Assembly: GCA_937959395.1 (NCBI GenBank)
Contig: CALGLR010000090.1
Location: forward strand, 1-57,897
From: an uncultured Flavobacteriaceae bacterium
GTDB taxonomy: Bacteria; Bacteroidota; Bacteroidia; Flavobacteriales; Flavobacteriaceae
Direction of reading: 5' to 3'
DNA: 57,897 nucleotides
The position numbers and the translations under genes are program-made. The notes under the pieces were generated by a model. The model did not search any database. It saw only the letters and a program-made list of their open reading frames with translations, and was not told the origin of the DNA. Below, piece after piece: positions 1 through 57,897 of this stretch. How positions within the stretch are numbered: position 1 is the stretch's first letter; each line of letters begins with the position of its first letter.

Positions 1-109
1 ATGTTATTGTACTCCACCTATCCACTTTCCCTTTTAATAAATAACTTCAAGAAAACGTTTTCCCCCTTATTCAAGTAATGGATCAGTCAACAAGGTATAT
101 AGCGTTGGC

Positions 110-1006
110 CTATCGGCACGCCATATACTTAGTTATTGGCACAACATAAGTATTATTATTTTTTAAAAGCTGAAATGTTTTTTGAGCAGTTTCCTCATTA
201 TAACTCGCAATAAGCTGTTCCATAGATTGCCAAAACTCTAGTTCTTTATTTAAAATGGCTTGAGTAATTTGTTTCTCGTTTTCCGAACAGCCTTTAAGCA
301 CATAGTATAAATGTTCAACAGCTCCAAGTCCAGCTTTTACTGTTTCTTCTAAGGTTACAGAAAAAGGCATATGTCCTGATGTTATTAAACCTCTTTTAGT
401 TGCTTCTTTTACAGTACTTAAATAAGCTGTCTCAGAAATCCGACTTTCATATATTTTAACAAAATCTACTTTAATTTTTTGAAGAGAGTCTAAAGCTTTA
501 ATAACATCGCTTTCATTTTCGACAACCAAAGAACCTGCCCATGTCCCATTTGGGCCATCTATTTTTGGTCCAGACGTATAAATAGTTGGTCCAATTAAAC
601 GCCCTTCTGCTATTTGTGTTTTCCATTGCATTACAGAAGGTGTTAAATCGCCACCTGCATCTCTTACTGTAGTTATCCCATTTGCAATAAACAATTTTAA
701 AAATTCTTTATTCGCATTAATTAGAGATTCTCCTCCTCTAAAATGCACATGATTATCCCAAAAACCTGGCAGAATATATTTCCCATTAGCATCTATTACT
801 TTTTCAGCTTTATAATTTGAATCATCTTTAGAGGTTGAAAATTTTACTATTCTACCTTCAGAAATATAAATCGTTTTTAGGGTTATTTCACCAGTTACAA
901 TATCTATACAATTGCCATTTTCAATAACAATATCATAATGTTCTTTTTTTTCTTCATTACAACTAAAAAGAAGTAATACGATTAAAAGTAAAATAGGCGT
1001 TTTCAT
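110..1006 (-). pseudogene. Truncated metal-dependent amidohydrolase lipoprotein
   Basis: Resembles imidazolonepropionase/prolidase-like amidohydrolases, usually about 420-480 residues; only 298 are present. The start is placed at the ATG that opens a lipoprotein signal (MKTPILLLIVLLLFSC, lipid Cys16); an open frame runs 32 codons further upstream but lacks signal character. Visible metal-site elements are HVH (86-88), the Lys of DFVKIYE (174), His202 in SGHMPF and His222 in GAVEHLYY. The frame stops just after a VVPITKYM stretch, so the last part of the barrel, including the usual final Asp ligand, is missing. Remaining bases to the window edge hold several stops in each frame. It is probably an inactive remnant, although a frameshift with more sequence outside the window cannot be excluded. 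Confidence 0.7.
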
Positions 1007-1182
1007 TTTTTTATTGGAATTGAACTCGTTTAAACTTTTTAGATTTAAGCGAAAATTAGTCATTTTAAATTTGGTTAACGGCTTTTTTGAATTGCATAAC
1101 ATCGCTACGGAATGAAAAAAGACTAAAATGAGATAAAAAAGGGCATTTTTTTTAGCAAATTGAAAAAGTTTAAACGAATTAA

Positions 1183-2223
1183 TTAAAAAGTATCAATAAC
1201 TAAAACACCTTTATTTTTAAAAGTATTCATTTGCGGCAAAGCCCTAGTTGCTTCTTCTAAACTAATTGTTTTCTCTATTAATTTTTCAGGTTGCAGTTTG
1301 CCATTCTTAATCATTTCTAGCATCTCAGGATATTTATAAGCTTGCATACCATGACTTCCTATAATTTCTAGTTCATTAGCTAAGACTTTATCCATTGGCA
1401 CTTTGGAATGTTTATGATCTCCTGTCATTAATCCCACTTGTATATGTTTTCCTCGCTTTCTTAAATTTGATATGGAATTAAAACAAGTAGCCGCACTACC
1501 CAAAGCATCTATAGAAACATGTGCTCCGCCTTTGGTAAGCGCTTTTATTTCTGAAATGATATTAAGATTATTCGTTGCATTTACAGTTTTAACAGCTCCC
1601 AATTCTTTAGCAAAGGCCAATGTTTCTTTATTAATATCGACGGCGATAACTTGAGCACCCAAAGCATTTGCGATCATAATTGCAGATAAACCAATGCCGC
1701 CACAACCGTGTACGACCACATATTCCCCTCCTGTCACTTTTCCTTGAGCTACAACAGCTCTATAAGAGGTGATAAAACGACAACCTAAGGTAGCCGCAGT
1801 GATATCATTTATTTCATCCGGAATTTTTACCAAATTAGTATCTGCATAATCTAATGCCACATACTCTGCAAAAGATCCCCAGTGTGTAAAACCTGGTTGA
1901 GATTGAATATCACATACTTGATGGTTTCCCGAAATACATTCGCCACAAGTTCCACAACCACATACAAAGGGGACTGTAACTCGCTCTCCAATTTTAAAAT
2001 TATGAACATTTTTGCCTACAGCTTCAATAATTCCTGAGAGTTCGTGACCTGGTATGTGTGGTAAATCAATATCTGTATCATGTCCCATCCAACCATGCCA
2101 ATCACTTCTACACAAACCCGTAGCTTTAACTTTAATGACAACACCATTATTATTTGGTGAAGGGTCTGTAACATTTTGAATCGTTATGTCTCCTTGAAAC
2201 TTTTCATAAACTGCTGCTCTCAT
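1183..2223 (-). CDS. Zinc-dependent alcohol dehydrogenase (MDR family)
   Basis: A 346-residue medium-chain dehydrogenase of normal length. The N-terminal GroES-like domain has the catalytic-zinc residues Cys38, His60-Glu61 (PGHELSG) and probably Cys148. The structural-zinc lobe has four cysteines at 90, 93, 96 and 104. The Rossmann fold has a GCGGIG dinucleotide loop near 173-178. It should oxidise an alcohol or reduce an aldehyde with NAD(P). Its ATG overlaps the stop of the upstream nitrilase gene by four bases (ATGA), so the two are almost certainly translated together. That pairing suggests it handles an aldehyde or alcohol linked to nitrile metabolism; this is inference, and the substrate cannot be read from sequence. 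Confidence 0.92.
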
Positions 2224-3143
2224 AATTCTTCTTTTATATCCGGTTGATTAATAGCGTTATATTTAAAAATATCATTTCGAGCATAATGTCCTATAACATC
2301 AAAATCTAACTTTGCTTGTTTAATTTCTTCTAAATCTATTTCAGCAATTACAGCACCAGCTTCGTTAAATAAAGGCCCTGCAATAATTTTACCCAACGGT
2401 GATACAATAACACTTCCTCCTGGACACAGATTTTCTGGTTCTTTTTCGACTAAATGTTTATATTTTTCAGGATACATCGATTTTGTAAAATACTGATTGC
2501 ATCCCAAAACAAAACAACGCCCTTCTAGCGCAATATGCTTCATTGTTGCCGTCCATTCTTCTCTGGAGTCGGCAGTTGGAGCAATGTAGATCTCTACTCC
2601 TTTTTCATACATCGCTTGTCTTGCCAAAGGCATGTAGTTTTCCCAACAAATTAGTCCTCCTAATTTGCCTATTTTAGTTTTAAAAGTAACTAATGATTCT
2701 CCTGAATCTTCAGCCCAAATAATGCGTTCTGTTCCCGTTGGTTTTATTTTTCGGTGTACACCAAGCAATCCTTTTGAAGGAGAAATATAAAGCATTGAGC
2801 AGTATAAACTGCCGTTATTTTCTTGACGTTCTGTAGCTCCTATTACTAAATATACATTTTGGGATACCGAAAGCGCTTCTAATTCTTTTAAATCTTCCGA
2901 CTCTAACGAAATACTATTGTTATAATATTCAGAATATAAAGCTCTCCCTTCATCTGTTCGACTGCCTATAATAGCTCCAAAATCAAACCCTCTTGGGTAA
3001 CCTGGAATAAACGATTCAGGAAACACAATAAGATCTGCTCCCTGCTTAGCATATTTCTTAACAAGATCATGTACTTTTTGAAGTGTTCTTGTTTTATCAA
3101 AAAAGACTGGGGATTCTTGTATTAAACATACTTTTAATTTCAC
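2220..3143 (-). CDS. Nitrilase-type carbon-nitrogen hydrolase
   Basis: Nitrilase superfamily enzyme with the full Glu-Lys-Cys triad: Glu43 in [12 protein letters not shown], Lys132 in HRKIKPT and Cys166 in GGLICWENY (numbered from the start used here). The [12 protein letters not shown] and WAEDSG segments are typical of true nitrilases (branch 1) rather than ureidopropionase or biotinidase types, so nitrile hydrolysis to acid and ammonia is likely. No ATG exists near the front. A GTG at 3143 gives [10 protein letters not shown], matching the family start, while the open frame back to a TTG at 3191 adds 16 untypical residues. It is the first gene of a two-gene operon with the overlapping dehydrogenase. 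About 200 bases of repeat-bearing DNA separate it from the gene upstream. Confidence 0.88.
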
Positions 3144-3211
3144 GTATTTTATTTTTTTTGAAATTTTATAAATCTTAATATATGATAACAATCATCAAAT
3201 GTATTATGAAT

Positions 3212-3317
3212 GTCAAGTCGAGCTCTTCGACTATCGCTCAGGACAGGCTAAAGTCGAGACCTTATTACTATTAATGTTTCCGATATGAAAAGACCTCTCG
3301 ACTGCGCTCGAGGAGAC
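3212..3317. repeat. Intergenic dispersed repeat cluster
   Basis: Two short G+C-richer units in an otherwise A+T-rich spacer. The first (about 3212-3261) contains CTTCGACTATCGCTCAGGAC followed by AGGC at 3225-3248. The second (3291-3317) is a hairpin around CTCGACTGCGCTCGAG. The first unit recurs in variant form at 10478-10500. Such elements are common between flavobacterial genes; they may act in termination or as REP-like sites, but no function is shown here. Confidence 0.6.
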
Positions 3318-3342
3318 AACATATTATAGTTCTTTTATGTGC

Positions 3343-4284
3343 TTATAAACGAGATACTATTTCTTTTGCCTGCTCAAATTCTTGAATCATTTCTTTTACA
3401 ATGTCTTCTACAGGTTTTATATCATGAATGAGACCTGCTATTTGTCCAATTTCTAACTCACCATCTTCTAAATCACCTTCAAACATCCCTCTTTTTGCTC
3501 TTGCTCTACCTAATAATTCTTTAAGATCTTCAACAGTTGGAGCTGTTTTATAAAGCTCTTGAAGTTCATTATAAAACTTATTCTTTATCAAACGAACTGG
3601 TGCTAATTCTTTTAAAGTTAACTGTGTATCCCCTTCTTTCGCATTAACAACGACTTCTTTAAATGCCATATGTGCAGAACTTTCTTTACTAGCTACAAAT
3701 CGACTTCCTACTTGTACGCCATCGGCTCCTAAAACCAGTGTCGCTAGCATTGCTCGACCTGTTGCTATACCTCCAGCTGCAATTAATGGTATTTGCACCT
3801 GTTCTTTTACCATAGGAATTAAGGTTAATGTCGTGGTCTCATCTCTTCCATTATGACCTCCAGCTTCAAAACCTTCTGCAACTATAGCATCTACTCCTGC
3901 TTCTTGCGCTTTTAAAGCAAATTTCACGCTGCTTACAACATGAACAACAGTAATCCCTTTGTCTTGCAACCATTTGGTCCATGTTTTAGGGTTTCCTGCG
4001 GAAGTAAACACGATTTTAATACCTTCTTCTACTATAATATCCATTATTTCAGTAATGTTAGGATATAACATCGGGACGTTCACCCCAAAAGGTTTGTTTG
4101 TTGCTTTTTTACATTTTTGAATATGTTCTCGCAATACTTCTGGATACATACTTCCTGCTCCAATGAGTCCTAATATTCCGGAATTACTAGCTGCTGAAGC
4201 TAATCGCCAACCGCTATTCCATATCATTCCAGCTTGTATAATGGGGTACTCTATATTGAAAAGTTGAGTGATTCTATTTTTCAA
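3343..4284 (-). CDS. Nitronate monooxygenase family flavoprotein
   Basis: A 313-residue TIM-barrel FMN enzyme of the nitronate monooxygenase / 2-nitropropane dioxygenase family (also annotated as NAD(P)H-dependent flavin oxidoreductase, related to FabK). Signature segments are AGGHNGRDE (141-149, His144 being the expected catalytic base), AAGGIATG (169-176) and GADGVQVGSRF (186-196). The family oxidises alkyl nitronates to carbonyl compounds and nitrite. There is no ATG at the front: an in-frame stop lies shortly upstream and TTG at 4284 gives the expected N-terminus MKNRITQLFNIEYPIIQAGM. It lies 27 bases after the S8 protease gene and is probably co-transcribed with it and mnmA. A FabK-like enoyl reductase role is an alternative. 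Confidence 0.85.
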   Translation of the reverse strand: MKNRITQLFNIEYPIIQAGMIWNSGWRLASAASNSGILGLIGAGSMYPEVLREHIQKCKKATNKPFGVNVPMLYPNITEIMDIIVEEGIKIVFTSAGNPKTWTKWLQDKGITVVHVVSSVKFALKAQEAGVDAIVAEGFEAGGHNGRDETTTLTLIPMVKEQVQIPLIAAGGIATGRAMLATLVLGADGVQVGSRFVASKESSAHMAFKEVVVNAKEGDTQLTLKELAPVRLIKNKFYNELQELYKTAPTVEDLKELLGRARAKRGMFEGDLEDGELEIGQIAGLIHDIKPVEDIVKEMIQEFEQAKEIVSRL

Positions 4285-4311
4285 ATCGATTTTCTATTTT
4301 AATATAATGAT

Positions 4312-5958
4312 CTATTCTATTACAATCTTGGTTGTTTTAAACCCTTGCTTTGAATTAAAACGCATAAGATATACTCCTTTTGAAAGGTTTGATAAATTTA
4401 TTGAGTTATTATTTTCCGAAAGTAATTGCTCCTCTTTTACTTTCTTCCCTAACACATCATACAATTGTAATTTAACCAACCCAATATTTTCAGGGATAGA
4501 AACATTTATTTTATTAGATGCAGGGTTAGGGTAAACTTCTAATGCCGAAAGGTTTTCAATGTCTTTAACAGAAAGTGTTGTATTAAGTGCTAATTCAAAA
4601 TCTGGTATTCCAAATCCTAATTTAAAATCGGGGGAATTAAATTGCGAAGAGGACATACGCACTAAATCCATGATCTCTCCATTATTTAGGTTTGGTAAAG
4701 CTTGCCATAAACAAGCTATAGATCCAGCAAGAATTGGAGAACTAAAAGAAGTACCACTAGATGTTCTAATTGTATTATTTTGATCAATAACTGCTGAAGC
4801 ACTTCCTTGAGCTGCAACATCTGGTTTTTGTGTTGGTTGTACAGCTGTTCCTTGAGAACTAAAACTCACATAATTACCATTACGATCTACAGCCGCAATT
4901 GACAACACCCCTGGAGCATCAGCTGGGACACCCAAGCCTGATGTTCCAGAATTCCCTGCTGAATTAACTAATAAAAGCCCTTTTTCGAATGCGATATTAG
5001 CCCCTTTTGTCATAAACGCTGTATCTCCATTTAAATCACTAGCGGTATAACTATAGTTTGGATTATCATAATCCTTATAGCCTAAAGACGTGTTTATAAG
5101 ATCAACACCTAAACTATCGGCACGCTCTACAGCTTCTACCCAAAGACTTTCCTCTACTGGCGTTTCATTTTCAGCTCTTTCACTTCTAAATAAATAATAA
5201 CTGGCATCTGGAGCAGTTCCTACAAATTGATTTTCTACATAACCTGCCATACAACTTAAAACTTGAGTACCGTGAGAATTTCCTGTATAAGCAAAAACAT
5301 TATCATCTCTATTTACAAAATCATAACCACCTAAGAGTTTACCATTGTTTCTTAATCGTGCAAAACCACCCATAGTATTTACATTAGGAAAACCCGCATC
5401 AATAACAGCAATAGTCATGCCTTCACCTGTATAATTTTCTACATGCAAATAATCACCTTTTAACATTTCTATTTGGTTCGCTGCAGAGCCGTAATCAAAA
5501 TTAGTGAGTCTATTTTCTAATACGAATTTATTAGTATTACTAGATGCAGAATTAGGCGTTCTAAAATTTAGTGTTCGATCAGCGAAGATGACTTCATTAA
5601 CAGTAGACAAATTTTCCAATGCACGAATACTGGCTTCAGTACCTCTTACATGAACCGAGTTAAACCACTTCGATTTTGCTAAAACAGTAACTCCTGTTTG
5701 TGTTTTCACTTCACTAATATACGTTTCATCAACTGGTACATCCCGAAAATCTATAGCCACATTATGGGCTTGTTTACGAGCAATTGCTTTTTGAGTTAAA
5801 ATTGATATTGGATTATTAATACCTGCATCACTATTAGGTTTATCATTAAAATACACCCAAGCATCTTCTTCTTGAGAAAAAACGTTTAGGCTAAAACCTA
5901 TTACTAATAAAATGACTAATTTGAGGGGACGAGACTTGTTTTTTGATTTGAACTTCAT
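4312..5958 (-). CDS. Secreted subtilisin-like (S8) protease with T9SS sorting tail
   Basis: 548 residues: signal peptide (about 1-29, ending VFSQ), a propeptide-like region to about 165, a subtilase catalytic domain, and a type A T9SS sorting domain from about 472 (LEVYPNPASNKINVS ... KGVYLMRF). The catalytic triad is complete: Asp187 (AVIDAGF), His229 (NSHGTQV) and Ser404 (SGTSFSSP), with oxyanion Asn336 in NSAGNSG. It should be exported by Sec, then moved across the outer membrane by T9SS, and be released or surface-bound. It sits 43 bases after mnmA and 27 before the nitronate monooxygenase gene, so it is probably part of that transcript despite the unrelated function. Confidence 0.93.
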   Translation of the reverse strand: MKFKSKNKSRPLKLVILLVIGFSLNVFSQEEDAWVYFNDKPNSDAGINNPISILTQKAIARKQAHNVAIDFRDVPVDETYISEVKTQTGVTVLAKSKWFNSVHVRGTEASIRALENLSTVNEVIFADRTLNFRTPNSASSNTNKFVLENRLTNFDYGSAANQIEMLKGDYLHVENYTGEGMTIAVIDAGFPNVNTMGGFARLRNNGKLLGGYDFVNRDDNVFAYTGNSHGTQVLSCMAGYVENQFVGTAPDASYYLFRSERAENETPVEESLWVEAVERADSLGVDLINTSLGYKDYDNPNYSYTASDLNGDTAFMTKGANIAFEKGLLLVNSAGNSGTSGLGVPADAPGVLSIAAVDRNGNYVSFSSQGTAVQPTQKPDVAAQGSASAVIDQNNTIRTSSGTSFSSPILAGSIACLWQALPNLNNGEIMDLVRMSSSQFNSPDFKLGFGIPDFELALNTTLSVKDIENLSALEVYPNPASNKINVSIPENIGLVKLQLYDVLGKKVKEEQLLSENNNSINLSNLSKGVYLMRFNSKQGFKTTKIVIE

Positions 5959-6001
5959 CTGGATTATTTTTAATATTACGAAATGAATAGTAAAAATACA
6001 A

Positions 6002-7192
6002 TTAAAAAATCACTCCAGATCCTACCAATTCGTCTTTTAAATACCAGGCAACAAATTGCCCTTCTGTGATTGCAGATTGCTGTTCTTCGAATTCAACATA
6101 TAGTCCATTATCAACTTTGTGTAGCACAGCTTTTTGTAATGATTGTCTATAACGAATACGCGCTAAAACGGTCATTGTTTCGCCTGTATTTAATTTTAAA
6201 TCTTCACGAACCCAATGCAATTCTGAATCTGAAACAAATAACACGTTTTTATATAAACCAGGATGGCCTTTACCTTGTCCGGTATAAATTACATTTTCAT
6301 TCACATCTGTATCTATCACAAACAAAGGTTCTACCGTTCCTCCTACTGCCAATCCTTTTCGTTGTCCTTTTGTGAAATAATGTGCTCCTTGATGTTTCCC
6401 TACTACTTTACCATCATTTATAGTATATGGTAACTTCCGAGATTTATAATTTAATTCATCTCCTTTAGTAGTAAATTTTGGTAATACTTCCTTATACATC
6501 GTATTATTTTGAGGAACCTCAATAATAACACCTTCTTTTGGTTTTAACTTTTGTTGAAGAAATTCTGGAAGTCTCACTTTACCTATGAAACAAAGTCCTT
6601 GAGAATCCTTTTTATCTGCTGTGATTAAATTAGCTTCAGCTGCTATTTTACGAACTTCAGGTTTTTGTAATTCTCCTACAGGAAATAAAGCTTTAGCTAA
6701 TTGTGCTTGTGATAATTGACATAAAAAATAAGATTGATCCTTATTATCATCTTCACCCGCTAATAACTGATACGTTTCTTTTCCATTACTAATAATTGTA
6801 CCTTTTCTACAATAATGCCCAGTAGCAACAAAATCGGCTCCTAAGCTTAATGCGATATTCATAAAAACATCAAACTTAATTTCTCTGTTGCATAATACAT
6901 CAGGGTTTGGTGTTCTTCCTTTTTGATACTCATCAAACATATAATCGACGATACGTTCTTTATATTGCTCGCTTAAATCTACAGTTTGAAAAGGAATTCC
7001 TAGTTTTTCAGCAACTAACATGGCGTCATTACTATCATCTAGCCAAGGGCATTCATCAGAAATAGTTACAGAATCATCATGCCAGTTTTTCATAAACAAT
7101 CCTATTACCTCATAACCTTGTTCTTTTAAAAGGTATGCAGCAACACTAGAATCGACTCCTCCAGATAACCCAACTATAACTCTTTTTTTCAT
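6002..7192 (-). CDS. mnmA: tRNA-specific 2-thiouridylase MnmA
   Basis: Transfers sulfur to uridine-34 of tRNAs for Lys, Glu and Gln. Motifs from the chosen start: PP-loop SGGVDSS (10-16), catalytic Cys101 in [12 protein letters not shown], and the second Cys201 in [10 protein letters not shown], with the C-terminal barrel domains following. The product is 396 residues, the usual size. An upstream in-frame start would add 15 residues, but those codons lie in a GC-rich palindromic repeat, so the ATG at 7192 ([14 protein letters not shown]) is preferred. It appears to lead a run with the S8 protease and nitronate monooxygenase genes. Confidence 0.96.
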
Positions 7193-7198
7193 AACGTG

Positions 7199-7212
7199 CC
7201 CGCGCAGGCGGG
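7199..7212. repeat. GC-rich palindrome in the mnmA leader
   Basis: CCCGCGCAGGCGGG forms a five-base-pair hairpin with a GCAG loop, seven bases upstream of the mnmA ATG on the minus strand. It is sharply G+C-rich against its surroundings and looks like one of the small dispersed palindromes of these genomes. It creates a spurious N-terminal extension of the mnmA frame. Confidence 0.5.
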
Positions 7213-7490
7213 TATCTTTTTTATTCTCCATCTCCACAAAAACGAAGATTTATAGTGTAGTCTCCTTAAAGAAAGAAACTTAACAAACTATTAAAGTGAT
7301 TCTATTTTTGTTTAACAGATTGCAAAGATACCATTTTTTATAAATTTAAGTTAAAGTGCGATCTATACTTAGCTTTTGACCGTAAATAGTCTTGAACAAT
7401 TTTTTATAAAATTTTAACAAAACTTAAACACAATACTGTTTAACCTTTTGTTAATTTTGATGAACAAAAAATAAAAAAAGCAAAACAATT

Positions 7491-8489
7491 ATGAAAACAA
7501 TCAAAAGATTATCAATGCTATTTTTAGCAACATTCGTATTAGCATCATGTAGCAATGATGACGATACTGCTCCTACTAACCCACCTGTAGACCCACCTTC
7601 GCAAAATATTTTACAAATAGCTACAGCAACTGAAAATTTAAGTATTCTAGAAGAAGCTGTAATTCAAGCAGGTTTAGTAGATACTTTAAATGGTCCAGGA
7701 CCATTCACTGTATTAGCACCTACAAATGATGCTTTCGTAGCTTTTCTTGCTACTACACCGTATGCTACTTTAGCAGATGTCCCAAATGATGTTCTTAAAA
7801 ACATACTTTTAAACCATGTAATCACTGGTAATGTTAAAGCAACAGATTTAATCGGTTTAGGTTCTGGGTATAATAAAACAAATGCAGCTGGTCCTGTTGC
7901 TGGAAGCCTTGTAGATGTATATTTTTCTGCTAGCGCAACTGCTGGTGTCGCTTTTAATGGTACTGCTGACGTTACTCAAGCTGATATTGCAGCTTCAAAT
8001 GGAACTGTACACATCGTCGATGCTGTAATTAATTCTACGTTATTTGCCTTTGCAACTTCAGATCCAAACTTTGCAAGTTTAGCTGCTGCTGCTACTGATG
8101 CAGGACAAGAAATTATTATTGGAGCTGTACAAACTTCAACAGCAGTAGACCCTTTAACTATATTTGCTCCAGTAAATGATGCTTTTCAAGCGGTATTAGA
8201 TTCAGATCCAACATGGACAACTGTTACTGATATACCAGATGCAGCTTTAAACAATATCTTATTACACCATGCAGTACGTGGAAATACTACTTCTGATCAA
8301 TTATCAGATGGTATGATTATAGAAATGGCTAATATGGTTAATATTACTTTAATGCTTCCTAGCGACCTAGGTAACATAGCTACAATAACAAGTGGAAATG
8401 GAACGACTACAAGTGAAGTTACTGCTGTAGATGTTCAAGCAACTAACGGTGTTGTTCACGTTCTTGATACGGTATTAATGCCAATGTAA
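7491..8489 (+). CDS. Surface lipoprotein with two fasciclin (FAS1) domains
   Basis: 332 residues. A lipoprotein signal ends in VLASC (lipid Cys20), followed by SNDDD. Acidic residues directly after the lipid Cys are known in Bacteroidota as an export signal to the cell surface. Two FAS1 domains follow, about residues 40-182 and 188-331; each has the FTVLAPTNDAF / LTIFAPVNDAF box, a central NILLNH / NILLHH helix and the closing NGxVHxxD motif (NGTVHIVDAV, NGVVHVLDTV). FAS1 domains mediate adhesion in matrix and cell-surface proteins. The gene is monocistronic, with a strong terminator 25 bases downstream and a roughly 300-base leader region upstream. The ligand is not predictable. Confidence 0.92.
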   Translation: MKTIKRLSMLFLATFVLASCSNDDDTAPTNPPVDPPSQNILQIATATENLSILEEAVIQAGLVDTLNGPGPFTVLAPTNDAFVAFLATTPYATLADVPNDVLKNILLNHVITGNVKATDLIGLGSGYNKTNAAGPVAGSLVDVYFSASATAGVAFNGTADVTQADIAASNGTVHIVDAVINSTLFAFATSDPNFASLAAAATDAGQEIIIGAVQTSTAVDPLTIFAPVNDAFQAVLDSDPTWTTVTDIPDAALNNILLHHAVRGNTTSDQLSDGMIIEMANMVNITLMLPSDLGNIATITSGNGTTTSEVTAVDVQATNGVVHVLDTVLMPM

Positions 8490-8513
8490 TTCTTAATTGA
8501 AATACATATATAT

Positions 8514-8547
8514 AAAAAGCTCCTTAAGAAATTAAGGAGCTTTTTTT
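8514..8547 (+). terminator. Rho-independent terminator after the fasciclin gene
   Basis: Perfect 14-base-pair stem (AAAAAGCTCCTTAA / TTAAGGAGCTTTTT) with a GAAA loop, followed by a T run on the plus strand. It is A-rich on the other side, so it could also stop transcription from the decayed minus-strand gene that ends at 8563. Confidence 0.9.
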
Positions 8548-8562
8548 CAATTGCGAATTATT

Positions 8563-9522
8563 TTAATAAATACCTTGAAATATATAACCTATATTATTCT
8601 GATAAACATATGAGTTGTCTATTCCTGGTTTATACGAACTGTAATAATGATTTTGTTTAATACCGTTCCAATATTCATTAAAACGATATCCTTATTGAGG
8701 TAACAAATTATAAACTAAAAATCCTATTCTCCCTAAATTATTATATCCCGATACTGGTCCATTTTCATTAGAATTACTGGAAAACATAATATCACCAGTA
8801 CTACTATTCTTATAACGATATAAAGGTATTCTTCATCTAGAGTTATTTTTATATAAATATCCTGTTATCCTTGAAAACTTATAAGTACTATTTGCGTACC
8901 CTATTTCAGAAGCATTAGTTGTAAAATGATACTTCCCATTAATTTTGTTTTTATATCTAAACAAAGGAATCGCTGTTTTTCTATCTAAATTATAATGAGA
9001 ATAATCATCAGCGTTAATTCTAATCCTTTCTCCTGGCTCACCTAGATGAGAGGGATAACCGGCAATTGCTATTTTTGGTTTAGATATAGAGTCATCATAA
9101 AAAACTCTCGTATGAGAATATTGATCACTATTATTCTTGGCTCTGAAACTTAAACCACAAATATTTTCCCATTCAAGCATTGCTTGGAAAGTTGCTACTC
9201 TCCAACTTGAACTCAGTCCGGGATCAAGATCAACTATTATAGTTTTAATATCTGGTCTAATAGTATTTTGAGCAATCGTTTGTCTAGTATTATTTGAATT
9301 TATAGATCCATAATCTTTTCCAAGCTCAAACATGATATTATCTTCAACCAAAAAACCATCTTCTACTTCTTCAATATCTTCAAGAGTATATCCTCTAGAC
9401 AAAATATTTTCTAAAAGCTTATCTCGATCAGCTAAATTCTCTGAGTTTTCAATCTCATTATTTAAGGTTTTATCATTACTACAATTTTGTAGCAGTAATA
9501 GTGCAGCATTTCAGAATCTCAT
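8563..9522 (-). pseudogene. Decayed M57-like (HEIGH-type) metalloprotease lipoprotein
   Basis: One reading frame of about 320 codons from an ATG at 9522 contains three internal stops: TGA at 9513-9511 (codon 4), TGA at 8835-8833 and TAA at 8694-8692, then a final TAA at 8565-8563. The frame starts MRF-stop-NAALLLLQNCSND, a lipoprotein signal. The middle (DLDPGLSSSWRVATFQAMLEWE ... AGYPSHLGEPGERIRINADD) resembles the N-terminal part of dual-action HEIGH metalloproteases such as the intact gene at 42022. The HExxH zinc motif expected next is absent, as if about 80 residues were deleted. The C-terminal part has three related units (PLFRYKN, PLYRYKN, FNEYWNG) like the tyrosine/tryptophan-rich DUF5648 repeats. 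It is non-functional as a protease. The longest stop-free piece is 8833-9402. Confidence 0.78.
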
Positions 9523-9548
9523 ATTACGATACGTTAGCATGTTGTGGG

Positions 9549-9569
9549 AATCTGAATCAAGTTCAGATT
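9549..9569. repeat. Dispersed hairpin repeat (CTGAAC family), copy 1
   Basis: AATCTGAA-TCAAG-TTCAGATT, an eight-base-pair stem with a five-base loop, followed by GACG. The same design recurs at 57621-57648 and 57685-57710 with different but complementary outer stem bases. It lies between the decayed protease and the MORN-repeat gene and may act as a terminator or REP-like site. Confidence 0.7.
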
Positions 9570-9608
9570 GACGAAACCTAACTTTTTAAACAGGCTCTTT
9601 TTTTAGCT

Positions 9609-10313
9609 TTATTGCTTTTTGTATTTGGGATTTTTACTTCTTCTGGTATAATCTTTCTTTCGAACAAACTTCCCATTTTCATAGTATTTCCAAATGCCGT
9701 GTTTCTTATCATCTTTATAAACACCTTCGAGTGTTAAATCGCCATTTGCATCATAAGCTTTAGCTGGCCCTTCTAAATTTCCTTCTTTATAATTATAAAA
9801 TTGTATTAGTTTTCCTTTTTCAGAAAACAGTTTAAATTCACCATGCAACTTGTCTGTCTTATAATTCGCATTTTGAGCTAATTTTCCACTCAAGTAATAG
9901 GTTTTTCGTTCACCTTCTAATTCTCCTTTATCATTAAAAAACTCTTCAGTCATTACTTGTTTAGAATCTTTATGATAATACATCCATTTCCCTATATACA
10001 CCTTCCCGTTCATTTTCCCTTCACTCACCGTGTTTCCTTTAGGAGTTACAAATTTAACTTCAGCAATCGTATTTACCTCATTAAAAATACGGGAGGCAAC
10101 TAAAACTGCTTTTTTATTTATATTCTCATAAAATTTAAAAGTACCTATTTCTTTTCCATGATTAAATTGCCCTTCATATCTTAAAATATTAGACCCTTTA
10201 TAATTTTTTTTCCAAATACCATGACGTTTACCATTACTATCGAGTTGGTTTACTTCTTGTCCATAAGTAAAAGAAACCAAGAGGCTACATAGTATTAAAA
10301 TTATTTTTCTCAT
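9609..10313 (-). CDS. Exported MORN-repeat (YwqK-like) protein
   Basis: 234 residues with a signal peptide (about 1-18, SFTYGQ) and then a chain of MORN_2-type repeats of the G-x(2)-HGxW/F-x(2)-Y-x-N/G-G-K-L form, for example GKRHGIWKKNY, KIDKLHGEFKLF-like and KKHGIWKYYENGK. Such repeats form beta-hairpin arrays; databases often name them YwqK-family antitoxin without evidence of toxin-antitoxin function. The C-terminus is very basic (KKDYTRRSKNPKYKKQ). The gene follows yidC on the same strand, an order I recall from other flavobacteria, but a strong terminator lies between them, so separate transcription is likely. Function unknown; probably periplasmic or envelope-associated. Confidence 0.8.
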   Translation of the reverse strand: MRKIILILCSLLVSFTYGQEVNQLDSNGKRHGIWKKNYKGSNILRYEGQFNHGKEIGTFKFYENINKKAVLVASRIFNEVNTIAEVKFVTPKGNTVSEGKMNGKVYIGKWMYYHKDSKQVMTEEFFNDKGELEGERKTYYLSGKLAQNANYKTDKLHGEFKLFSEKGKLIQFYNYKEGNLEGPAKAYDANGDLTLEGVYKDDKKHGIWKYYENGKFVRKKDYTRRSKNPKYKKQ

Positions 10314-10396
10314 CTATTTATATATTTTTATTCAGTAAACTAAATCTAATAAAATTTGATTCATTTAACGGTATTTACTACTCTAAATTGTACTTA

Positions 10397-10580
10397 TACC
10401 ATTTACACTTTGAATTCACCGTAATAAATCGCTCTTTTTCCCTTTCTATTTCAATAGAAAAAGAAACCGTAACTATACTTCGACTTTGCTCAGTACAGGC
10501 GGCTATGTTTTATTTTTATATTTCATTTAAAGAAAAAAATTATCAATTTCTTTTACAGTAAATTCTAAGTGTAAATAGTA
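10397..10580. repeat. MITE-like element with 28-base inverted ends
   Basis: The arm at 10397-10424 (starting TACCATTTACACTTTGAATT) and the arm at 10553-10580 are inverted repeats agreeing at 24 of 28 positions by hand alignment. The 128-base interior has no open frame. It contains a hairpin TTTCTATT-TC-AATAGAAA and one CTTCGACT-type dispersed unit at 10478-10500. This occupies most of the 347-base gap between the MORN gene and yidC. It could be a non-autonomous transposable element or a long RNA hairpin. Confidence 0.5.
10478..10500. repeat. Dispersed CTTCGACT-GCTCAG repeat
   Basis: CTTCGACTTTGCTCAGTACA followed by GGC; a near copy of the unit at 3225-3248, differing by one length change and one or two bases. 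It lies inside the MITE-like element. Confidence 0.6.
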
Positions 10581-10601
10581 TTACCATATTCTCTTATAAC
10601 A

Positions 10602-10637
10602 AAAAAGCTGCCAAAATGTTAGTTTTGGCAGCTTTTT
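10602..10637 (-). terminator. Terminator after yidC
   Basis: Perfect stem AAAAAGCTGCCAAAA / TTTTGGCAGCTTTTT with a six-base loop, 24 bases past the yidC stop. On the minus strand the stem is followed by a T run. Confidence 0.9.
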
Positions 10638-10660
10638 ATAATTTCCGACTATAATTTAAT

Positions 10661-12559
10661 CTATTTCTTATTACGCTTTTGTGCTTTTTTTTGCTGCTCT
10701 GCCTGTTCCATCATATCCTTCATTCGCTTTTGAAACTTGCTTTCCTTTTTTGGTTTTGCCTTATTAACTTGTATTTGAGCATGTATTTTATCTTCATCTA
10801 AAATAAAATTCTTAATAACGATCATAATACCAATACTAATTAAGTTAGATATGAAATAATAAATACTTAAACCTGATGCATATTTATTGAAAAAAACTAA
10901 CATCATTATTGGCGCAAAATAAATCATGTACTTCATCATCTTCGCCATATCTGGCATTCCTTCTTGCTGCGGTTGCGAAACCGCTTGTTGCCCTGTAGTC
11001 ATTTTCATATAAAAGAAAATAGCTATTGCTGCTAATATTGGAAATAAGCTTACGTGATCACCATATACTGGTATATCAAAAGGCAATTCTGCTACAACAT
11101 CATAAGAAGATAAATCATCTGCCCATAAAAACTTTTTCTGACGCAAAACGAATGCTGTTGGAAAAAACATAAACAAAGCATAAAATACAGGCATTTGTAT
11201 TAAAGCTGGCAAACAACCACTTAACGGGCTAGCTCCTGCTTTATTCTGTAACGCCATAGTCTCCTGCTGCGCTTTCATTTTATTGTCTTTGTATTTTTCA
11301 CGAACTGCATCTAACTCTGGCTTTAACACTTTCATTTTCATTTGTGACAAATACTGCTTGTATTGTACAAAAGACATGGCTAACTTAATAATAACTGTCA
11401 TTACTACAATAGCAATACCATGAGGGATAAAACCTATTAGAAAGTTAAATAATGGGATGAATAAATATTTATTTATCCACCCAAATATACCCCATCCTAA
11501 TGGTACACTTTCTTCTAATTTTCTATCATAAGTTTTTAATATCTTTACTTGGGTTGGCCCGTAATAAAACCCTAAATTTTCGTCAAACTCATTTCCTTTT
11601 AAAGCTAAAGTTGTTTTAGCATTGTACAGTTTAGTAAAAACAGTATCAATTTTTTCGTTTTCAACTAAATCTTTTGAGCTTAATGCCACACTTTTAAAAA
11701 GCTTATCGGTAACTAATATTGAACTAAAAAAATGCTGCCTGAAAGATAACCATTCTACTTCTTTTTCAATTTCCTCATCTTCTCCTGTAGGACTTAACTT
11801 ATTAGATTTACCACCGTCATGCATATAAGATAAACGCGTATATCTATTCTCGTATGAGATACTTTTATCGTGGTGATACGTTTTTTGTCTCCAATCTAAA
11901 TCTACTTTTTTTGAACTATTAATAACATCGCTTAAGCCTTGAGATTTAATAGAAAAATCTATCATATAATCGTTTGGTTTAATAATGTATTTATATTCTA
12001 AGAATTTTGCTTCTGAAACCTTAAGTTTCATGGAAACAATTTGGTTTTCACCATTCTTAGTGACTGTAGATTGAAAATTTAAGTCTTGCGTATTAAGTGT
12101 ACGATTATCTGTAGTTCCAAAATTAATATTAAAAGCAGCATTATTATCTTTTACTAGATAAATAGGAATAGAATCATAATCTACAAACTGCTTCAATTTA
12201 ACTTCGGTTAATTGCCCTCCTTTATTACTGAACTTTAATTTTAAAACTTCGTTTTCAACACTTACTTCATTTGTTGTTGAGTTCGTATTTGCTGAATAAG
12301 CAAACGCTCCAAACTTATTTTGTAAAGCTAGTGTTTTTAATGAATCGGGTAGGTTTTCTATAGCATTCTCAATAGCTACTACTTCCTCTTCATTATTAAC
12401 TTCAACCTCACTTTTAGTTGCATCTATTTGTTCTTGTTTCGCTTTTTCAGCAGCAACTTCTTCTTCAGTAGGTGCATTTTGATAAAGCATATATAATAAC
12501 AGTCCAGCTATAAGCACAAACCCTATAATGGTATTTAAATCTAATTTCTTTTCTTCCAT
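10661..12559 (-). CDS. yidC: Membrane protein insertase YidC
   Basis: 632 residues, typical for Bacteroidota YidC. An N-terminal membrane helix (about 9-27) is followed by an acidic linker and a large periplasmic beta domain (about 90-345). The conserved insertase core follows with helices such as GIAIVVMTVIIKLAMSFVQY, PLSGCLPALIQMPVFYALFMFF (split here by naming only its edges, PLSGCLPAL and YALFMFF) and IYYFISNLISIGIMIVI. A long basic tail (KKESKFQKRMKDMMEQ ... KRNKK) probably contacts the ribosome. It inserts and folds inner-membrane proteins with or without SecYEG. It lies 102 bases after pyrG, an order common in flavobacteria, and ends at a strong terminator. Confidence 0.97.
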   Translation of the reverse strand: MEEKKLDLNTIIGFVLIAGLLLYMLYQNAPTEEEVAAEKAKQEQIDATKSEVEVNNEEEVVAIENAIENLPDSLKTLALQNKFGAFAYSANTNSTTNEVSVENEVLKLKFSNKGGQLTEVKLKQFVDYDSIPIYLVKDNNAAFNINFGTTDNRTLNTQDLNFQSTVTKNGENQIVSMKLKVSEAKFLEYKYIIKPNDYMIDFSIKSQGLSDVINSSKKVDLDWRQKTYHHDKSISYENRYTRLSYMHDGGKSNKLSPTGEDEEIEKEVEWLSFRQHFFSSILVTDKLFKSVALSSKDLVENEKIDTVFTKLYNAKTTLALKGNEFDENLGFYYGPTQVKILKTYDRKLEESVPLGWGIFGWINKYLFIPLFNFLIGFIPHGIAIVVMTVIIKLAMSFVQYKQYLSQMKMKVLKPELDAVREKYKDNKMKAQQETMALQNKAGASPLSGCLPALIQMPVFYALFMFFPTAFVLRQKKFLWADDLSSYDVVAELPFDIPVYGDHVSLFPILAAIAIFFYMKMTTGQQAVSQPQQEGMPDMAKMMKYMIYFAPIMMLVFFNKYASGLSIYYFISNLISIGIMIVIKNFILDEDKIHAQIQVNKAKPKKESKFQKRMKDMMEQAEQQKKAQKRNKK

Positions 12560-12661
12560 ATTTACATTCCGCGAAAACGGTTATCTACAGTTAGTATTTA
12601 GATCTTAATGCAATCAAATAAAGCAACAGATCGTGAAAGGGATACTCAAAAAGTAGTCCGC

Positions 12662-14314
<1,653 letters not shown>

Positions 14315-14498
14315 TTAAACGCGAGCAAATTTACAAAGAAGTATTGAGATTATTTAAAATCTTGGTTAATAGTTAATAAGTTTTATACTTCCTCTTTATA
14401 CTATTAGAATTCAGTAAACTATACGCTTCTTTTTACTTAAAACACTAATAGTTATCTATTAATATTACATATTATGCAAATAATTAAGGTTTGTATAA

Positions 14499-14732
14499 TT
14501 AAACTTTAGGAAAATTTCTTTGAATATTTCTTACCAATTCTTCAAGTCCATTAAGTTTTAAGGTATATACTGTTTCTAACATTTCGCCTAATTTACCTTT
14601 AGGGAAACCTTTGTTTTTATACCAAACAATATAATATTCTGGAATATTAATTAAATACCTGTCTTTATACTTACCATAAGGCATTTTAGTGTGAGCTAAC
14701 TTAATAAGGAAGTTCTTATCTGGCTCTAGCAT
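14499..14732 (-). CDS. DUF3820 family small protein
   Basis: 77 residues matching the DUF3820 pattern: a front segment MPYGKYKDRYLINIPEYYIVW, then GFPKGKLGEMLETVYTLK. Homologues are small proteins sometimes called putative quorum-sensing-regulated virulence factors, with no established biochemical role. The start lies four bases after the stop of the DUF922 gene, so the two form one transcript. A 190-base spacer separates it from pyrG. Confidence 0.82.
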   Translation of the reverse strand: MLEPDKNFLIKLAHTKMPYGKYKDRYLINIPEYYIVWYKNKGFPKGKLGEMLETVYTLKLNGLEELVRNIQRNFPKV

Positions 14733-14736
14733 TTTT

Positions 14737-15276
14737 TTATGATTTAGATCGAAATTCGTGAAGTAGCTCTAACTCAGATTTCACAAAGTGAACCCATTCG
14801 TTTTGAATATCTCCATTTATAGAATAATCACTTTCAAAATCATACTTATTTTGCATTTCTGATAATTCTTTATTCGCTCTAATCTGCTCTCTTTGTAAAA
14901 CAGTAGTAAGATCTTCACCCGGTACTATTTCAGAAAGACGTTTTCTAAACTTACGTACATTTAACTCAGTAATATCAAAATGTAATTGTTCATGAGCAAG
15001 AATATGAGAATCAACAATATCCTCTTTAAACCATGAATGCTCTGGGTAAAAGTGCGCCCCTACTTCTGCTGTAAAGCTAATACCACTAATATTTGATTTT
15101 CTAATAGAATAGCTAAATGATATTCCTGAAGCCGTAACAGCTGCTGCATCTGAACTATGATCTGGTTGTCCTTTAAAATCGCTCCAAACCAATCGATGTT
15201 GTTCATTCCAATTAATTTCAGCAATATCTTTATTAAGAAAAAGAGTTATTAAACAAAGAAAAAATAATTTATACAT
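14737..15276 (-). CDS. DUF922 family exported putative zinc protease
   Basis: 179 residues with an N-terminal hydrophobic export signal (about 1-16). The core fits DUF922: an early RLVWSDFKG strand, a central GAHFYPEHSWF segment and the metal-binding HEQLHFD (His95-Glu96, His99). HExxH suggests a zinc peptidase, and the family is annotated as a predicted secreted zinc protease, but no substrate is known. It forms an operon with DUF3820 immediately downstream. Confidence 0.8.
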   Translation of the reverse strand: MYKLFFLCLITLFLNKDIAEINWNEQHRLVWSDFKGQPDHSSDAAAVTASGISFSYSIRKSNISGISFTAEVGAHFYPEHSWFKEDIVDSHILAHEQLHFDITELNVRKFRKRLSEIVPGEDLTTVLQREQIRANKELSEMQNKYDFESDYSINGDIQNEWVHFVKSELELLHEFRSKS

Positions 15277-15348
15277 ATGTATTTATTCGAAAATTTGAGT
15301 AAGCAAATAACGGGTTTTTTGAATAATTATTGCTTTTGTTCAAAAAAA

Positions 15349-17358
15349 TTATTTTACTTCAATAATTTTTAAGTCATCATACTTTACTAAATAAGCCGTA
15401 TCATTAAAGTAACCTCCAAAAGATTTCTTCTTATAGGCGAACTTATTTTCTACATACTCTGTTAAAGGCGTATCATTAATTGAAGTATATAAATCTTGAG
15501 ACGTTACCAAACGTAAAACAACATCCATAGTTACATCATAACCTCTAACAGCAAACTTATTTGGTGTTTCTTTAAACGTTTTCTTATAACGCGTTGCAAA
15601 ACTGTTTTCGCTAACATCATTATAGGTTTTAGCAACTGTAGGAAAATGAAACTTTAAATTTGAAAGGTGGTAATTAGAAATTTCTTCTCCTTCAAATGCT
15701 CTATTCTTATCTGTAGTGGCTAAAATAATTTTAGTCTCTTCAATATCTTCTATAACATTACCGTCTTCATCCTTTCTTTTTCCCAGCATTGAATTTAAAA
15801 TACTAGTCACATTAGAAACATATCCTTCATTTTTAGTTTCTAAAAACACGACATTATTACCAGGCTTTATTACTTTTAATAAATCTTCTTCTATAATATA
15901 AAATTCATCCTCTTCTGTTTTCTTATCCTTTCTTGAACTTACAAAAGCAGCATTTTTAAAGTGTGTTTTAAGCAAACCACTTCTAGCTGTATTTTTCGAA
16001 TCCGAAATTATTACAAAATGTGATGTTGTATCTGCTTTGAAAAAATTAATAATTTTATTTGTTAATAACTGCTCATCTGGTCTTGCATGAAACACATTAT
16101 CACCAAGCTTAACATTTTTCTTAATAATTGGAGATATTACGGGGATATTATCGTTTTTTAATGCTAATGCTACTTCATTAACATTTTTAGCCATTAGTGG
16201 CCCTATTACAGCATTAACTGTACTAAAGTCATTATTTCTTACTATTGAACCAACTTGACTCTCCATGTTTTTTGTATCATAAACATCTACTTTTAAATTA
16301 ACACCTAATTCTTTTAATGTTTCAAAAGCAACCATAGCTCCAGTATAAAAGTCTAAAGATGTACTAAGATATCTGTCTTTTTTTATTTGCTCTTTAGTAT
16401 CATCAATAGAATCTATATTTACTTTATTTAATCTAAACGGCAACATTAAAGCAATGTGTTTTTCACTTGTATCAATTATACGCTTCGATAAATCTGTCGC
16501 AAATTCTAATTCTGCTCCATTTACCATCGTAGAATCTATTACAGTTGAATTAGGATTTTCTGCATTTGAATTAAAAGGTACTTTAAGAACCATTCCTTCT
16601 TTCAAACCTGATTGCGATAAATTAGGGTTTAATTCTTCTAGCTCTTCTTTTGTTAAATTTAGTTTAACTTTTAATCTATAAAACCCTTCTTTAGGCAAAA
16701 CGCTGTAGTAGCTATACTTCTCATCTATAGTTTTAATAGTAGAATTGCTTGGAACATTAATTTTATCTCCAGGTTGCAAAACAGCATTCATATTAGGATT
16801 TAATTTTTCTAATTCTGAAACTGTTATTCCATATTTATAAGCAATTCTCCATTTCCCTTCCTTAGGCTTTACAACATAAGATACTATATTATCATTAGTT
16901 GATGTTGTTTTTTCAACTGTTCTAACTTTAGAATATATAGGGATTTGAATTCGATCTCCCTTTCTTAAATTATTGTCGTATAAAAACGTATTATTCTTTG
17001 TTATTTCGTCCTCAGTAATACCATATTTTTTAGATAGGCTATACAAGGTTTCCTTACGTTTTACTTTGTGTTGTTTATAACCAATAACTTCTTTACGCTC
17101 TATAAAACCTTTACCATCTTTTTTTGGTGAAGAAGTCACTACTTTTTTTCTAGGAATAATTAAAATAGAATTAAGTCTTAATTCTCTTTTAGAATCTGGA
17201 TTAAGCTCATAAATATCAGAAACAGATACATTATATTTTTTTGCTAAAGCAGGAATTGTTTCACCGCTTTTCACTTTATGAGTCACGTAATTTTGAGCTT
17301 TAGCTGTTACACAACTAAAGACTAGTATTAAACTAAGGATGTATATTATTTTTTTCAT
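15349..17358 (-). CDS. LysM-repeat protein fused to a type-1 periplasmic-binding fold
   Basis: 669 residues. Signal peptide (about 1-21), then four LysM modules near residues 23-70, 93-141, 163-204 and 218-262, each in the form VKSGETIPALAKKYN ... LNP...IIP. The third and fourth have degenerate openings (KPKEGKWRIAYKYG, LPKEGFYRLKVKLN). From about 298 (HIALMLPFRLNKV) a PBP1/LpoA-like ligand-binding domain runs to the end. LysM binds peptidoglycan, so the protein is probably a periplasmic wall-linked sensor or a regulator of wall enzymes. It is encoded 47 bases downstream of guaA on the same strand. Confidence 0.85.
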   Translation of the reverse strand: MKKIIYILSLILVFSCVTAKAQNYVTHKVKSGETIPALAKKYNVSVSDIYELNPDSKRELRLNSILIIPRKKVVTSSPKKDGKGFIERKEVIGYKQHKVKRKETLYSLSKKYGITEDEITKNNTFLYDNNLRKGDRIQIPIYSKVRTVEKTTSTNDNIVSYVVKPKEGKWRIAYKYGITVSELEKLNPNMNAVLQPGDKINVPSNSTIKTIDEKYSYYSVLPKEGFYRLKVKLNLTKEELEELNPNLSQSGLKEGMVLKVPFNSNAENPNSTVIDSTMVNGAELEFATDLSKRIIDTSEKHIALMLPFRLNKVNIDSIDDTKEQIKKDRYLSTSLDFYTGAMVAFETLKELGVNLKVDVYDTKNMESQVGSIVRNNDFSTVNAVIGPLMAKNVNEVALALKNDNIPVISPIIKKNVKLGDNVFHARPDEQLLTNKIINFFKADTTSHFVIISDSKNTARSGLLKTHFKNAAFVSSRKDKKTEEDEFYIIEEDLLKVIKPGNNVVFLETKNEGYVSNVTSILNSMLGKRKDEDGNVIEDIEETKIILATTDKNRAFEGEEISNYHLSNLKFHFPTVAKTYNDVSENSFATRYKKTFKETPNKFAVRGYDVTMDVVLRLVTSQDLYTSINDTPLTEYVENKFAYKKKSFGGYFNDTAYLVKYDDLKIIEVK

Positions 17359-17405
17359 ATATGTTTTAATGCGTTTAATATACTAATTTTTGTTAGTTAT
17401 TATTC

Positions 17406-18938
17406 TTATTCCCATTCAATTGTAGCTGGGGGTTTAGAGCTAATATCATAAACTACTCTATTAACGCCTTTTACTTTATTTATTATATCGTTAGATGTTT
17501 TCTGCAAAAACTCATAAGGTAAATTTACCCAATCTGCAGTCATTCCATCTGTACTTTCTACTGCTCTCAACGCGACACATTTCTCATAAGTACGCTCATC
17601 TCCCATTACGCCGACACTATTAACAGGGAGCAATATTGCTCCTGCTTGCCATACTTTATCATAAAGTCCTGCTTCTCTTAATCCATTAATAAATACAGCA
17701 TCAACTTCTTGCAAAATACGTACTTTTTCTGGAGTGATATCTCCTAATATACGAATTGCTAATCCTGGACCTGGAAATGGATGACGTCCTAATAGCTCTT
17801 TTTCCATATCCATTGAAGCACCAACTCGTCTTACTTCATCTTTAAATAATGCTTTTAAAGGCTCTACAATTTTAAGTTTCATAAAATCTGGTAAACCTCC
17901 TACATTATGATGACTCTTAATAGTTGCACTTGGTCCTCCTGTAGCCGATACACTTTCTATAACGTCTGGGTAAATAGTTCCTTGCGCTAACCATTTTACA
18001 TCTTGTATTTGATTTGCTTCATCATCAAACACTTCTATAAATACACGACCAATAGCCTTTCGTTTTTTCTCTGGGTCGCTTTCTCCTGAGAGTGCATCCA
18101 AAAAGCGTGCCGAAGCATCTACTCCTTTTACATTTAACCCCATACCTTTGTATTGCTCTAATACTTCGGTAAATTCATTTTTACGTAAAAGTCCGTTATT
18201 AACAAATATGCAGTATAAATTTTCACCAATAGCTTTATGTAATAACATGGCAGCTACAGACGAATCTACACCACCAGACAATCCTAAAACAACTTTATCA
18301 TTTCCTAATTTAGCTTTTAGACCTTCTACTGTTTCACCTACAAAAGTATTTGGTGTCCAATCTGGTTTAACCCCAGATATATTAATTAAGAAATTTTCTA
18401 AAAGTTTTTTTCCATCTGTAGAATGATAGACTTCAGGATGAAATTGAATAGCATACGTTGTCTCTCCTTCTATTTTATATGCTGCATTTTTAACATCTTT
18501 TGTACTTGCTAAAAGCGTTCCATTTTCTGGTAAAGCTTTTATAGTATCACTATGACTCATCCAAACTTGACTTCCTATAGAAATCCCTTTTAAAAAGGAA
18601 TCTTCTTTAACAAAGCTAAGATTTGCTCTACCGTATTCTCTTGTATTAGATTCTGCTACTTCTCCTCCTGAAAAATGAGCTAAGTACTGCGCCCCATAAC
18701 AAACAGCTAACATGGGTTTCTTTCCTCTAATCTCTGACAAATCTGGATGAAAAGCATCTTTAGATCGTACAGACATTGGACTACCAGAAAGTATTACTGC
18801 TTTATAGTCGTTAATATGTTTGGGAGGATTGTTAAATGGATGTATTTCGGAATAGATGTTAAGTTCCCTAACTCTACGCGCAATTAGTTGTGTATATTGC
18901 GATCCAAAATCTAAAATTAATACCTTGTCATGTTGCAT
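17406..18938 (-). CDS. guaA: GMP synthase (glutamine-hydrolysing)
   Basis: 510 residues from the ATG at 18938 ([20 protein letters not shown]). A TTG two codons upstream also fits the frame but is less likely. The N-terminal amidotransferase has Cys80 in [10 protein letters not shown] and His168/Glu170 in QFHPEV. The ATP pyrophosphatase domain has SGGVDSS (221-227), and the C-terminal dimerisation domain ends in KPPATIEWE. It converts XMP to GMP. The start of the transcript is probably just upstream, since the next gene is 100 bases away. Confidence 0.98.
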
Positions 18939-19037
18939 GCGCAAAAGTAGTAATAGATTTTTAAATTCACGAACACGTTCAACCCTTTTTTTAAGGTTTT
19001 TTCACCTCCAAAAAACAAATATCTTTAGCGACTCTAT

Positions 19038-20090
19038 TTATGATTTAATAAGCTTGAAACTCTTTTGTTTGTTATCTGCTGTTATTGATAATAAATAAAC
19101 ACCCTTATTATATTTAGATAAATCTAATTTGTAAGAAGATTTATTTAAATCTGAATGATATATGGTTTTAGAAAAAATTACTTTACCTAAAACATCATAT
19201 ACTTTCAATGAAGCTTCCTTAGATAATTTATTAATATAAATATTAGTAAAATCTTTAACTGGATTAGGTGCTATTTTAAATTCTGAAACAAATATGTCAT
19301 TTATACTAAGCGTATTATCACCTGCCCACATAATTGCATTTTTTATCATAGTCTTGAAATTATCATTACTATTATAATCGCCATTATTATGACCAAGTGC
19401 AGTATAAAATGATTTTATACCATTAAATGTCTCTCCATTAACTGTTATCGCTTCTTTATACCAAGTAATTGGTCTAGCTTCATCATAATCATCTTCGCCT
19501 GTACGCTCCACTTCTAACAATACCGTATTATCATTACTTAATTGCCCACCATTATTTCTCCAATAATAGTATTCTTCGTTTTTATTCCAGGTTGCACCTG
19601 TGTTTCCAATATGCTCTACAATTGGGTGATTAGACTTCACCTCCATATCAGCATTAAAATTATTAGGAGTATGATTTGGATCTGTTTGAACTATTCCTCC
19701 AACTAATTCATTATAAAAAGGCCAAGAGCGATCTCTATAAGTATCAGTCGCGGCATGAATTCCTATAAAACCACCTCCATTTTTTATAAATTCTTCAAAA
19801 ACAGTTTTTTCATTTCCATTAAGTAAATTATCACCACTAGTGTTACAAAAAACGATAACATCGTATTTATAAACACCATTCACTACAAAATCATTTGCTG
19901 CAAACACATTTGAATTTTGTGTGTTATCTGTATCCCATCCGTTTTGATTACCTAAATCTTCAATCAACGAAATTCCTGAATTTATTGAACCATGTCTAAA
20001 TCCATTAGTTTCATGATATACGAGAACTCTAGATTGAGATTGGCAATAAAAAGAAAATAAAATAATAAGAAAAGTAAAGTTTTTCATCAT
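19038..20090 (-). CDS. Secreted ThuA-domain protein with T9SS tail
   Basis: About 350 residues from the first ATG; a TTG two codons earlier is also open. Signal peptide about 1-18 (FYCQSQ), then a ThuA domain (RVLVYHETNGFRHGSI ... VFEEFIKNGGGFIGIHAATDT ... YTALGHNNGDY ... IMWAG). ThuA is a glutamine-amidotransferase-like fold linked to trehalose or other glycan use, and many secreted homologues lack a proven reaction. The end is a type A T9SS sorting domain (FKIAPNPVKDFTNIYI ... KGVYLLSI). Probable role is extracellular sugar-related; the substrate is unknown. Confidence 0.88.
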   Translation of the reverse strand: MMKNFTFLIILFSFYCQSQSRVLVYHETNGFRHGSINSGISLIEDLGNQNGWDTDNTQNSNVFAANDFVVNGVYKYDVIVFCNTSGDNLLNGNEKTVFEEFIKNGGGFIGIHAATDTYRDRSWPFYNELVGGIVQTDPNHTPNNFNADMEVKSNHPIVEHIGNTGATWNKNEEYYYWRNNGGQLSNDNTVLLEVERTGEDDYDEARPITWYKEAITVNGETFNGIKSFYTALGHNNGDYNSNDNFKTMIKNAIMWAGDNTLSINDIFVSEFKIAPNPVKDFTNIYINKLSKEASLKVYDVLGKVIFSKTIYHSDLNKSSYKLDLSKYNKGVYLLSITADNKQKSFKLIKS

Positions 20091-20163
20091 AATCAATTTA
20101 GTTATTGCTAATAATCATCACATTATAAACAATATACGTAGCTAACGCATGAAAAAGATTACT

Positions 20164-21765
20164 TTAAAGCAATATTAGATTAAAGTCTTTTTTTAAGGGT
20201 TCTAATTCATCTTTCAATACGCTAATTAATTGATCTCCATGCTCTAAATATAATTGCGAGAAATTTATATTACGCTCTTGCAAACTTTGATTTGGAAATA
20301 ATTCGCTTTGCAATTCAGTAATTCGAACAACATGGTCTTTTAATTTCCTTTTTTGAGCTGTTAGTAATCGTTTTTCCAAATACTCTAATCCTTTTATTTG
20401 TTTTCGCTCTTGGGCTGCAACAGCACCAATAAAAGATTGATCTGTTTTCTCTGCTAATTTATAAAGCACTTTAAATTGATCCTTTAAATGAGAGATTTGA
20501 TTAGAAAAATCAATATCTATATTTGAAATCTGGCGCACTTTTTTATTGATAAACGCATCTCGTTTTAAAAATAAATCCTCATTAGATACTGTTAACTTCT
20601 GAAGCTTATCTGCCTGTTGTTTCGTTTTAATTAAAACCGAGTTTCTTAATAATAAAATTGGAAAAGGAATCTTGTTAGCTTCAAAATTTTGTTTTAATTG
20701 AAACCAATATGCCAATTCGCCACCACCACCTATATAACATAAATTAGGAAGAATGACTTCCTGATACAAAGGCCGAAGTATGACATTTGGAGAGAATCGT
20801 TCAGGATAATTATCGACTTCTTCTAAAAGTGCTTCTTTAGTCCAGCTAATCTCAGTGTTTAAAACACTGTATTTATGATCTAGAAAAACAATACGTTCTC
20901 TTAGATTATTTGTAATGTAAAATAAATTAATTTCTCGAGGATTAACCTGTATTTTATAATCGTCACTTATATTTTCTAATATTTTATTTGTTTCATTTAC
21001 AGTTTTAAAAGCGGTTTCATTTATTAAATCTTCCTTAACAAAAGGGATGAACAGCCGTTTTAAACTCTTTTTATTAGCATCTATAATAACTAAGCCATAT
21101 TGAGAAAATAATTCGTTTGCTAAATACAAGGTTGCTTTAGCTAAATTATCGTGTTTCAAATAGGCGTTTTTAAAAAGCGCTCGCAACTTATCTGCATTAG
21201 CCCCTAAGCCTAGTTCTTGCGAAAACAAATCACTCACAGCTTCTAAACCTTTTAAATCCAATTCACCAACTGCTCCAGAAGCATTTCTATTCCATCTTAA
21301 TTTCTTTCCATTTAAATTGAAATAATTTATTTCCTCGAAATCATGATCTTCACTAGCCATCCAATATATAGGCACAAAATCATACTCTGGATGTGTTTCT
21401 TTTAGTTGCTCACTTAAATTTATAGTAGATATTATTTTATACAGAAAATATAATGGTCCTGTAAACAAATTAAGTTGATGCCCTGTCGTTATAGTAAAAG
21501 TTGTTCCCTTAGAAAGCAGTTCTATGTTTTCCAAAGTCTTAGAAGACGTATCTACTAAATTATATTGAGACTTTAAAGCCTCAACAAGGACTGCTCTAGT
21601 TTCTTTTTTGTAAGATTCTTTTTTTTCTTTTATCTGTCCTTTAAAATTTTCAATATTAGGATATCTATTATATAAGTCTTTCAATGAAGAATCTTCATCA
21701 AGATAATCACATATTAATTTTGAAAAGTAGCCAGTTTCTTTAAACGAAATACAATCTTTCGGCAT
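20164..21765 (-). CDS. bshC: Putative cysteine ligase BshC (bacillithiol biosynthesis)
   Basis: 533 residues, the usual length. Recognisable blocks are TTGHQLNLFTGPLYFLYKI near 96-114, FVPIYWMASEDHDFEEI near 132-148 and the GGGGELAYWFQLK segment. A long charged helical region follows (about 370-480), then the C-terminal domain. BshC adds cysteine to glucosaminyl-malate in the last step of bacillithiol synthesis, so the organism probably uses bacillithiol as its low-molecular-weight thiol. It stands alone, divergent from the plus-strand gene at 21901. Confidence 0.92.
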   Translation of the reverse strand: MPKDCISFKETGYFSKLICDYLDEDSSLKDLYNRYPNIENFKGQIKEKKESYKKETRAVLVEALKSQYNLVDTSSKTLENIELLSKGTTFTITTGHQLNLFTGPLYFLYKIISTINLSEQLKETHPEYDFVPIYWMASEDHDFEEINYFNLNGKKLRWNRNASGAVGELDLKGLEAVSDLFSQELGLGANADKLRALFKNAYLKHDNLAKATLYLANELFSQYGLVIIDANKKSLKRLFIPFVKEDLINETAFKTVNETNKILENISDDYKIQVNPREINLFYITNNLRERIVFLDHKYSVLNTEISWTKEALLEEVDNYPERFSPNVILRPLYQEVILPNLCYIGGGGELAYWFQLKQNFEANKIPFPILLLRNSVLIKTKQQADKLQKLTVSNEDLFLKRDAFINKKVRQISNIDIDFSNQISHLKDQFKVLYKLAEKTDQSFIGAVAAQERKQIKGLEYLEKRLLTAQKRKLKDHVVRITELQSELFPNQSLQERNINFSQLYLEHGDQLISVLKDELEPLKKDFNLILL

Positions 21766-21900
21766 AATATAAAAATGAATTCATTTGTAAATATAAAGTT
21801 CTTTGTCGTATAATATCTCTTAAAATTAACATAAAAAAACAAATAAAAACCTAGTGTTTTTGTAAATTGGTATGTTATTCCAACTTAAACTTCATGTGCC

Positions 21901-23172
21901 ATGAAAACCTTAATCTATTCTCAAAAAAATAAATCGATTACTTTTTTTTATTTTTTACTTGTATTTTTAATTGTAAATATTACTTTTTCTCAAAATAACA
22001 CCGAATTTAAAGGTGTTATTATAGATCGTGAGACTAAGGACAAATTACAGTTTGTAGATGTTATCGTAGAAGAGGCTAATATTAGTACTGTTACTAATTC
22101 TGAAGGAGAATTTTTAATAAAAGTACCTAATGACATGCTAAATAAAATTGTGACTTTCTCTCATTTAGGATACACTAAACAAAGTATGCTTGTTTCTAAA
22201 TTAAATAATACTAATAATGTAATAAAGTTAGATGAAGCCGCAACCATATTAGCACAAGTCGATCTTAATTTTCCAAAAAATGCAGAGAAATTAATACGAA
22301 AAGTACTTAGTAAAAAAGGAGAAAATTATAATACGAATCAATCTACTTTAACTGCTTTTTATAGAGAAACCATTAAAAAACGAAATAAAAACGCGTCTCT
22401 TTCTGAAGCTATAGTCGAAATTGAAAAAGCAGGCTATAACGATTCTAAAAAAGATGGAATAAAACTTATAAAAGCTAGAAAAAACACAAATTATTCGAGA
22501 CTTGACACCTTAGCTTTAAAATTACAAGGTGGTCCTTTTAGTACACTTTATACAGATTTAATGAAAAATCCTGAATTTATTTTTGATGAGAATAATTTAT
22601 CCAAGTATACTTTTAAGTTTGACAAGTCTACGCAAATAAATAATAAACTAGTTTATGTGGTTAATTTTAAACAAAAGAAAGAAGAAACAAATCCGCTCTA
22701 TTATGGTAAATTATATATAGATGCAGAAAGTTATGCGCTTACAAGTGCTGTATATAATTTAAATATTAGCAATAGAAATTTAGCGAGTGCCTATTTTGTT
22801 AGAAAAAAACCTAAAAAGGTAAAAGTTTATCCTACTAATGCAGCTTATCGTGTAAACTATAGAACGTTAAATAGTAAATGGTATTACAGCTACAGTAATA
22901 TACAACTCGCTTTTAAAGTGAATTGGAAAAACAAACTATTTAATAGCCGATATACACTTCAAAGCGAAATGGCCATTACCGACTGGCAACAAAGTGATAT
23001 AGGTAAGCTATCAAAAGCAAAAAGAACATTACACCCTTCTACTATTTTAGCAAATGAAGCTTCTGGTTTTTCAGACCCAAAGTTTTGGGGTGAATACAAT
23101 ATTATAGAGCCTGAGAAATCAATCGAATCGGCAATTAAAAAAATAAGCAAACAGTTTAAAAAAACGAGTTAA
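21901..23172 (+). CDS. Exported carboxypeptidase-regulatory-like domain protein
   Basis: 423 residues: signal peptide (about 1-30, ending ITFSQ), a CarboxypepD_reg-like beta sandwich (about 36-108: FKGVIIDRETKDKLQFVDV ... TNSEGEFLIKVP), and a roughly 300-residue C-terminal region of the kind found in TonB-dependent-receptor-associated flavobacterial envelope proteins. Function unknown; probably periplasmic or outer-membrane associated. Its stop is one base from the stop of the convergent rimO fragment at 23174. That tight convergence suggests that this was the original 3' neighbour of rimO. Confidence 0.8.
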   Translation: MKTLIYSQKNKSITFFYFLLVFLIVNITFSQNNTEFKGVIIDRETKDKLQFVDVIVEEANISTVTNSEGEFLIKVPNDMLNKIVTFSHLGYTKQSMLVSKLNNTNNVIKLDEAATILAQVDLNFPKNAEKLIRKVLSKKGENYNTNQSTLTAFYRETIKKRNKNASLSEAIVEIEKAGYNDSKKDGIKLIKARKNTNYSRLDTLALKLQGGPFSTLYTDLMKNPEFIFDENNLSKYTFKFDKSTQINNKLVYVVNFKQKKEETNPLYYGKLYIDAESYALTSAVYNLNISNRNLASAYFVRKKPKKVKVYPTNAAYRVNYRTLNSKWYYSYSNIQLAFKVNWKNKLFNSRYTLQSEMAITDWQQSDIGKLSKAKRTLHPSTILANEASGFSDPKFWGEYNIIEPEKSIESAIKKISKQFKKTS

Positions 23173-23173
23173 C

Positions 23174-23467
23174 TTATTTTAAAACTTCTGCATACAAATC
23201 AAAGTCTTCTGCTTCAGTAATCTTTACAGTAGTAAACTCACCTGTTTTTACATATGTTTTTGTTGCATCTATTAAGACTTCATTATCTACATCTGGCGAA
23301 TCAAATTCTGTACGACCAACAAAATAGTTCCCTTCTTTTCTATCGATAATGACTTTAAGTTCTTGTCCTATTTTCTCTTGATTTAATTCCCAAGAAATTT
23401 GCGATTGAATTTCCATAATTTCATTCGCACGATTCTGCTTCACTTCTTGAGGCACATTATCTACCAA
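23174..23467 (-). pseudogene. rimO: Displaced 3' fragment of rimO
   Basis: 97 codons, beginning at a TTG, match residues 338-433 of the intact RimO encoded at 26087-27388. The amino acids agree except at about four internal sites (for example VDN for VDD, NQEK for NQGK, IGQE for IGEE) and the extreme C-terminus (YAEVLK versus YGEVV). By hand count about 17 of roughly 285 bases differ, mostly at silent positions. Similarity stops at 23467-23468, about seven bases before a transposon-type hairpin, and does not extend beyond the stop codon. It holds only the TRAM-domain region, so it cannot act as a methylthiotransferase. It may be the original end of rimO pushed away by an insertion. Confidence 0.9.
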
Positions 23468-23474
23468 AATGAAC

Positions 23475-23500
23475 TACCTCGAGGCAGAGCCATCGAGGTA
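23475..23500. repeat. Hairpin at the downstream end of the Y1 transposase remnant
   Basis: Arms TACCTCGA (23475-23482) and TCGAGGTA (23493-23500) enclose GGCAGAGCC, which itself pairs GGC with GCC, giving about 11 paired bases. Y1 transposases of the IS200/IS605 group recognise subterminal hairpins like this. It abuts the stop of the transposase frame (23501) and the break in rimO homology. Confidence 0.75.
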
Positions 23501-23944
23501 TCAAAACAATCGGAGTTGGTCTGAATGTAACTTTTCGTAATCTGATTCCCCTTGATTTTGAAGATACTTTTTTATCACTTCTTCATTAGCATACTAACCC
23601 ACTGTGTTAACATAATAGCCGCTTGTCCAAAATTTTCCGCCCCATAAAAATCTTTTAACCTCTGGATGCAACCTGAAAATCTCTTTTGACGTTATACTTT
23701 TTACAGCACTAATTATCTTTTTTGGAGAATTTGATGGAACACTCTGAATCAAAAAACGAACATGATTTCCATCAATGCCAATTTCCAAAAATTGAACATC
23801 ATATCGTTCTTCTATTTCCAAGCAAACCAATTTAAAAGTATTTGAAATTTTCGAAGTAAAAACTGGCTTTCTATATTTGATAGGACATACAAAATGATAA
23901 AGTAATAAACTTTTATTATGACTTTTATGAATATGCTCACTCAT
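23501..23944 (-). pseudogene. Inactivated Y1 (IS200/IS605-like, REP-associated) transposase
   Basis: The frame encodes 147 codons with one in-frame TAG at codon 117 (23596-23594). The first 116 residues carry the Y1-transposase pattern (LLLYHFVCPIKYRKPVF ... KRFLWGGKFWTSGYYVNTVG). After the TAG the same frame continues with ANEEVIKKYLQNQ, the helix with the expected catalytic tyrosine (codon 127), and then SDYEKLHSDQLRLF. The HUH motif, normally HVH, reads NHVRF (His61, Arg63), so a metal ligand is lost as well. These enzymes move single-stranded DNA using hairpin ends. Two lesions in catalytic elements make activity unlikely; it is a remnant of a short element of about 0.5 kb bounded by hairpins. 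Confidence 0.88.
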
Positions 23945-23970
23945 AAATACAAAAGTACATATCTTTACGC

Positions 23971-23997
23971 TACACCCGAGACAGAGCCTAGGGGAAT
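23971..23997. repeat. Degraded hairpin at the upstream end of the Y1 transposase remnant
   Basis: Contains CCCGAGACAGAGCCTAGGGG, sharing the CGAG-R-CAGAGCC core with the hairpin at 23475-23500 but with a weaker stem (CCC/GGG only). It is the probable opposite end of the same element, decayed. It begins 26 bases upstream of the transposase start. Confidence 0.55.
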
Positions 23998-24108
23998 TCT
24001 ACTGATTAAATAATGTTTTACTTTTCGCATGTCTATCTGTTTTTTTGTCAGAACCTTTTCCTGTAAAAGAAAGATTTATTTATAAACACAAATAGAAACG
24101 ATTTTTAG

Positions 24109-24223
24109 TGGCTCACTTTCAGCCAGCACGCTATGCTCAGTTTAATCTAGTACGGGTGGTTCAGTTTGAACCAAAGTTAGTGGTATACTATGTCCGAATT
24201 TTACACTTTGAACAGACTAACAT
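24109..24223. mobile_element. Fossil IS21-type terminal repeat array
   Basis: Four or five degenerate units with a period of about 23-24 bases: GTGGCTCACTTTCAGCC (24109), TATGCTCAGTTTAATC (24132), GGTGGTTCAGTTTGAACC (24155), a decayed unit near 24178 and CACTTTGAACAGAC near 24204. Bacteroidota IS21-family elements carry multiple GTGGCTCAGTTTGAACC-type end repeats bound by the transposase, and this matches that design. No istA or istB is present, so only an end survives. The rest of the 507-base gap 23945-24451 shows only this array, the hairpin at 23971 and a terminator. An apparent 115-codon plus-strand frame starting at 24108 runs through the repeats and is not considered a gene. Confidence 0.6.
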
Positions 24224-24374
24224 AGTTCCTATTTGTACTCTTGAGCTATTTTTCCGATTAATACCTGAGAAATATAATATACCATTTAAAAGGTTGGCTT
24301 ACAAAACAGAAAAACTTATACCAAAATTATTAAACCTAATAATAACAAGGAATCGCCTAATAGAATATAAAAAA

Positions 24375-24419
24375 CAAAAAAAACTCAAGCTTAAAATTTA
24401 TCTTTCAAACTTGAGTTTT
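24375..24419 (-). terminator. Terminator after the DUF3472 gene
   Basis: Stem AAAACTCAAG (24380-24389) / CTTGAGTTTT (24410-24419) with a 20-base loop. On the minus strand it is followed by a T-rich run, 33 bases past the stop at 24452. Confidence 0.75.
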
Positions 24420-24451
24420 CTTTTAACAAAATGTTACTTGTTTACTATATA

Positions 24452-25762
24452 TTAATTAACAACAACTTTCTTTACAAAATCAGATCCTAATCTCAATATA
24501 TATATCCCTTTTGGTAAATCTGAGATATCAATTTTATGTGTTTTGCCATCAGACTTAATTTCTTTAGAAATTACTTTAGCTCCTTTTAAATCAAAAAGGT
24601 CTAAAGCTTTATTTTTTAGATCATATTCTTTCATTTGAATATTGATATAATTTGAAGTTGGATTTGGATAAATTTTAGATCCTATTGGATCATCAACAAT
24701 TTCATTAGATAAAGTTCCAATGGTTGTAGATATCGAGCTCGTTCTTCCTAAAATATCTTCTAGTATAACTTCAACTATATCACTTTCCGAAATTACTGGG
24801 ATTGATCTATTAAAAGTCTCTGTTGCTATAACAGAAGCTACTTCAACTCCATTTACTTTAATAGTATACTTAAATTGAGGTGTACTCGATACAGGAACTA
24901 ACCATTCTACATTACTGTTTGTAAGACTGGTAATTGAAAATGCTATAGTTGGGCTTGATGGACTTGACCCAGTACTTAGATTAAATGTTTTTGGAGGTGT
25001 CCCAGAAAAACTAGGTGTCGAATTCCCTCCACTTTGATAATAAATAACATTATTATTTGTTACTCCTGCATCAATCTTATTAGTATAATTTGATGAACGA
25101 GGTTCATCATTTCTATAGTAAACAACTTGAGACATACCCTTCCAAGTACCATTTGTTTTTCTTTTGAAAGCTTCTTTGACCTCAAAACGTCTTTTATTAG
25201 CGCCTGTGCTCAACCAGTCCTCTAAAAAACTAGTGGTTTGACCATTAAACGTAACATTAGCTACTGGATAATCCATAGTAACCATATGATACCATTTGTT
25301 TTGAGAATTTCTTCTAATCCAAAACCCGTAAAAAGTATGAGAGCCAACACTCCATCTCCTTGTTACTACTGTATTCCATTCATTAAGATCCCAGCCTATA
25401 GTACCATTGAGAGATTTTAACCCAGTTCCTTCACCTCCAAAAGACTCAACTATTGTTCCTGGTGCTATGTATGGAGCCGTAATTGCTTGTCCATTAGTAG
25501 GATCCCAAATAGAATAAATAAAAACATGTCCCCTATCTGGTGAATCTTGAAATCCACAATAAGCTCCACCCTCAGCACCTGCATTCCATTGCATGGTACA
25601 AAAATAAGTAGCATTGGTAGTAATCGTATTCCTGACTACTCTATACAAAATATCTCCAGCTCCATTATCATTAGCCACTATACTTGATGAGGGCGCCGAG
25701 TTTTGAGCGTTAATTAAACTTATACACAAAATAGTCATAAGGAGGAGTAGTAATCTTTTCAT
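24452..25762 (-). CDS. T9SS-secreted DUF3472 domain protein
   Basis: 436 residues: signal peptide (about 1-19, LINAQ), a DUF3472 domain (about 60-240, with GAYCGFQDS, FIYSIWDP and the typical ESFGGEGTG motif), a beta-rich linker, and a type A T9SS sorting domain (SKIYPNPTSNYINIQ ... KGIYILRLGSDFVKKVVVN). DUF3472 occurs in secreted proteins of bacteria and some eukaryotes; no activity is established, though a carbohydrate-related role has been suggested by context elsewhere. It is the only intact gene between the two rimO 3' ends, so it would be the cargo if this stretch is an insertion. It has its own terminator. Confidence 0.85.
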   Translation of the reverse strand: MKRLLLLLMTILCISLINAQNSAPSSSIVANDNGAGDILYRVVRNTITTNATYFCTMQWNAGAEGGAYCGFQDSPDRGHVFIYSIWDPTNGQAITAPYIAPGTIVESFGGEGTGLKSLNGTIGWDLNEWNTVVTRRWSVGSHTFYGFWIRRNSQNKWYHMVTMDYPVANVTFNGQTTSFLEDWLSTGANKRRFEVKEAFKRKTNGTWKGMSQVVYYRNDEPRSSNYTNKIDAGVTNNNVIYYQSGGNSTPSFSGTPPKTFNLSTGSSPSSPTIAFSITSLTNSNVEWLVPVSSTPQFKYTIKVNGVEVASVIATETFNRSIPVISESDIVEVILEDILGRTSSISTTIGTLSNEIVDDPIGSKIYPNPTSNYINIQMKEYDLKNKALDLFDLKGAKVISKEIKSDGKTHKIDISDLPKGIYILRLGSDFVKKVVVN

Positions 25763-26086
25763 AAGAATTTATTTAAAATTAACTTTATAAGACAAATATT
25801 TTACACAAAAAACTTAATATATAAAAAAATTTGAAATATAAAACTATTTTATATATGAACTACAATACAAAACTCACGGGGTGTATAATTCATCATATTA
25901 AAGCATTACTTATCTATTAATCTTATTCTGGAATCTTTTTATTAGACTTGGCTCGTTTTCTAATACTAAAAACTATACTAATTATAAGCTCTAAGCAATT
26001 ATTAATCTTTGTATCGTCTCGGTAATAAATAAGAACAAAAGCTTATACAATATGAGTTGGAGGTAAATACTATTTACGTTTTAGAA
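25763..26086. other. Intergenic gap between the DUF3472 gene and rimO
   Basis: 324 A+T-rich bases without a credible gene or strong hairpin. It should hold the promoter of the DUF3472 gene and the 3' end of the rimO transcript. A stretch TACTATTTAC...TAGAATT at 26069-26089 weakly resembles one arm of the MITE-like repeat at 10397-10580. Confidence 0.4.
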
Positions 26087-27388
26087 TTACACAACTTCTC
26101 CATACAAGTCAAAGTCTTCTGCTTCAGTGATCTTTACAGTTGTAAACTCTCCTGTTTTTACATATGTTTTTGTTGCATCTATTAAGACCTCATTATCTAC
26201 ATCTGGAGAATCAAATTCTGTACGACCAACAAAATAGTTTCCTTCTTTTCTATCTATAATGACTTTAAGCTCTTCTCCTATTTTACCTTGATTTAATTCC
26301 CAAGAAATTTGCGATTGAATCTCCATAATTTCATTTGCACGATTCTGCTTCACTTCTTGAGGTACATCATCTACCAAATTAAAGGCATGTGTGTTTTCTT
26401 CATGAGAATAAGTAAAGCAACCCAAGCGTTCAAAACGCATCTCTTTTACCCATTCTTTTAGGACTTGATAGTCTTCTTCAGTTTCTCCTGGATAACCCAC
26501 GATAAGTGTTGTACGAATGGTCATATTTGGAACTGTTGCTCTAAACTCCTTAAGCAACTTCGTCGTTTTCTCTTTTGTTGTACCACGACGCATACTCTTT
26601 AAAATAGAATCTGAAATATGCTGTAATGGAATATCCATATAATTACAAATCTTTGGTTCTCGATTCATAATTTCTAATACATCCATAGGAAATCCTGTAG
26701 GGAAAGCATAATGTAAACGGATCCATTCAATTCCTTCAACCTTAACCAGATTCTCTAACAATTCTGCTAGATTTCTTTTTTTGTATAAATCTAAACCGTA
26801 ATACGTTAAATCTTGAGCAATAAGAATAAGTTCTTTAACACCGTTAGCTGCTAATTTCTCAGCTTCAGTTACTAAATGTTCTATAGGCGTAGATTTATGT
26901 TTTCCTCGCATTAAAGGAATCGCACAAAATGAACAAGGTCGATCACAACCTTCGGCGATTTTTAAATAGGCATAATTTTTAGGAGTCGTTGTTAATCGCT
27001 CACCAATTAATTCATGTCTATAATCTGCTCCTAAAGCTTTTAATAGACTGGGTAATTCTGTAGTTCCAAAATATTGATCAACATTAGGAATTTCTTTCTG
27101 TAAGTCTGGCTTATAACGTTCACTTAAACATCCCGTTACAAACACTTTATCAACTTCTCCTTCTTCTTTCTTCTGCATGAACTCTAAAATAGTATTCACG
27201 CTTTCTTCTTTCGCATTTTTAATGAACCCACAAGTATTAATAACGACAATATTCCCTTCTTCTTCATGAACAACATCTTTACCACTTGCTTTTAACTGCC
27301 CCATTAGCACTTCGCTATCGTAAACATTTTTACTACAACCCAATGTTATAACATTGATTTTGTTCTTTTTAAGTGATTTTGTTCTCAT
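26087..27388 (-). CDS. rimO: Ribosomal protein S12 methylthiotransferase RimO
   Basis: 433 residues, full length. The N-terminal UPF0004 domain carries the auxiliary-cluster cysteines 18 (TLGCSKN), 53 (NTCGFI) and 87 (VTGCLSE). The radical-SAM domain has C148-x3-C152-x2-C155 (EGCDRPCSFCAI), and a TRAM domain covers about 370-433. It adds a methylthio group to the conserved Asp of ribosomal protein S12. Residues 338-433 are duplicated in the fragment at 23174-23467. The 3' end in the present gene may be imported while the fragment is the original (inference). Rows of ftsY-rimO are usual in flavobacteria; here two extra genes lie between them. Confidence 0.96.
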   Translation of the reverse strand: MRTKSLKKNKINVITLGCSKNVYDSEVLMGQLKASGKDVVHEEEGNIVVINTCGFIKNAKEESVNTILEFMQKKEEGEVDKVFVTGCLSERYKPDLQKEIPNVDQYFGTTELPSLLKALGADYRHELIGERLTTTPKNYAYLKIAEGCDRPCSFCAIPLMRGKHKSTPIEHLVTEAEKLAANGVKELILIAQDLTYYGLDLYKKRNLAELLENLVKVEGIEWIRLHYAFPTGFPMDVLEIMNREPKICNYMDIPLQHISDSILKSMRRGTTKEKTTKLLKEFRATVPNMTIRTTLIVGYPGETEEDYQVLKEWVKEMRFERLGCFTYSHEENTHAFNLVDDVPQEVKQNRANEIMEIQSQISWELNQGKIGEELKVIIDRKEGNYFVGRTEFDSPDVDNEVLIDATKTYVKTGEFTTVKITEAEDFDLYGEVV

Positions 27389-27490
27389 TCCCTAATTTTG
27401 GACTGCGAAGATACGTAATGATTGCCGATTAATGATTAATCATCTTACATTTAAGCCGTATTCAAGTTATTTAAAGGATTCTATTCCTAA

Positions 27491-29122
27491 CTAATCATAG
27501 TTTTTAGGATATTTCCTCATTTTTGATGCCTGTTCGTAAACGTAACCCCACTTTAAAAGTGTTTTCTCTTTTGATCGTTTGCTTATAAATGTTAGGCCTT
27601 TTGGAGCGCCATTATCTGCATATCCCATCGGTACGGTTAAAGCAGGATATTCTGCTACAGCTGCATAAGCGGCATGGTAGTTATTTATTGACAATACGCC
27701 ATCTAAATTGTGTTCATCCATGCTTTCATCGAAAAACTGTTTTCCGTTTGTTTTTAAAGTGCTTTTTATAATATTGAATTCATCTTCAGTTGCTTTATCG
27801 GCAACAATACCTTCAAACAATTTTTGCCCGTAAGGTGCTCTTATAAGAGAATCTTCAGTATTAAAGTTCATAACATCGTGTACACCTTTAATATTAATTG
27901 AAGTATTAGCAAAGCTAGATAAGTAAACAGGTAGATCTTTTTTCATGTCTAAATTTAAAAGTCTTAGAAAAGAAGGTAGCTTAATATCTTTCTCTTCAAT
28001 CTCAATAATAGTTGCACCTTTAGATTTTAATATAGAAAGCGCTTCCACATATAATGAATCATTTAATAATCGTTTATATGCTCCAAAACGTTTCTTTTCT
28101 AAATTAATAGAATCGTTAATAAAATATAAATAATAGCCTGTACTCCACTTTAGGTTCGTTGATTTAGAATCGTTTTCATCATAACCTAGCATAGCGTCTA
28201 GCACAATACTATTATCTAATACATTTTTAGTAATAGGTCCAGGAGTATCCAGAGTACTAGATATAGGAACGATACCATTTCTACTTAATAAACCAACTGT
28301 TGGTTTTAAACCTACTGTTGAGTTTTGACTTGCCGGTGATAAAATAGATCCTGCTGTTTCACTGCCAATTGCTGCAACACAAAAATTAGCAGCGACTGCA
28401 ACGCCACTTCCCGAACTAGAACCTCCTGTGTCTATTATTTTTCTTCCATAAGGGTTTAACGTTTGCCCACCAATAGCACTGTAACCACTTGGACATTCTC
28501 CACAAAAGAAATAAGCCCATTCACTTAAGTTAGCTTTTCCTAAAATTATGGCACCATTCATTTTCAAACGTTTTACAATAAAAGCATCTTCGGTAGTATT
28601 ATTTTTTAAAGCAATTGCACCAGCAGTCGTTGGCATGCCTTTAGTATTTATATTGTCTTTTAAAAGTATTGGCATGCCATAAATAGGGTGGCTAAGGCTT
28701 TTATTTTTGTCTTTTTCTTTAGCTTCTTCTATTGCTTTTGGATTAATAGCAATTACAGAGTTTAATGACCATTTGTTTTCTCGATCAAATTTTCTAATGC
28801 GATATAGATAAAATTTGGTTAAGGTTTCATAAGATAATTCGCCTTTATTAATAGTATTTTGAAGTGCATTAATATTTTGCTCTAAAATTAAAGGCTTGAA
28901 TTTTTCATAATGAGTTTCTGTAAAATCTGAAAGCTGATTATTTAAATGTTTCCAAATTGATGCTTTTGTTAAAAATTTTGAATCTAATACTTTAAACTCA
29001 ATACTGTCTTTTACAGAAATAGCACTAAGATCAGAATCTTGATCTTCTATTTTCACTGTTCTTTCTACATTAATACAGGAAAAGGTGCAACAAATAATTA
29101 CAAGGAGGGAAAGAATTTTCAT
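27491..29122 (-). CDS. Amidase-signature hydrolase, lipoprotein
   Basis: 543 residues. The lipoprotein signal is MKILSLLVIICCTFSC (Cys16), and an amidase-signature domain begins near 85. The Ser-cisSer-Lys triad is visible: Lys155 in PILLKDNI, the GGSSSGSG loop (233-240) and nucleophile Ser259 in GSETAGSILSP. It should hydrolyse an amide bond outside the cytoplasm, unlike the cytosolic GatA relative. The substrate is unknown. It is divergent from the serine hydrolase at 29239, and both genes interrupt the usual ftsY-rimO neighbourhood. Confidence 0.88.
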   Translation of the reverse strand: MKILSLLVIICCTFSCINVERTVKIEDQDSDLSAISVKDSIEFKVLDSKFLTKASIWKHLNNQLSDFTETHYEKFKPLILEQNINALQNTINKGELSYETLTKFYLYRIRKFDRENKWSLNSVIAINPKAIEEAKEKDKNKSLSHPIYGMPILLKDNINTKGMPTTAGAIALKNNTTEDAFIVKRLKMNGAIILGKANLSEWAYFFCGECPSGYSAIGGQTLNPYGRKIIDTGGSSSGSGVAVAANFCVAAIGSETAGSILSPASQNSTVGLKPTVGLLSRNGIVPISSTLDTPGPITKNVLDNSIVLDAMLGYDENDSKSTNLKWSTGYYLYFINDSINLEKKRFGAYKRLLNDSLYVEALSILKSKGATIIEIEEKDIKLPSFLRLLNLDMKKDLPVYLSSFANTSINIKGVHDVMNFNTEDSLIRAPYGQKLFEGIVADKATEDEFNIIKSTLKTNGKQFFDESMDEHNLDGVLSINNYHAAYAAVAEYPALTVPMGYADNGAPKGLTFISKRSKEKTLLKWGYVYEQASKMRKYPKNYD

Positions 29123-29238
29123 AGCAGAATTAATTTTTATAAAGCTACAAAAAGCAGTCTAATTAATAAATACTTATCTTTAAGTTTAAACTATTACGCT
29201 TTTTTTTAGTCTTACTTATCTAAAATCCCAAAACAAAG

Positions 29239-30339
29239 ATGAAAAGAATAAATTTTATAATAATCTTGTTATGTTTGATTACCTTCTACTCTTGTTCTAA
29301 TGATGACAGTGAAGATACAACACCTACTACAACTCCTATAAACCAAGACTCATTATATTTTCCGCCAATTGATTCTGCCAATTGGGAAGTTATTTCTCCA
29401 AATGAATTGGGTTGGAATAGTAACAATATAATAGAGCTCATAAATTTTATAGATCTTAAATCGACTAAAGCTTTTATCATTTTAAAAGATGGAAAAATTG
29501 CTTTAGAATGGTACGGCAATGGAGAAGACATAAATTCTAATCTACAATGGAATTCTGCTGGAAAAACATTGAATTCTTATATGATAGGTATTGCTCAAGA
29601 TGAAGGTATTTTAAACATCAATGAACCTTCAAAAAACTATTTGGGTAATAATTGGTCAACTTTAACTAACATGCAAGAAGAAAGTATTACAGTTAAGCAT
29701 CACATAACGATGACTACTGGTTTAGATTTTAATGTTCAAGACGAGACTTGTTATGATCCAAATTGTCTAGATTATTTAAACCCTCCTGGAAGTTTCTGGT
29801 ATTATCACAATGCTCCTTATACGTTGACTCAAAACATCGTTGAAGGTGCTCTAAATTCTAGTTTTAATCAATATTTTAATGATAAACTAAGAGATAAAAT
29901 TGGCATGCAAGGCACTTGGATTTCTTTTGGATATTTTAATATATACTATAGTAATGCAAGAAGTATGGCGCGGTTTGGTTTATTAAACCTTAATAAAGGT
30001 GTATGGGAAACAACACCTATAATACGAAGCGAAAATTATTTTAATGAAATGACAAATACATCGCAAACTCACAACAAATCGTATGGTTACTTATGGTGGT
30101 TAAATGGAAAAGAAAGTTTTAGAGCACCTGGTTCTACTTTAGAATTTCCTTCTTTATTAATTCCAAATGCTCCAGATGATACGATAGCGGCTTTGGGTAG
30201 AGACGATCAAAAACTATATGTTATTCCTAGTAAAAATATGGTAGTGGTAAGATTAGGAGATAATACAGGAACTCCTGTATTAGGACCTAGTAGTTTTGAT
30301 AACAAACTTTGGGAAAAAATTAATTTAGTAATTAACTAA
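29239..30339 (+). CDS. Serine hydrolase (class C beta-lactamase-like), surface lipoprotein
   Basis: 366 residues. The lipoprotein signal ends TFYSC and is followed by SNDDSED, an acidic surface-export signal. The beta-lactamase/penicillin-binding-like fold has SxxK as Ser106-Ala-Gly-Lys109, YxN as Tyr189-His-Asn191, and a late GYLWWLNG segment near the third motif. The family includes esterases, D-aminopeptidases and DD-peptidases; antibiotic resistance should not be assumed. The gene is divergent from the amidase, with a 116-base intergenic region that must hold both promoters. Confidence 0.88.
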   Translation: MKRINFIIILLCLITFYSCSNDDSEDTTPTTTPINQDSLYFPPIDSANWEVISPNELGWNSNNIIELINFIDLKSTKAFIILKDGKIALEWYGNGEDINSNLQWNSAGKTLNSYMIGIAQDEGILNINEPSKNYLGNNWSTLTNMQEESITVKHHITMTTGLDFNVQDETCYDPNCLDYLNPPGSFWYYHNAPYTLTQNIVEGALNSSFNQYFNDKLRDKIGMQGTWISFGYFNIYYSNARSMARFGLLNLNKGVWETTPIIRSENYFNEMTNTSQTHNKSYGYLWWLNGKESFRAPGSTLEFPSLLIPNAPDDTIAALGRDDQKLYVIPSKNMVVVRLGDNTGTPVLGPSSFDNKLWEKINLVIN

Positions 30340-30376
30340 ATAAGAAAAGCAGTATTCAAATTCATGAGATTCCTGC

Positions 30377-30392
30377 TCCCGAAACTTCGGGA
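30377..30392. repeat. Small palindromic repeat
   Basis: TCCCGAA-AC-TTCGGGA, a perfect seven-base-pair hairpin with G+C-richer flanks, between the convergent serine hydrolase and ftsY genes. A possible bidirectional terminator or dispersed repeat. Confidence 0.6.
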
Positions 30393-30403
30393 CGAGAAGA
30401 ATT

Positions 30404-31357
30404 CTACTTAAAAAACGAATCTACGAACTCATATTTATTAAATACCTGAAGGTCTTCAATGCCTTCTCCAACTCCAATATATTTTACAGGTATTTGAAAC
30501 TGATCACTAATACCAATTACGACACCTCCTTTAGCGGTACCATCTAATTTAGTTACTGCTAAAGAAGTAACTTCCGTTGCTGCTGTAAATTGTTTTGCTT
30601 GTTCAAAAGCATTTTGGCCTGTAGAACCATCTAAAACCAATAAAACATCATGAGGCGCATCTCCTATTACTTTTTGCATGACACGTTTTACTTTAGTTAA
30701 CTCATTCATTAAATTAACTTTGTTATGTAAACGTCCAGCTGTATCTATAATTATAACATCAGCATTTTGAGAAACACCAGATTCTAAAGCATCAAATGCT
30801 ACAGATGCTGGGTCACTTCCCATCTCTTGCTTTACAATTGGCACATCTACTCTTTCTGCCCATACTTGTAATTGTTCTATTGCTGCTGCTCTAAAAGTAT
30901 CAGCTGCTCCTAAAACAACATTTAAACCTTGTTTCTTGAATTGGTATGCTAACTTACCAATGGTTGTCGTTTTACCAACACCATTTACTCCTACAACCAT
31001 TAAAACATAAGGTTTCTTATTTACAGGAATAGTATATTCTGTATCTTCTCCAGAATTAGTTTCAGAAAGTAAACCAGCTATTTCTTCTCTAAGAATTTTA
31101 TTAAGCTCGTCGGTTCCTAAGTATTTATCTTTAGCAACTCGTTGTTCAATACGTCCAATTATTTTAAGAGTCGTATCAACACCTACATCACTAGAGACTA
31201 ATATTTCCTCGAGATTATCTAAAACCTCATCATCAACTTTAGATTTCCCTGCTACTGCCTTACTTAATTTTCCGAAAAAAGAAGATTTAGATTTTTCTAA
31301 TCCTTTATCTAAGGTTTCTTTTTTTTCTGAAGAGAATATTTTTTTAAAAAAGCTCAT
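30404..31357 (-). CDS. ftsY: Signal recognition particle receptor FtsY
   Basis: 317 residues. An N domain (about 15-95) precedes the G domain with P-loop GVNGVGKTTTIGKLA, AADTFRAAA, DTAGRLHN, TKLDGTAKGG and the closing GVGEGIEDLQVF. It lacks the long acidic A domain of Enterobacteria, as in other Bacteroidota. It receives SRP-ribosome complexes at the membrane. It belongs to the conserved rpmB-rpmG-DUF4295-ftsY block but has two terminator hairpins upstream, so it probably has its own promoter. Confidence 0.97.
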   Translation of the reverse strand: MSFFKKIFSSEKKETLDKGLEKSKSSFFGKLSKAVAGKSKVDDEVLDNLEEILVSSDVGVDTTLKIIGRIEQRVAKDKYLGTDELNKILREEIAGLLSETNSGEDTEYTIPVNKKPYVLMVVGVNGVGKTTTIGKLAYQFKKQGLNVVLGAADTFRAAAIEQLQVWAERVDVPIVKQEMGSDPASVAFDALESGVSQNADVIIIDTAGRLHNKVNLMNELTKVKRVMQKVIGDAPHDVLLVLDGSTGQNAFEQAKQFTAATEVTSLAVTKLDGTAKGGVVIGISDQFQIPVKYIGVGEGIEDLQVFNKYEFVDSFFK

Positions 31358-31494
31358 GTGTTACTTGAGTATATTAATTGATGAATTTTGTATTAATTTA
31401 CTATTTAACTAATAGCAATAGTTGAACCTTTTTTTCATGTCTGAAAAATTGTCATAAAAAACAGTGTAAAGAAACGCAATATTATATAAAAACA

Positions 31495-31522
31495 AAAGCC
31501 GCTTTCGTAAGAAAGCAGCTTT
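31495..31522 (-). terminator. Second terminator hairpin after the ribosomal protein genes
   Basis: Stem of 12 bases, AAAGCCGCTTTC / GAAAGCAGCTTT, with one G-U pair as minus-strand RNA and a four-base loop, followed on the minus strand by a T-rich stretch. It lies about 80 bases past the DUF4295 stop. Confidence 0.65.
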
Positions 31523-31534
31523 GAATATTTTGTA

Positions 31535-31561
31535 AAAAAGATCCCGCTATAAAAGCGGGAT
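31535..31561 (-). terminator. First terminator hairpin after the ribosomal protein genes
   Basis: ATCCCGCT / AGCGGGAT (31541-31548, 31554-31561) with a five-base loop and a T run on the minus strand, 44 bases past the DUF4295 stop. Tandem with the hairpin at 31495-31522. Confidence 0.8.
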
Positions 31562-31604
31562 TAATTCTATCACGTATTTTAAAAAAAAATACTATTTCAT
31601 TAAC

Positions 31605-31757
31605 TTACTTCTTATTTAAGAAGTCGTTCACTAAACCTGGTTCCATAATAGACTCAACAAACATGTAAGCTCCTGTTTTTGGAGACTTTACCATTTTAAT
31701 TGCTTTTGATAATCTTTTAGATCCAGTTTGTAACGATGCGACTGATTTCTTTGCCAT
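31605..31757 (-). CDS. DUF4295 family protein (ribosome-linked small protein)
   Basis: 50 residues, starting MAKKSVASLQTGSKRLSKAI and ending VNDFLNKK. This short basic protein is found directly after rpmG in Bacteroidota and matches DUF4295. Its size, charge and position suggest a ribosome-associated role, but none is proven. It lies 60 bases downstream of rpmG and ends before tandem terminators. Confidence 0.9.
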   Translation of the reverse strand: MAKKSVASLQTGSKRLSKAIKMVKSPKTGAYMFVESIMEPGLVNDFLNKK

Positions 31758-31817
31758 GACTTATTTTTTTATCTATTATTTTCAAAATTCCGATAAACTA
31801 ATCGGGTGAAAATTTGA

Positions 31818-32000
31818 TTATTTTATCTCTTTGTGTACTGTCATTTTCTTCAAGATTGGATTAAATTTCTTTATTTCCATTCTATCCGGAGTGTTTTTCT
31901 TGTTCTTAGTAGTAATGTAACGAGAAGTACCTGCTTCTCCTGTAGCTTTATGCTCTGTACATTCTAATATTACTTGAACTCTGTTGCCTCTTTTTGCCAT
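31818..32000 (-). CDS. rpmG: Ribosomal protein L33
   Basis: 60 residues, [16 protein letters not shown] opening and [13 protein letters not shown] ending, full length for bL33. It is the C-minus type lacking the zinc-binding cysteine pairs. It lies 27 bases after rpmB. Confidence 0.97.
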
Positions 32001-32027
32001 TTTATTATTTCTTTAAGCGTACAGCTA

Positions 32028-32264
32028 TTATTTTATAAATCCTTTAGCTTTTGCGTTTTTTAATGCAGCAGAAATTCCTATTTTATTTATAGTTTTTAAT
32101 GCTGATGTCGATACTTTCAAAGTTACCCACTTATCCTCTTCAGGTATAAAAAAACGTTTTTTAATTAAGTTAGCATTAAATTTACGCTTCGTTTTATTCA
32201 TTGCGTGAGACACGTTGTTTCCAACCATAGCCTTCTTTCCTGTAAGTTCACAAACTCTAGACAT
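32028..32264 (-). CDS. rpmB: Ribosomal protein L28
   Basis: 78 residues with the bL28 signature MSRVCELTGKKAMVGNNVSHA and NKTKRKFNANL, without further zinc cysteines. It is the first gene of the rpmB-rpmG-DUF4295 unit and lies 81 bases after cinA, where its promoter should be. Confidence 0.97.
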   Translation of the reverse strand: MSRVCELTGKKAMVGNNVSHAMNKTKRKFNANLIKKRFFIPEEDKWVTLKVSTSALKTINKIGISAALKNAKAKGFIK

Positions 32265-32345
32265 TACTTCTAACTTTATAATTTGTTATTAAAAATCGAG
32301 GTGCAAATATACATAATATTTATATTATGACAAGCCGAAATTTTA

Positions 32346-33599
32346 TTAATTTTTAAAAATTTCTTTTTGCAGAAGTTCTAGCGCTTTATTTACGGTTTTA
32401 TTTATAACTCTTGTACGGTGATTTCCCATCGTAAATCGCTCTGAAAACACTTTGTTTTTTGTAGCCAAAGCAATAAAAACAGTACCCACTTCTTCTTTTC
32501 CTTCTCCTTTAGTAGGACCTGCATGTCCTGTAGTTGCTATTCCTATATCTGAATTAAATAATTCACTTACTTTAACAGCCATAGATTCTGCGATTCTATT
32601 ACTTACAACACTATGTTTTTTTATGTCTTCATTAAGAACGCCTAAAACATCTATTTTAGATTGTGTTGCATAAGTCACTGTTGATCCTTTAAAATAATTA
32701 GAGGCTCCAGGATTTGCAGTAAATCGCTCTGTTAGTTTTCCACCAGTGCAACTCTCTGCAATAGCTAATGTTAACCCAGCATCTGTTAATTTATTTGCTA
32801 TAATTTGTTCTAAAGAATGTTCTTCTTCTTCAAATCCAACAAAAACATCTTCAACTTGTGGTAAAAGCAATTGTATTTGACGTTCTACTTCATTTTTGAT
32901 TAAGTTTTCATCAAAACCTTTAGCAGAAAGCCGCATACGAACCCTTCCTAAACTTGGTAAATAGGCCAACTTTATATAATCTGGCAAGGCATCTTCCCAT
33001 TTTTCTATACGCTCAGAAAGCGAGCTTTCCCCTAAACCATAAGTCAATAATGTACGATGCAAAATATAAGGACGCTTATACTTTTCTGCGAGTTTGGAGA
33101 GCACCTTAGTCTCTATTAAAGATTTCATTTCATAAGGCACACCAGGAAGAGAAATAAAAGTTTTATCTCCTTTTTCGAACCACATTCCTGGAGCTGTACC
33201 AAAATTATTCATTAGAACTTGTGATTTTGAAGGCACCAATGCTTGTTTTCTATTTAAATCAGAAATTGGAGATGTAGATATATAGGTTTTAAATAAATGT
33301 TCAACATGTTTTAAAACCGCATCATTTTGAACTAACTCATCATTAAAATACTCTGCTATAGTATGCTTTGTAATATCATCTTTAGTTGGTCCTAAACCAC
33401 CAGTAATAATAATAACATCAGCGTTTTTTTCTGCGGAAGCAAACGCTTTTAAAATATGCGTTTTATCATCTTGAACTGAGGTAATTTGATATACAGAAAT
33501 TCCAATACTATTTAATGCTTTTCCAATAAAAGCAGAATTAGTATCTACTATTTGACCAATGAGAATTTCATCGCCAATAGTAATTATTTCGGCATACAT
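32346..33599 (-). CDS. cinA: CinA family protein (NMN deamidase / competence-damage protein)
   Basis: 417 residues, full two-domain form. The N-terminal molybdopterin-binding-like (COG1058) domain begins EIITIGDEILIGQIVDTNS and contains TGGLGPTKDD. The C-terminal CinA domain contains IAESCTGG and TGHAGPTKGEG. The family hydrolyses ADP-ribose and deamidates NMN in pyridine-nucleotide recycling. Its ATG overlaps the stop of the HPt gene by one base (TAATG), so translation is coupled. Confidence 0.94.
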   Translation of the reverse strand: MYAEIITIGDEILIGQIVDTNSAFIGKALNSIGISVYQITSVQDDKTHILKAFASAEKNADVIIITGGLGPTKDDITKHTIAEYFNDELVQNDAVLKHVEHLFKTYISTSPISDLNRKQALVPSKSQVLMNNFGTAPGMWFEKGDKTFISLPGVPYEMKSLIETKVLSKLAEKYKRPYILHRTLLTYGLGESSLSERIEKWEDALPDYIKLAYLPSLGRVRMRLSAKGFDENLIKNEVERQIQLLLPQVEDVFVGFEEEEHSLEQIIANKLTDAGLTLAIAESCTGGKLTERFTANPGASNYFKGSTVTYATQSKIDVLGVLNEDIKKHSVVSNRIAESMAVKVSELFNSDIGIATTGHAGPTKGEGKEEVGTVFIALATKNKVFSERFTMGNHRTRVINKTVNKALELLQKEIFKN

Positions 33600-33940
33600 T
33601 AAAGGCTAAAATCTGAGGTAATCTCTGTCGAGGCTCTTTCTATGGCTGCTAATACTAAAACTAGCTTATCTGAGACATCTTCATCTACCTTTTCAAATCG
33701 TCCCCAATCTTGTATTTCGATTAGATCTTCTAGTATACCGAGCTCGAACATATCAACCGTAGGCTTCATTTTATGAGCAGTTTGATAGGTTTGCAAATAA
33801 TTTTTGCTGTTTACAGCTTCTTCAAGAATTTTTGCATCAGCAGGTACTTCTTCTAAAAAAGTTTGAGCTAACGCTAGTATAAAATCTTGATCATTGTCGG
33901 CCAATTCTCTTAGCCTGTGTAATTTGTAATGTTGTTCCAT
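33599..33940 (-). CDS. Histidine phosphotransfer (HPt) domain protein
   Basis: 113 residues, a single HPt four-helix domain with phospho-accepting His56 in AHKMKPTVDMF and a preceding FLEEVPADAKIL helix. Such proteins shuttle phosphate between hybrid kinases and response regulators; neither partner is encoded nearby. Its start directly abuts the stop of the FAH gene and its stop overlaps the cinA start, so all three are one operon. I recall the same arrangement from other flavobacteria, but its reason is unknown. Confidence 0.88.
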   Translation of the reverse strand: MEQHYKLHRLRELADNDQDFILALAQTFLEEVPADAKILEEAVNSKNYLQTYQTAHKMKPTVDMFELGILEDLIEIQDWGRFEKVDEDVSDKLVLVLAAIERASTEITSDFSL

Positions 33941-34552
33941 TTATTTTACTGTTATCGAAAATAGTTGCTTATCTTCTATGTAACCAACTAACTTATCGTT
34001 AGCAATTACCTTGCCAACACCTGCTGGTGTTCCTGTAAATATAACATCTCCTATCTTTAAAGTGAAATATTTTGAGATATATTCTATAATTTCATCAATT
34101 TTCCATAGCATATGGCTGGTATTCCCCTTTTGTACAATTGTATTATTTTTCTCTAATGAAAACTGAATACCATTAACATCTTTAAACGTTTCTTTAGGCA
34201 ACCAACTTCCAATTACTGCACTACCATCAAAAGCTTTGGCCTTTTCCCAAGGCAAACCTTTAGCTTTTGCTTGAGATTGTACATCTCTAGCTGTAAAATC
34301 AATTCCTAAACCTATTTCAGCATAATATTTATGAGAAAATTTACGATCTATATGTTTTCCTACCCTGTTAATTTTTACCAATATTTCTACTTCATGATGA
34401 ACATCATTAGAAAATTCTGGGATAAAAAAGGGTTGCTTTTTTAATAATATTGCCGTGTCTGGTTTTAGAAATATAATAGGATCTGTTGGTTTTTCATTTT
34501 CCAACTCTTTTATATGCTCTGTGTAGTTACGACCTATGCAGATTAGTTTCAT
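33941..34552 (-). CDS. Fumarylacetoacetate hydrolase family protein
   Basis: 203 residues, the short FAH-domain form related to acylpyruvase/oxaloacetate tautomerase (FAHD1-like). Key segments are ICIGRNYTEHIKEL at the start, HHEVEILVKI (metal ligands Glu-x-Glu type), GIDFTARDVQ, and GDVIFTGTPAGVG at the end. It should act on a 1,3- or 2-keto acid with Mg. It heads the FAH-HPt-cinA operon, 133 bases after the exonuclease gene. Confidence 0.9.
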   Translation of the reverse strand: MKLICIGRNYTEHIKELENEKPTDPIIFLKPDTAILLKKQPFFIPEFSNDVHHEVEILVKINRVGKHIDRKFSHKYYAEIGLGIDFTARDVQSQAKAKGLPWEKAKAFDGSAVIGSWLPKETFKDVNGIQFSLEKNNTIVQKGNTSHMLWKIDEIIEYISKYFTLKIGDVIFTGTPAGVGKVIANDKLVGYIEDKQLFSITVK

Positions 34553-34685
34553 TTTTTTTAAGAATATAGAATAAAGATCATTTCACTATTAAAAAAAAGA
34601 TCTTTACTATTATTTAGTATCGATAGAACTAATTATTAATATTAAGTTTTAGAAAAAAGATTAAATTTTAAGTCTTTCCTAATAT

Positions 34686-35462
34686 CTAACTCAATTTATT
34701 ATTAAACGCTCTTAATTTAATTGCCGTTAATACTTTTTTTGTGTATCGTGGAAAATCTGCATTTAATAGCCACCCAAAATAACCTGGTTCTTTTTCTAAC
34801 ACTTCTAATACTTTCTTCCCTTTATGTTTCCCGAATGAAAAACATTCTTCTCCTTCTTTATTGTAATTTATAAAACCAGCAAAATCTGCAAATTTTTTGC
34901 GCGAACTAAATTCAGCTAAAAACTTAGTATCATTTTCAACTTCATCGTAACGCTCTATTTGAGCCATTAGAACTTCATATGTTGCGTTTGTATCGGCTTC
35001 AGCTGTATGTGCGTTTTCTAAGCTTTTACCACAATAGAATTTGTAAGCTGCACCTAAAGTACGTTGTTCCATTTTGTGAAAAATAGTTTGCACATCTACA
35101 GATAAGCGGTTTTTCATATCAAAATCTAATTCAACACGCAGCATTTCTTCAGCTAATAAAGGAATATCGAAACGATTAGAGTTAAATCCTCCTAAATCAG
35201 AATCCTTAATCATCGTATTTATCTCTTTAGAGAGCTCTTTAAATGTAGGTTCATTCGCAACACGTTCGTCTGTTACGCCATGTATTAAAGAGACCTCTTC
35301 AGGAATTGGCATTTCAGGATTCACCAACCATGTTTTACTTTCTTTATTTCCATTTGGAAAAACTTTAAGTATTGATATTTCTACTATTCGATCTTTAGAA
35401 ATATTGATTCCTGTAGTTTCTAGATCAAAAAAGCAAATGGGTCTGTTAAGATTTAATGTCAT
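34686..35462 (-). CDS. DnaQ-like 3'-5' exonuclease (DEDDh)
   Basis: 258 residues. The exonuclease domain holds all DEDDh residues: Asp13 and Glu15 (FFDLETTG), Asp99 (NSNRFDIPLL), His152 and Asp157 (AHTAEADT). After about 180 there is an additional DUF3820-like C-terminal region (FADFAGFINYNKEG, FGKHKGKKVLEVLEKEPGYFGWLL). It acts alone or as a proofreading-type nuclease on DNA or RNA ends. It is the first gene of the conserved block that continues to ftsY. Confidence 0.92.
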   Translation of the reverse strand: MTLNLNRPICFFDLETTGINISKDRIVEISILKVFPNGNKESKTWLVNPEMPIPEEVSLIHGVTDERVANEPTFKELSKEINTMIKDSDLGGFNSNRFDIPLLAEEMLRVELDFDMKNRLSVDVQTIFHKMEQRTLGAAYKFYCGKSLENAHTAEADTNATYEVLMAQIERYDEVENDTKFLAEFSSRKKFADFAGFINYNKEGEECFSFGKHKGKKVLEVLEKEPGYFGWLLNADFPRYTKKVLTAIKLRAFNNKLS

Positions 35463-35664
35463 TTATAATTTATTAGTATTATCTATTATATGCTTTTACT
35501 TACGTTTTTTAATGAAATTTAGCTCTAAAAATATTGCATAGTATTCAAAAAAAAACGTTTACCCTTAAAATATTTCTGTTCGTCTAAAAATTTTTAAAAG
35601 AACGGCAAGCATTTAAAATAATGGTATGATTAATGCAGTTTAATTTCAAAATTAAAACTTAAAT

Positions 35665-36282
35665 ATGAAATATATAACTACTTGCATTATTTTCTTTTTT
35701 ATAATATTAAATTCTTTTGCCCAAAACAAGCAATCAAACATAACTATTAAAGAAAAAAAAATAGGCAAGCGTGTTGAGCTTTATGCTCTTAATATGACGG
35801 ATCAAAGTTATAACGCGACTTTAAATATTCATACTCAAGACTACAAAAGAGGTGATGAAGCACCAATTACTAAAATCATCCCTCCTCACGGAGCAATTAA
35901 AATGATAGCAATGACACAATTAGTAGATACTCCTGGTATTTATAGCTATGATTTAATTGTTGCAGAAATAGGTTATGAAATTGCATTAAAAGGCACTAAA
36001 AAGTATAATAAAAAGATTAATACTGCTTTAAAAAATAAAAGCATTACTATTTACACAAAACCTAATTGTAATTTATGTAGTGACACCAAACAGTTTTTAA
36101 AACGCAATAGAGTATTATTTAAAGAACGAAGTGTGATAAAAGACTCTGTGGGTTTAAAACAAATTATCACAGATTATGATGTTCATACTTCTTATTTACC
36201 AATTTTAAAGATTCAAGACTCTGTATATTCTAAAATAAAAAGTGAACGCGACTTAGTTTATGCGCTAAATAATCATATGTAA
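35665..36282 (+). CDS. Exported protein with glutaredoxin-like C-terminal domain
   Basis: 205 residues: signal peptide (about 1-20, LNSFAQ), a beta-type N-terminal region (25-110) without a recognised family, then a glutaredoxin-like domain (127-205) opening ITIYTKPNCNLCSDTKQFL with the dithiol Cys135-x-x-Cys138. The cis-Pro segment may be SYLPILKI. Outside the cytoplasm it could act in disulfide exchange, but this is inferred from the fold only. The gene stands alone and ends at a strong terminator. Confidence 0.75.
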   Translation: MKYITTCIIFFFIILNSFAQNKQSNITIKEKKIGKRVELYALNMTDQSYNATLNIHTQDYKRGDEAPITKIIPPHGAIKMIAMTQLVDTPGIYSYDLIVAEIGYEIALKGTKKYNKKINTALKNKSITIYTKPNCNLCSDTKQFLKRNRVLFKERSVIKDSVGLKQIITDYDVHTSYLPILKIQDSVYSKIKSERDLVYALNNHM

Positions 36283-36342
36283 ACCATTTAATTCTAACCT
36301 AAAAGTTAACATCGATTTTAAACATTTAGCGTACAAATGGCA

Positions 36343-36376
36343 AAAGGCTCTAATTTAATTAGAGCCTTTGCTTTGT
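36343..36376 (+). terminator. Bidirectional terminator
   Basis: Perfect 11-base-pair stem AAAGGCTCTAA / TTAGAGCCTTT with a five-base loop and T-rich sequence after it. It lies between the convergent glutaredoxin-like and E2 genes and can serve both. Confidence 0.85.
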
Positions 36377-36397
36377 TTTATTTTGTAGTAATACTAT

Positions 36398-37696
36398 TTA
36401 AATCTCTCTTTTAGAATCCCAAGCTTCTAAATAGTCTTTTACTGCTTTTACAAATTGACCTCCTAACGCGCCATTTACAACACGATGATCGTATGAGTGC
36501 GACAAGAACATCTTATAACGAATTCCTATAAAATCGCCGTCTGGAGTTTCTATAACTGCTGGAACTTTACGAATAGCTCCCAAAGCCAATATTCCAACTT
36601 GAGGTTGATTAATAATTGGGGTTCCCATTATACTTCCAAATGTCCCTACGTTAGTTACAGTATATGTTCCTCCTTGAATATCGTCTGGCTTTAGTTTGTT
36701 TTCTCTTGCTCTTTTAGCCAAATCATTAACTTGCTTAGTCATTCCAACTAAATTAAGCTGATCTGCATTTTTAATTACAGGAACTATTAAATTCCCATCG
36801 GGTAAGGCAGCTGCCATTCCTAAGTTTATATTTTTCTTCTTAATAATTTTATCGTCTTGAAGAGAAATATTCATCATAGGATAATCTCGTAACGCTTTTG
36901 CAATAGCTTCCATAAATATTGGAGTAAACGTTAAGTTCTCTCCCTCTCTTTTTGCAAATCCATCCTTCACCTTCTTTCTCCAATTCCATATATTGGTTAC
37001 ATCTGCTTCTATAAAACTTTGTACATGAGCACTTTTTTGAACAGATTCAACCATGTGATGCGCAATTAACTTGCCCATTCTAGTCATTTCAATGATTTCA
37101 TCACCACCACTAACCACTACTGGAGCCGCTTGTTTTTTAGGTTGAGCAGCTACGGAAGTATTATTAGCTGCAGGAACTGCATTTGTTTGCGCACCTCTAG
37201 TCTTTAAATACGATTGCATATCTGCCTTCGTAAGGCGACCATTTTTACCAGTTCCAGGAATAGCATCTAACTCTATTTGAGCAATACCTTCTGCTTTAGC
37301 TATGTTTTTCACTAATGGAGAATAAAAACGATCTCCATCATTAGATATCGATGCCGTAGTTTCTTTAGCAACTTCTACCGTTTTAGAAACTGCTTGAACT
37401 GCAGGAGTCGAAGTTTCTACTACTTTAGGAGTTTCTGATGCCGCTGAAGCTTCACCTTCAGTTTCTATTACAGCTATTGTTTGTCCTACTTGTACAACAT
37501 CATCAACATTAAATAGTAATTCTACCAATACGCCATCTACTTCACTAGGCACTTCACTATCAACCTTATCTGTAGCAATTTCTAATACGGCTTCATCAGC
37601 CTCAATAGTATCTCCAACTTCTTTTAACCATGATGTGATTGTTGCTTCTGCAACACTCTCTCCCATTTTGGGTAATTTAAGCTCAAACTTTGCCAT
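36398..37696 (-). CDS. Dihydrolipoamide acyltransferase, E2 of a 2-oxoacid dehydrogenase
   Basis: 432 residues. The lipoyl domain (1-80) has lipoylated Lys44 in ATDKVDSEVP. It is followed by an Ala/Pro/Val linker, a peripheral subunit-binding domain (about 127-165, SPLVKNIAKAEGI ... GTGKNGRLTKADM) and a catalytic core ending with the CAT-like SHSYDHRVVNGALGG active site. Which complex it serves (branched-chain, pyruvate or 2-oxoglutarate) cannot be decided because no E1 or E3 is adjacent; branched-chain-type E2s are commonly annotated at this position. Transcribed as a single gene on the minus strand. Confidence 0.92.
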   Translation of the reverse strand: MAKFELKLPKMGESVAEATITSWLKEVGDTIEADEAVLEIATDKVDSEVPSEVDGVLVELLFNVDDVVQVGQTIAVIETEGEASAASETPKVVETSTPAVQAVSKTVEVAKETTASISNDGDRFYSPLVKNIAKAEGIAQIELDAIPGTGKNGRLTKADMQSYLKTRGAQTNAVPAANNTSVAAQPKKQAAPVVVSGGDEIIEMTRMGKLIAHHMVESVQKSAHVQSFIEADVTNIWNWRKKVKDGFAKREGENLTFTPIFMEAIAKALRDYPMMNISLQDDKIIKKKNINLGMAAALPDGNLIVPVIKNADQLNLVGMTKQVNDLAKRARENKLKPDDIQGGTYTVTNVGTFGSIMGTPIINQPQVGILALGAIRKVPAVIETPDGDFIGIRYKMFLSHSYDHRVVNGALGGQFVKAVKDYLEAWDSKREI

Positions 37697-37809
37697 ATTA
37701 ATAATTTAAGAGTGGTTTTTATATTCTGCTTTGCAAAATTAGCAAAAAATAGTCAATTTATTTAAATATTGTATATTAAATTTAATCTATTCATCTAAAA
37801 AAATGATTT

Positions 37810-38904
37810 TTAAAAAGTTATAATCTCTCCTTTATTTTTTGATGAATTACTTCCGATGATAAAATTAGAGTTTTTTGGAAGAATTTTAAATGTTGTGCCC
37901 TTATTTTTTTCTGATGTTGATATTATAGCTATAATTCTTTTAAAGGACAAGTAATTAGCATCTAAAATATATTCTGTTTTTTGTTTTAATACTGAAACCT
38001 CTTCAACAGCTTTAATGGTTTCTATTTTTTGTCTCAAACCCGGATACTCTTTATTTGAAACTAAAATAAAGTTAACAGGATGTTCTGTTTTTTCTAAATT
38101 ATCGTTCTTAAATACCTTTGCTCCTTGAATCCCCAGATACATTAAGGTATCAAAAAACAAGTTTTGTTTAAAATGTTTTTTATAGAAAATTTGCATGGCG
38201 CCATAAAAACGTTTGGCATAAGTAGCATCTTTAAGCGTACTTTCCCCTTTATAGTGTATTGCAGTAGATGTGCCAACATAATAATTTTGAAAGCCACTTT
38301 TTTCAATTTTAAATGATAAATCGATATCTTCTCCATACATGAAATAATCTTCATCAAAACCATTTACTTTATCATAAACTGCTTTTTTTAACAACATAAA
38401 AGCGCCTACAAAAATAGAGACTTTCCCAATTGCATTTTCATTTAGAGCATTTGCATAATAGTTTTTAGTATTTCCCATTGCTTTTTGAATTGCAATTTTA
38501 GGAATAGGAACATTTCGTTTACTCTCTGGTAAATATGAACCTTTACCATCTATAAGTTTACAACCAATAATCCCTAAATTTTCTTTTTTATTGGCAAAAT
38601 CTAAAAGCATTTCGAAAGTATCTTCTGCGACAACTGTATCTGGATTTAAAATACAAACGTAATGGCCTTTTGCTTGAGCAACTCCAATATTATTTCCTTT
38701 GGAAAACCCATAATTCTCACTGTTTTCTATTAATTTAACTTTAGGAAATTTTTGACGCACCATTTCACAGCTATTGTCTTGAGATAGATTGTCTACTACA
38801 ATAACTTCCGATTCTATATTTTTAATTGCAGCTTCTACACTTTGTAGACATAGCTCTAAAAAGTACGGTACTTTATAGTTTAATATGATAATAGATAATT
38901 TCAA
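37810..38904 (-). CDS. Family 2 glycosyltransferase
   Basis: 364 residues. GT-A fold with LSIIILNYKVPYFLELCL, a VIVVDNLSQDNS strand, the NPDT metal-site motif and GFDEDYFMYGEDIDLSFK near 200, as in rhamnosyltransferase-like envelope enzymes. The C-terminal 100 residues (after KVFKND) form a separate domain of unknown function. The frame has a TTG start eight bases after the recR stop, with a stop codon six codons further upstream in frame and no ATG, so TTG initiation coupled to recR translation is likely. Confidence 0.9.
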   Translation of the reverse strand: MKLSIIILNYKVPYFLELCLQSVEAAIKNIESEVIVVDNLSQDNSCEMVRQKFPKVKLIENSENYGFSKGNNIGVAQAKGHYVCILNPDTVVAEDTFEMLLDFANKKENLGIIGCKLIDGKGSYLPESKRNVPIPKIAIQKAMGNTKNYYANALNENAIGKVSIFVGAFMLLKKAVYDKVNGFDEDYFMYGEDIDLSFKIEKSGFQNYYVGTSTAIHYKGESTLKDATYAKRFYGAMQIFYKKHFKQNLFFDTLMYLGIQGAKVFKNDNLEKTEHPVNFILVSNKEYPGLRQKIETIKAVEEVSVLKQKTEYILDANYLSFKRIIAIISTSEKNKGTTFKILPKNSNFIIGSNSSKNKGEIITF

Positions 38905-38911
38905 AAATAGT

Positions 38912-39529
38912 TTACAATTTTAAAGAAGATTCAAATGGAATTCTATTTATAATACTTCTGCCTAGTGTAATTTCATCTGCATATTCTAACTCATCCCCTA
39001 CCGAAATTCCACGAGCAATAGTAGAAGTTTGTACTTTATAACCTTGAATTTGTTTAAAAATATAGAAATTCGTGGTATCCCCTTCCATAGTAGAACTTAA
39101 AGCAAATATGAGTTCTTTTACTTTACCTTCTTTTACTTTTTCAACAAGAGTCGTAACATTTAAATCATGAGGTCCAATACCATCCATTGGTGAAATTTTC
39201 CCTCCTAAAACATGATATAATCCTTTGTGAGAAGCGGTGTTTTCAATAGCCATTACATCTCTAACATCTTCAACTACACAAATAACGTCTTCTTTTCTAT
39301 TGGGATTACTACATATTTCGCACAACTCTAAATCGCTAATATTATGACATGATTTACAAAACTTAATAGCTTCTCGCATAGTTTTTAATGCATCAGAAAG
39401 CCCTACTGTTTGTTCTTTAGGTTGTTTTAATAAATGTAAGACTAAACGTAAAGCGGTTCGCCTACCAATTCCAGGTAATTGCGATACTTCGTTTACTGCT
39501 CGCTCTAAAAGTTTTGAAGAAAATTCCAT
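38912..39529 (-). CDS. recR: Recombination protein RecR
   Basis: 205 residues from the ATG at 39529 ([20 protein letters not shown]); an upstream in-frame codon would add nine atypical residues. It has a helix-hairpin-helix ([12 protein letters not shown]), a four-cysteine zinc finger (Cys58, 61, 70, 73) and a TOPRIM domain ([15 protein letters not shown]). It works with RecF/RecO to load RecA at gaps. Divergent from the symporter gene and upstream of the glycosyltransferase in the same transcript. Confidence 0.97.
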
Positions 39530-39612
39530 TATTGCGAATTTAATATTTATTATCAACTTGTTTGATAATCTCTTAAAGTAATTCGTATTTTGCTATCTAG
39601 AAACAATTACAC

Positions 39613-41106
39613 ATGACGGCTACACAAATACTGCTTTTAATTGCTGCCTATTTTGGCGTACTTATTTTAATCTCCTATTTTACTGGAAAAGAAGATTCTA
39701 ATGCTTCTTTTTTTAGTGGTGAAAAAAGCTCCCCGTGGTACGTCGTCGCTTTTGGAATGGTAGGCGCTTCTTTATCTGGAGTTACTTTTATTTCTGTTCC
39801 AGGATGGGTCGAAGGTGCCAAATTCGGGTATATGCAAGTTGTTTTTGGGTATTTGGTTGGGTATTTTGTTATTGCCTATGTTTTAATGCCTATCTATTAT
39901 AGATTAAATGTCACCTCCATATATCAATATCTTGAAAACCGTTTTGGTGTCGTGAGTTATAAAACTGGTGCTTTTTTCTTTTTTATATCTCGTATTTTAG
40001 GCGCTTCTTTTCGTCTTTACTTAGTTGCCATAGTATTACAAAAATTTGTCTTTAATGATTTAGGTGTTCCATTTTTTGTAACCGTTGTGTTGTCTATTCT
40101 GCTTATATGGCTATATACATTTAGAGGCGGAATAAAAACTATTGTTTGGACTGATACCTTGCAAACCTTGTTTATGCTTATTGCAGTATTTGTTGCTATA
40201 ATTTTAATTACGAACAAGTTAGATTGGAGTGTTTCTGAATTTCTAGCCTCAAACGAGTTAACTAATTATAATAAAATATTTTTCACAGATTCTTTTTTAG
40301 ATAAAGGCCACTTTATAAAATCATTTCTAGGAGGACTCTTTATAGCTATTTGCATGACTGGGTTAGACCAGGATATGATGCAGAAAAACCTAACATGTAA
40401 AACATTAAAAGATGCTCAAAAAAACATGGTAACTTTTAGTATTGTATTGGTTGCCGTTAATTTTGTTTTCCTTTTGTTAGGTGCTCTTTTATACATTTAT
40501 GCAGAAAAATATAATATTACAATTCCTCTTTTAGATGGAAAAGTAAAAACAGATTTACTATTTCCTGAAATAGCACTTAATGGTGGTTTAAGTATAAGCT
40601 TAGCTATTGTTTTTCTTCTAGGCTTAATTGCTGCGGCTTATAGTAGTGCAGATTCGGCATTAACTTCGCTCACCACTTCTTTTTGTATCGATTTTTTAGG
40701 TATCGAAAAACGTCCTGTAGAAGAGCAAAAAGGGTTACGAAAAAAGACTCATATTTTTATGAGTATAGTTTTAGTAATTGTTATTGTTATTTTTAAATAC
40801 ATACTAGACAGTAGTGTTATTGACAATTTACTCAAAGTAGCTGGTTACACATATGGGCCTTTACTTGGTTTATTTGCCTTTGGAATTATTACAAAACGCA
40901 AAATCCAAGATAAGTACTCTTGGATTGTAGCTCTAGTTGCTGTTACCGCCTCTTATCTTATAGGAACTATCCCTAAAGAAAGTATTGGCGGCTACGTTAT
41001 TGGCTATGAATTATTAATAATTAATGGATTTCTAACCTTTTTAGGATTGTTACTCATTTCTAGTAAAACACAAAAACCTGAAGAATTAAATGGAGCTTTA
41101 TATTAA
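39613..41106 (+). CDS. Sodium:solute symporter family protein
   Basis: 497 residues with about 13 hydrophobic helices and the SSS-family pattern ([20 protein letters not shown] near the start, [10 protein letters not shown] and [18 protein letters not shown]). It is an inner-membrane Na+-driven uptake system; the substrate is not predictable. Divergent from recR with an 83-base spacer. Confidence 0.92.
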
Positions 41107-41144
41107 TTTTATGAAGACACCTCTATCTATACTTACCAATAAAT

Positions 41145-41507
41145 CTAATATTGATTAGTTCCTAGTAAAACTAATGTACAGGCGACTTCATAATCTATGC
41201 TGTGCTCTTTTAAGATGCTATATAATTCAGGATTTTCTGTTCCTGGATTAAAAATAACGCGTTTGGGCTTTAATGAAACGATATAATCATAGTACTCTTT
41301 TTGTCGTTGCGGATTAAGATATAAAGTTACAGTATTTAAATCTTCATATTGTTTTAGTTCAGTATCAATTACAACGTTTTCTACTGTACCTTCTCTTAAT
41401 CCAAAAGCAACAGTATCATGCTTATACTTTGTTAATCTATGTATAGCTTTATTAGAATAACGCTCTGGTTTTAATGAGGCTCCAATTACTAGTGTTTTTT
41501 TATTCAT
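41145..41507 (-). CDS. CoA-binding domain protein
   Basis: 120 residues from the ATG at 41507 (MNKKTLVIGASLKPERYSN); the open frame adds ten residues upstream that do not fit the family. It is a single Rossmann-like CoA-binding domain (YccU-like) with NPGTENPELYSIL. The molecular role is unknown. Convergent with the symporter gene, 38 bases between stops. Confidence 0.85.
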   Translation of the reverse strand: MNKKTLVIGASLKPERYSNKAIHRLTKYKHDTVAFGLREGTVENVVIDTELKQYEDLNTVTLYLNPQRQKEYYDYIVSLKPKRVIFNPGTENPELYSILKEHSIDYEVACTLVLLGTNQY

Positions 41508-42021
41508 TATGTTAAATATTATTAAAATTTGTAACAATTTATAACTATGCGCGTCTTAAAAAGAGAGATAAGATACAAAATTAAAGATAAGATAACATTT
41601 AATAGAGAAACATATTATAGTTAATGGTTAGTGTTAATGTAGACCTATTAAATTAAGAAAATCCAAGGCAGACATGTCTTGGGTTTTCATTATGTTATTT
41701 TACTAAAAAAATAAACACGCAATGTTAAAAAAAGGTTAAGTGTTTTATTATCAGAACAATAAAAACAAAACCATACGTTAATATAATAAACTGCTTAAAC
41801 GAAAATTATTTGAATTAGTCTTCTACTATAAAAGTCGTAAAAAGTTATGTTTATAAAAGAAAAACCGAAACAATGTTTCGGTTTTTCTGCTTTCCATACT
41901 AAAATATTTTTATATGTTAAAAAAATATAAAACACTGAATATCAAAACTAAACAGTCTTTTCTTTCGTAAATTATGTAATATAAAACACTTCTCACATTA
42001 ATTAATTTAAAGATTAAAACA
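41508..42021. other. Intergenic region upstream of the M57-type protease
   Basis: About 510 A+T-rich bases without a credible gene. It holds two hairpins: AAAATCCAAG / CTTGGGTTTT at 41658-41687 and a strong palindrome at 41859-41887 described separately. The promoter of the protease should lie between 41890 and 42020. Confidence 0.5.
41859..41887. repeat. Hairpin upstream of the M57-type protease, copy 1
   Basis: GAAAAACCGAAAC - AAT - GTTTCGGTTTTTC, a 13-base-pair stem with a three-base loop and T-rich tail. A second copy at 42909-42937 differs by one A-to-G in the left arm and the matching T-to-C in the right arm. It could act as a terminator in either direction. Confidence 0.85.
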
Positions 42022-42882
42022 ATGAAAAAAAATATTTTTTTTAAACTACTTGTATTAGTAGGAGTATTGAGCTTTACAGGGTGTCAAACAGAAGACACAG
42101 AAACGACAATAACCACTGAAGAATTTAGTATCGAAGATTCAGAAAATATCATTTCTGAAAAAATACTTAATAAACTTAAAGACTTTTATTTAAACCATAA
42201 TTACATCAAAAAAGTAACCCAAACTTATCCAGATGGCACTAGTTCTAATATGTATGAAGTTGAAGGAGACATTATGATGTCTGAAAAGCAAATTATGAAT
42301 TTAGATATTGGTGGTGGCATCACTACACGTCAATATCAAACAAACAATTTAGTGAATCAGGGCATGCGAATTCGGGTTCTTGGTTGGACAGGTAGTGGAT
42401 TAGCACTTAATAGTAATGCCAAAACGGCTTTAAATCGAGCTGTTCGTAATTTTAGGAACTTAGGCATTACATTTTCATTATCGTTTGGAACCAATCAAAA
42501 TAATGCAGATATTATAATTTATGATAACTCTAATGCTAGACCAGGTGCATCTGGTGGTAAAGCAGGATTCCCGCACAACGGAAGACCTCATAAATGGATT
42601 GAAATCTTTGGTTTAGGTACCAACGAACGTATTAATGAGCATGTAATAAGTCATGAAATTGGGCATGCAATTGGTTTACGACATTCGGATTGGTGGACTA
42701 GAGAGAGTTGTCCTACAGGTCAGCAAGGTAACGAAGGAACAGGATGGCAAGGCGCTATACATATTCCTGGAACGCCTACTGGTGTTGATCCCACATCCAC
42801 AATGAGAGCTTGTTTTGATAATAGTGTAACTGGTGAATTTAATCGAAACGACATTATCGCATTAGAGTTCTTATATCCATAA
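42022..42882 (+). CDS. M57-type (dual-action HEIGH) zinc metalloprotease lipoprotein
   Basis: 286 residues. The lipoprotein signal is MKKNIFFKLLVLVGVLSFTG followed by Cys21, and acidic residues follow it. The metzincin-like zinc site HEIGHAIGLRHSDW has ligands His211, His215 and His221 with catalytic Glu212. A PGTPTGVDPTSTMRAC segment downstream supplies the Met-turn region. This family is predicted to be secreted or surface proteases. It is intact, in contrast to the related decayed gene at 8563-9522. It is monocistronic between two near-identical hairpins. Confidence 0.9.
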   Translation: MKKNIFFKLLVLVGVLSFTGCQTEDTETTITTEEFSIEDSENIISEKILNKLKDFYLNHNYIKKVTQTYPDGTSSNMYEVEGDIMMSEKQIMNLDIGGGITTRQYQTNNLVNQGMRIRVLGWTGSGLALNSNAKTALNRAVRNFRNLGITFSLSFGTNQNNADIIIYDNSNARPGASGGKAGFPHNGRPHKWIEIFGLGTNERINEHVISHEIGHAIGLRHSDWWTRESCPTGQQGNEGTGWQGAIHIPGTPTGVDPTSTMRACFDNSVTGEFNRNDIIALEFLYP

Positions 42883-42908
42883 TAAAAAACCTCTAATAAC
42901 ATATTAAA

Positions 42909-42937
42909 GAAAAGCCGAAACAATGTTTCGGCTTTTC
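42909..42937. terminator. Bidirectional terminator hairpin, copy 2 of the flanking pair
   Basis: GAAAAGCCGAAAC - AAT - GTTTCGGCTTTTC, a perfect 13-base-pair stem, 26 bases past the protease stop and between convergent genes (fabH ends at 43030). It is the same structure as 41859-41887, offset by exactly 1050 bases. Confidence 0.88.
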
Positions 42938-43029
42938 TGTTTTTATTTAAGTAGTTGAAAATAAAATTATACGCAACGCTTTTTTTTTAATCTTACTCAG
43001 ATAAAGATTCCTTTTTTCAAAGGAATTTA

Positions 43030-44037
43030 TTACCACTTAATAATAGCGCTTCCCCAAGTAAATCCACTACCAAAAGCAGCTAAAACAACAGTATCTCCTT
43101 CTTTTATTTTTCCTTGTTCCCATGCTTCAGTTAAAGCAATTGGAATAGATGCAGCAGTCGTGTTTCCGTAATTTTGAATATTATTAAAAACCTGACTGTC
43201 TTCTAACTTAAATTTTTTCTGTATAAACTGTGAGATACGCAAGTTTGCTTGATGGGGGATTAACATGTCTATATCATCAACTTCTAATTTATTAGCTATT
43301 AAACCTTCCATTATAACTTCACTAAAACGCACTACTGCATTTTTAAAAACAAACTGACCATTCATATATGGGTAATAACTTTCATCATTTGGGTCATTAT
43401 CAGCTATAATATCACTAACCCATCGTTTCCCCATACCTGGAGCTACTAGAGATAATTCTTCAGCATGCTCACCTTCAGAGTGCAAATGCGTAGATAGAAT
43501 CCCTTTAGAAGGATCTTCTTCTCTAGTTAAAATTGCAGCTCCTGCTCCATCTCCAAAAATTACAGAAACACCACGTCCTCTGGTGGTTTTATCCAAACCG
43601 TGAGAATGTAATTCAGATCCTATTACTAAAACGTTCTTATACATTCCTGTTTTAATAAACTGATCTGCAACAGATATTCCATAAATAAAACCAGAACATT
43701 GGTTTCTAATATCTATGGCACCAACGGTCTTAATATCTAAAGCTTTTTGAACTTGTACACCAGGACCAGGAAAATACATGTCTGGACTTAAAGTAGCAAA
43801 TACAATAAAATCGATATCATCTTTATCTATACCAGCACGTTCTATAGCTTTTTTAGCTGCTTTTACTCCCATTGTAGAAGTGGTATCACCAGAATCTTTT
43901 ACCCAACGTCTTTCTCTTATACCGGTACGTTCTTGAATCCACTCGTCATTAGTATCCATCATTGTGGATAACTCCTCGTTGGTAACTACATTTTCAGGAA
44001 CATAATGTCCCAACCCTATTATCTTTGAATTATACAT
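43030..44037 (-). CDS. fabH: Beta-ketoacyl-ACP synthase III
   Basis: 335 residues. The catalytic triad is Cys114 (RNQCSGFIYG), His262 (PHQANLRI) and Asn292 (NYGNTTAASIP). It condenses acetyl- or branched acyl-CoA with malonyl-ACP to start fatty acid synthesis. The usual neighbours rpmF and plsX are absent, so this may be a second FabH-type copy; the gene elsewhere cannot be seen. It is monocistronic and divergent from htpG. Confidence 0.93.
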   Translation of the reverse strand: MYNSKIIGLGHYVPENVVTNEELSTMMDTNDEWIQERTGIRERRWVKDSGDTTSTMGVKAAKKAIERAGIDKDDIDFIVFATLSPDMYFPGPGVQVQKALDIKTVGAIDIRNQCSGFIYGISVADQFIKTGMYKNVLVIGSELHSHGLDKTTRGRGVSVIFGDGAGAAILTREEDPSKGILSTHLHSEGEHAEELSLVAPGMGKRWVSDIIADNDPNDESYYPYMNGQFVFKNAVVRFSEVIMEGLIANKLEVDDIDMLIPHQANLRISQFIQKKFKLEDSQVFNNIQNYGNTTAASIPIALTEAWEQGKIKEGDTVVLAAFGSGFTWGSAIIKW

Positions 44038-44128
44038 AACACTTTATTTCGCTACTCTTGGCGGTTAATTTTAGTGGCGCAATTTACTTATTTCAGTATT
44101 AGAATTCTGTTGAATATAACTTATTAAT

Positions 44129-44140
44129 TATGCATGCATA
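44129..44140. promoter_or_regulatory. 12-base perfect palindrome between fabH and htpG
   Basis: TATGCATGCATA is its own reverse complement and lies 92 bases upstream of the fabH ATG in the 338-base divergent spacer. It could be an operator, but no regulator is identified. Nothing else in 44038-44339 stands out. Confidence 0.3.
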
Positions 44141-44339
44141 GTAATCTGTTTTTTGTAAACTTCTTAATACAAACTATTAAACTTTAAAGCTCATTAACCT
44201 ACAATACTGAATTTCAACAACTAAATATCAAAAAATAATTAAATTCAAAAATTAATTCGTGTCACTTTGTCACTTTTACTCAATTGGCATTTTTGTTGAC
44301 TATTGTGTAAAAAGAAAGTTCAATTAAATTACAAACAGT

Positions 44340-44357
44340 TTCCCACTTTCGTGGGAA
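44340..44357 (+). promoter_or_regulatory. Hairpin in the htpG leader
   Basis: TTCCCAC-TTTC-GTGGGAA, a seven-base-pair stem ending 18 bases before the htpG ATG. It may be a dispersed palindrome or an RNA structure affecting htpG translation; it does not match the CIRCE element. Confidence 0.4.
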
Positions 44358-44375
44358 TATTTAATAAATTATAAT

Positions 44376-46286
44376 ATGGCAACAGGAAATATTAATGTTT
44401 CAGTAGAAAACATTTTCCCACTAATTAAAAAATTTCTATACAGTGATCACGAAATTTTTCTACGTGAACTTATTAGTAATGGTACAGATGCAACTCTTAA
44501 ACTAGGACACTTAACAAATATAGGTGAATCTAAATCTGAATTGGGTAGCCCAATTATCGAAGTGAAAATTGATAAAGAAGGCAAGAAACTGCATATTATA
44601 GATCAAGGTTTAGGAATGACTGCAGATGAAGTTGAAAAATACATTAACCAAGTAGCATTCTCTGGAGCTGAAGAGTTCTTAGATAAGTATAAAGATTCTG
44701 CTAAAGATTCTGGTATTATCGGTCACTTTGGTTTAGGGTTCTATTCTGCATTTATGGTTGCAGAAAAAGTAGAGATTCTTACAAAATCTCATAAAGATGA
44801 ACCAGCTGCTCATTGGACTTGTGATGGTTCTCCAGAATTTACTTTAGAAGAAAGCGATAGAACAGAAAGAGGAACAGAAATCATTCTTCATATAGCTGAA
44901 GATTCTTTAGAGTTTTTAGAAGAAACTAGAATTAGTAGTTTACTAGCTAAGTATAATAAATTTATGCCTATTCCAATTAAATTTGGAACTAAGGAAATAA
45001 ACGATCCTGAACATAAACCAGAAATAACTAAAGATAAAGACGGCAAGGAAACAACTGAACCTCATCGCAAAATAACGGTAGATAATATTATTAATAACCC
45101 TGTTCCTGCTTGGACAAAACAACCTGCAGATTTAAAAGACGAGGATTATAAAGGGTTTTACCGTGAATTATACCCAACTCAATTTGAGGAGCCTCTATTT
45201 AATATTCATTTAAATGTTGATTATCCATTTAATCTAACTGGTATTCTTTATTTCCCAAAGATGACCAATGATATGAATGCTCAAAAGGATAAAATTCAAC
45301 TGTACCAAAACCAAGTTTTTGTTACCGATAATGTTGAAGGTATTGTTCCTGAATTCCTTACCATGTTACGTGGTGTTATTGATTCTCCAGACATTCCTCT
45401 TAATGTTTCAAGATCTTACTTACAAGCTGATGGTGCAGTAAAGAAAATATCGTCTTACATTACTCGTAAAGTAGCCGATAAAATGAAATCGTTATTTAAT
45501 GAGAATCGCGAAGATTTTGAAGCGAAATGGAATGATATTAAAATCGTTATAGAATACGGTATGCTATCTGAAGAAAAATTCTTTGAAAAAGCAGATGCTT
45601 TCGCTTTATATCCAACGGTAGATGGTAAGTATTACACTTACGAAGAGCTTTTCAATAAAATTAAAGCAAACCAAACGGATAAAGACGGCAAGCTTGTCAT
45701 ATTATATACTTCTAATAAAGAAGAGCAACACAGTTATATTGAAGCAGCGAAAACAAAAGGTTATGAAGTTTTATTATTAGACTCTCCTATTATATCGCAT
45801 TTAATGCAAAAATTAGAAAGTACAAAAGAGAACATATCTTTTGCTCGTGTTGATGCCGATTCTATTGAGAAATTGATTAAAAAAGATGAAACTACTATTT
45901 CTAAGTTAGATGAAGGACAGACTAAAACTTTAGACGAATTATTAAAAGAAACAATTCCTTCTGAAAAATTCATGGTACAACTTGAGGCTTTAGATAGTAA
46001 TGCTTCACCTTTTATGATTACTCAACCAGAATTTATGCGTCGTATGAAAGAAATGCAAGCTTCTGGCGGCGGCGGTATGTTTGGAATGGGAAATATGCCA
46101 GAGATGTACAACTTAGTTGTAAATACTAACAACGAATTAATTACAGAAATACTTAATACCAAAACCAAGAAAAAACAAGAACGCTTAATCTCTCAAAGTT
46201 TAGATTTAGCACGTTTATCTCATGGTTTACTTAAAGGTGAAGAATTAACAAACTTTATTAAAAGAAGTTATGAAATGATTAAGTAG
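44376..46286 (+). CDS. htpG: Hsp90 chaperone HtpG
   Basis: 636 residues. The N-terminal GHKL ATPase has FLRELISNGTDA, DQGLGMTADEV and IGHFGLGFYSAFMVA. The middle domain has NVSRSYLQAD, and the dimerisation domain has a glycine/methionine-rich loop (GGGGMFGMGNMPEMYN) typical of Bacteroidota HtpG. It is an ATP-driven chaperone for late folding and stress. It has a hairpin in its leader and a terminator after the stop. Confidence 0.98.
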   Translation: MATGNINVSVENIFPLIKKFLYSDHEIFLRELISNGTDATLKLGHLTNIGESKSELGSPIIEVKIDKEGKKLHIIDQGLGMTADEVEKYINQVAFSGAEEFLDKYKDSAKDSGIIGHFGLGFYSAFMVAEKVEILTKSHKDEPAAHWTCDGSPEFTLEESDRTERGTEIILHIAEDSLEFLEETRISSLLAKYNKFMPIPIKFGTKEINDPEHKPEITKDKDGKETTEPHRKITVDNIINNPVPAWTKQPADLKDEDYKGFYRELYPTQFEEPLFNIHLNVDYPFNLTGILYFPKMTNDMNAQKDKIQLYQNQVFVTDNVEGIVPEFLTMLRGVIDSPDIPLNVSRSYLQADGAVKKISSYITRKVADKMKSLFNENREDFEAKWNDIKIVIEYGMLSEEKFFEKADAFALYPTVDGKYYTYEELFNKIKANQTDKDGKLVILYTSNKEEQHSYIEAAKTKGYEVLLLDSPIISHLMQKLESTKENISFARVDADSIEKLIKKDETTISKLDEGQTKTLDELLKETIPSEKFMVQLEALDSNASPFMITQPEFMRRMKEMQASGGGGMFGMGNMPEMYNLVVNTNNELITEILNTKTKKKQERLISQSLDLARLSHGLLKGEELTNFIKRSYEMIK

Positions 46287-46320
46287 GGAAGACCTGTATA
46301 ATATCAAATAAACTTATTTA

Positions 46321-46353
46321 AACCACTTTGTTAATGCAGAGTGGTTTTTTTTG
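46321..46353 (+). terminator. Terminator after htpG
   Basis: AAACCACT / AGTGGTTT with a 12-base loop and an eight-base T run, 34 bases past the stop. Confidence 0.85.
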
Positions 46354-46515
46354 TGTTCTAAAAAATTAAATGCTTTTAGAAAAATGAATGTTGTTAATCA
46401 TAAAATTTCATTTATGATTAAATTAGAGTTGTTTTTATTTAATTTGGTTAGTTTTGCACAAAACAAAATTGTATCTATTTTTAATTAACGTTATCCCATA
46501 CTATATTTTTATAAA

Positions 46516-47100
46516 ATGAACTCTTTTAACCCTATAGCTTCTCAAATTTTTAAAGGCATTTCTTTTACTGAAAGTGAATTAGAAATAATAAATAATAAAT
46601 TTAAAAAAACTGTTGTAAAAAAAGGAGAAATCATTTTAGAAGCTAATGAAATTGTAACCAATCAATACTATGTACAAAGTGGTTGTTTACGTTCTTTCTT
46701 TATAGATTCTCTAGGAAGAGAACACACCTTACAATTTGCAGTAAAAGACTGGTGGGCTAGTGATTTCACTGCTTATTTTGATAAATCTAGAGCCATACTA
46801 AATATTGAATGCATACAAGATGCTATTTTATTCAAACTCACTAAAAACGACATCGATTTTTTATTTAAAAACTTTCCCAGCATAGATAGTTTTGTTAGAA
46901 AAAAACTAGAAAAAGCCTATGCTAGTTTTCAAAAAAGAACCTTAGGTAATTTAGCCAAAACGGCTAAAGAAAGGTATTTAGATTTTATTAATACCTATCC
47001 AGATATTGAACAGAATATTAAAAACTACCACATTGCATCTTACTTAGGAGTAACAAAAGAAAGCCTTAGTAGAATTAGAAAAGAAATGGTAAAAAAATAA
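46516..47100 (+). CDS. Crp/Fnr family transcriptional regulator
   Basis: 194 residues: a cyclic-nucleotide-binding-type beta barrel (about 20-125, KKGEIILEANEIVTNQYYVQ) and a C-terminal helix-turn-helix (HIASYLGVTKESLSRIRKEM, 173-192). The barrel lacks a clear cAMP-binding RxAT motif, as in many Bacteroidota members of this group, so the ligand is unknown. It is a stand-alone gene and may control neighbours or distant targets. Confidence 0.88.
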   Translation: MNSFNPIASQIFKGISFTESELEIINNKFKKTVVKKGEIILEANEIVTNQYYVQSGCLRSFFIDSLGREHTLQFAVKDWWASDFTAYFDKSRAILNIECIQDAILFKLTKNDIDFLFKNFPSIDSFVRKKLEKAYASFQKRTLGNLAKTAKERYLDFINTYPDIEQNIKNYHIASYLGVTKESLSRIRKEMVKK

Positions 47101-47213
47101 CTGTGTTATTTTTATTTATTCTAAATCCCTCTTCTTTTCCTATATATACTTACAGTTAAATATTTAACTCTCTAAAATATTTAATTTATTCAAAAAATCT
47201 ATTCCATTTTTTA

Positions 47214-47244
47214 TTGCCATAAACGATTTACTTATATACATTTG
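47214..47244 (+). promoter_or_regulatory. Bacteroidota-type promoter upstream of the T9SS protein gene
   Basis: TTG (47214-47216), 20 bases, then TACATTTG (47237-47244), fitting the flavobacterial -33 TTG / -7 TAnnTTTG pattern. Transcription would start near 47250, giving a leader of about 60 bases before the ATG at 47312. Confidence 0.55.
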
Positions 47245-47311
47245 CACGAAATTTTATTTCATTTTTTTGAAATAAAGTAAATCATTCAAACTATTAATTA
47301 ATAATTCAATT

Positions 47312-48073
47312 ATGAAAAAAATTTTACTTACGTTATTAGCGTTTCAATCTTTAACTCTAGTAGCTCAAAATGTTGTTACTAATGGTAACATCGAAAGCTG
47401 GACAAATGCAACAACTTTAGATAACTGGACTTCTAATAATGATGTTTCTCAAAATACTGTTGATACAGCTGAAGGTTTATCTAGTGCCGCATTAACAATT
47501 ACAAATAATGTTCTTGAACCTGAAATAGTAACTTCAATACCTTTAGTTGCTGGTCTTGAGTATAGAGTTAGCTTTAGATACAAATATCTTGATATTAACT
47601 ATAGCCAAGATCATCCTATACTATTAAAAATTGTAAGAAATGGAAGTGCCACAACACTAGCATCAAGCACAGTTGCGACTAATAACCTTTGGACGGAATC
47701 TGTAAGTGCTTTTACTCCAGACCAAACAGGTGATTATAATTTAAGCCTTTCATTGGCGACTCTTGATAATAATTCTTTCCGTGTATTAATTGACGACGTT
47801 GTAGCTGAAGACAATACAACATTAGGTATTAACGATGCTGCTTTAAACTCAATAAACATGTACCCAACATTTACCAATGGTTTAGTAACTTTAGGTAATA
47901 CTGAAACCATTGATAACTTAAAAACTACGGTATTTAATACTAATGGTGCTCAATTAAGAACGGTAACATTAAATGAGAACCAATTAGATTTCTCTAATCT
48001 TTCTTCTGGTTTATATTTTGTACGTATCGAAAGTGCTAAGGGTAGTATTACAAGAAAAGTAATTAGAAAATAA
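47312..48073 (+). CDS. Secreted carbohydrate-binding-like protein with T9SS tail
   Basis: 253 residues: signal peptide (about 1-18, LTLVAQ), a jelly-roll domain (about 20-165) resembling CBM4/9-type modules (NVVTNGNIESWTN ... TSIPLVAGLEYRVSFRYK ... FRVLIDDVVAED), and a type A T9SS sorting domain (INMYPTFTNGLVTLG ... SSGLYFVRIE). No catalytic domain is present, so it is probably a binding or matrix protein. It is preceded by a good promoter and followed by a strong terminator. Confidence 0.8.
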   Translation: MKKILLTLLAFQSLTLVAQNVVTNGNIESWTNATTLDNWTSNNDVSQNTVDTAEGLSSAALTITNNVLEPEIVTSIPLVAGLEYRVSFRYKYLDINYSQDHPILLKIVRNGSATTLASSTVATNNLWTESVSAFTPDQTGDYNLSLSLATLDNNSFRVLIDDVVAEDNTTLGINDAALNSINMYPTFTNGLVTLGNTETIDNLKTTVFNTNGAQLRTVTLNENQLDFSNLSSGLYFVRIESAKGSITRKVIRK

Positions 48074-48105
48074 TTTCTATAATATTATAATTCTATTTTA
48101 GAATT

Positions 48106-48150
48106 AAAAAAAAAGCCACTTTGCTAAATTTAGTAAAGTGGCTTTTTTTT
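48106..48150 (+). terminator. Strong terminator after the T9SS protein gene
   Basis: Long imperfect stem around AAAAGCCACTTT / AAAGTGGCTTTT and CTAAA/TTTAG, with a T run at its end. Confidence 0.9.
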
Positions 48151-48528
48151 ATATAAATTAAACTTTAATATTTGTAAAACTCTCATCGATATTAATAGTT
48201 ACAAACCTGATTTCGATATAAATAAAAACCGTCAAGGTTTTTTTTGCAACAAAGTAAAAAATAGCATTGAAAATAGATTTTTGATACGAAAATCACTGTT
48301 CTCGATACACTTTTCCTAATGTCACAACACCAACTGATCTGATTTCCTTATATCGAACTCTGGTTACAACGTAAATCCCAATTATTGGAGAGATTAATAA
48401 TTCTACTTATTTATTTTAATCACCTTTAATAATGGGTCTTTAATATATTTTTTATCAAAATCCGTAAAAAATGAATTCTCATTAATACGGACTAGAGTAT
48501 TAGTTAAACTATATTCAATTAAAGAAAA
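48151..48528. other. Intergenic region before the SMP-30 gene
   Basis: 378 bases without a supported gene. A weak hairpin AAAACC-GTCAA-GGTTTT lies near 48225-48242. A 33-codon stop-free minus-strand stretch near 48288-48395 reads like a protein end (GIYVVTRVRYKEIRSVG), but it has no start and no recognised relative. Confidence 0.4.
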
Positions 48529-49458
48529 CTAATCATTACCTAAAGAATTTTCTGGCAAATCAAATGGATGACGAACCCCTGTTACTCCTGGTAATTCTAT
48601 CTTATACAGGTTCTTTTTAGCTGTAATAAATAAACAATCTTTGTTTACGCCTCCAAAAGTACAATTAGTCGGTTTTTCTGGAATACTAATCTTATTTATT
48701 AATACTCCTGATTTGTTAAAAATTTGAACTCCAGCTTGAGATGTTACATAAAGATTTTCTTTTGTATCTACCGTCATACCATCTGCACCAGAATTACCAT
48801 CATTATCTGGATCAATTAATGTAACGAAATCAATTCCGTTAGAAATAGAGCCATCTAACGCAATATCGAACCTACGAATTACAACACTTAAAGTATTACT
48901 CACATACAATTTACTGCCATCTGGTGAAATAATAACGCCATTGGGTTTATCTAAATTATAATCAAGTAAAGCCATGATATTCCCTGTATTCGTTCTGTAA
49001 TACAATCTATTAGTTAATTGCGGTAATGCATCATTAGAAAAATCTGTAAAATAAATCCCTCCTTTTTTATCTATACATAAATCATTAGGTTTATTAAATG
49101 TCATACCATCATAGGTATTCGCTAATAGTTCCAATTCATTTCCAGTTTTTGATCTTCTCTGCAATCTGTTTAATCCTCCTTCACATATAACGAATTCTTC
49201 AGCTTCGTTAAACATGAGTCCGTTTCCTTTATTTGTACCATCAAATGCTAATGAAAAAGAAGATGTGCTAATTGTATACTTAAATACTTCGCTATCAGGT
49301 AAATCAACAAAATAAATAGCATCTATGCCATCCCATACTGGACCTTCGGTAAATCGAAATTGATCATTACTAAGTTTTTCCACATTTTGAGACTGTATGC
49401 CTATAACAAAAAACACAAAGCAAATAGAAAATAAAAAAGTGGTATAGTTTAGCTTCAT
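48529..49458 (-). CDS. Exported SMP-30/gluconolactonase-like protein
   Basis: 309 residues: signal peptide (about 1-23, IGIQSQ), then a six-bladed propeller of the SMP-30 / LRE family with FTEGPVWDGID, NKPNDLCIDKKGGIYFTDF, KPNGVIISPDGSKLYVSNT and GADGMTVDTKENLYVTSQAG. These segments carry the expected metal-binding Glu/Asn/Asp positions. It probably hydrolyses a sugar lactone in the periplasm. Divergent from the helicase gene. Confidence 0.88.
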   Translation of the reverse strand: MKLNYTTFLFSICFVFFVIGIQSQNVEKLSNDQFRFTEGPVWDGIDAIYFVDLPDSEVFKYTISTSSFSLAFDGTNKGNGLMFNEAEEFVICEGGLNRLQRRSKTGNELELLANTYDGMTFNKPNDLCIDKKGGIYFTDFSNDALPQLTNRLYYRTNTGNIMALLDYNLDKPNGVIISPDGSKLYVSNTLSVVIRRFDIALDGSISNGIDFVTLIDPDNDGNSGADGMTVDTKENLYVTSQAGVQIFNKSGVLINKISIPEKPTNCTFGGVNKDCLFITAKKNLYKIELPGVTGVRHPFDLPENSLGND

Positions 49459-49558
49459 AATTAATTGGTTTTTAAAAATTTAAATGTAATTATTTCTGCG
49501 AATAGAATCGTACTATTCACCATTTAATTTTAAGTAACTTTGCAGCAAACAAATTTTA

Positions 49559-50803
49559 ATGTCATTTAAAGATTTAAAACTTAGTAAACCTATTCTAAGA
49601 GCAATAGCAGAGAAAGGTTACGATACGCCTACATTAATTCAAGAACGAACAATTCCGTTGGTTTTAGATAAAAAAAATGTCATTGCCTCGGCGCAAACTG
49701 GTACAGGAAAAACTGCTGCTTTTGCCTTATCTATTTTACAGCTTTTGTTAGATAAACAAGATGCTCCAAAAAAAGGAAAAAAGATACGTGCTTTAATTGT
49801 TAGCCCAACAAGAGAACTAGCCGCTCAAATACAAGAGAATTTTCAAGTCTACGCGACCTATACGAATTTAAAAACTGCTGTTGTTTTTGGCGGAACCTCA
49901 ATAGAACCACAAAAGGACGCTTTAAAAGACGGTATAGACATTTTAATTGCAACACCAGGCAGACTTCTTGATTTACACAAACAAGATGTTATTAACTTAG
50001 ATTATATAGAGACTCTTGTTCTTGATGAAGCCGATTTAATGTTAGACATGGGTTTTATTGACGATATAAAGAAAATAGAACGCCTTTGTCCTAAATCGAA
50101 ACAAACCTTATTGTTTTCGGCAACAATGCCTTATAAAGTTGAAGAATTAGCCAAAACCATTTTAAAAGATGCTGAACGTGTAGAAGTTACCAAACAATCT
50201 TCTACCTCTAAAAATGTTGAACAACTACTCTATTTTGTACCTAAACCTAAAAAAATTGAGCTTTGTCTTCATTTAATTAGAAATACTATAAAAAACCAAC
50301 GTACTATTATTTTTAGACGTACAAAATATGGCGTGGATAAACTCGAAAAGACGTTACTTAAAAATGGTTATGAAGCCGATAGCATTCATGGAGACAAAAG
50401 CCAAAGCGATCGACAAGTTGCTTTAAATCGTTTTAAAAAAAATGAAATTAATATTTTAGTCGCGACAGATGTTGCTGCTCGTGGTATTGATATTTCAAAT
50501 CTAGATACGGTAATTAATTTTGACTTGCCTAATGTTCCTGAAACTTACGTACATCGCATAGGTAGAACTGCAAGAGCAGGTTTAGCAGGAGTTGCCTATT
50601 CTTTTTGTTCAGCCGATGAAAAAGCGTATGTTATTGCTATTCAAAAATTAATAAACCTTCAGCTTGACGTTATAGAAGAGCATCCTTATCCTTTAGATCC
50701 TAAAGCAAAAAAAGAAGTACATACGTCTAAAAAAACAGGGAGTAAGCATAAAAAAGGAAGAAAAAGTGAAGCCTCTAAAAAGAAAAAGAAACGTTGGTAT
50801 TAA
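49559..50803 (+). CDS. DEAD-box RNA helicase (RhlE-like)
   Basis: 414 residues with all core motifs: AQTGTGKT (45-52), PTRELAAQ, TPGRLLDL, VLDEADLMLDMGF, SATMP, VATDVAARGID and HRIGRTARAG. The C-terminal tail is lysine-rich (KKTGSKHKKGRKSEASKKKKKRWY), typical of RhlE-like helicases binding rRNA. It should unwind RNA during ribosome assembly or in the cold. Two further plus-strand genes follow. Confidence 0.95.
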   Translation: MSFKDLKLSKPILRAIAEKGYDTPTLIQERTIPLVLDKKNVIASAQTGTGKTAAFALSILQLLLDKQDAPKKGKKIRALIVSPTRELAAQIQENFQVYATYTNLKTAVVFGGTSIEPQKDALKDGIDILIATPGRLLDLHKQDVINLDYIETLVLDEADLMLDMGFIDDIKKIERLCPKSKQTLLFSATMPYKVEELAKTILKDAERVEVTKQSSTSKNVEQLLYFVPKPKKIELCLHLIRNTIKNQRTIIFRRTKYGVDKLEKTLLKNGYEADSIHGDKSQSDRQVALNRFKKNEINILVATDVAARGIDISNLDTVINFDLPNVPETYVHRIGRTARAGLAGVAYSFCSADEKAYVIAIQKLINLQLDVIEEHPYPLDPKAKKEVHTSKKTGSKHKKGRKSEASKKKKKRWY

Positions 50804-50863
50804 AAGATTTTGTAGCTTTAAATTGCTTTCTACTGAAATACAACACTTTAAAAATAATAACTA

Positions 50864-51430
50864 ATGAAATTAATTAGAAAAACGACAATCCCATTTCTCT
50901 CTTTAATTTTAATCTCTTTATACGCCTGTAAACCTATAAAAACGGCTCTAGAATTAAATAATAAAAAATATTCTAAAATTGTTAATCAGCAAAATACGCC
51001 TATAAACACAGAAGGACTCTATGTTTTAAAAGATACAATAACTAATAGTGATCATAAAAATGAAATAATAACAGATTTTATTAAACTTAACAGTAACAAA
51101 ACAGTTCAATTTTCTTCTCAACACAATAACACTATTAATAAAGAAAAAATTAGTAATGAAAATATTACAACTTGGTTAAACGATTATGCATCTAGTTTTT
51201 ATTACACTAAAAAAAACTCAAAACTAGTTGTGGAACATTACATAGCCAATCCCAATAGAACATCTTGGTATGCATTAGATGGACCAGCTAGTGCCCCTTT
51301 AAAATTTAAAATTGCTTTTAAAATTAGTGGTGATACCATAATAAAAAATAAGAAAAAGTACATTTTAGATAAAACGTTAACTCGTAATCATAAAAATGTA
51401 ACTGTAGATTTTCTTACGCTTAATAAATAG
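50864..51430 (+). CDS. Hypothetical lipoprotein
   Basis: 188 residues with a lipoprotein signal (ISLYAC, Cys22). The remainder is a beta-rich, lysine/asparagine-rich domain with no family I recognise. It lies 60 bases after the helicase gene and 74 before the DUF885 gene, so it may be co-transcribed with one of them. Function unknown. Confidence 0.75.
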   Translation: MKLIRKTTIPFLSLILISLYACKPIKTALELNNKKYSKIVNQQNTPINTEGLYVLKDTITNSDHKNEIITDFIKLNSNKTVQFSSQHNNTINKEKISNENITTWLNDYASSFYYTKKNSKLVVEHYIANPNRTSWYALDGPASAPLKFKIAFKISGDTIIKNKKKYILDKTLTRNHKNVTVDFLTLNK

Positions 51431-51504
51431 GAGGCCTTTCTTAATAGTGTTCTATGCATGAAAAAGCGTATTTTAGTACTTATAAATTAAAATACACTTG
51501 CTTA

Positions 51505-53295
51505 ATGAAAAATTGGTTCGCTCTTATTACTTTAATAACTGTTTTTGCATGCAAAAATGATGTTAAACAAGATAATACCTCAACAATTACTACTCCTACA
51601 AAAAACGAAGCCTTTAATACATTACTAGATAATTATTATGAAGACGGTTTAAAACTAAACCCTTTAAATGCAACTTCTGCAGGAGATAATCGTTACAATA
51701 ACTTATTGCCAAATGCATTAACAGCAAATTATGTTGTAAAGAAAAAAGAGTATTATACTAATTATAAAACTAAAGCAAATGCTTTTAAAACGGAATCTTT
51801 ATCTAAAAGTGAGCAGTTAAGTAAAGCTATTCTCATTTGGGATTGTAATATTAATCTTGAAGGCTTTAATTATAGAGAAGATTTAACTCCAATTAATCAA
51901 ATGTGGACACAACAACTTATTGTTGGAACACTTGCTAGCGGAGCCAGTTCCCAGCCCTTTAAAACAGTTAAAGACTATAACAATTGGTTAGAACGTGTCG
52001 ATCATTATTTAGAGTGGATGACTTCAGCTGAAGAAAAAATGAAAGAAGGAATTAAGACAGGTCATGTTTTACCTAAATCATTAATTAAAAAAGTGATTCC
52101 TCAATTAACAGCACTTGCAAAGTCAGATTTAGAAACTCATTTATTTTACCAACCTATAAAGACTATTCCTGAAAGTTTTTCAGCAAAAGAAAAAGAGCAG
52201 CTTACTAAAGCGTATTCTACGATGGTAAAAGACAAAGTCATTCCTGCGTATTCTAAACTGGCAAAATTTATGAATGGCGACTATTTAAAAGCTGGAAGAA
52301 AAAGTAGTGGTATCTCAGATATACCAAACGGTGAAGGGTATTACAATCACCAAATTAAATTATATACCACTACAAACATGACTGCTAATGAAATCCATGA
52401 ACTAGGTGTTAAAGAAGTCGCGCGTATTTTATCTGAAATGGAAAAAGTAAAAACCGAAGTCGGTTTTAAAGGAGATATTAAAGACTTTTTTAATGATGTA
52501 AGAGAAAACAAAAAATTGATGCCGTATAAGACTCCTAAAGAAATAATAGATCATTTTAATGCGATTCATGAAACTATGAAGCCTCAAATTGAAAAATTAT
52601 TTGATAACAAACCTAAAACACCTTTCGAAGTTAGACAAACCGAAAAATTTAGAGAAGCTTCGGCGAGTGCAGAGTACAATCCTGGTTCTTTAGATGGTAC
52701 GCGTCCAGGGATATTTTACACACCAATTCCTGATGCCACAACATACAATGTGTTTAGTGATGAAGCTTTATTTTTACATGAAGCCATTCCTGGACATCAT
52801 TATCAAATTTCATTAACTCAAGAAAATGAAGAACTTCCTAAATTTAGAAAAACACTTTGGTATAGTGCTTATGGAGAAGGTTGGGCATTATACACCGAAT
52901 CTTTAGGGAAAGAATTGGGCTTATATACAGATCCATACCAATATTTTGGTATGTTAGGTATGGAAATGCACCGCGCTATTCGTTTAGTTGTCGATACAGG
53001 AATGCATACTAAAGGATGGTCTCGCGAAAAAGCAATTCAATATTCTTTAGACCATGAAGCAGAAAGTGAGGCCAGTATAATTTCTGAAATTGAACGTTAT
53101 ATGGCAAACCCTGGACAAGCCTTATCTTATAAAATTGGGCAATTAAAAATTCGAGAATTACGAGCTAAAGCCGAAACACAATTGGGCGATAAATTTAATA
53201 TTGGTAAATTTCACAATGAAGTATTAGAAACCGGATGTGTTCCTTTGGCTTTGTTAGAAACTAAAATTGACCATTGGATAACGGCTTCTAAATAA
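51505..53295 (+). CDS. DUF885 family metallopeptidase lipoprotein
   Basis: 596 residues from the ATG at 51505 (MKNWFALITLITVFAC, lipid Cys16); 17 upstream codons in frame lack signal features. The DUF885 domain fills the protein, with the zinc site HEAIPGHHYQ (HExxxGHH form) and a downstream Glu (EGWALYTESLG). The family are predicted zinc carboxypeptidase-like enzymes facing the periplasm or the cell surface. Its substrate peptides are unknown. Confidence 0.9.
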   Translation: MKNWFALITLITVFACKNDVKQDNTSTITTPTKNEAFNTLLDNYYEDGLKLNPLNATSAGDNRYNNLLPNALTANYVVKKKEYYTNYKTKANAFKTESLSKSEQLSKAILIWDCNINLEGFNYREDLTPINQMWTQQLIVGTLASGASSQPFKTVKDYNNWLERVDHYLEWMTSAEEKMKEGIKTGHVLPKSLIKKVIPQLTALAKSDLETHLFYQPIKTIPESFSAKEKEQLTKAYSTMVKDKVIPAYSKLAKFMNGDYLKAGRKSSGISDIPNGEGYYNHQIKLYTTTNMTANEIHELGVKEVARILSEMEKVKTEVGFKGDIKDFFNDVRENKKLMPYKTPKEIIDHFNAIHETMKPQIEKLFDNKPKTPFEVRQTEKFREASASAEYNPGSLDGTRPGIFYTPIPDATTYNVFSDEALFLHEAIPGHHYQISLTQENEELPKFRKTLWYSAYGEGWALYTESLGKELGLYTDPYQYFGMLGMEMHRAIRLVVDTGMHTKGWSREKAIQYSLDHEAESEASIISEIERYMANPGQALSYKIGQLKIRELRAKAETQLGDKFNIGKFHNEVLETGCVPLALLETKIDHWITASK

Positions 53296-53359
53296 ATCTT
53301 GGCATGAAATATGTTTTTAAAGTAAAGACGAATACCATTTAGAATTAAATAAATAACCT

Positions 53360-54340
53360 ATGAAGATCAAAAACTTACTTGCTATTATCACCTTATGCTT
53401 TGTGAATATTAGTATTGGGCAAACAAAAATAGTAGATACCGAAACCAAAGACCCCATATCTTATGCAACCATATCTTTTGGTAACGGGAATGGTATTTTT
53501 GCCGATGATGAAGGCGATTTTCTATTTACTGAAAAACTATATAGCGATATAGACACTCTATATATTTCAGCATTAGGTTATAGCGAATTAAAATTACCAA
53601 CAGCAAACCTACCAAAGGTTATTAATCTCGATTCTCAAGTAGATCATTTACAAGAAGTTATTGTTCAAAACAAGCCCAAAGGCAAGTTTAAACTCGTAAC
53701 TTTAGATCCTACTTCTCATGACGATTACTACCAATGTTGGCTGCCAACTATAGAAGCAGAAACCGCTGTGTTTTTCCCTAATGAATCTTCAAATATTAAA
53801 CGCGTAACCAAAGTATATTTCCCTATAAAAGTAGAAGCAAAAACATGGCATAAACGTAATAGAAAAGACCATAAGAAGAAGCCTTTTTCTACTATTTTTA
53901 AAGTAAATTTTTACGAAAACAACGATGGATTTCCTGGAGATGTTATTACCTATGATAAAATCGTATTTATTGCAACAGAAAAAACAGAGAAAGTCTTCGA
54001 GTTAGACGTTTCAGAGAATGATATTTATATGCCTAAGAAAGGGCTTTTTATTTCTCTTCAAGTTATAGGCTATGCAGATCCTAAAGGAAAATTGTTACCA
54101 AACAAGAAATACCAAGAAGTTAAAACACAACGTGGTATCGTTAAAGTATCTACTACTTTTAGGCCGCTTTTACCTTTTACTGATCAAATTTCTGAAAACA
54201 GAACTTACGTAAAACGTATTTTCTTAGATGGAGGAAAATGGGTGTTGTATAAAAAAGGAAATGTTGCTAAATCGGCACTGCTAGCTAAAGGTTTAGATAA
54301 TTATGGGATGGGGCTTAAAATGGAAATTTATAAGAAATAA
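53360..54340 (+). CDS. Exported carboxypeptidase-regulatory-like domain protein
   Basis: 326 residues: signal peptide (about 1-20, NISIGQ), a CarboxypepD_reg-like sandwich (about 20-95: VDTETKDPISYATISFGNGNG), then a second beta-rich region ending in KMEIYKK. It resembles the gene at 21901 in overall plan but not closely in its C-terminal part. Probably an envelope protein of unknown role. Confidence 0.75.
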   Translation: MKIKNLLAIITLCFVNISIGQTKIVDTETKDPISYATISFGNGNGIFADDEGDFLFTEKLYSDIDTLYISALGYSELKLPTANLPKVINLDSQVDHLQEVIVQNKPKGKFKLVTLDPTSHDDYYQCWLPTIEAETAVFFPNESSNIKRVTKVYFPIKVEAKTWHKRNRKDHKKKPFSTIFKVNFYENNDGFPGDVITYDKIVFIATEKTEKVFELDVSENDIYMPKKGLFISLQVIGYADPKGKLLPNKKYQEVKTQRGIVKVSTTFRPLLPFTDQISENRTYVKRIFLDGGKWVLYKKGNVAKSALLAKGLDNYGMGLKMEIYKK

Positions 54341-54412
54341 TTTGTTTTTTCGCTGTTGGCTGTTGGAAACTGTTGAAAATAAAAATTTCTCATAAATAAA
54401 CAACAAAAGTTG

Positions 54413-54464
54413 TCATTCCTATGCAGGCTGGAATCCACTGTAATAATAATAATAATAATAATAG
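54413..54464. repeat. Dispersed hairpin followed by a (TAA) microsatellite
   Basis: TCATTCCTATGCAGGCTGGAA then TCCA (54413-54437) is a degenerate ATTCC/GGAAT hairpin of the type scattered through flavobacterial genomes. It is followed by seven TAA units and a TAG (54441-54464), just upstream of the AlkD-like gene at 54486. Confidence 0.7.
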
Positions 54465-54485
54465 CGAACATCAATTATAATTTAA

Positions 54486-55211
54486 ATGAGTGCAATGACT
54501 CTAGAAAATGTATTAGATAAATTACATGAACTAAGCAATCCTGAAAAGATTCTTTTTAAACAACAAAAATTTGGAATAATTTCTAATAATGCTATTGGTG
54601 TTTACCATAAAGATTTAAAAATCTTAGCCAAAACTATTGGTACAGATAATAAACTTGCAAATGCGCTTTTCGATACAGGAATATATGAGGCGCGTTTACT
54701 ATGCAGTAAATTATACCACCCTAAAGATATTACCAATACACTTATAGAAAAATGGGTAGTCACTTTTGAAAACTGGGAAATAACCGATTCGTTTTGTATG
54801 GGTTTAATTGCAAAAAGTAAGTTCGCAGTTCCAAAAATTTTAGAGTGGACCAAACGTGAAGAAGAATTTCAAAAACGCTCCGGTTTTACAACATTGGCTG
54901 CTTATTGTATGGCAGATAAAAAAGCGGAGAATATCGTTTTCGAAAATTTCATTCCCCTAATAGAAAACACTATCGAAGACGATCGTGTTTATGTTAAAAA
55001 AGCAGTAAACTGGGCGTTAAGAAATATAGGCAAACGCAATAAAGATTTAAATGCTATTGCAATAGCTTCGGCTAAACGTATTGCAAAAAATAACTCACAA
55101 ACCGCGCAGTGGATTGCAAAAGATGCCTTAAAAGAATTACAATCTCAAAAAGTAAGTATTCTAGACTATCCACGAGCAATTTATAGACCGTCAAAAAACA
55201 ATTCTAAATAA
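54486..55211 (+). CDS. DNA alkylation repair protein (AlkD-like)
   Basis: 241 residues of HEAT-like helical repeats matching the DNA_alkylation_repair family (GVYHKDLKILAKTIG, FENWEITDSFCMGLI, WTKREEEFQKRSGFTTLA, VYVKKAVNWALRNIGKRNKDL). The aromatic/acidic residues of AlkD-type glycosylases are largely kept. It should excise bulky or positively charged alkylated bases. A MSAMTLEN start is used; the ATG at the fourth codon is also possible. Confidence 0.88.
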   Translation: MSAMTLENVLDKLHELSNPEKILFKQQKFGIISNNAIGVYHKDLKILAKTIGTDNKLANALFDTGIYEARLLCSKLYHPKDITNTLIEKWVVTFENWEITDSFCMGLIAKSKFAVPKILEWTKREEEFQKRSGFTTLAAYCMADKKAENIVFENFIPLIENTIEDDRVYVKKAVNWALRNIGKRNKDLNAIAIASAKRIAKNNSQTAQWIAKDALKELQSQKVSILDYPRAIYRPSKNNSK

Positions 55212-55362
55212 CGTTTCATTTCTACTAAAAAAGCGCGAAAACTATTATATTATTTTTTTAAACTTTGAAATAGTAATAAGTTAAAAATTAAATGTTATTT
55301 TTAATATTCCTCAAAACCATTTCAGTTTTAAAAAACAAATTGATTGCATAGCCCAAAATAAT

Positions 55363-57579
55363 ATGACAGCTGTTGAAATAGAAAAGGAAAATTCAGAAAT
55401 TACCAAAGCCTACAAAAAGCTACTTAGAGTAAGTTACACAACGCTTAGTGACGACGATAAAAAACTCATTAGAAAAGCTTTTGATGTTGCAGTAGATGCG
55501 CACAAAGAGCAACGTCGAAAAAGTGGTGAAGCTTATATTTTTCATCCTATTGCAGTGGCTACTATTGTGGCTTCAGAAATAGGATTAGATGGTACTTCTA
55601 TTGCTGCTGCGCTACTGCATGATGTTGTAGAAGATAACGAAGACTATTCGATAACAGATATTGAAAATCTATTTGGTGAAACTATTGCAAAAATTGTAGA
55701 TGGATTAACTAAAATCTCTTCTCTTAAAAAAGACACCAACGTTTCCTTACAAGCAGAGAATTTTAGAAAAATGCTGCTTACACTAAATGATGATGTTAGA
55801 GTAATCATTATAAAAATTGCAGACCGTTTACACAACATGCAAACAATGGACTCCATGCGTCCTGACAAGCAAATAAAAATTGCTAGTGAAACCTTATATA
55901 TTTATGCCCCTCTTGCACATAGAATTGGCTTATATAATATAAAAACTGAATTAGAAGATTTAGGTTTAAAATATACAGAACCTGAAGTTTATAATGACAT
56001 TTTGGCTAAAATGAAAGCCAGTAAAGAAGAGCAAGATGCTTACATTTCTGAATTTAATAATGTTATTAAAAACTCTTTAGATAAGGAAAGTCTAAACTAT
56101 CATATTAAAGGCCGTCCAAAATCTATTTTTTCTATCAAACGAAAAATAGAAAAACAAGGCGTTACTTTCGATGAAGTCTATGATAAATTTGCGGTTCGAA
56201 TTATTTATGAAAGTGCCCCTGAAAACGAAAAATTTATTGCCTGGAAAATTTATTCGGTAGTAACCGATCATTTTAGACCCAACCCTATTCGTTTACGCGA
56301 TTGGATCTCATCTCCAAAATCTACAGGGTACGAAGCTTTACACATTACGGTAATGGGACCAAAAGGACAATGGGTAGAAGTACAAATTCGTAGTGAACGC
56401 ATGAACGAAATTGCAGAAAAAGGCTATGCAGCACATTATAAATATAAAAATGAAGACGATAAAGAAGATTCTTTAGAAGACTGGATTAATAAATTACAAG
56501 AAACTCTAGAAAACCCGCATACCAATGCTGTAGATTTTGTAGAGCAATTTAAATTAAACCTTTACTCAAAGGAAATTTACGTTTTTACGCCCAAAGGAGA
56601 TTTAAAATCCTTACCTAAAGGGGCAACGCCATTAGATTTTGCATTTAGTATTCACACACAAATTGGTATGAAAACTCGTGGCGCAAAAGTAAACGGAAAA
56701 TTAGTTCCGCTTAGTCATGAGTTAAATAGTGGCGACCAAGTAGACATATTAACTTCAGAAAGTACAAAACCCAATCCAAATTGGTTAGATTATGCAACAA
56801 CTGCTCGTGCAAGAAGTAAAATTAAATCGTCTTTAAAAGAAGAGAAAAAAGAAGTCGCCCAAGACGGCAAAGAAATTTTACGCCGTAAACTTAAACAACT
56901 AAAAATTGTATTAAACGAGAAATCGATTAATCAAATGGTGCGTCATTTTAATTTAAAAACAAGCTTCGATTTATTCTATAGAGTTGGTATTGGCACTATA
57001 GATAACAGTATGCTTAAAGAGTATGCTGCCTCTCGAAGTAATGCGCTTGTTAGTTTTATAAAAAACAAAATAACCCGAAGAACTGCTACTATACCAAAAG
57101 CAGATCTTGATAAAGAAGAAATCACCAACAAATATGATATGTTGGTTTTTGGTAAAGAGGAAGAGAAATTGGAATACAAACCTGCAATTTGCTGTAATCC
57201 TATTCCTGGAGATTCCGTATTTGGCTTTCTTACTATAAACGAAGGGATAAAAGTACATAAGAAAAACTGCCCTAATGCAGTTAGTCTTCAATCTAATTAT
57301 GCCTATCGCATCTTACTAGCAAAGTGGATTGATTCTTCTCAACAAGAATTTGCCGCTCAAATAGTGCTTTCAGGAATCGATAATTTAGGTTTGGTTAATG
57401 ATATTACAAAAATTATATCCTCGAACATGCACGTAAATATGAAGAGCATTAGTTTTGAAAGTGATGATGGTATTTTTTCTGGAAAAATTAATGTCGTCGT
57501 TAAAAACAAAACGCGCCTAAAAAAACTAATAGAGAATCTTAAAAAAATTAGTGGTATAGATAAAGTGTATCGCGTTTAA
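55363..57579 (+). CDS. RelA/SpoT homologue, bifunctional (p)ppGpp synthetase/hydrolase
   Basis: 738 residues. The hydrolase HD domain has His61 (FHPIAVA), HD at 86-87, ED at 90-91 and IADRLHNM (152-159), so hydrolysis is probably retained. The synthetase domain follows with GRPKSIFSIKRKIE, DKFAVRIIYE and STGYEALH. The regulatory end has a TGS domain (YVFTPKGDLKSLPKGATPLDF), a helical region and a C-terminal ACT domain. It makes and degrades the stringent-response alarmone. Only one such gene is visible in the window. Confidence 0.97.
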   Translation: MTAVEIEKENSEITKAYKKLLRVSYTTLSDDDKKLIRKAFDVAVDAHKEQRRKSGEAYIFHPIAVATIVASEIGLDGTSIAAALLHDVVEDNEDYSITDIENLFGETIAKIVDGLTKISSLKKDTNVSLQAENFRKMLLTLNDDVRVIIIKIADRLHNMQTMDSMRPDKQIKIASETLYIYAPLAHRIGLYNIKTELEDLGLKYTEPEVYNDILAKMKASKEEQDAYISEFNNVIKNSLDKESLNYHIKGRPKSIFSIKRKIEKQGVTFDEVYDKFAVRIIYESAPENEKFIAWKIYSVVTDHFRPNPIRLRDWISSPKSTGYEALHITVMGPKGQWVEVQIRSERMNEIAEKGYAAHYKYKNEDDKEDSLEDWINKLQETLENPHTNAVDFVEQFKLNLYSKEIYVFTPKGDLKSLPKGATPLDFAFSIHTQIGMKTRGAKVNGKLVPLSHELNSGDQVDILTSESTKPNPNWLDYATTARARSKIKSSLKEEKKEVAQDGKEILRRKLKQLKIVLNEKSINQMVRHFNLKTSFDLFYRVGIGTIDNSMLKEYAASRSNALVSFIKNKITRRTATIPKADLDKEEITNKYDMLVFGKEEEKLEYKPAICCNPIPGDSVFGFLTINEGIKVHKKNCPNAVSLQSNYAYRILLAKWIDSSQQEFAAQIVLSGIDNLGLVNDITKIISSNMHVNMKSISFESDDGIFSGKINVVVKNKTRLKKLIENLKKISGIDKVYRV

Positions 57580-57620
57580 CTATTCAACTCATTTAAGATT
57601 TTCAACAATTACAAACCATA

Positions 57621-57710
57621 CGTCACCCTGAACTTGTTTCAGGGTCGCATTAACTTAGGTGTTTCTTTGCAAATTATGAGATGTGATTCTGAAACAAGTT
57701 CAGAATGACG
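57621..57710. repeat. Inverted pair of dispersed hairpin repeats (CTGAAC family), copies 2 and 3
   Basis: Copy 2 (57621-57648): CGTC then ACCCTGAA-CTTGT-TTCAGGGT. Copy 3 (57685-57710), in opposite orientation: ATTCTGAA-ACAAG-TTCAGAAT then GACG. Each is an eight-base-pair hairpin, and the two units are reverse complements of each other apart from compensating stem changes. They follow the RSH gene; the rest of 57580-57897 shows nothing else. Confidence 0.8.
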
Positions 57711-57897
57711 TCTACCTCATTAGACCTGAGCTTAACATAACAATAATTGTATTAATAGAACTCAGTCCATCAATGGTCAAGCCCATATTATCTATATTGA
57801 TAACAGACTTAATTACTTATTTTTATTGTATTAAAAACAGGAACAGTTAAATCAAACTTTAAAAAACATTGGTGCTTTAAAGCCCATAACTCAGTTT

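Follow-up and report, generated by a model that had tools for sequence, protein, structure and literature searches.

The window, a stretch of 57,897 nucleotides from an uncultured Flavobacteriaceae bacterium (assembly GCA_937959395.1, contig CALGLR010000090.1), carries in order an SSF transporter gene (+), a CoA_binding_2 protein gene (−), a hairpin (hairpin 1), an M57 metallopeptidase gene (+), a second hairpin (hairpin 2), fabH (−) and a further open reading frame (ORF; +), which we take, by eye, to be htpG. The CoA_binding_2 gene (41145..41507, − strand; PF13380, E 7e-20), which is syntenic in relatives, forms the left border of the interval of interest; the fabH-like gene for 3-oxoacyl-ACP synthase III (43030..44037, − strand; PF08541/PF08545) is convergent both with the metallopeptidase gene and with RNA-B, a candidate small RNA described below. 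The initial annotation had called the gene between the hairpins (42022..42882, + strand; 286 aa) a metalloprotease, and its product indeed matches PF12388 (M57, HEIGH metallopeptidase; E 5.1e-59) with 200 bits against a cut-off of 21; by eye, the translation contains the zinc motif HEIGHAIGLRH and a lipoprotein-like N terminus. NCBIfam gave no family for the protease, and a related-locus search of genome contigs with the protease as query returned no match. The same genome holds a second M57 metallopeptidase gene (G000:C26:10301-11062, L009), 55% identical and with an unrelated terminator. Two possible origins of the protease leader were rejected, namely a copy of the paralogue's leader (local alignment 24, equalled by 101 of 300 shuffles) and a copy of RNA-B (local alignment 25, equalled by 86 of 300). 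Other repeats are present in the window: the stretch at 43004-43045 after fabH, containing AGATTCCTTTTTTCAAAGGAATT, matches six other places in the genome (contigs C1, C91, C72, C52, C35, and C16) and is possibly a small repeated palindrome, and a 298-nt direct repeat (93% identical) lies at 23176-23473, just after ORF 21901-23172, and at 26086-26383, spanning the 3′ end of ORF 26087-27388 (−).

Hairpins 1 (41859..41887) and 2 (42909..42937), neither of which is assigned to one strand, have the sequences GAAAAACCGAAAC-AAT-GTTTCGGTTTTTC and GAAAAGCCGAAAC-AAT-GTTTCGGCTTTTC, respectively, each with 13 base pairs and a three-base loop, and they differ in a single pair, A41864-T41882 in hairpin 1 and G42914-C42932 in hairpin 2; the earlier description of two 13-bp hairpins with an AAT loop, 1050 bases apart and distinguished by one compensated A-T/G-C swap, is confirmed. 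Folded as RNA, they reach −16.1 kcal/mol (z −6.56) and −18.5 kcal/mol (z −6.44), and none of 200 shuffles folded as well as either. The hairpins lie within a 42-nt direct repeat found by repeat search (left copy 41852..41893, right copy 42902..42943, both on the + strand), the copies of which are spaced 1050 bases apart and agree at 38 of 42 positions (90%); two of the four differences are the two sides of the A-T/G-C change, i.e., one event. This pair is the longest and most alike among the direct repeats listed for 38000-46500, and its right copy opens with bases that correspond to the 3′ end of RNA-B. Searched with up to three mismatches, the 17-base core gave four matches in the window (two places, both strands) against 0.10 expected and, with up to two mismatches, occurs in the whole 4.3 Mb genome at these two places only, so the hairpin copies are very probably of common ancestry; the further copies, and other genes bracketed by the core, that the initial annotation had proposed to look for are absent from this genome.

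Both hairpins look like intrinsic terminators, each having a G+C-containing stem of at least five pairs and a T tract. Hairpin 2 was listed by a consensus terminator scan on the + strand only; hairpin 1 was absent from that list, its T's being partly within the stem, and its T tracts (TTTTTCTGCTTT on +, TTTTTCTTTT on −) were read by eye. A generic repeat of the form CCGAA-N3..14-TTCGG was considered and rejected: the pattern occurs at 13 places in the genome versus 36 for the reversed control pattern, and six of the 13 sites, hairpins 1 and 2 included, are good hairpins. The compensatory change had been taken to indicate selection on the hairpin; the change itself is correctly described and fits selection for pairing but, as a single event, falls short of proof; pairing would likewise be preserved if the change passed through a G-T intermediate or if one arm was copied from the other.

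The CoA_binding_2 gene and the protease gene diverge, and hairpin 1 is upstream of each, so no protein gene is seen to end there, which is a clue that something else does. The candidate is RNA-B (41786..41887, + strand, the 5′ end being approximate), a putative small RNA that would end in hairpin 1 and was recognized from a fabH-side motif, the terminator-like hairpin and its fold (z −5.43, terminator included). It contains a conserved block, TTTGAATTAGTCTTCTA, at 41809-41825 and a possible outer stem (41786-41791/41849-41854), for which the pairing signal is modest (14.6, compared with 12.9 ± 0.28 in shuffles and 13.4 ± 0.29 with swapped partners). The fabH locus set comprised 109 loci, or 95 once duplicates were removed, and in 54 of these 95 the conserved motif TTTGAATTAG[TC]C (at most one mismatch) is found downstream of fabH in convergent orientation, against a mean of 0.96 and a maximum of 6 in mononucleotide shuffles; when the seven loci fetched by the RNA-B motif itself are excluded, the motif is present in 47 of 88. 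The 41 loci that lack it in the 900 bases examined include the window's own row, because the protease pushes the motif out of that span. Across 397 genomes, the 17-base RNA-B motif with one mismatch occurs at 52 places, only about twice the 24 of the reversed control, so that the evidence for RNA-B rests on its place beside fabH; just 10 of 30 loci fetched by the genome-wide motif have fabH adjacent.

One or more terminator-like hairpins separate the RNA-B motif from fabH in 50 of the 51 loci in which the motif is within 500 bases of fabH (one hairpin in 37, two in nine, three in four), and in the remaining locus, L162, a hairpin after the motif was seen by eye. These counts come from a recount of all hairpins rather than of one chosen per locus; the first hairpin script had found a hairpin in 46 loci, in seven of which the chosen one was more than 150 bases past the motif. 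A strict ECF-type promoter motif precedes RNA-B in 17 of the 51 loci (0.37 expected from shuffles; the window is outside this count); it was not found in G001, a genome of the same genus. Hairpin 1 begins 38 bases past the 12-base RNA-B motif, and the corresponding distance in G001 is 39 bases, which makes hairpin 1, judged by position, the RNA-B terminator. A third conserved block, AGTGTTAGTTGAAGTTGATTAATAGC followed by a terminator, stands beside fabH at L019, L024, L034, L053, L015, L090, L130, L180, and others, its motif occurring in 14 of the 51 RNA-B loci; both it and the RNA-A element described next carry AGTGTTA, and to judge from the sequences it may be a sibling RNA of RNA-A.

RNA-A (41588..41691, + strand), a candidate structured small RNA, comprises an outer stem (41597-41605/41645-41653), a conserved loop around 41620-41636 and a terminator (41657-41688) that is included in the consensus terminator scan list; an ECF-sigma-type promoter-like site, TGTAAC-N16-CGTC, was read in the sequence at 41530..41555 (+ strand). 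Invariant bases around ATGGTTAGTGT lie inside a stem that varies on both sides between genomes and is followed by the terminator. Across 61 sequences, with the window's own pairing as the structure, 86.4% of cells are paired versus 75.3% in shuffles, which ignore relatedness, and 157 cells are changed on both sides versus 46.9; every measure drops when the partner is slid by one to three columns, and the outer stem alone is paired in 81.3% of cells. RNA-A covaries strongly, as expected of a conserved structure. The sequences derive from a scan of named genomes for the 17-base RNA-A loop, which gave at least 116 stretches; most titles among the 80 listed are Flavobacteriaceae (e.g., Winogradskyella, Aquimarina, Bizionia, Psychroserpens, and Aequorivita), and these 80 loci include a CoA_binding_2 gene in 56 fetched records, a stem of at least seven pairs in 73 and a strict ECF-type promoter motif before RNA-A in 23. 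Fifteen of the 80 were left out (seven in a hairpin-array context; seven, mostly from other taxa, in which an RNA-A stem and terminator were not recognized by eye; and L176, in which the stem is present but the record has no neighbor gene), and four more were dropped as short or duplicate, which left 61 references. Alignment A2 consists of these references minus L153 and L163, left out for little or no stem, plus the window and G001 (locus L011), and it therefore leans towards stem-bearing sequences. A covariance model (E up to 1e-4) detected RNA-A in 60 of the 100 Flavobacteriaceae genomes searched, some of which had supplied model sequences, and once in the organism's own genome; the window's RNA-A, itself one of the 61 model sequences, scored 75.3 bits (E 4.8e-13). 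The loop GTTGATGGTTAGTGTTA inside a GGGAAGGA stem, followed by GTTGAT..TTAATAGCAG-like blocks, was also seen at seven intergenic loci (L127, L133, L147, L149, L168, L175, and L184) in Dokdonia, Zunongwangia, Flagellimonas, Nonlabens, Leeuwenhoekiella, and others; at L127, L149, and L175 it precedes, by eye, a small cysteine-rich protein gene and has no Rfam match.

The nearest relative, G001, has the order SSF, CoA_binding_2, RNA-A, RNA-B, one hairpin, fabH, without the protease; its CoA_binding_2-fabH interval is 686 bases long, and the single like hairpin is found shortly before the fabH end. No match to the region was obtained from a third genome of the genus, the 81% complete G002. In the next genus compared, G016 and G269 each have one GCC-form terminator at this place, that of G269 with a AAACAATGTTT center, and the form of hairpin 2, GAAAAGCC...GGCTTTT, resembles the fabH-side terminators of G016, G269, L090, L159, and L180. 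Nine loci read by eye contain conserved non-coding blocks in the interval, ending in hairpins with T tracts. Among 72 distinct CoA_binding_2-fabH intervals, an M57 gene is present in that of the window and was not found in the other 71; 38 of the 72 hold another ORF of at least 789 aa, showing that genes are not generally absent from the interval. In a repeat scan of 45 of the 72 intervals (those of 600 to 4500 bases), the best 26-base repeat pair had one mismatch in the window, none in L031 and four to eight in the remaining intervals. The perfect repeat of L031 (the G012 interval) has its copies 474 bases apart and is accompanied by a pair of same-strand 134-aa ORFs, suggesting a tandem duplication.

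The account that we consider probable is that hairpin 1 is the terminator of RNA-B, that the M57 gene is a later arrival between RNA-B and fabH, and that hairpin 2 is the fabH-side terminator, related to hairpin 1 by copying. A small-RNA gene, RNA-B, together with the structured RNA-A, would lie between CoA_binding_2 and fabH in many Flavobacteriaceae; we infer that both RNAs are transcribed and that transcription terminates at the hairpins, hairpin 1 being the intrinsic terminator at which RNA-B would end. As to the order of events, the protease gene would have been gained between RNA-B and fabH in the organism's own lineage and, on the simplest account, the tail of RNA-B together with the local terminator would have been duplicated at that gain, giving rise to hairpin 2; in an alignment, the 3′ end of RNA-B with its hairpin matches hairpin 2 plus the bases immediately preceding it. 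Hairpin 2, as the fabH-side terminator, would now end the protease transcript too, and we propose that perfect pairing has been kept in both copies because each serves as a terminator. The most likely division of labor, judged from sequence and position, is that RNA-B transcription stops at hairpin 1 and so is kept out of the protease gene, while hairpin 2 ends the protease on one strand and fabH on the other. Intrinsic (Rho-independent) terminators between convergent genes combine a perfect stem, a short loop and a T tract with a position at gene ends, as here; unlike ordinary convergent-gene terminators, these two are nearly identical and flank a single gained gene. The earlier reading of matched terminators holds insofar as the hairpins are terminator-like and related and the gene appears to have been gained, but a designed bracketing is unsupported, since hairpin 1 corresponds by position to the terminator of the candidate RNA-B beside fabH in many protease-free genomes. 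That RNA-B regulates the protease is no more than a conjecture; pairing of RNA-A with the protease start was tried and rejected (equalled by 237 of 300 shuffles).

That the ancestor had just one terminator is uncertain, given that more than one hairpin (two or three) is present in 13 of the 51 loci. These loci often have a third block ending in a GAAAAGCC-type terminator (L090, L180), and hairpin 2 could therefore be older than the protease and have been converted: the ancestor would have had the RNA-B terminator and a fabH-side terminator at the end of a third small RNA, the protease would have taken the place of the third block, and the likeness of the two hairpins would have arisen by conversion. 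The nine loci with two hairpins and four with three between RNA-B and fabH, the third-block motif in 14 of 51 loci, and the resemblance of hairpin 2 in its fabric (GAAAAGCC...GGCTTTT) to fabH-side terminators, L180 having AGAAAAGCCGAAACAATGTTGTTTCGGCTTTTTT, would all be explained in this way. We nevertheless regard this history as unlikely, because G001, G016, and G269 each have a single hairpin there, which favors duplication at the gain over conversion, because the window contains no third block, and because in two-hairpin loci the members of the pair differ from each other. The initial annotation had also raised the possibility that the hairpins are recombination footprints of a mobile cassette, in which case the protease would have arrived with a hairpin as a discrete unit, integrated at a matching terminator and be able to be lost again. 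Such a unit, 1050 bases long and flanked by the 42-nt direct repeats, is absent from G001, where one hairpin stands between the same neighbors, which comes close to the comparison that the initial annotation had proposed; this empty site was found in that one genome, and M57 genes are sporadic (six of 60 genomes searched, counting the organism's own; two of the six matches are weak). A cassette is decidedly improbable all the same, in view of the lack of further core copies in the genome, the local RNA-B-like bases in the right repeat copy, and the absence of the hairpin from four M57 relatives examined (the own-genome paralogue among them), whose terminators are unrelated; nor was an integrase or transposase seen beside the protease among the eight ORFs of at least 80 aa in 38000-47000 (four named by Pfam, the rest by eye). 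The hairpin pair is thus not good evidence of a mobile cassette, and the hairpins look like ordinary terminators of related origin.

The other two alternatives concern the hairpins as they stand. RNA-B could be the leader of the protease mRNA, with hairpin 1 as an attenuator controlling read-through into the protease; strand and order are the same, 134 bases lie between hairpin 1 and the start codon, and the RNA-B/protease-leader duplex is predicted at −20.4 kcal/mol versus −14.9 kcal/mol in shuffles. However, 20 of 300 shuffles reach that energy, which is therefore not significant, and RNA-B occurs with its hairpin in many genomes without the protease, so there is very little likelihood of attenuation. 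Two unrelated generic terminators that are alike by chance are the least credible explanation: CCGAA..TTCGG hairpins are used singly elsewhere (about four further good ones among the 13 genome sites), but 38 of 42 bases agree here, flanks included, and the core is found at two places alone in 4.3 Mb, which makes common ancestry of the hairpins far more likely. Copying of the RNA-B terminator at the gain of the protease gene is the reading that we prefer.

Neither RNA-A nor RNA-B, in the window or in nine loci, matched Rfam at the gathering threshold, and all 22 permissive matches were below their gathering scores. 6S-Flavo (RF01685) and Flavo-1 (RF01705) are, like the candidates, flavobacterial RNAs, and both are structured, but in the organism's own genome they sit elsewhere (on C121, and on C1 and C31, respectively). 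To our knowledge, few small RNAs have been characterized in Flavobacteriaceae. One study of Flavobacterium psychrophilum reports that deletion of the rfp18 sRNA gene lowered two metalloprotease mRNAs and places Rfp11 among SM6 (CGT-box, ECF-type) promoters (PMC9723704). Rfp11 and Rfp18, compared here by description, are conserved intergenic flavobacterial RNAs (PMC9723704), as RNA-A and RNA-B would be. A tentative and somewhat doubtful extension is that RNA-A and RNA-B form a family-wide, ECF-sigma-driven sRNA pair that is undescribed in Rfam and in the literature searched, and that the protease, in this lineage, was captured directly downstream of one of the two along with a terminator copy and possibly came under its control, in the way that Rfp18 bears on proteases in F. 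psychrophilum.

The hairpin pair is a tidy example of a gained gene fitted between convergent transcripts with copied terminators. The more useful outcome is the conserved RNA candidates beside fabH that have no Rfam match, one of which is strongly structured; the pair points to a small-RNA locus common to many marine flavobacteria, and this conserved RNA locus behind the hairpins is the part worth following.
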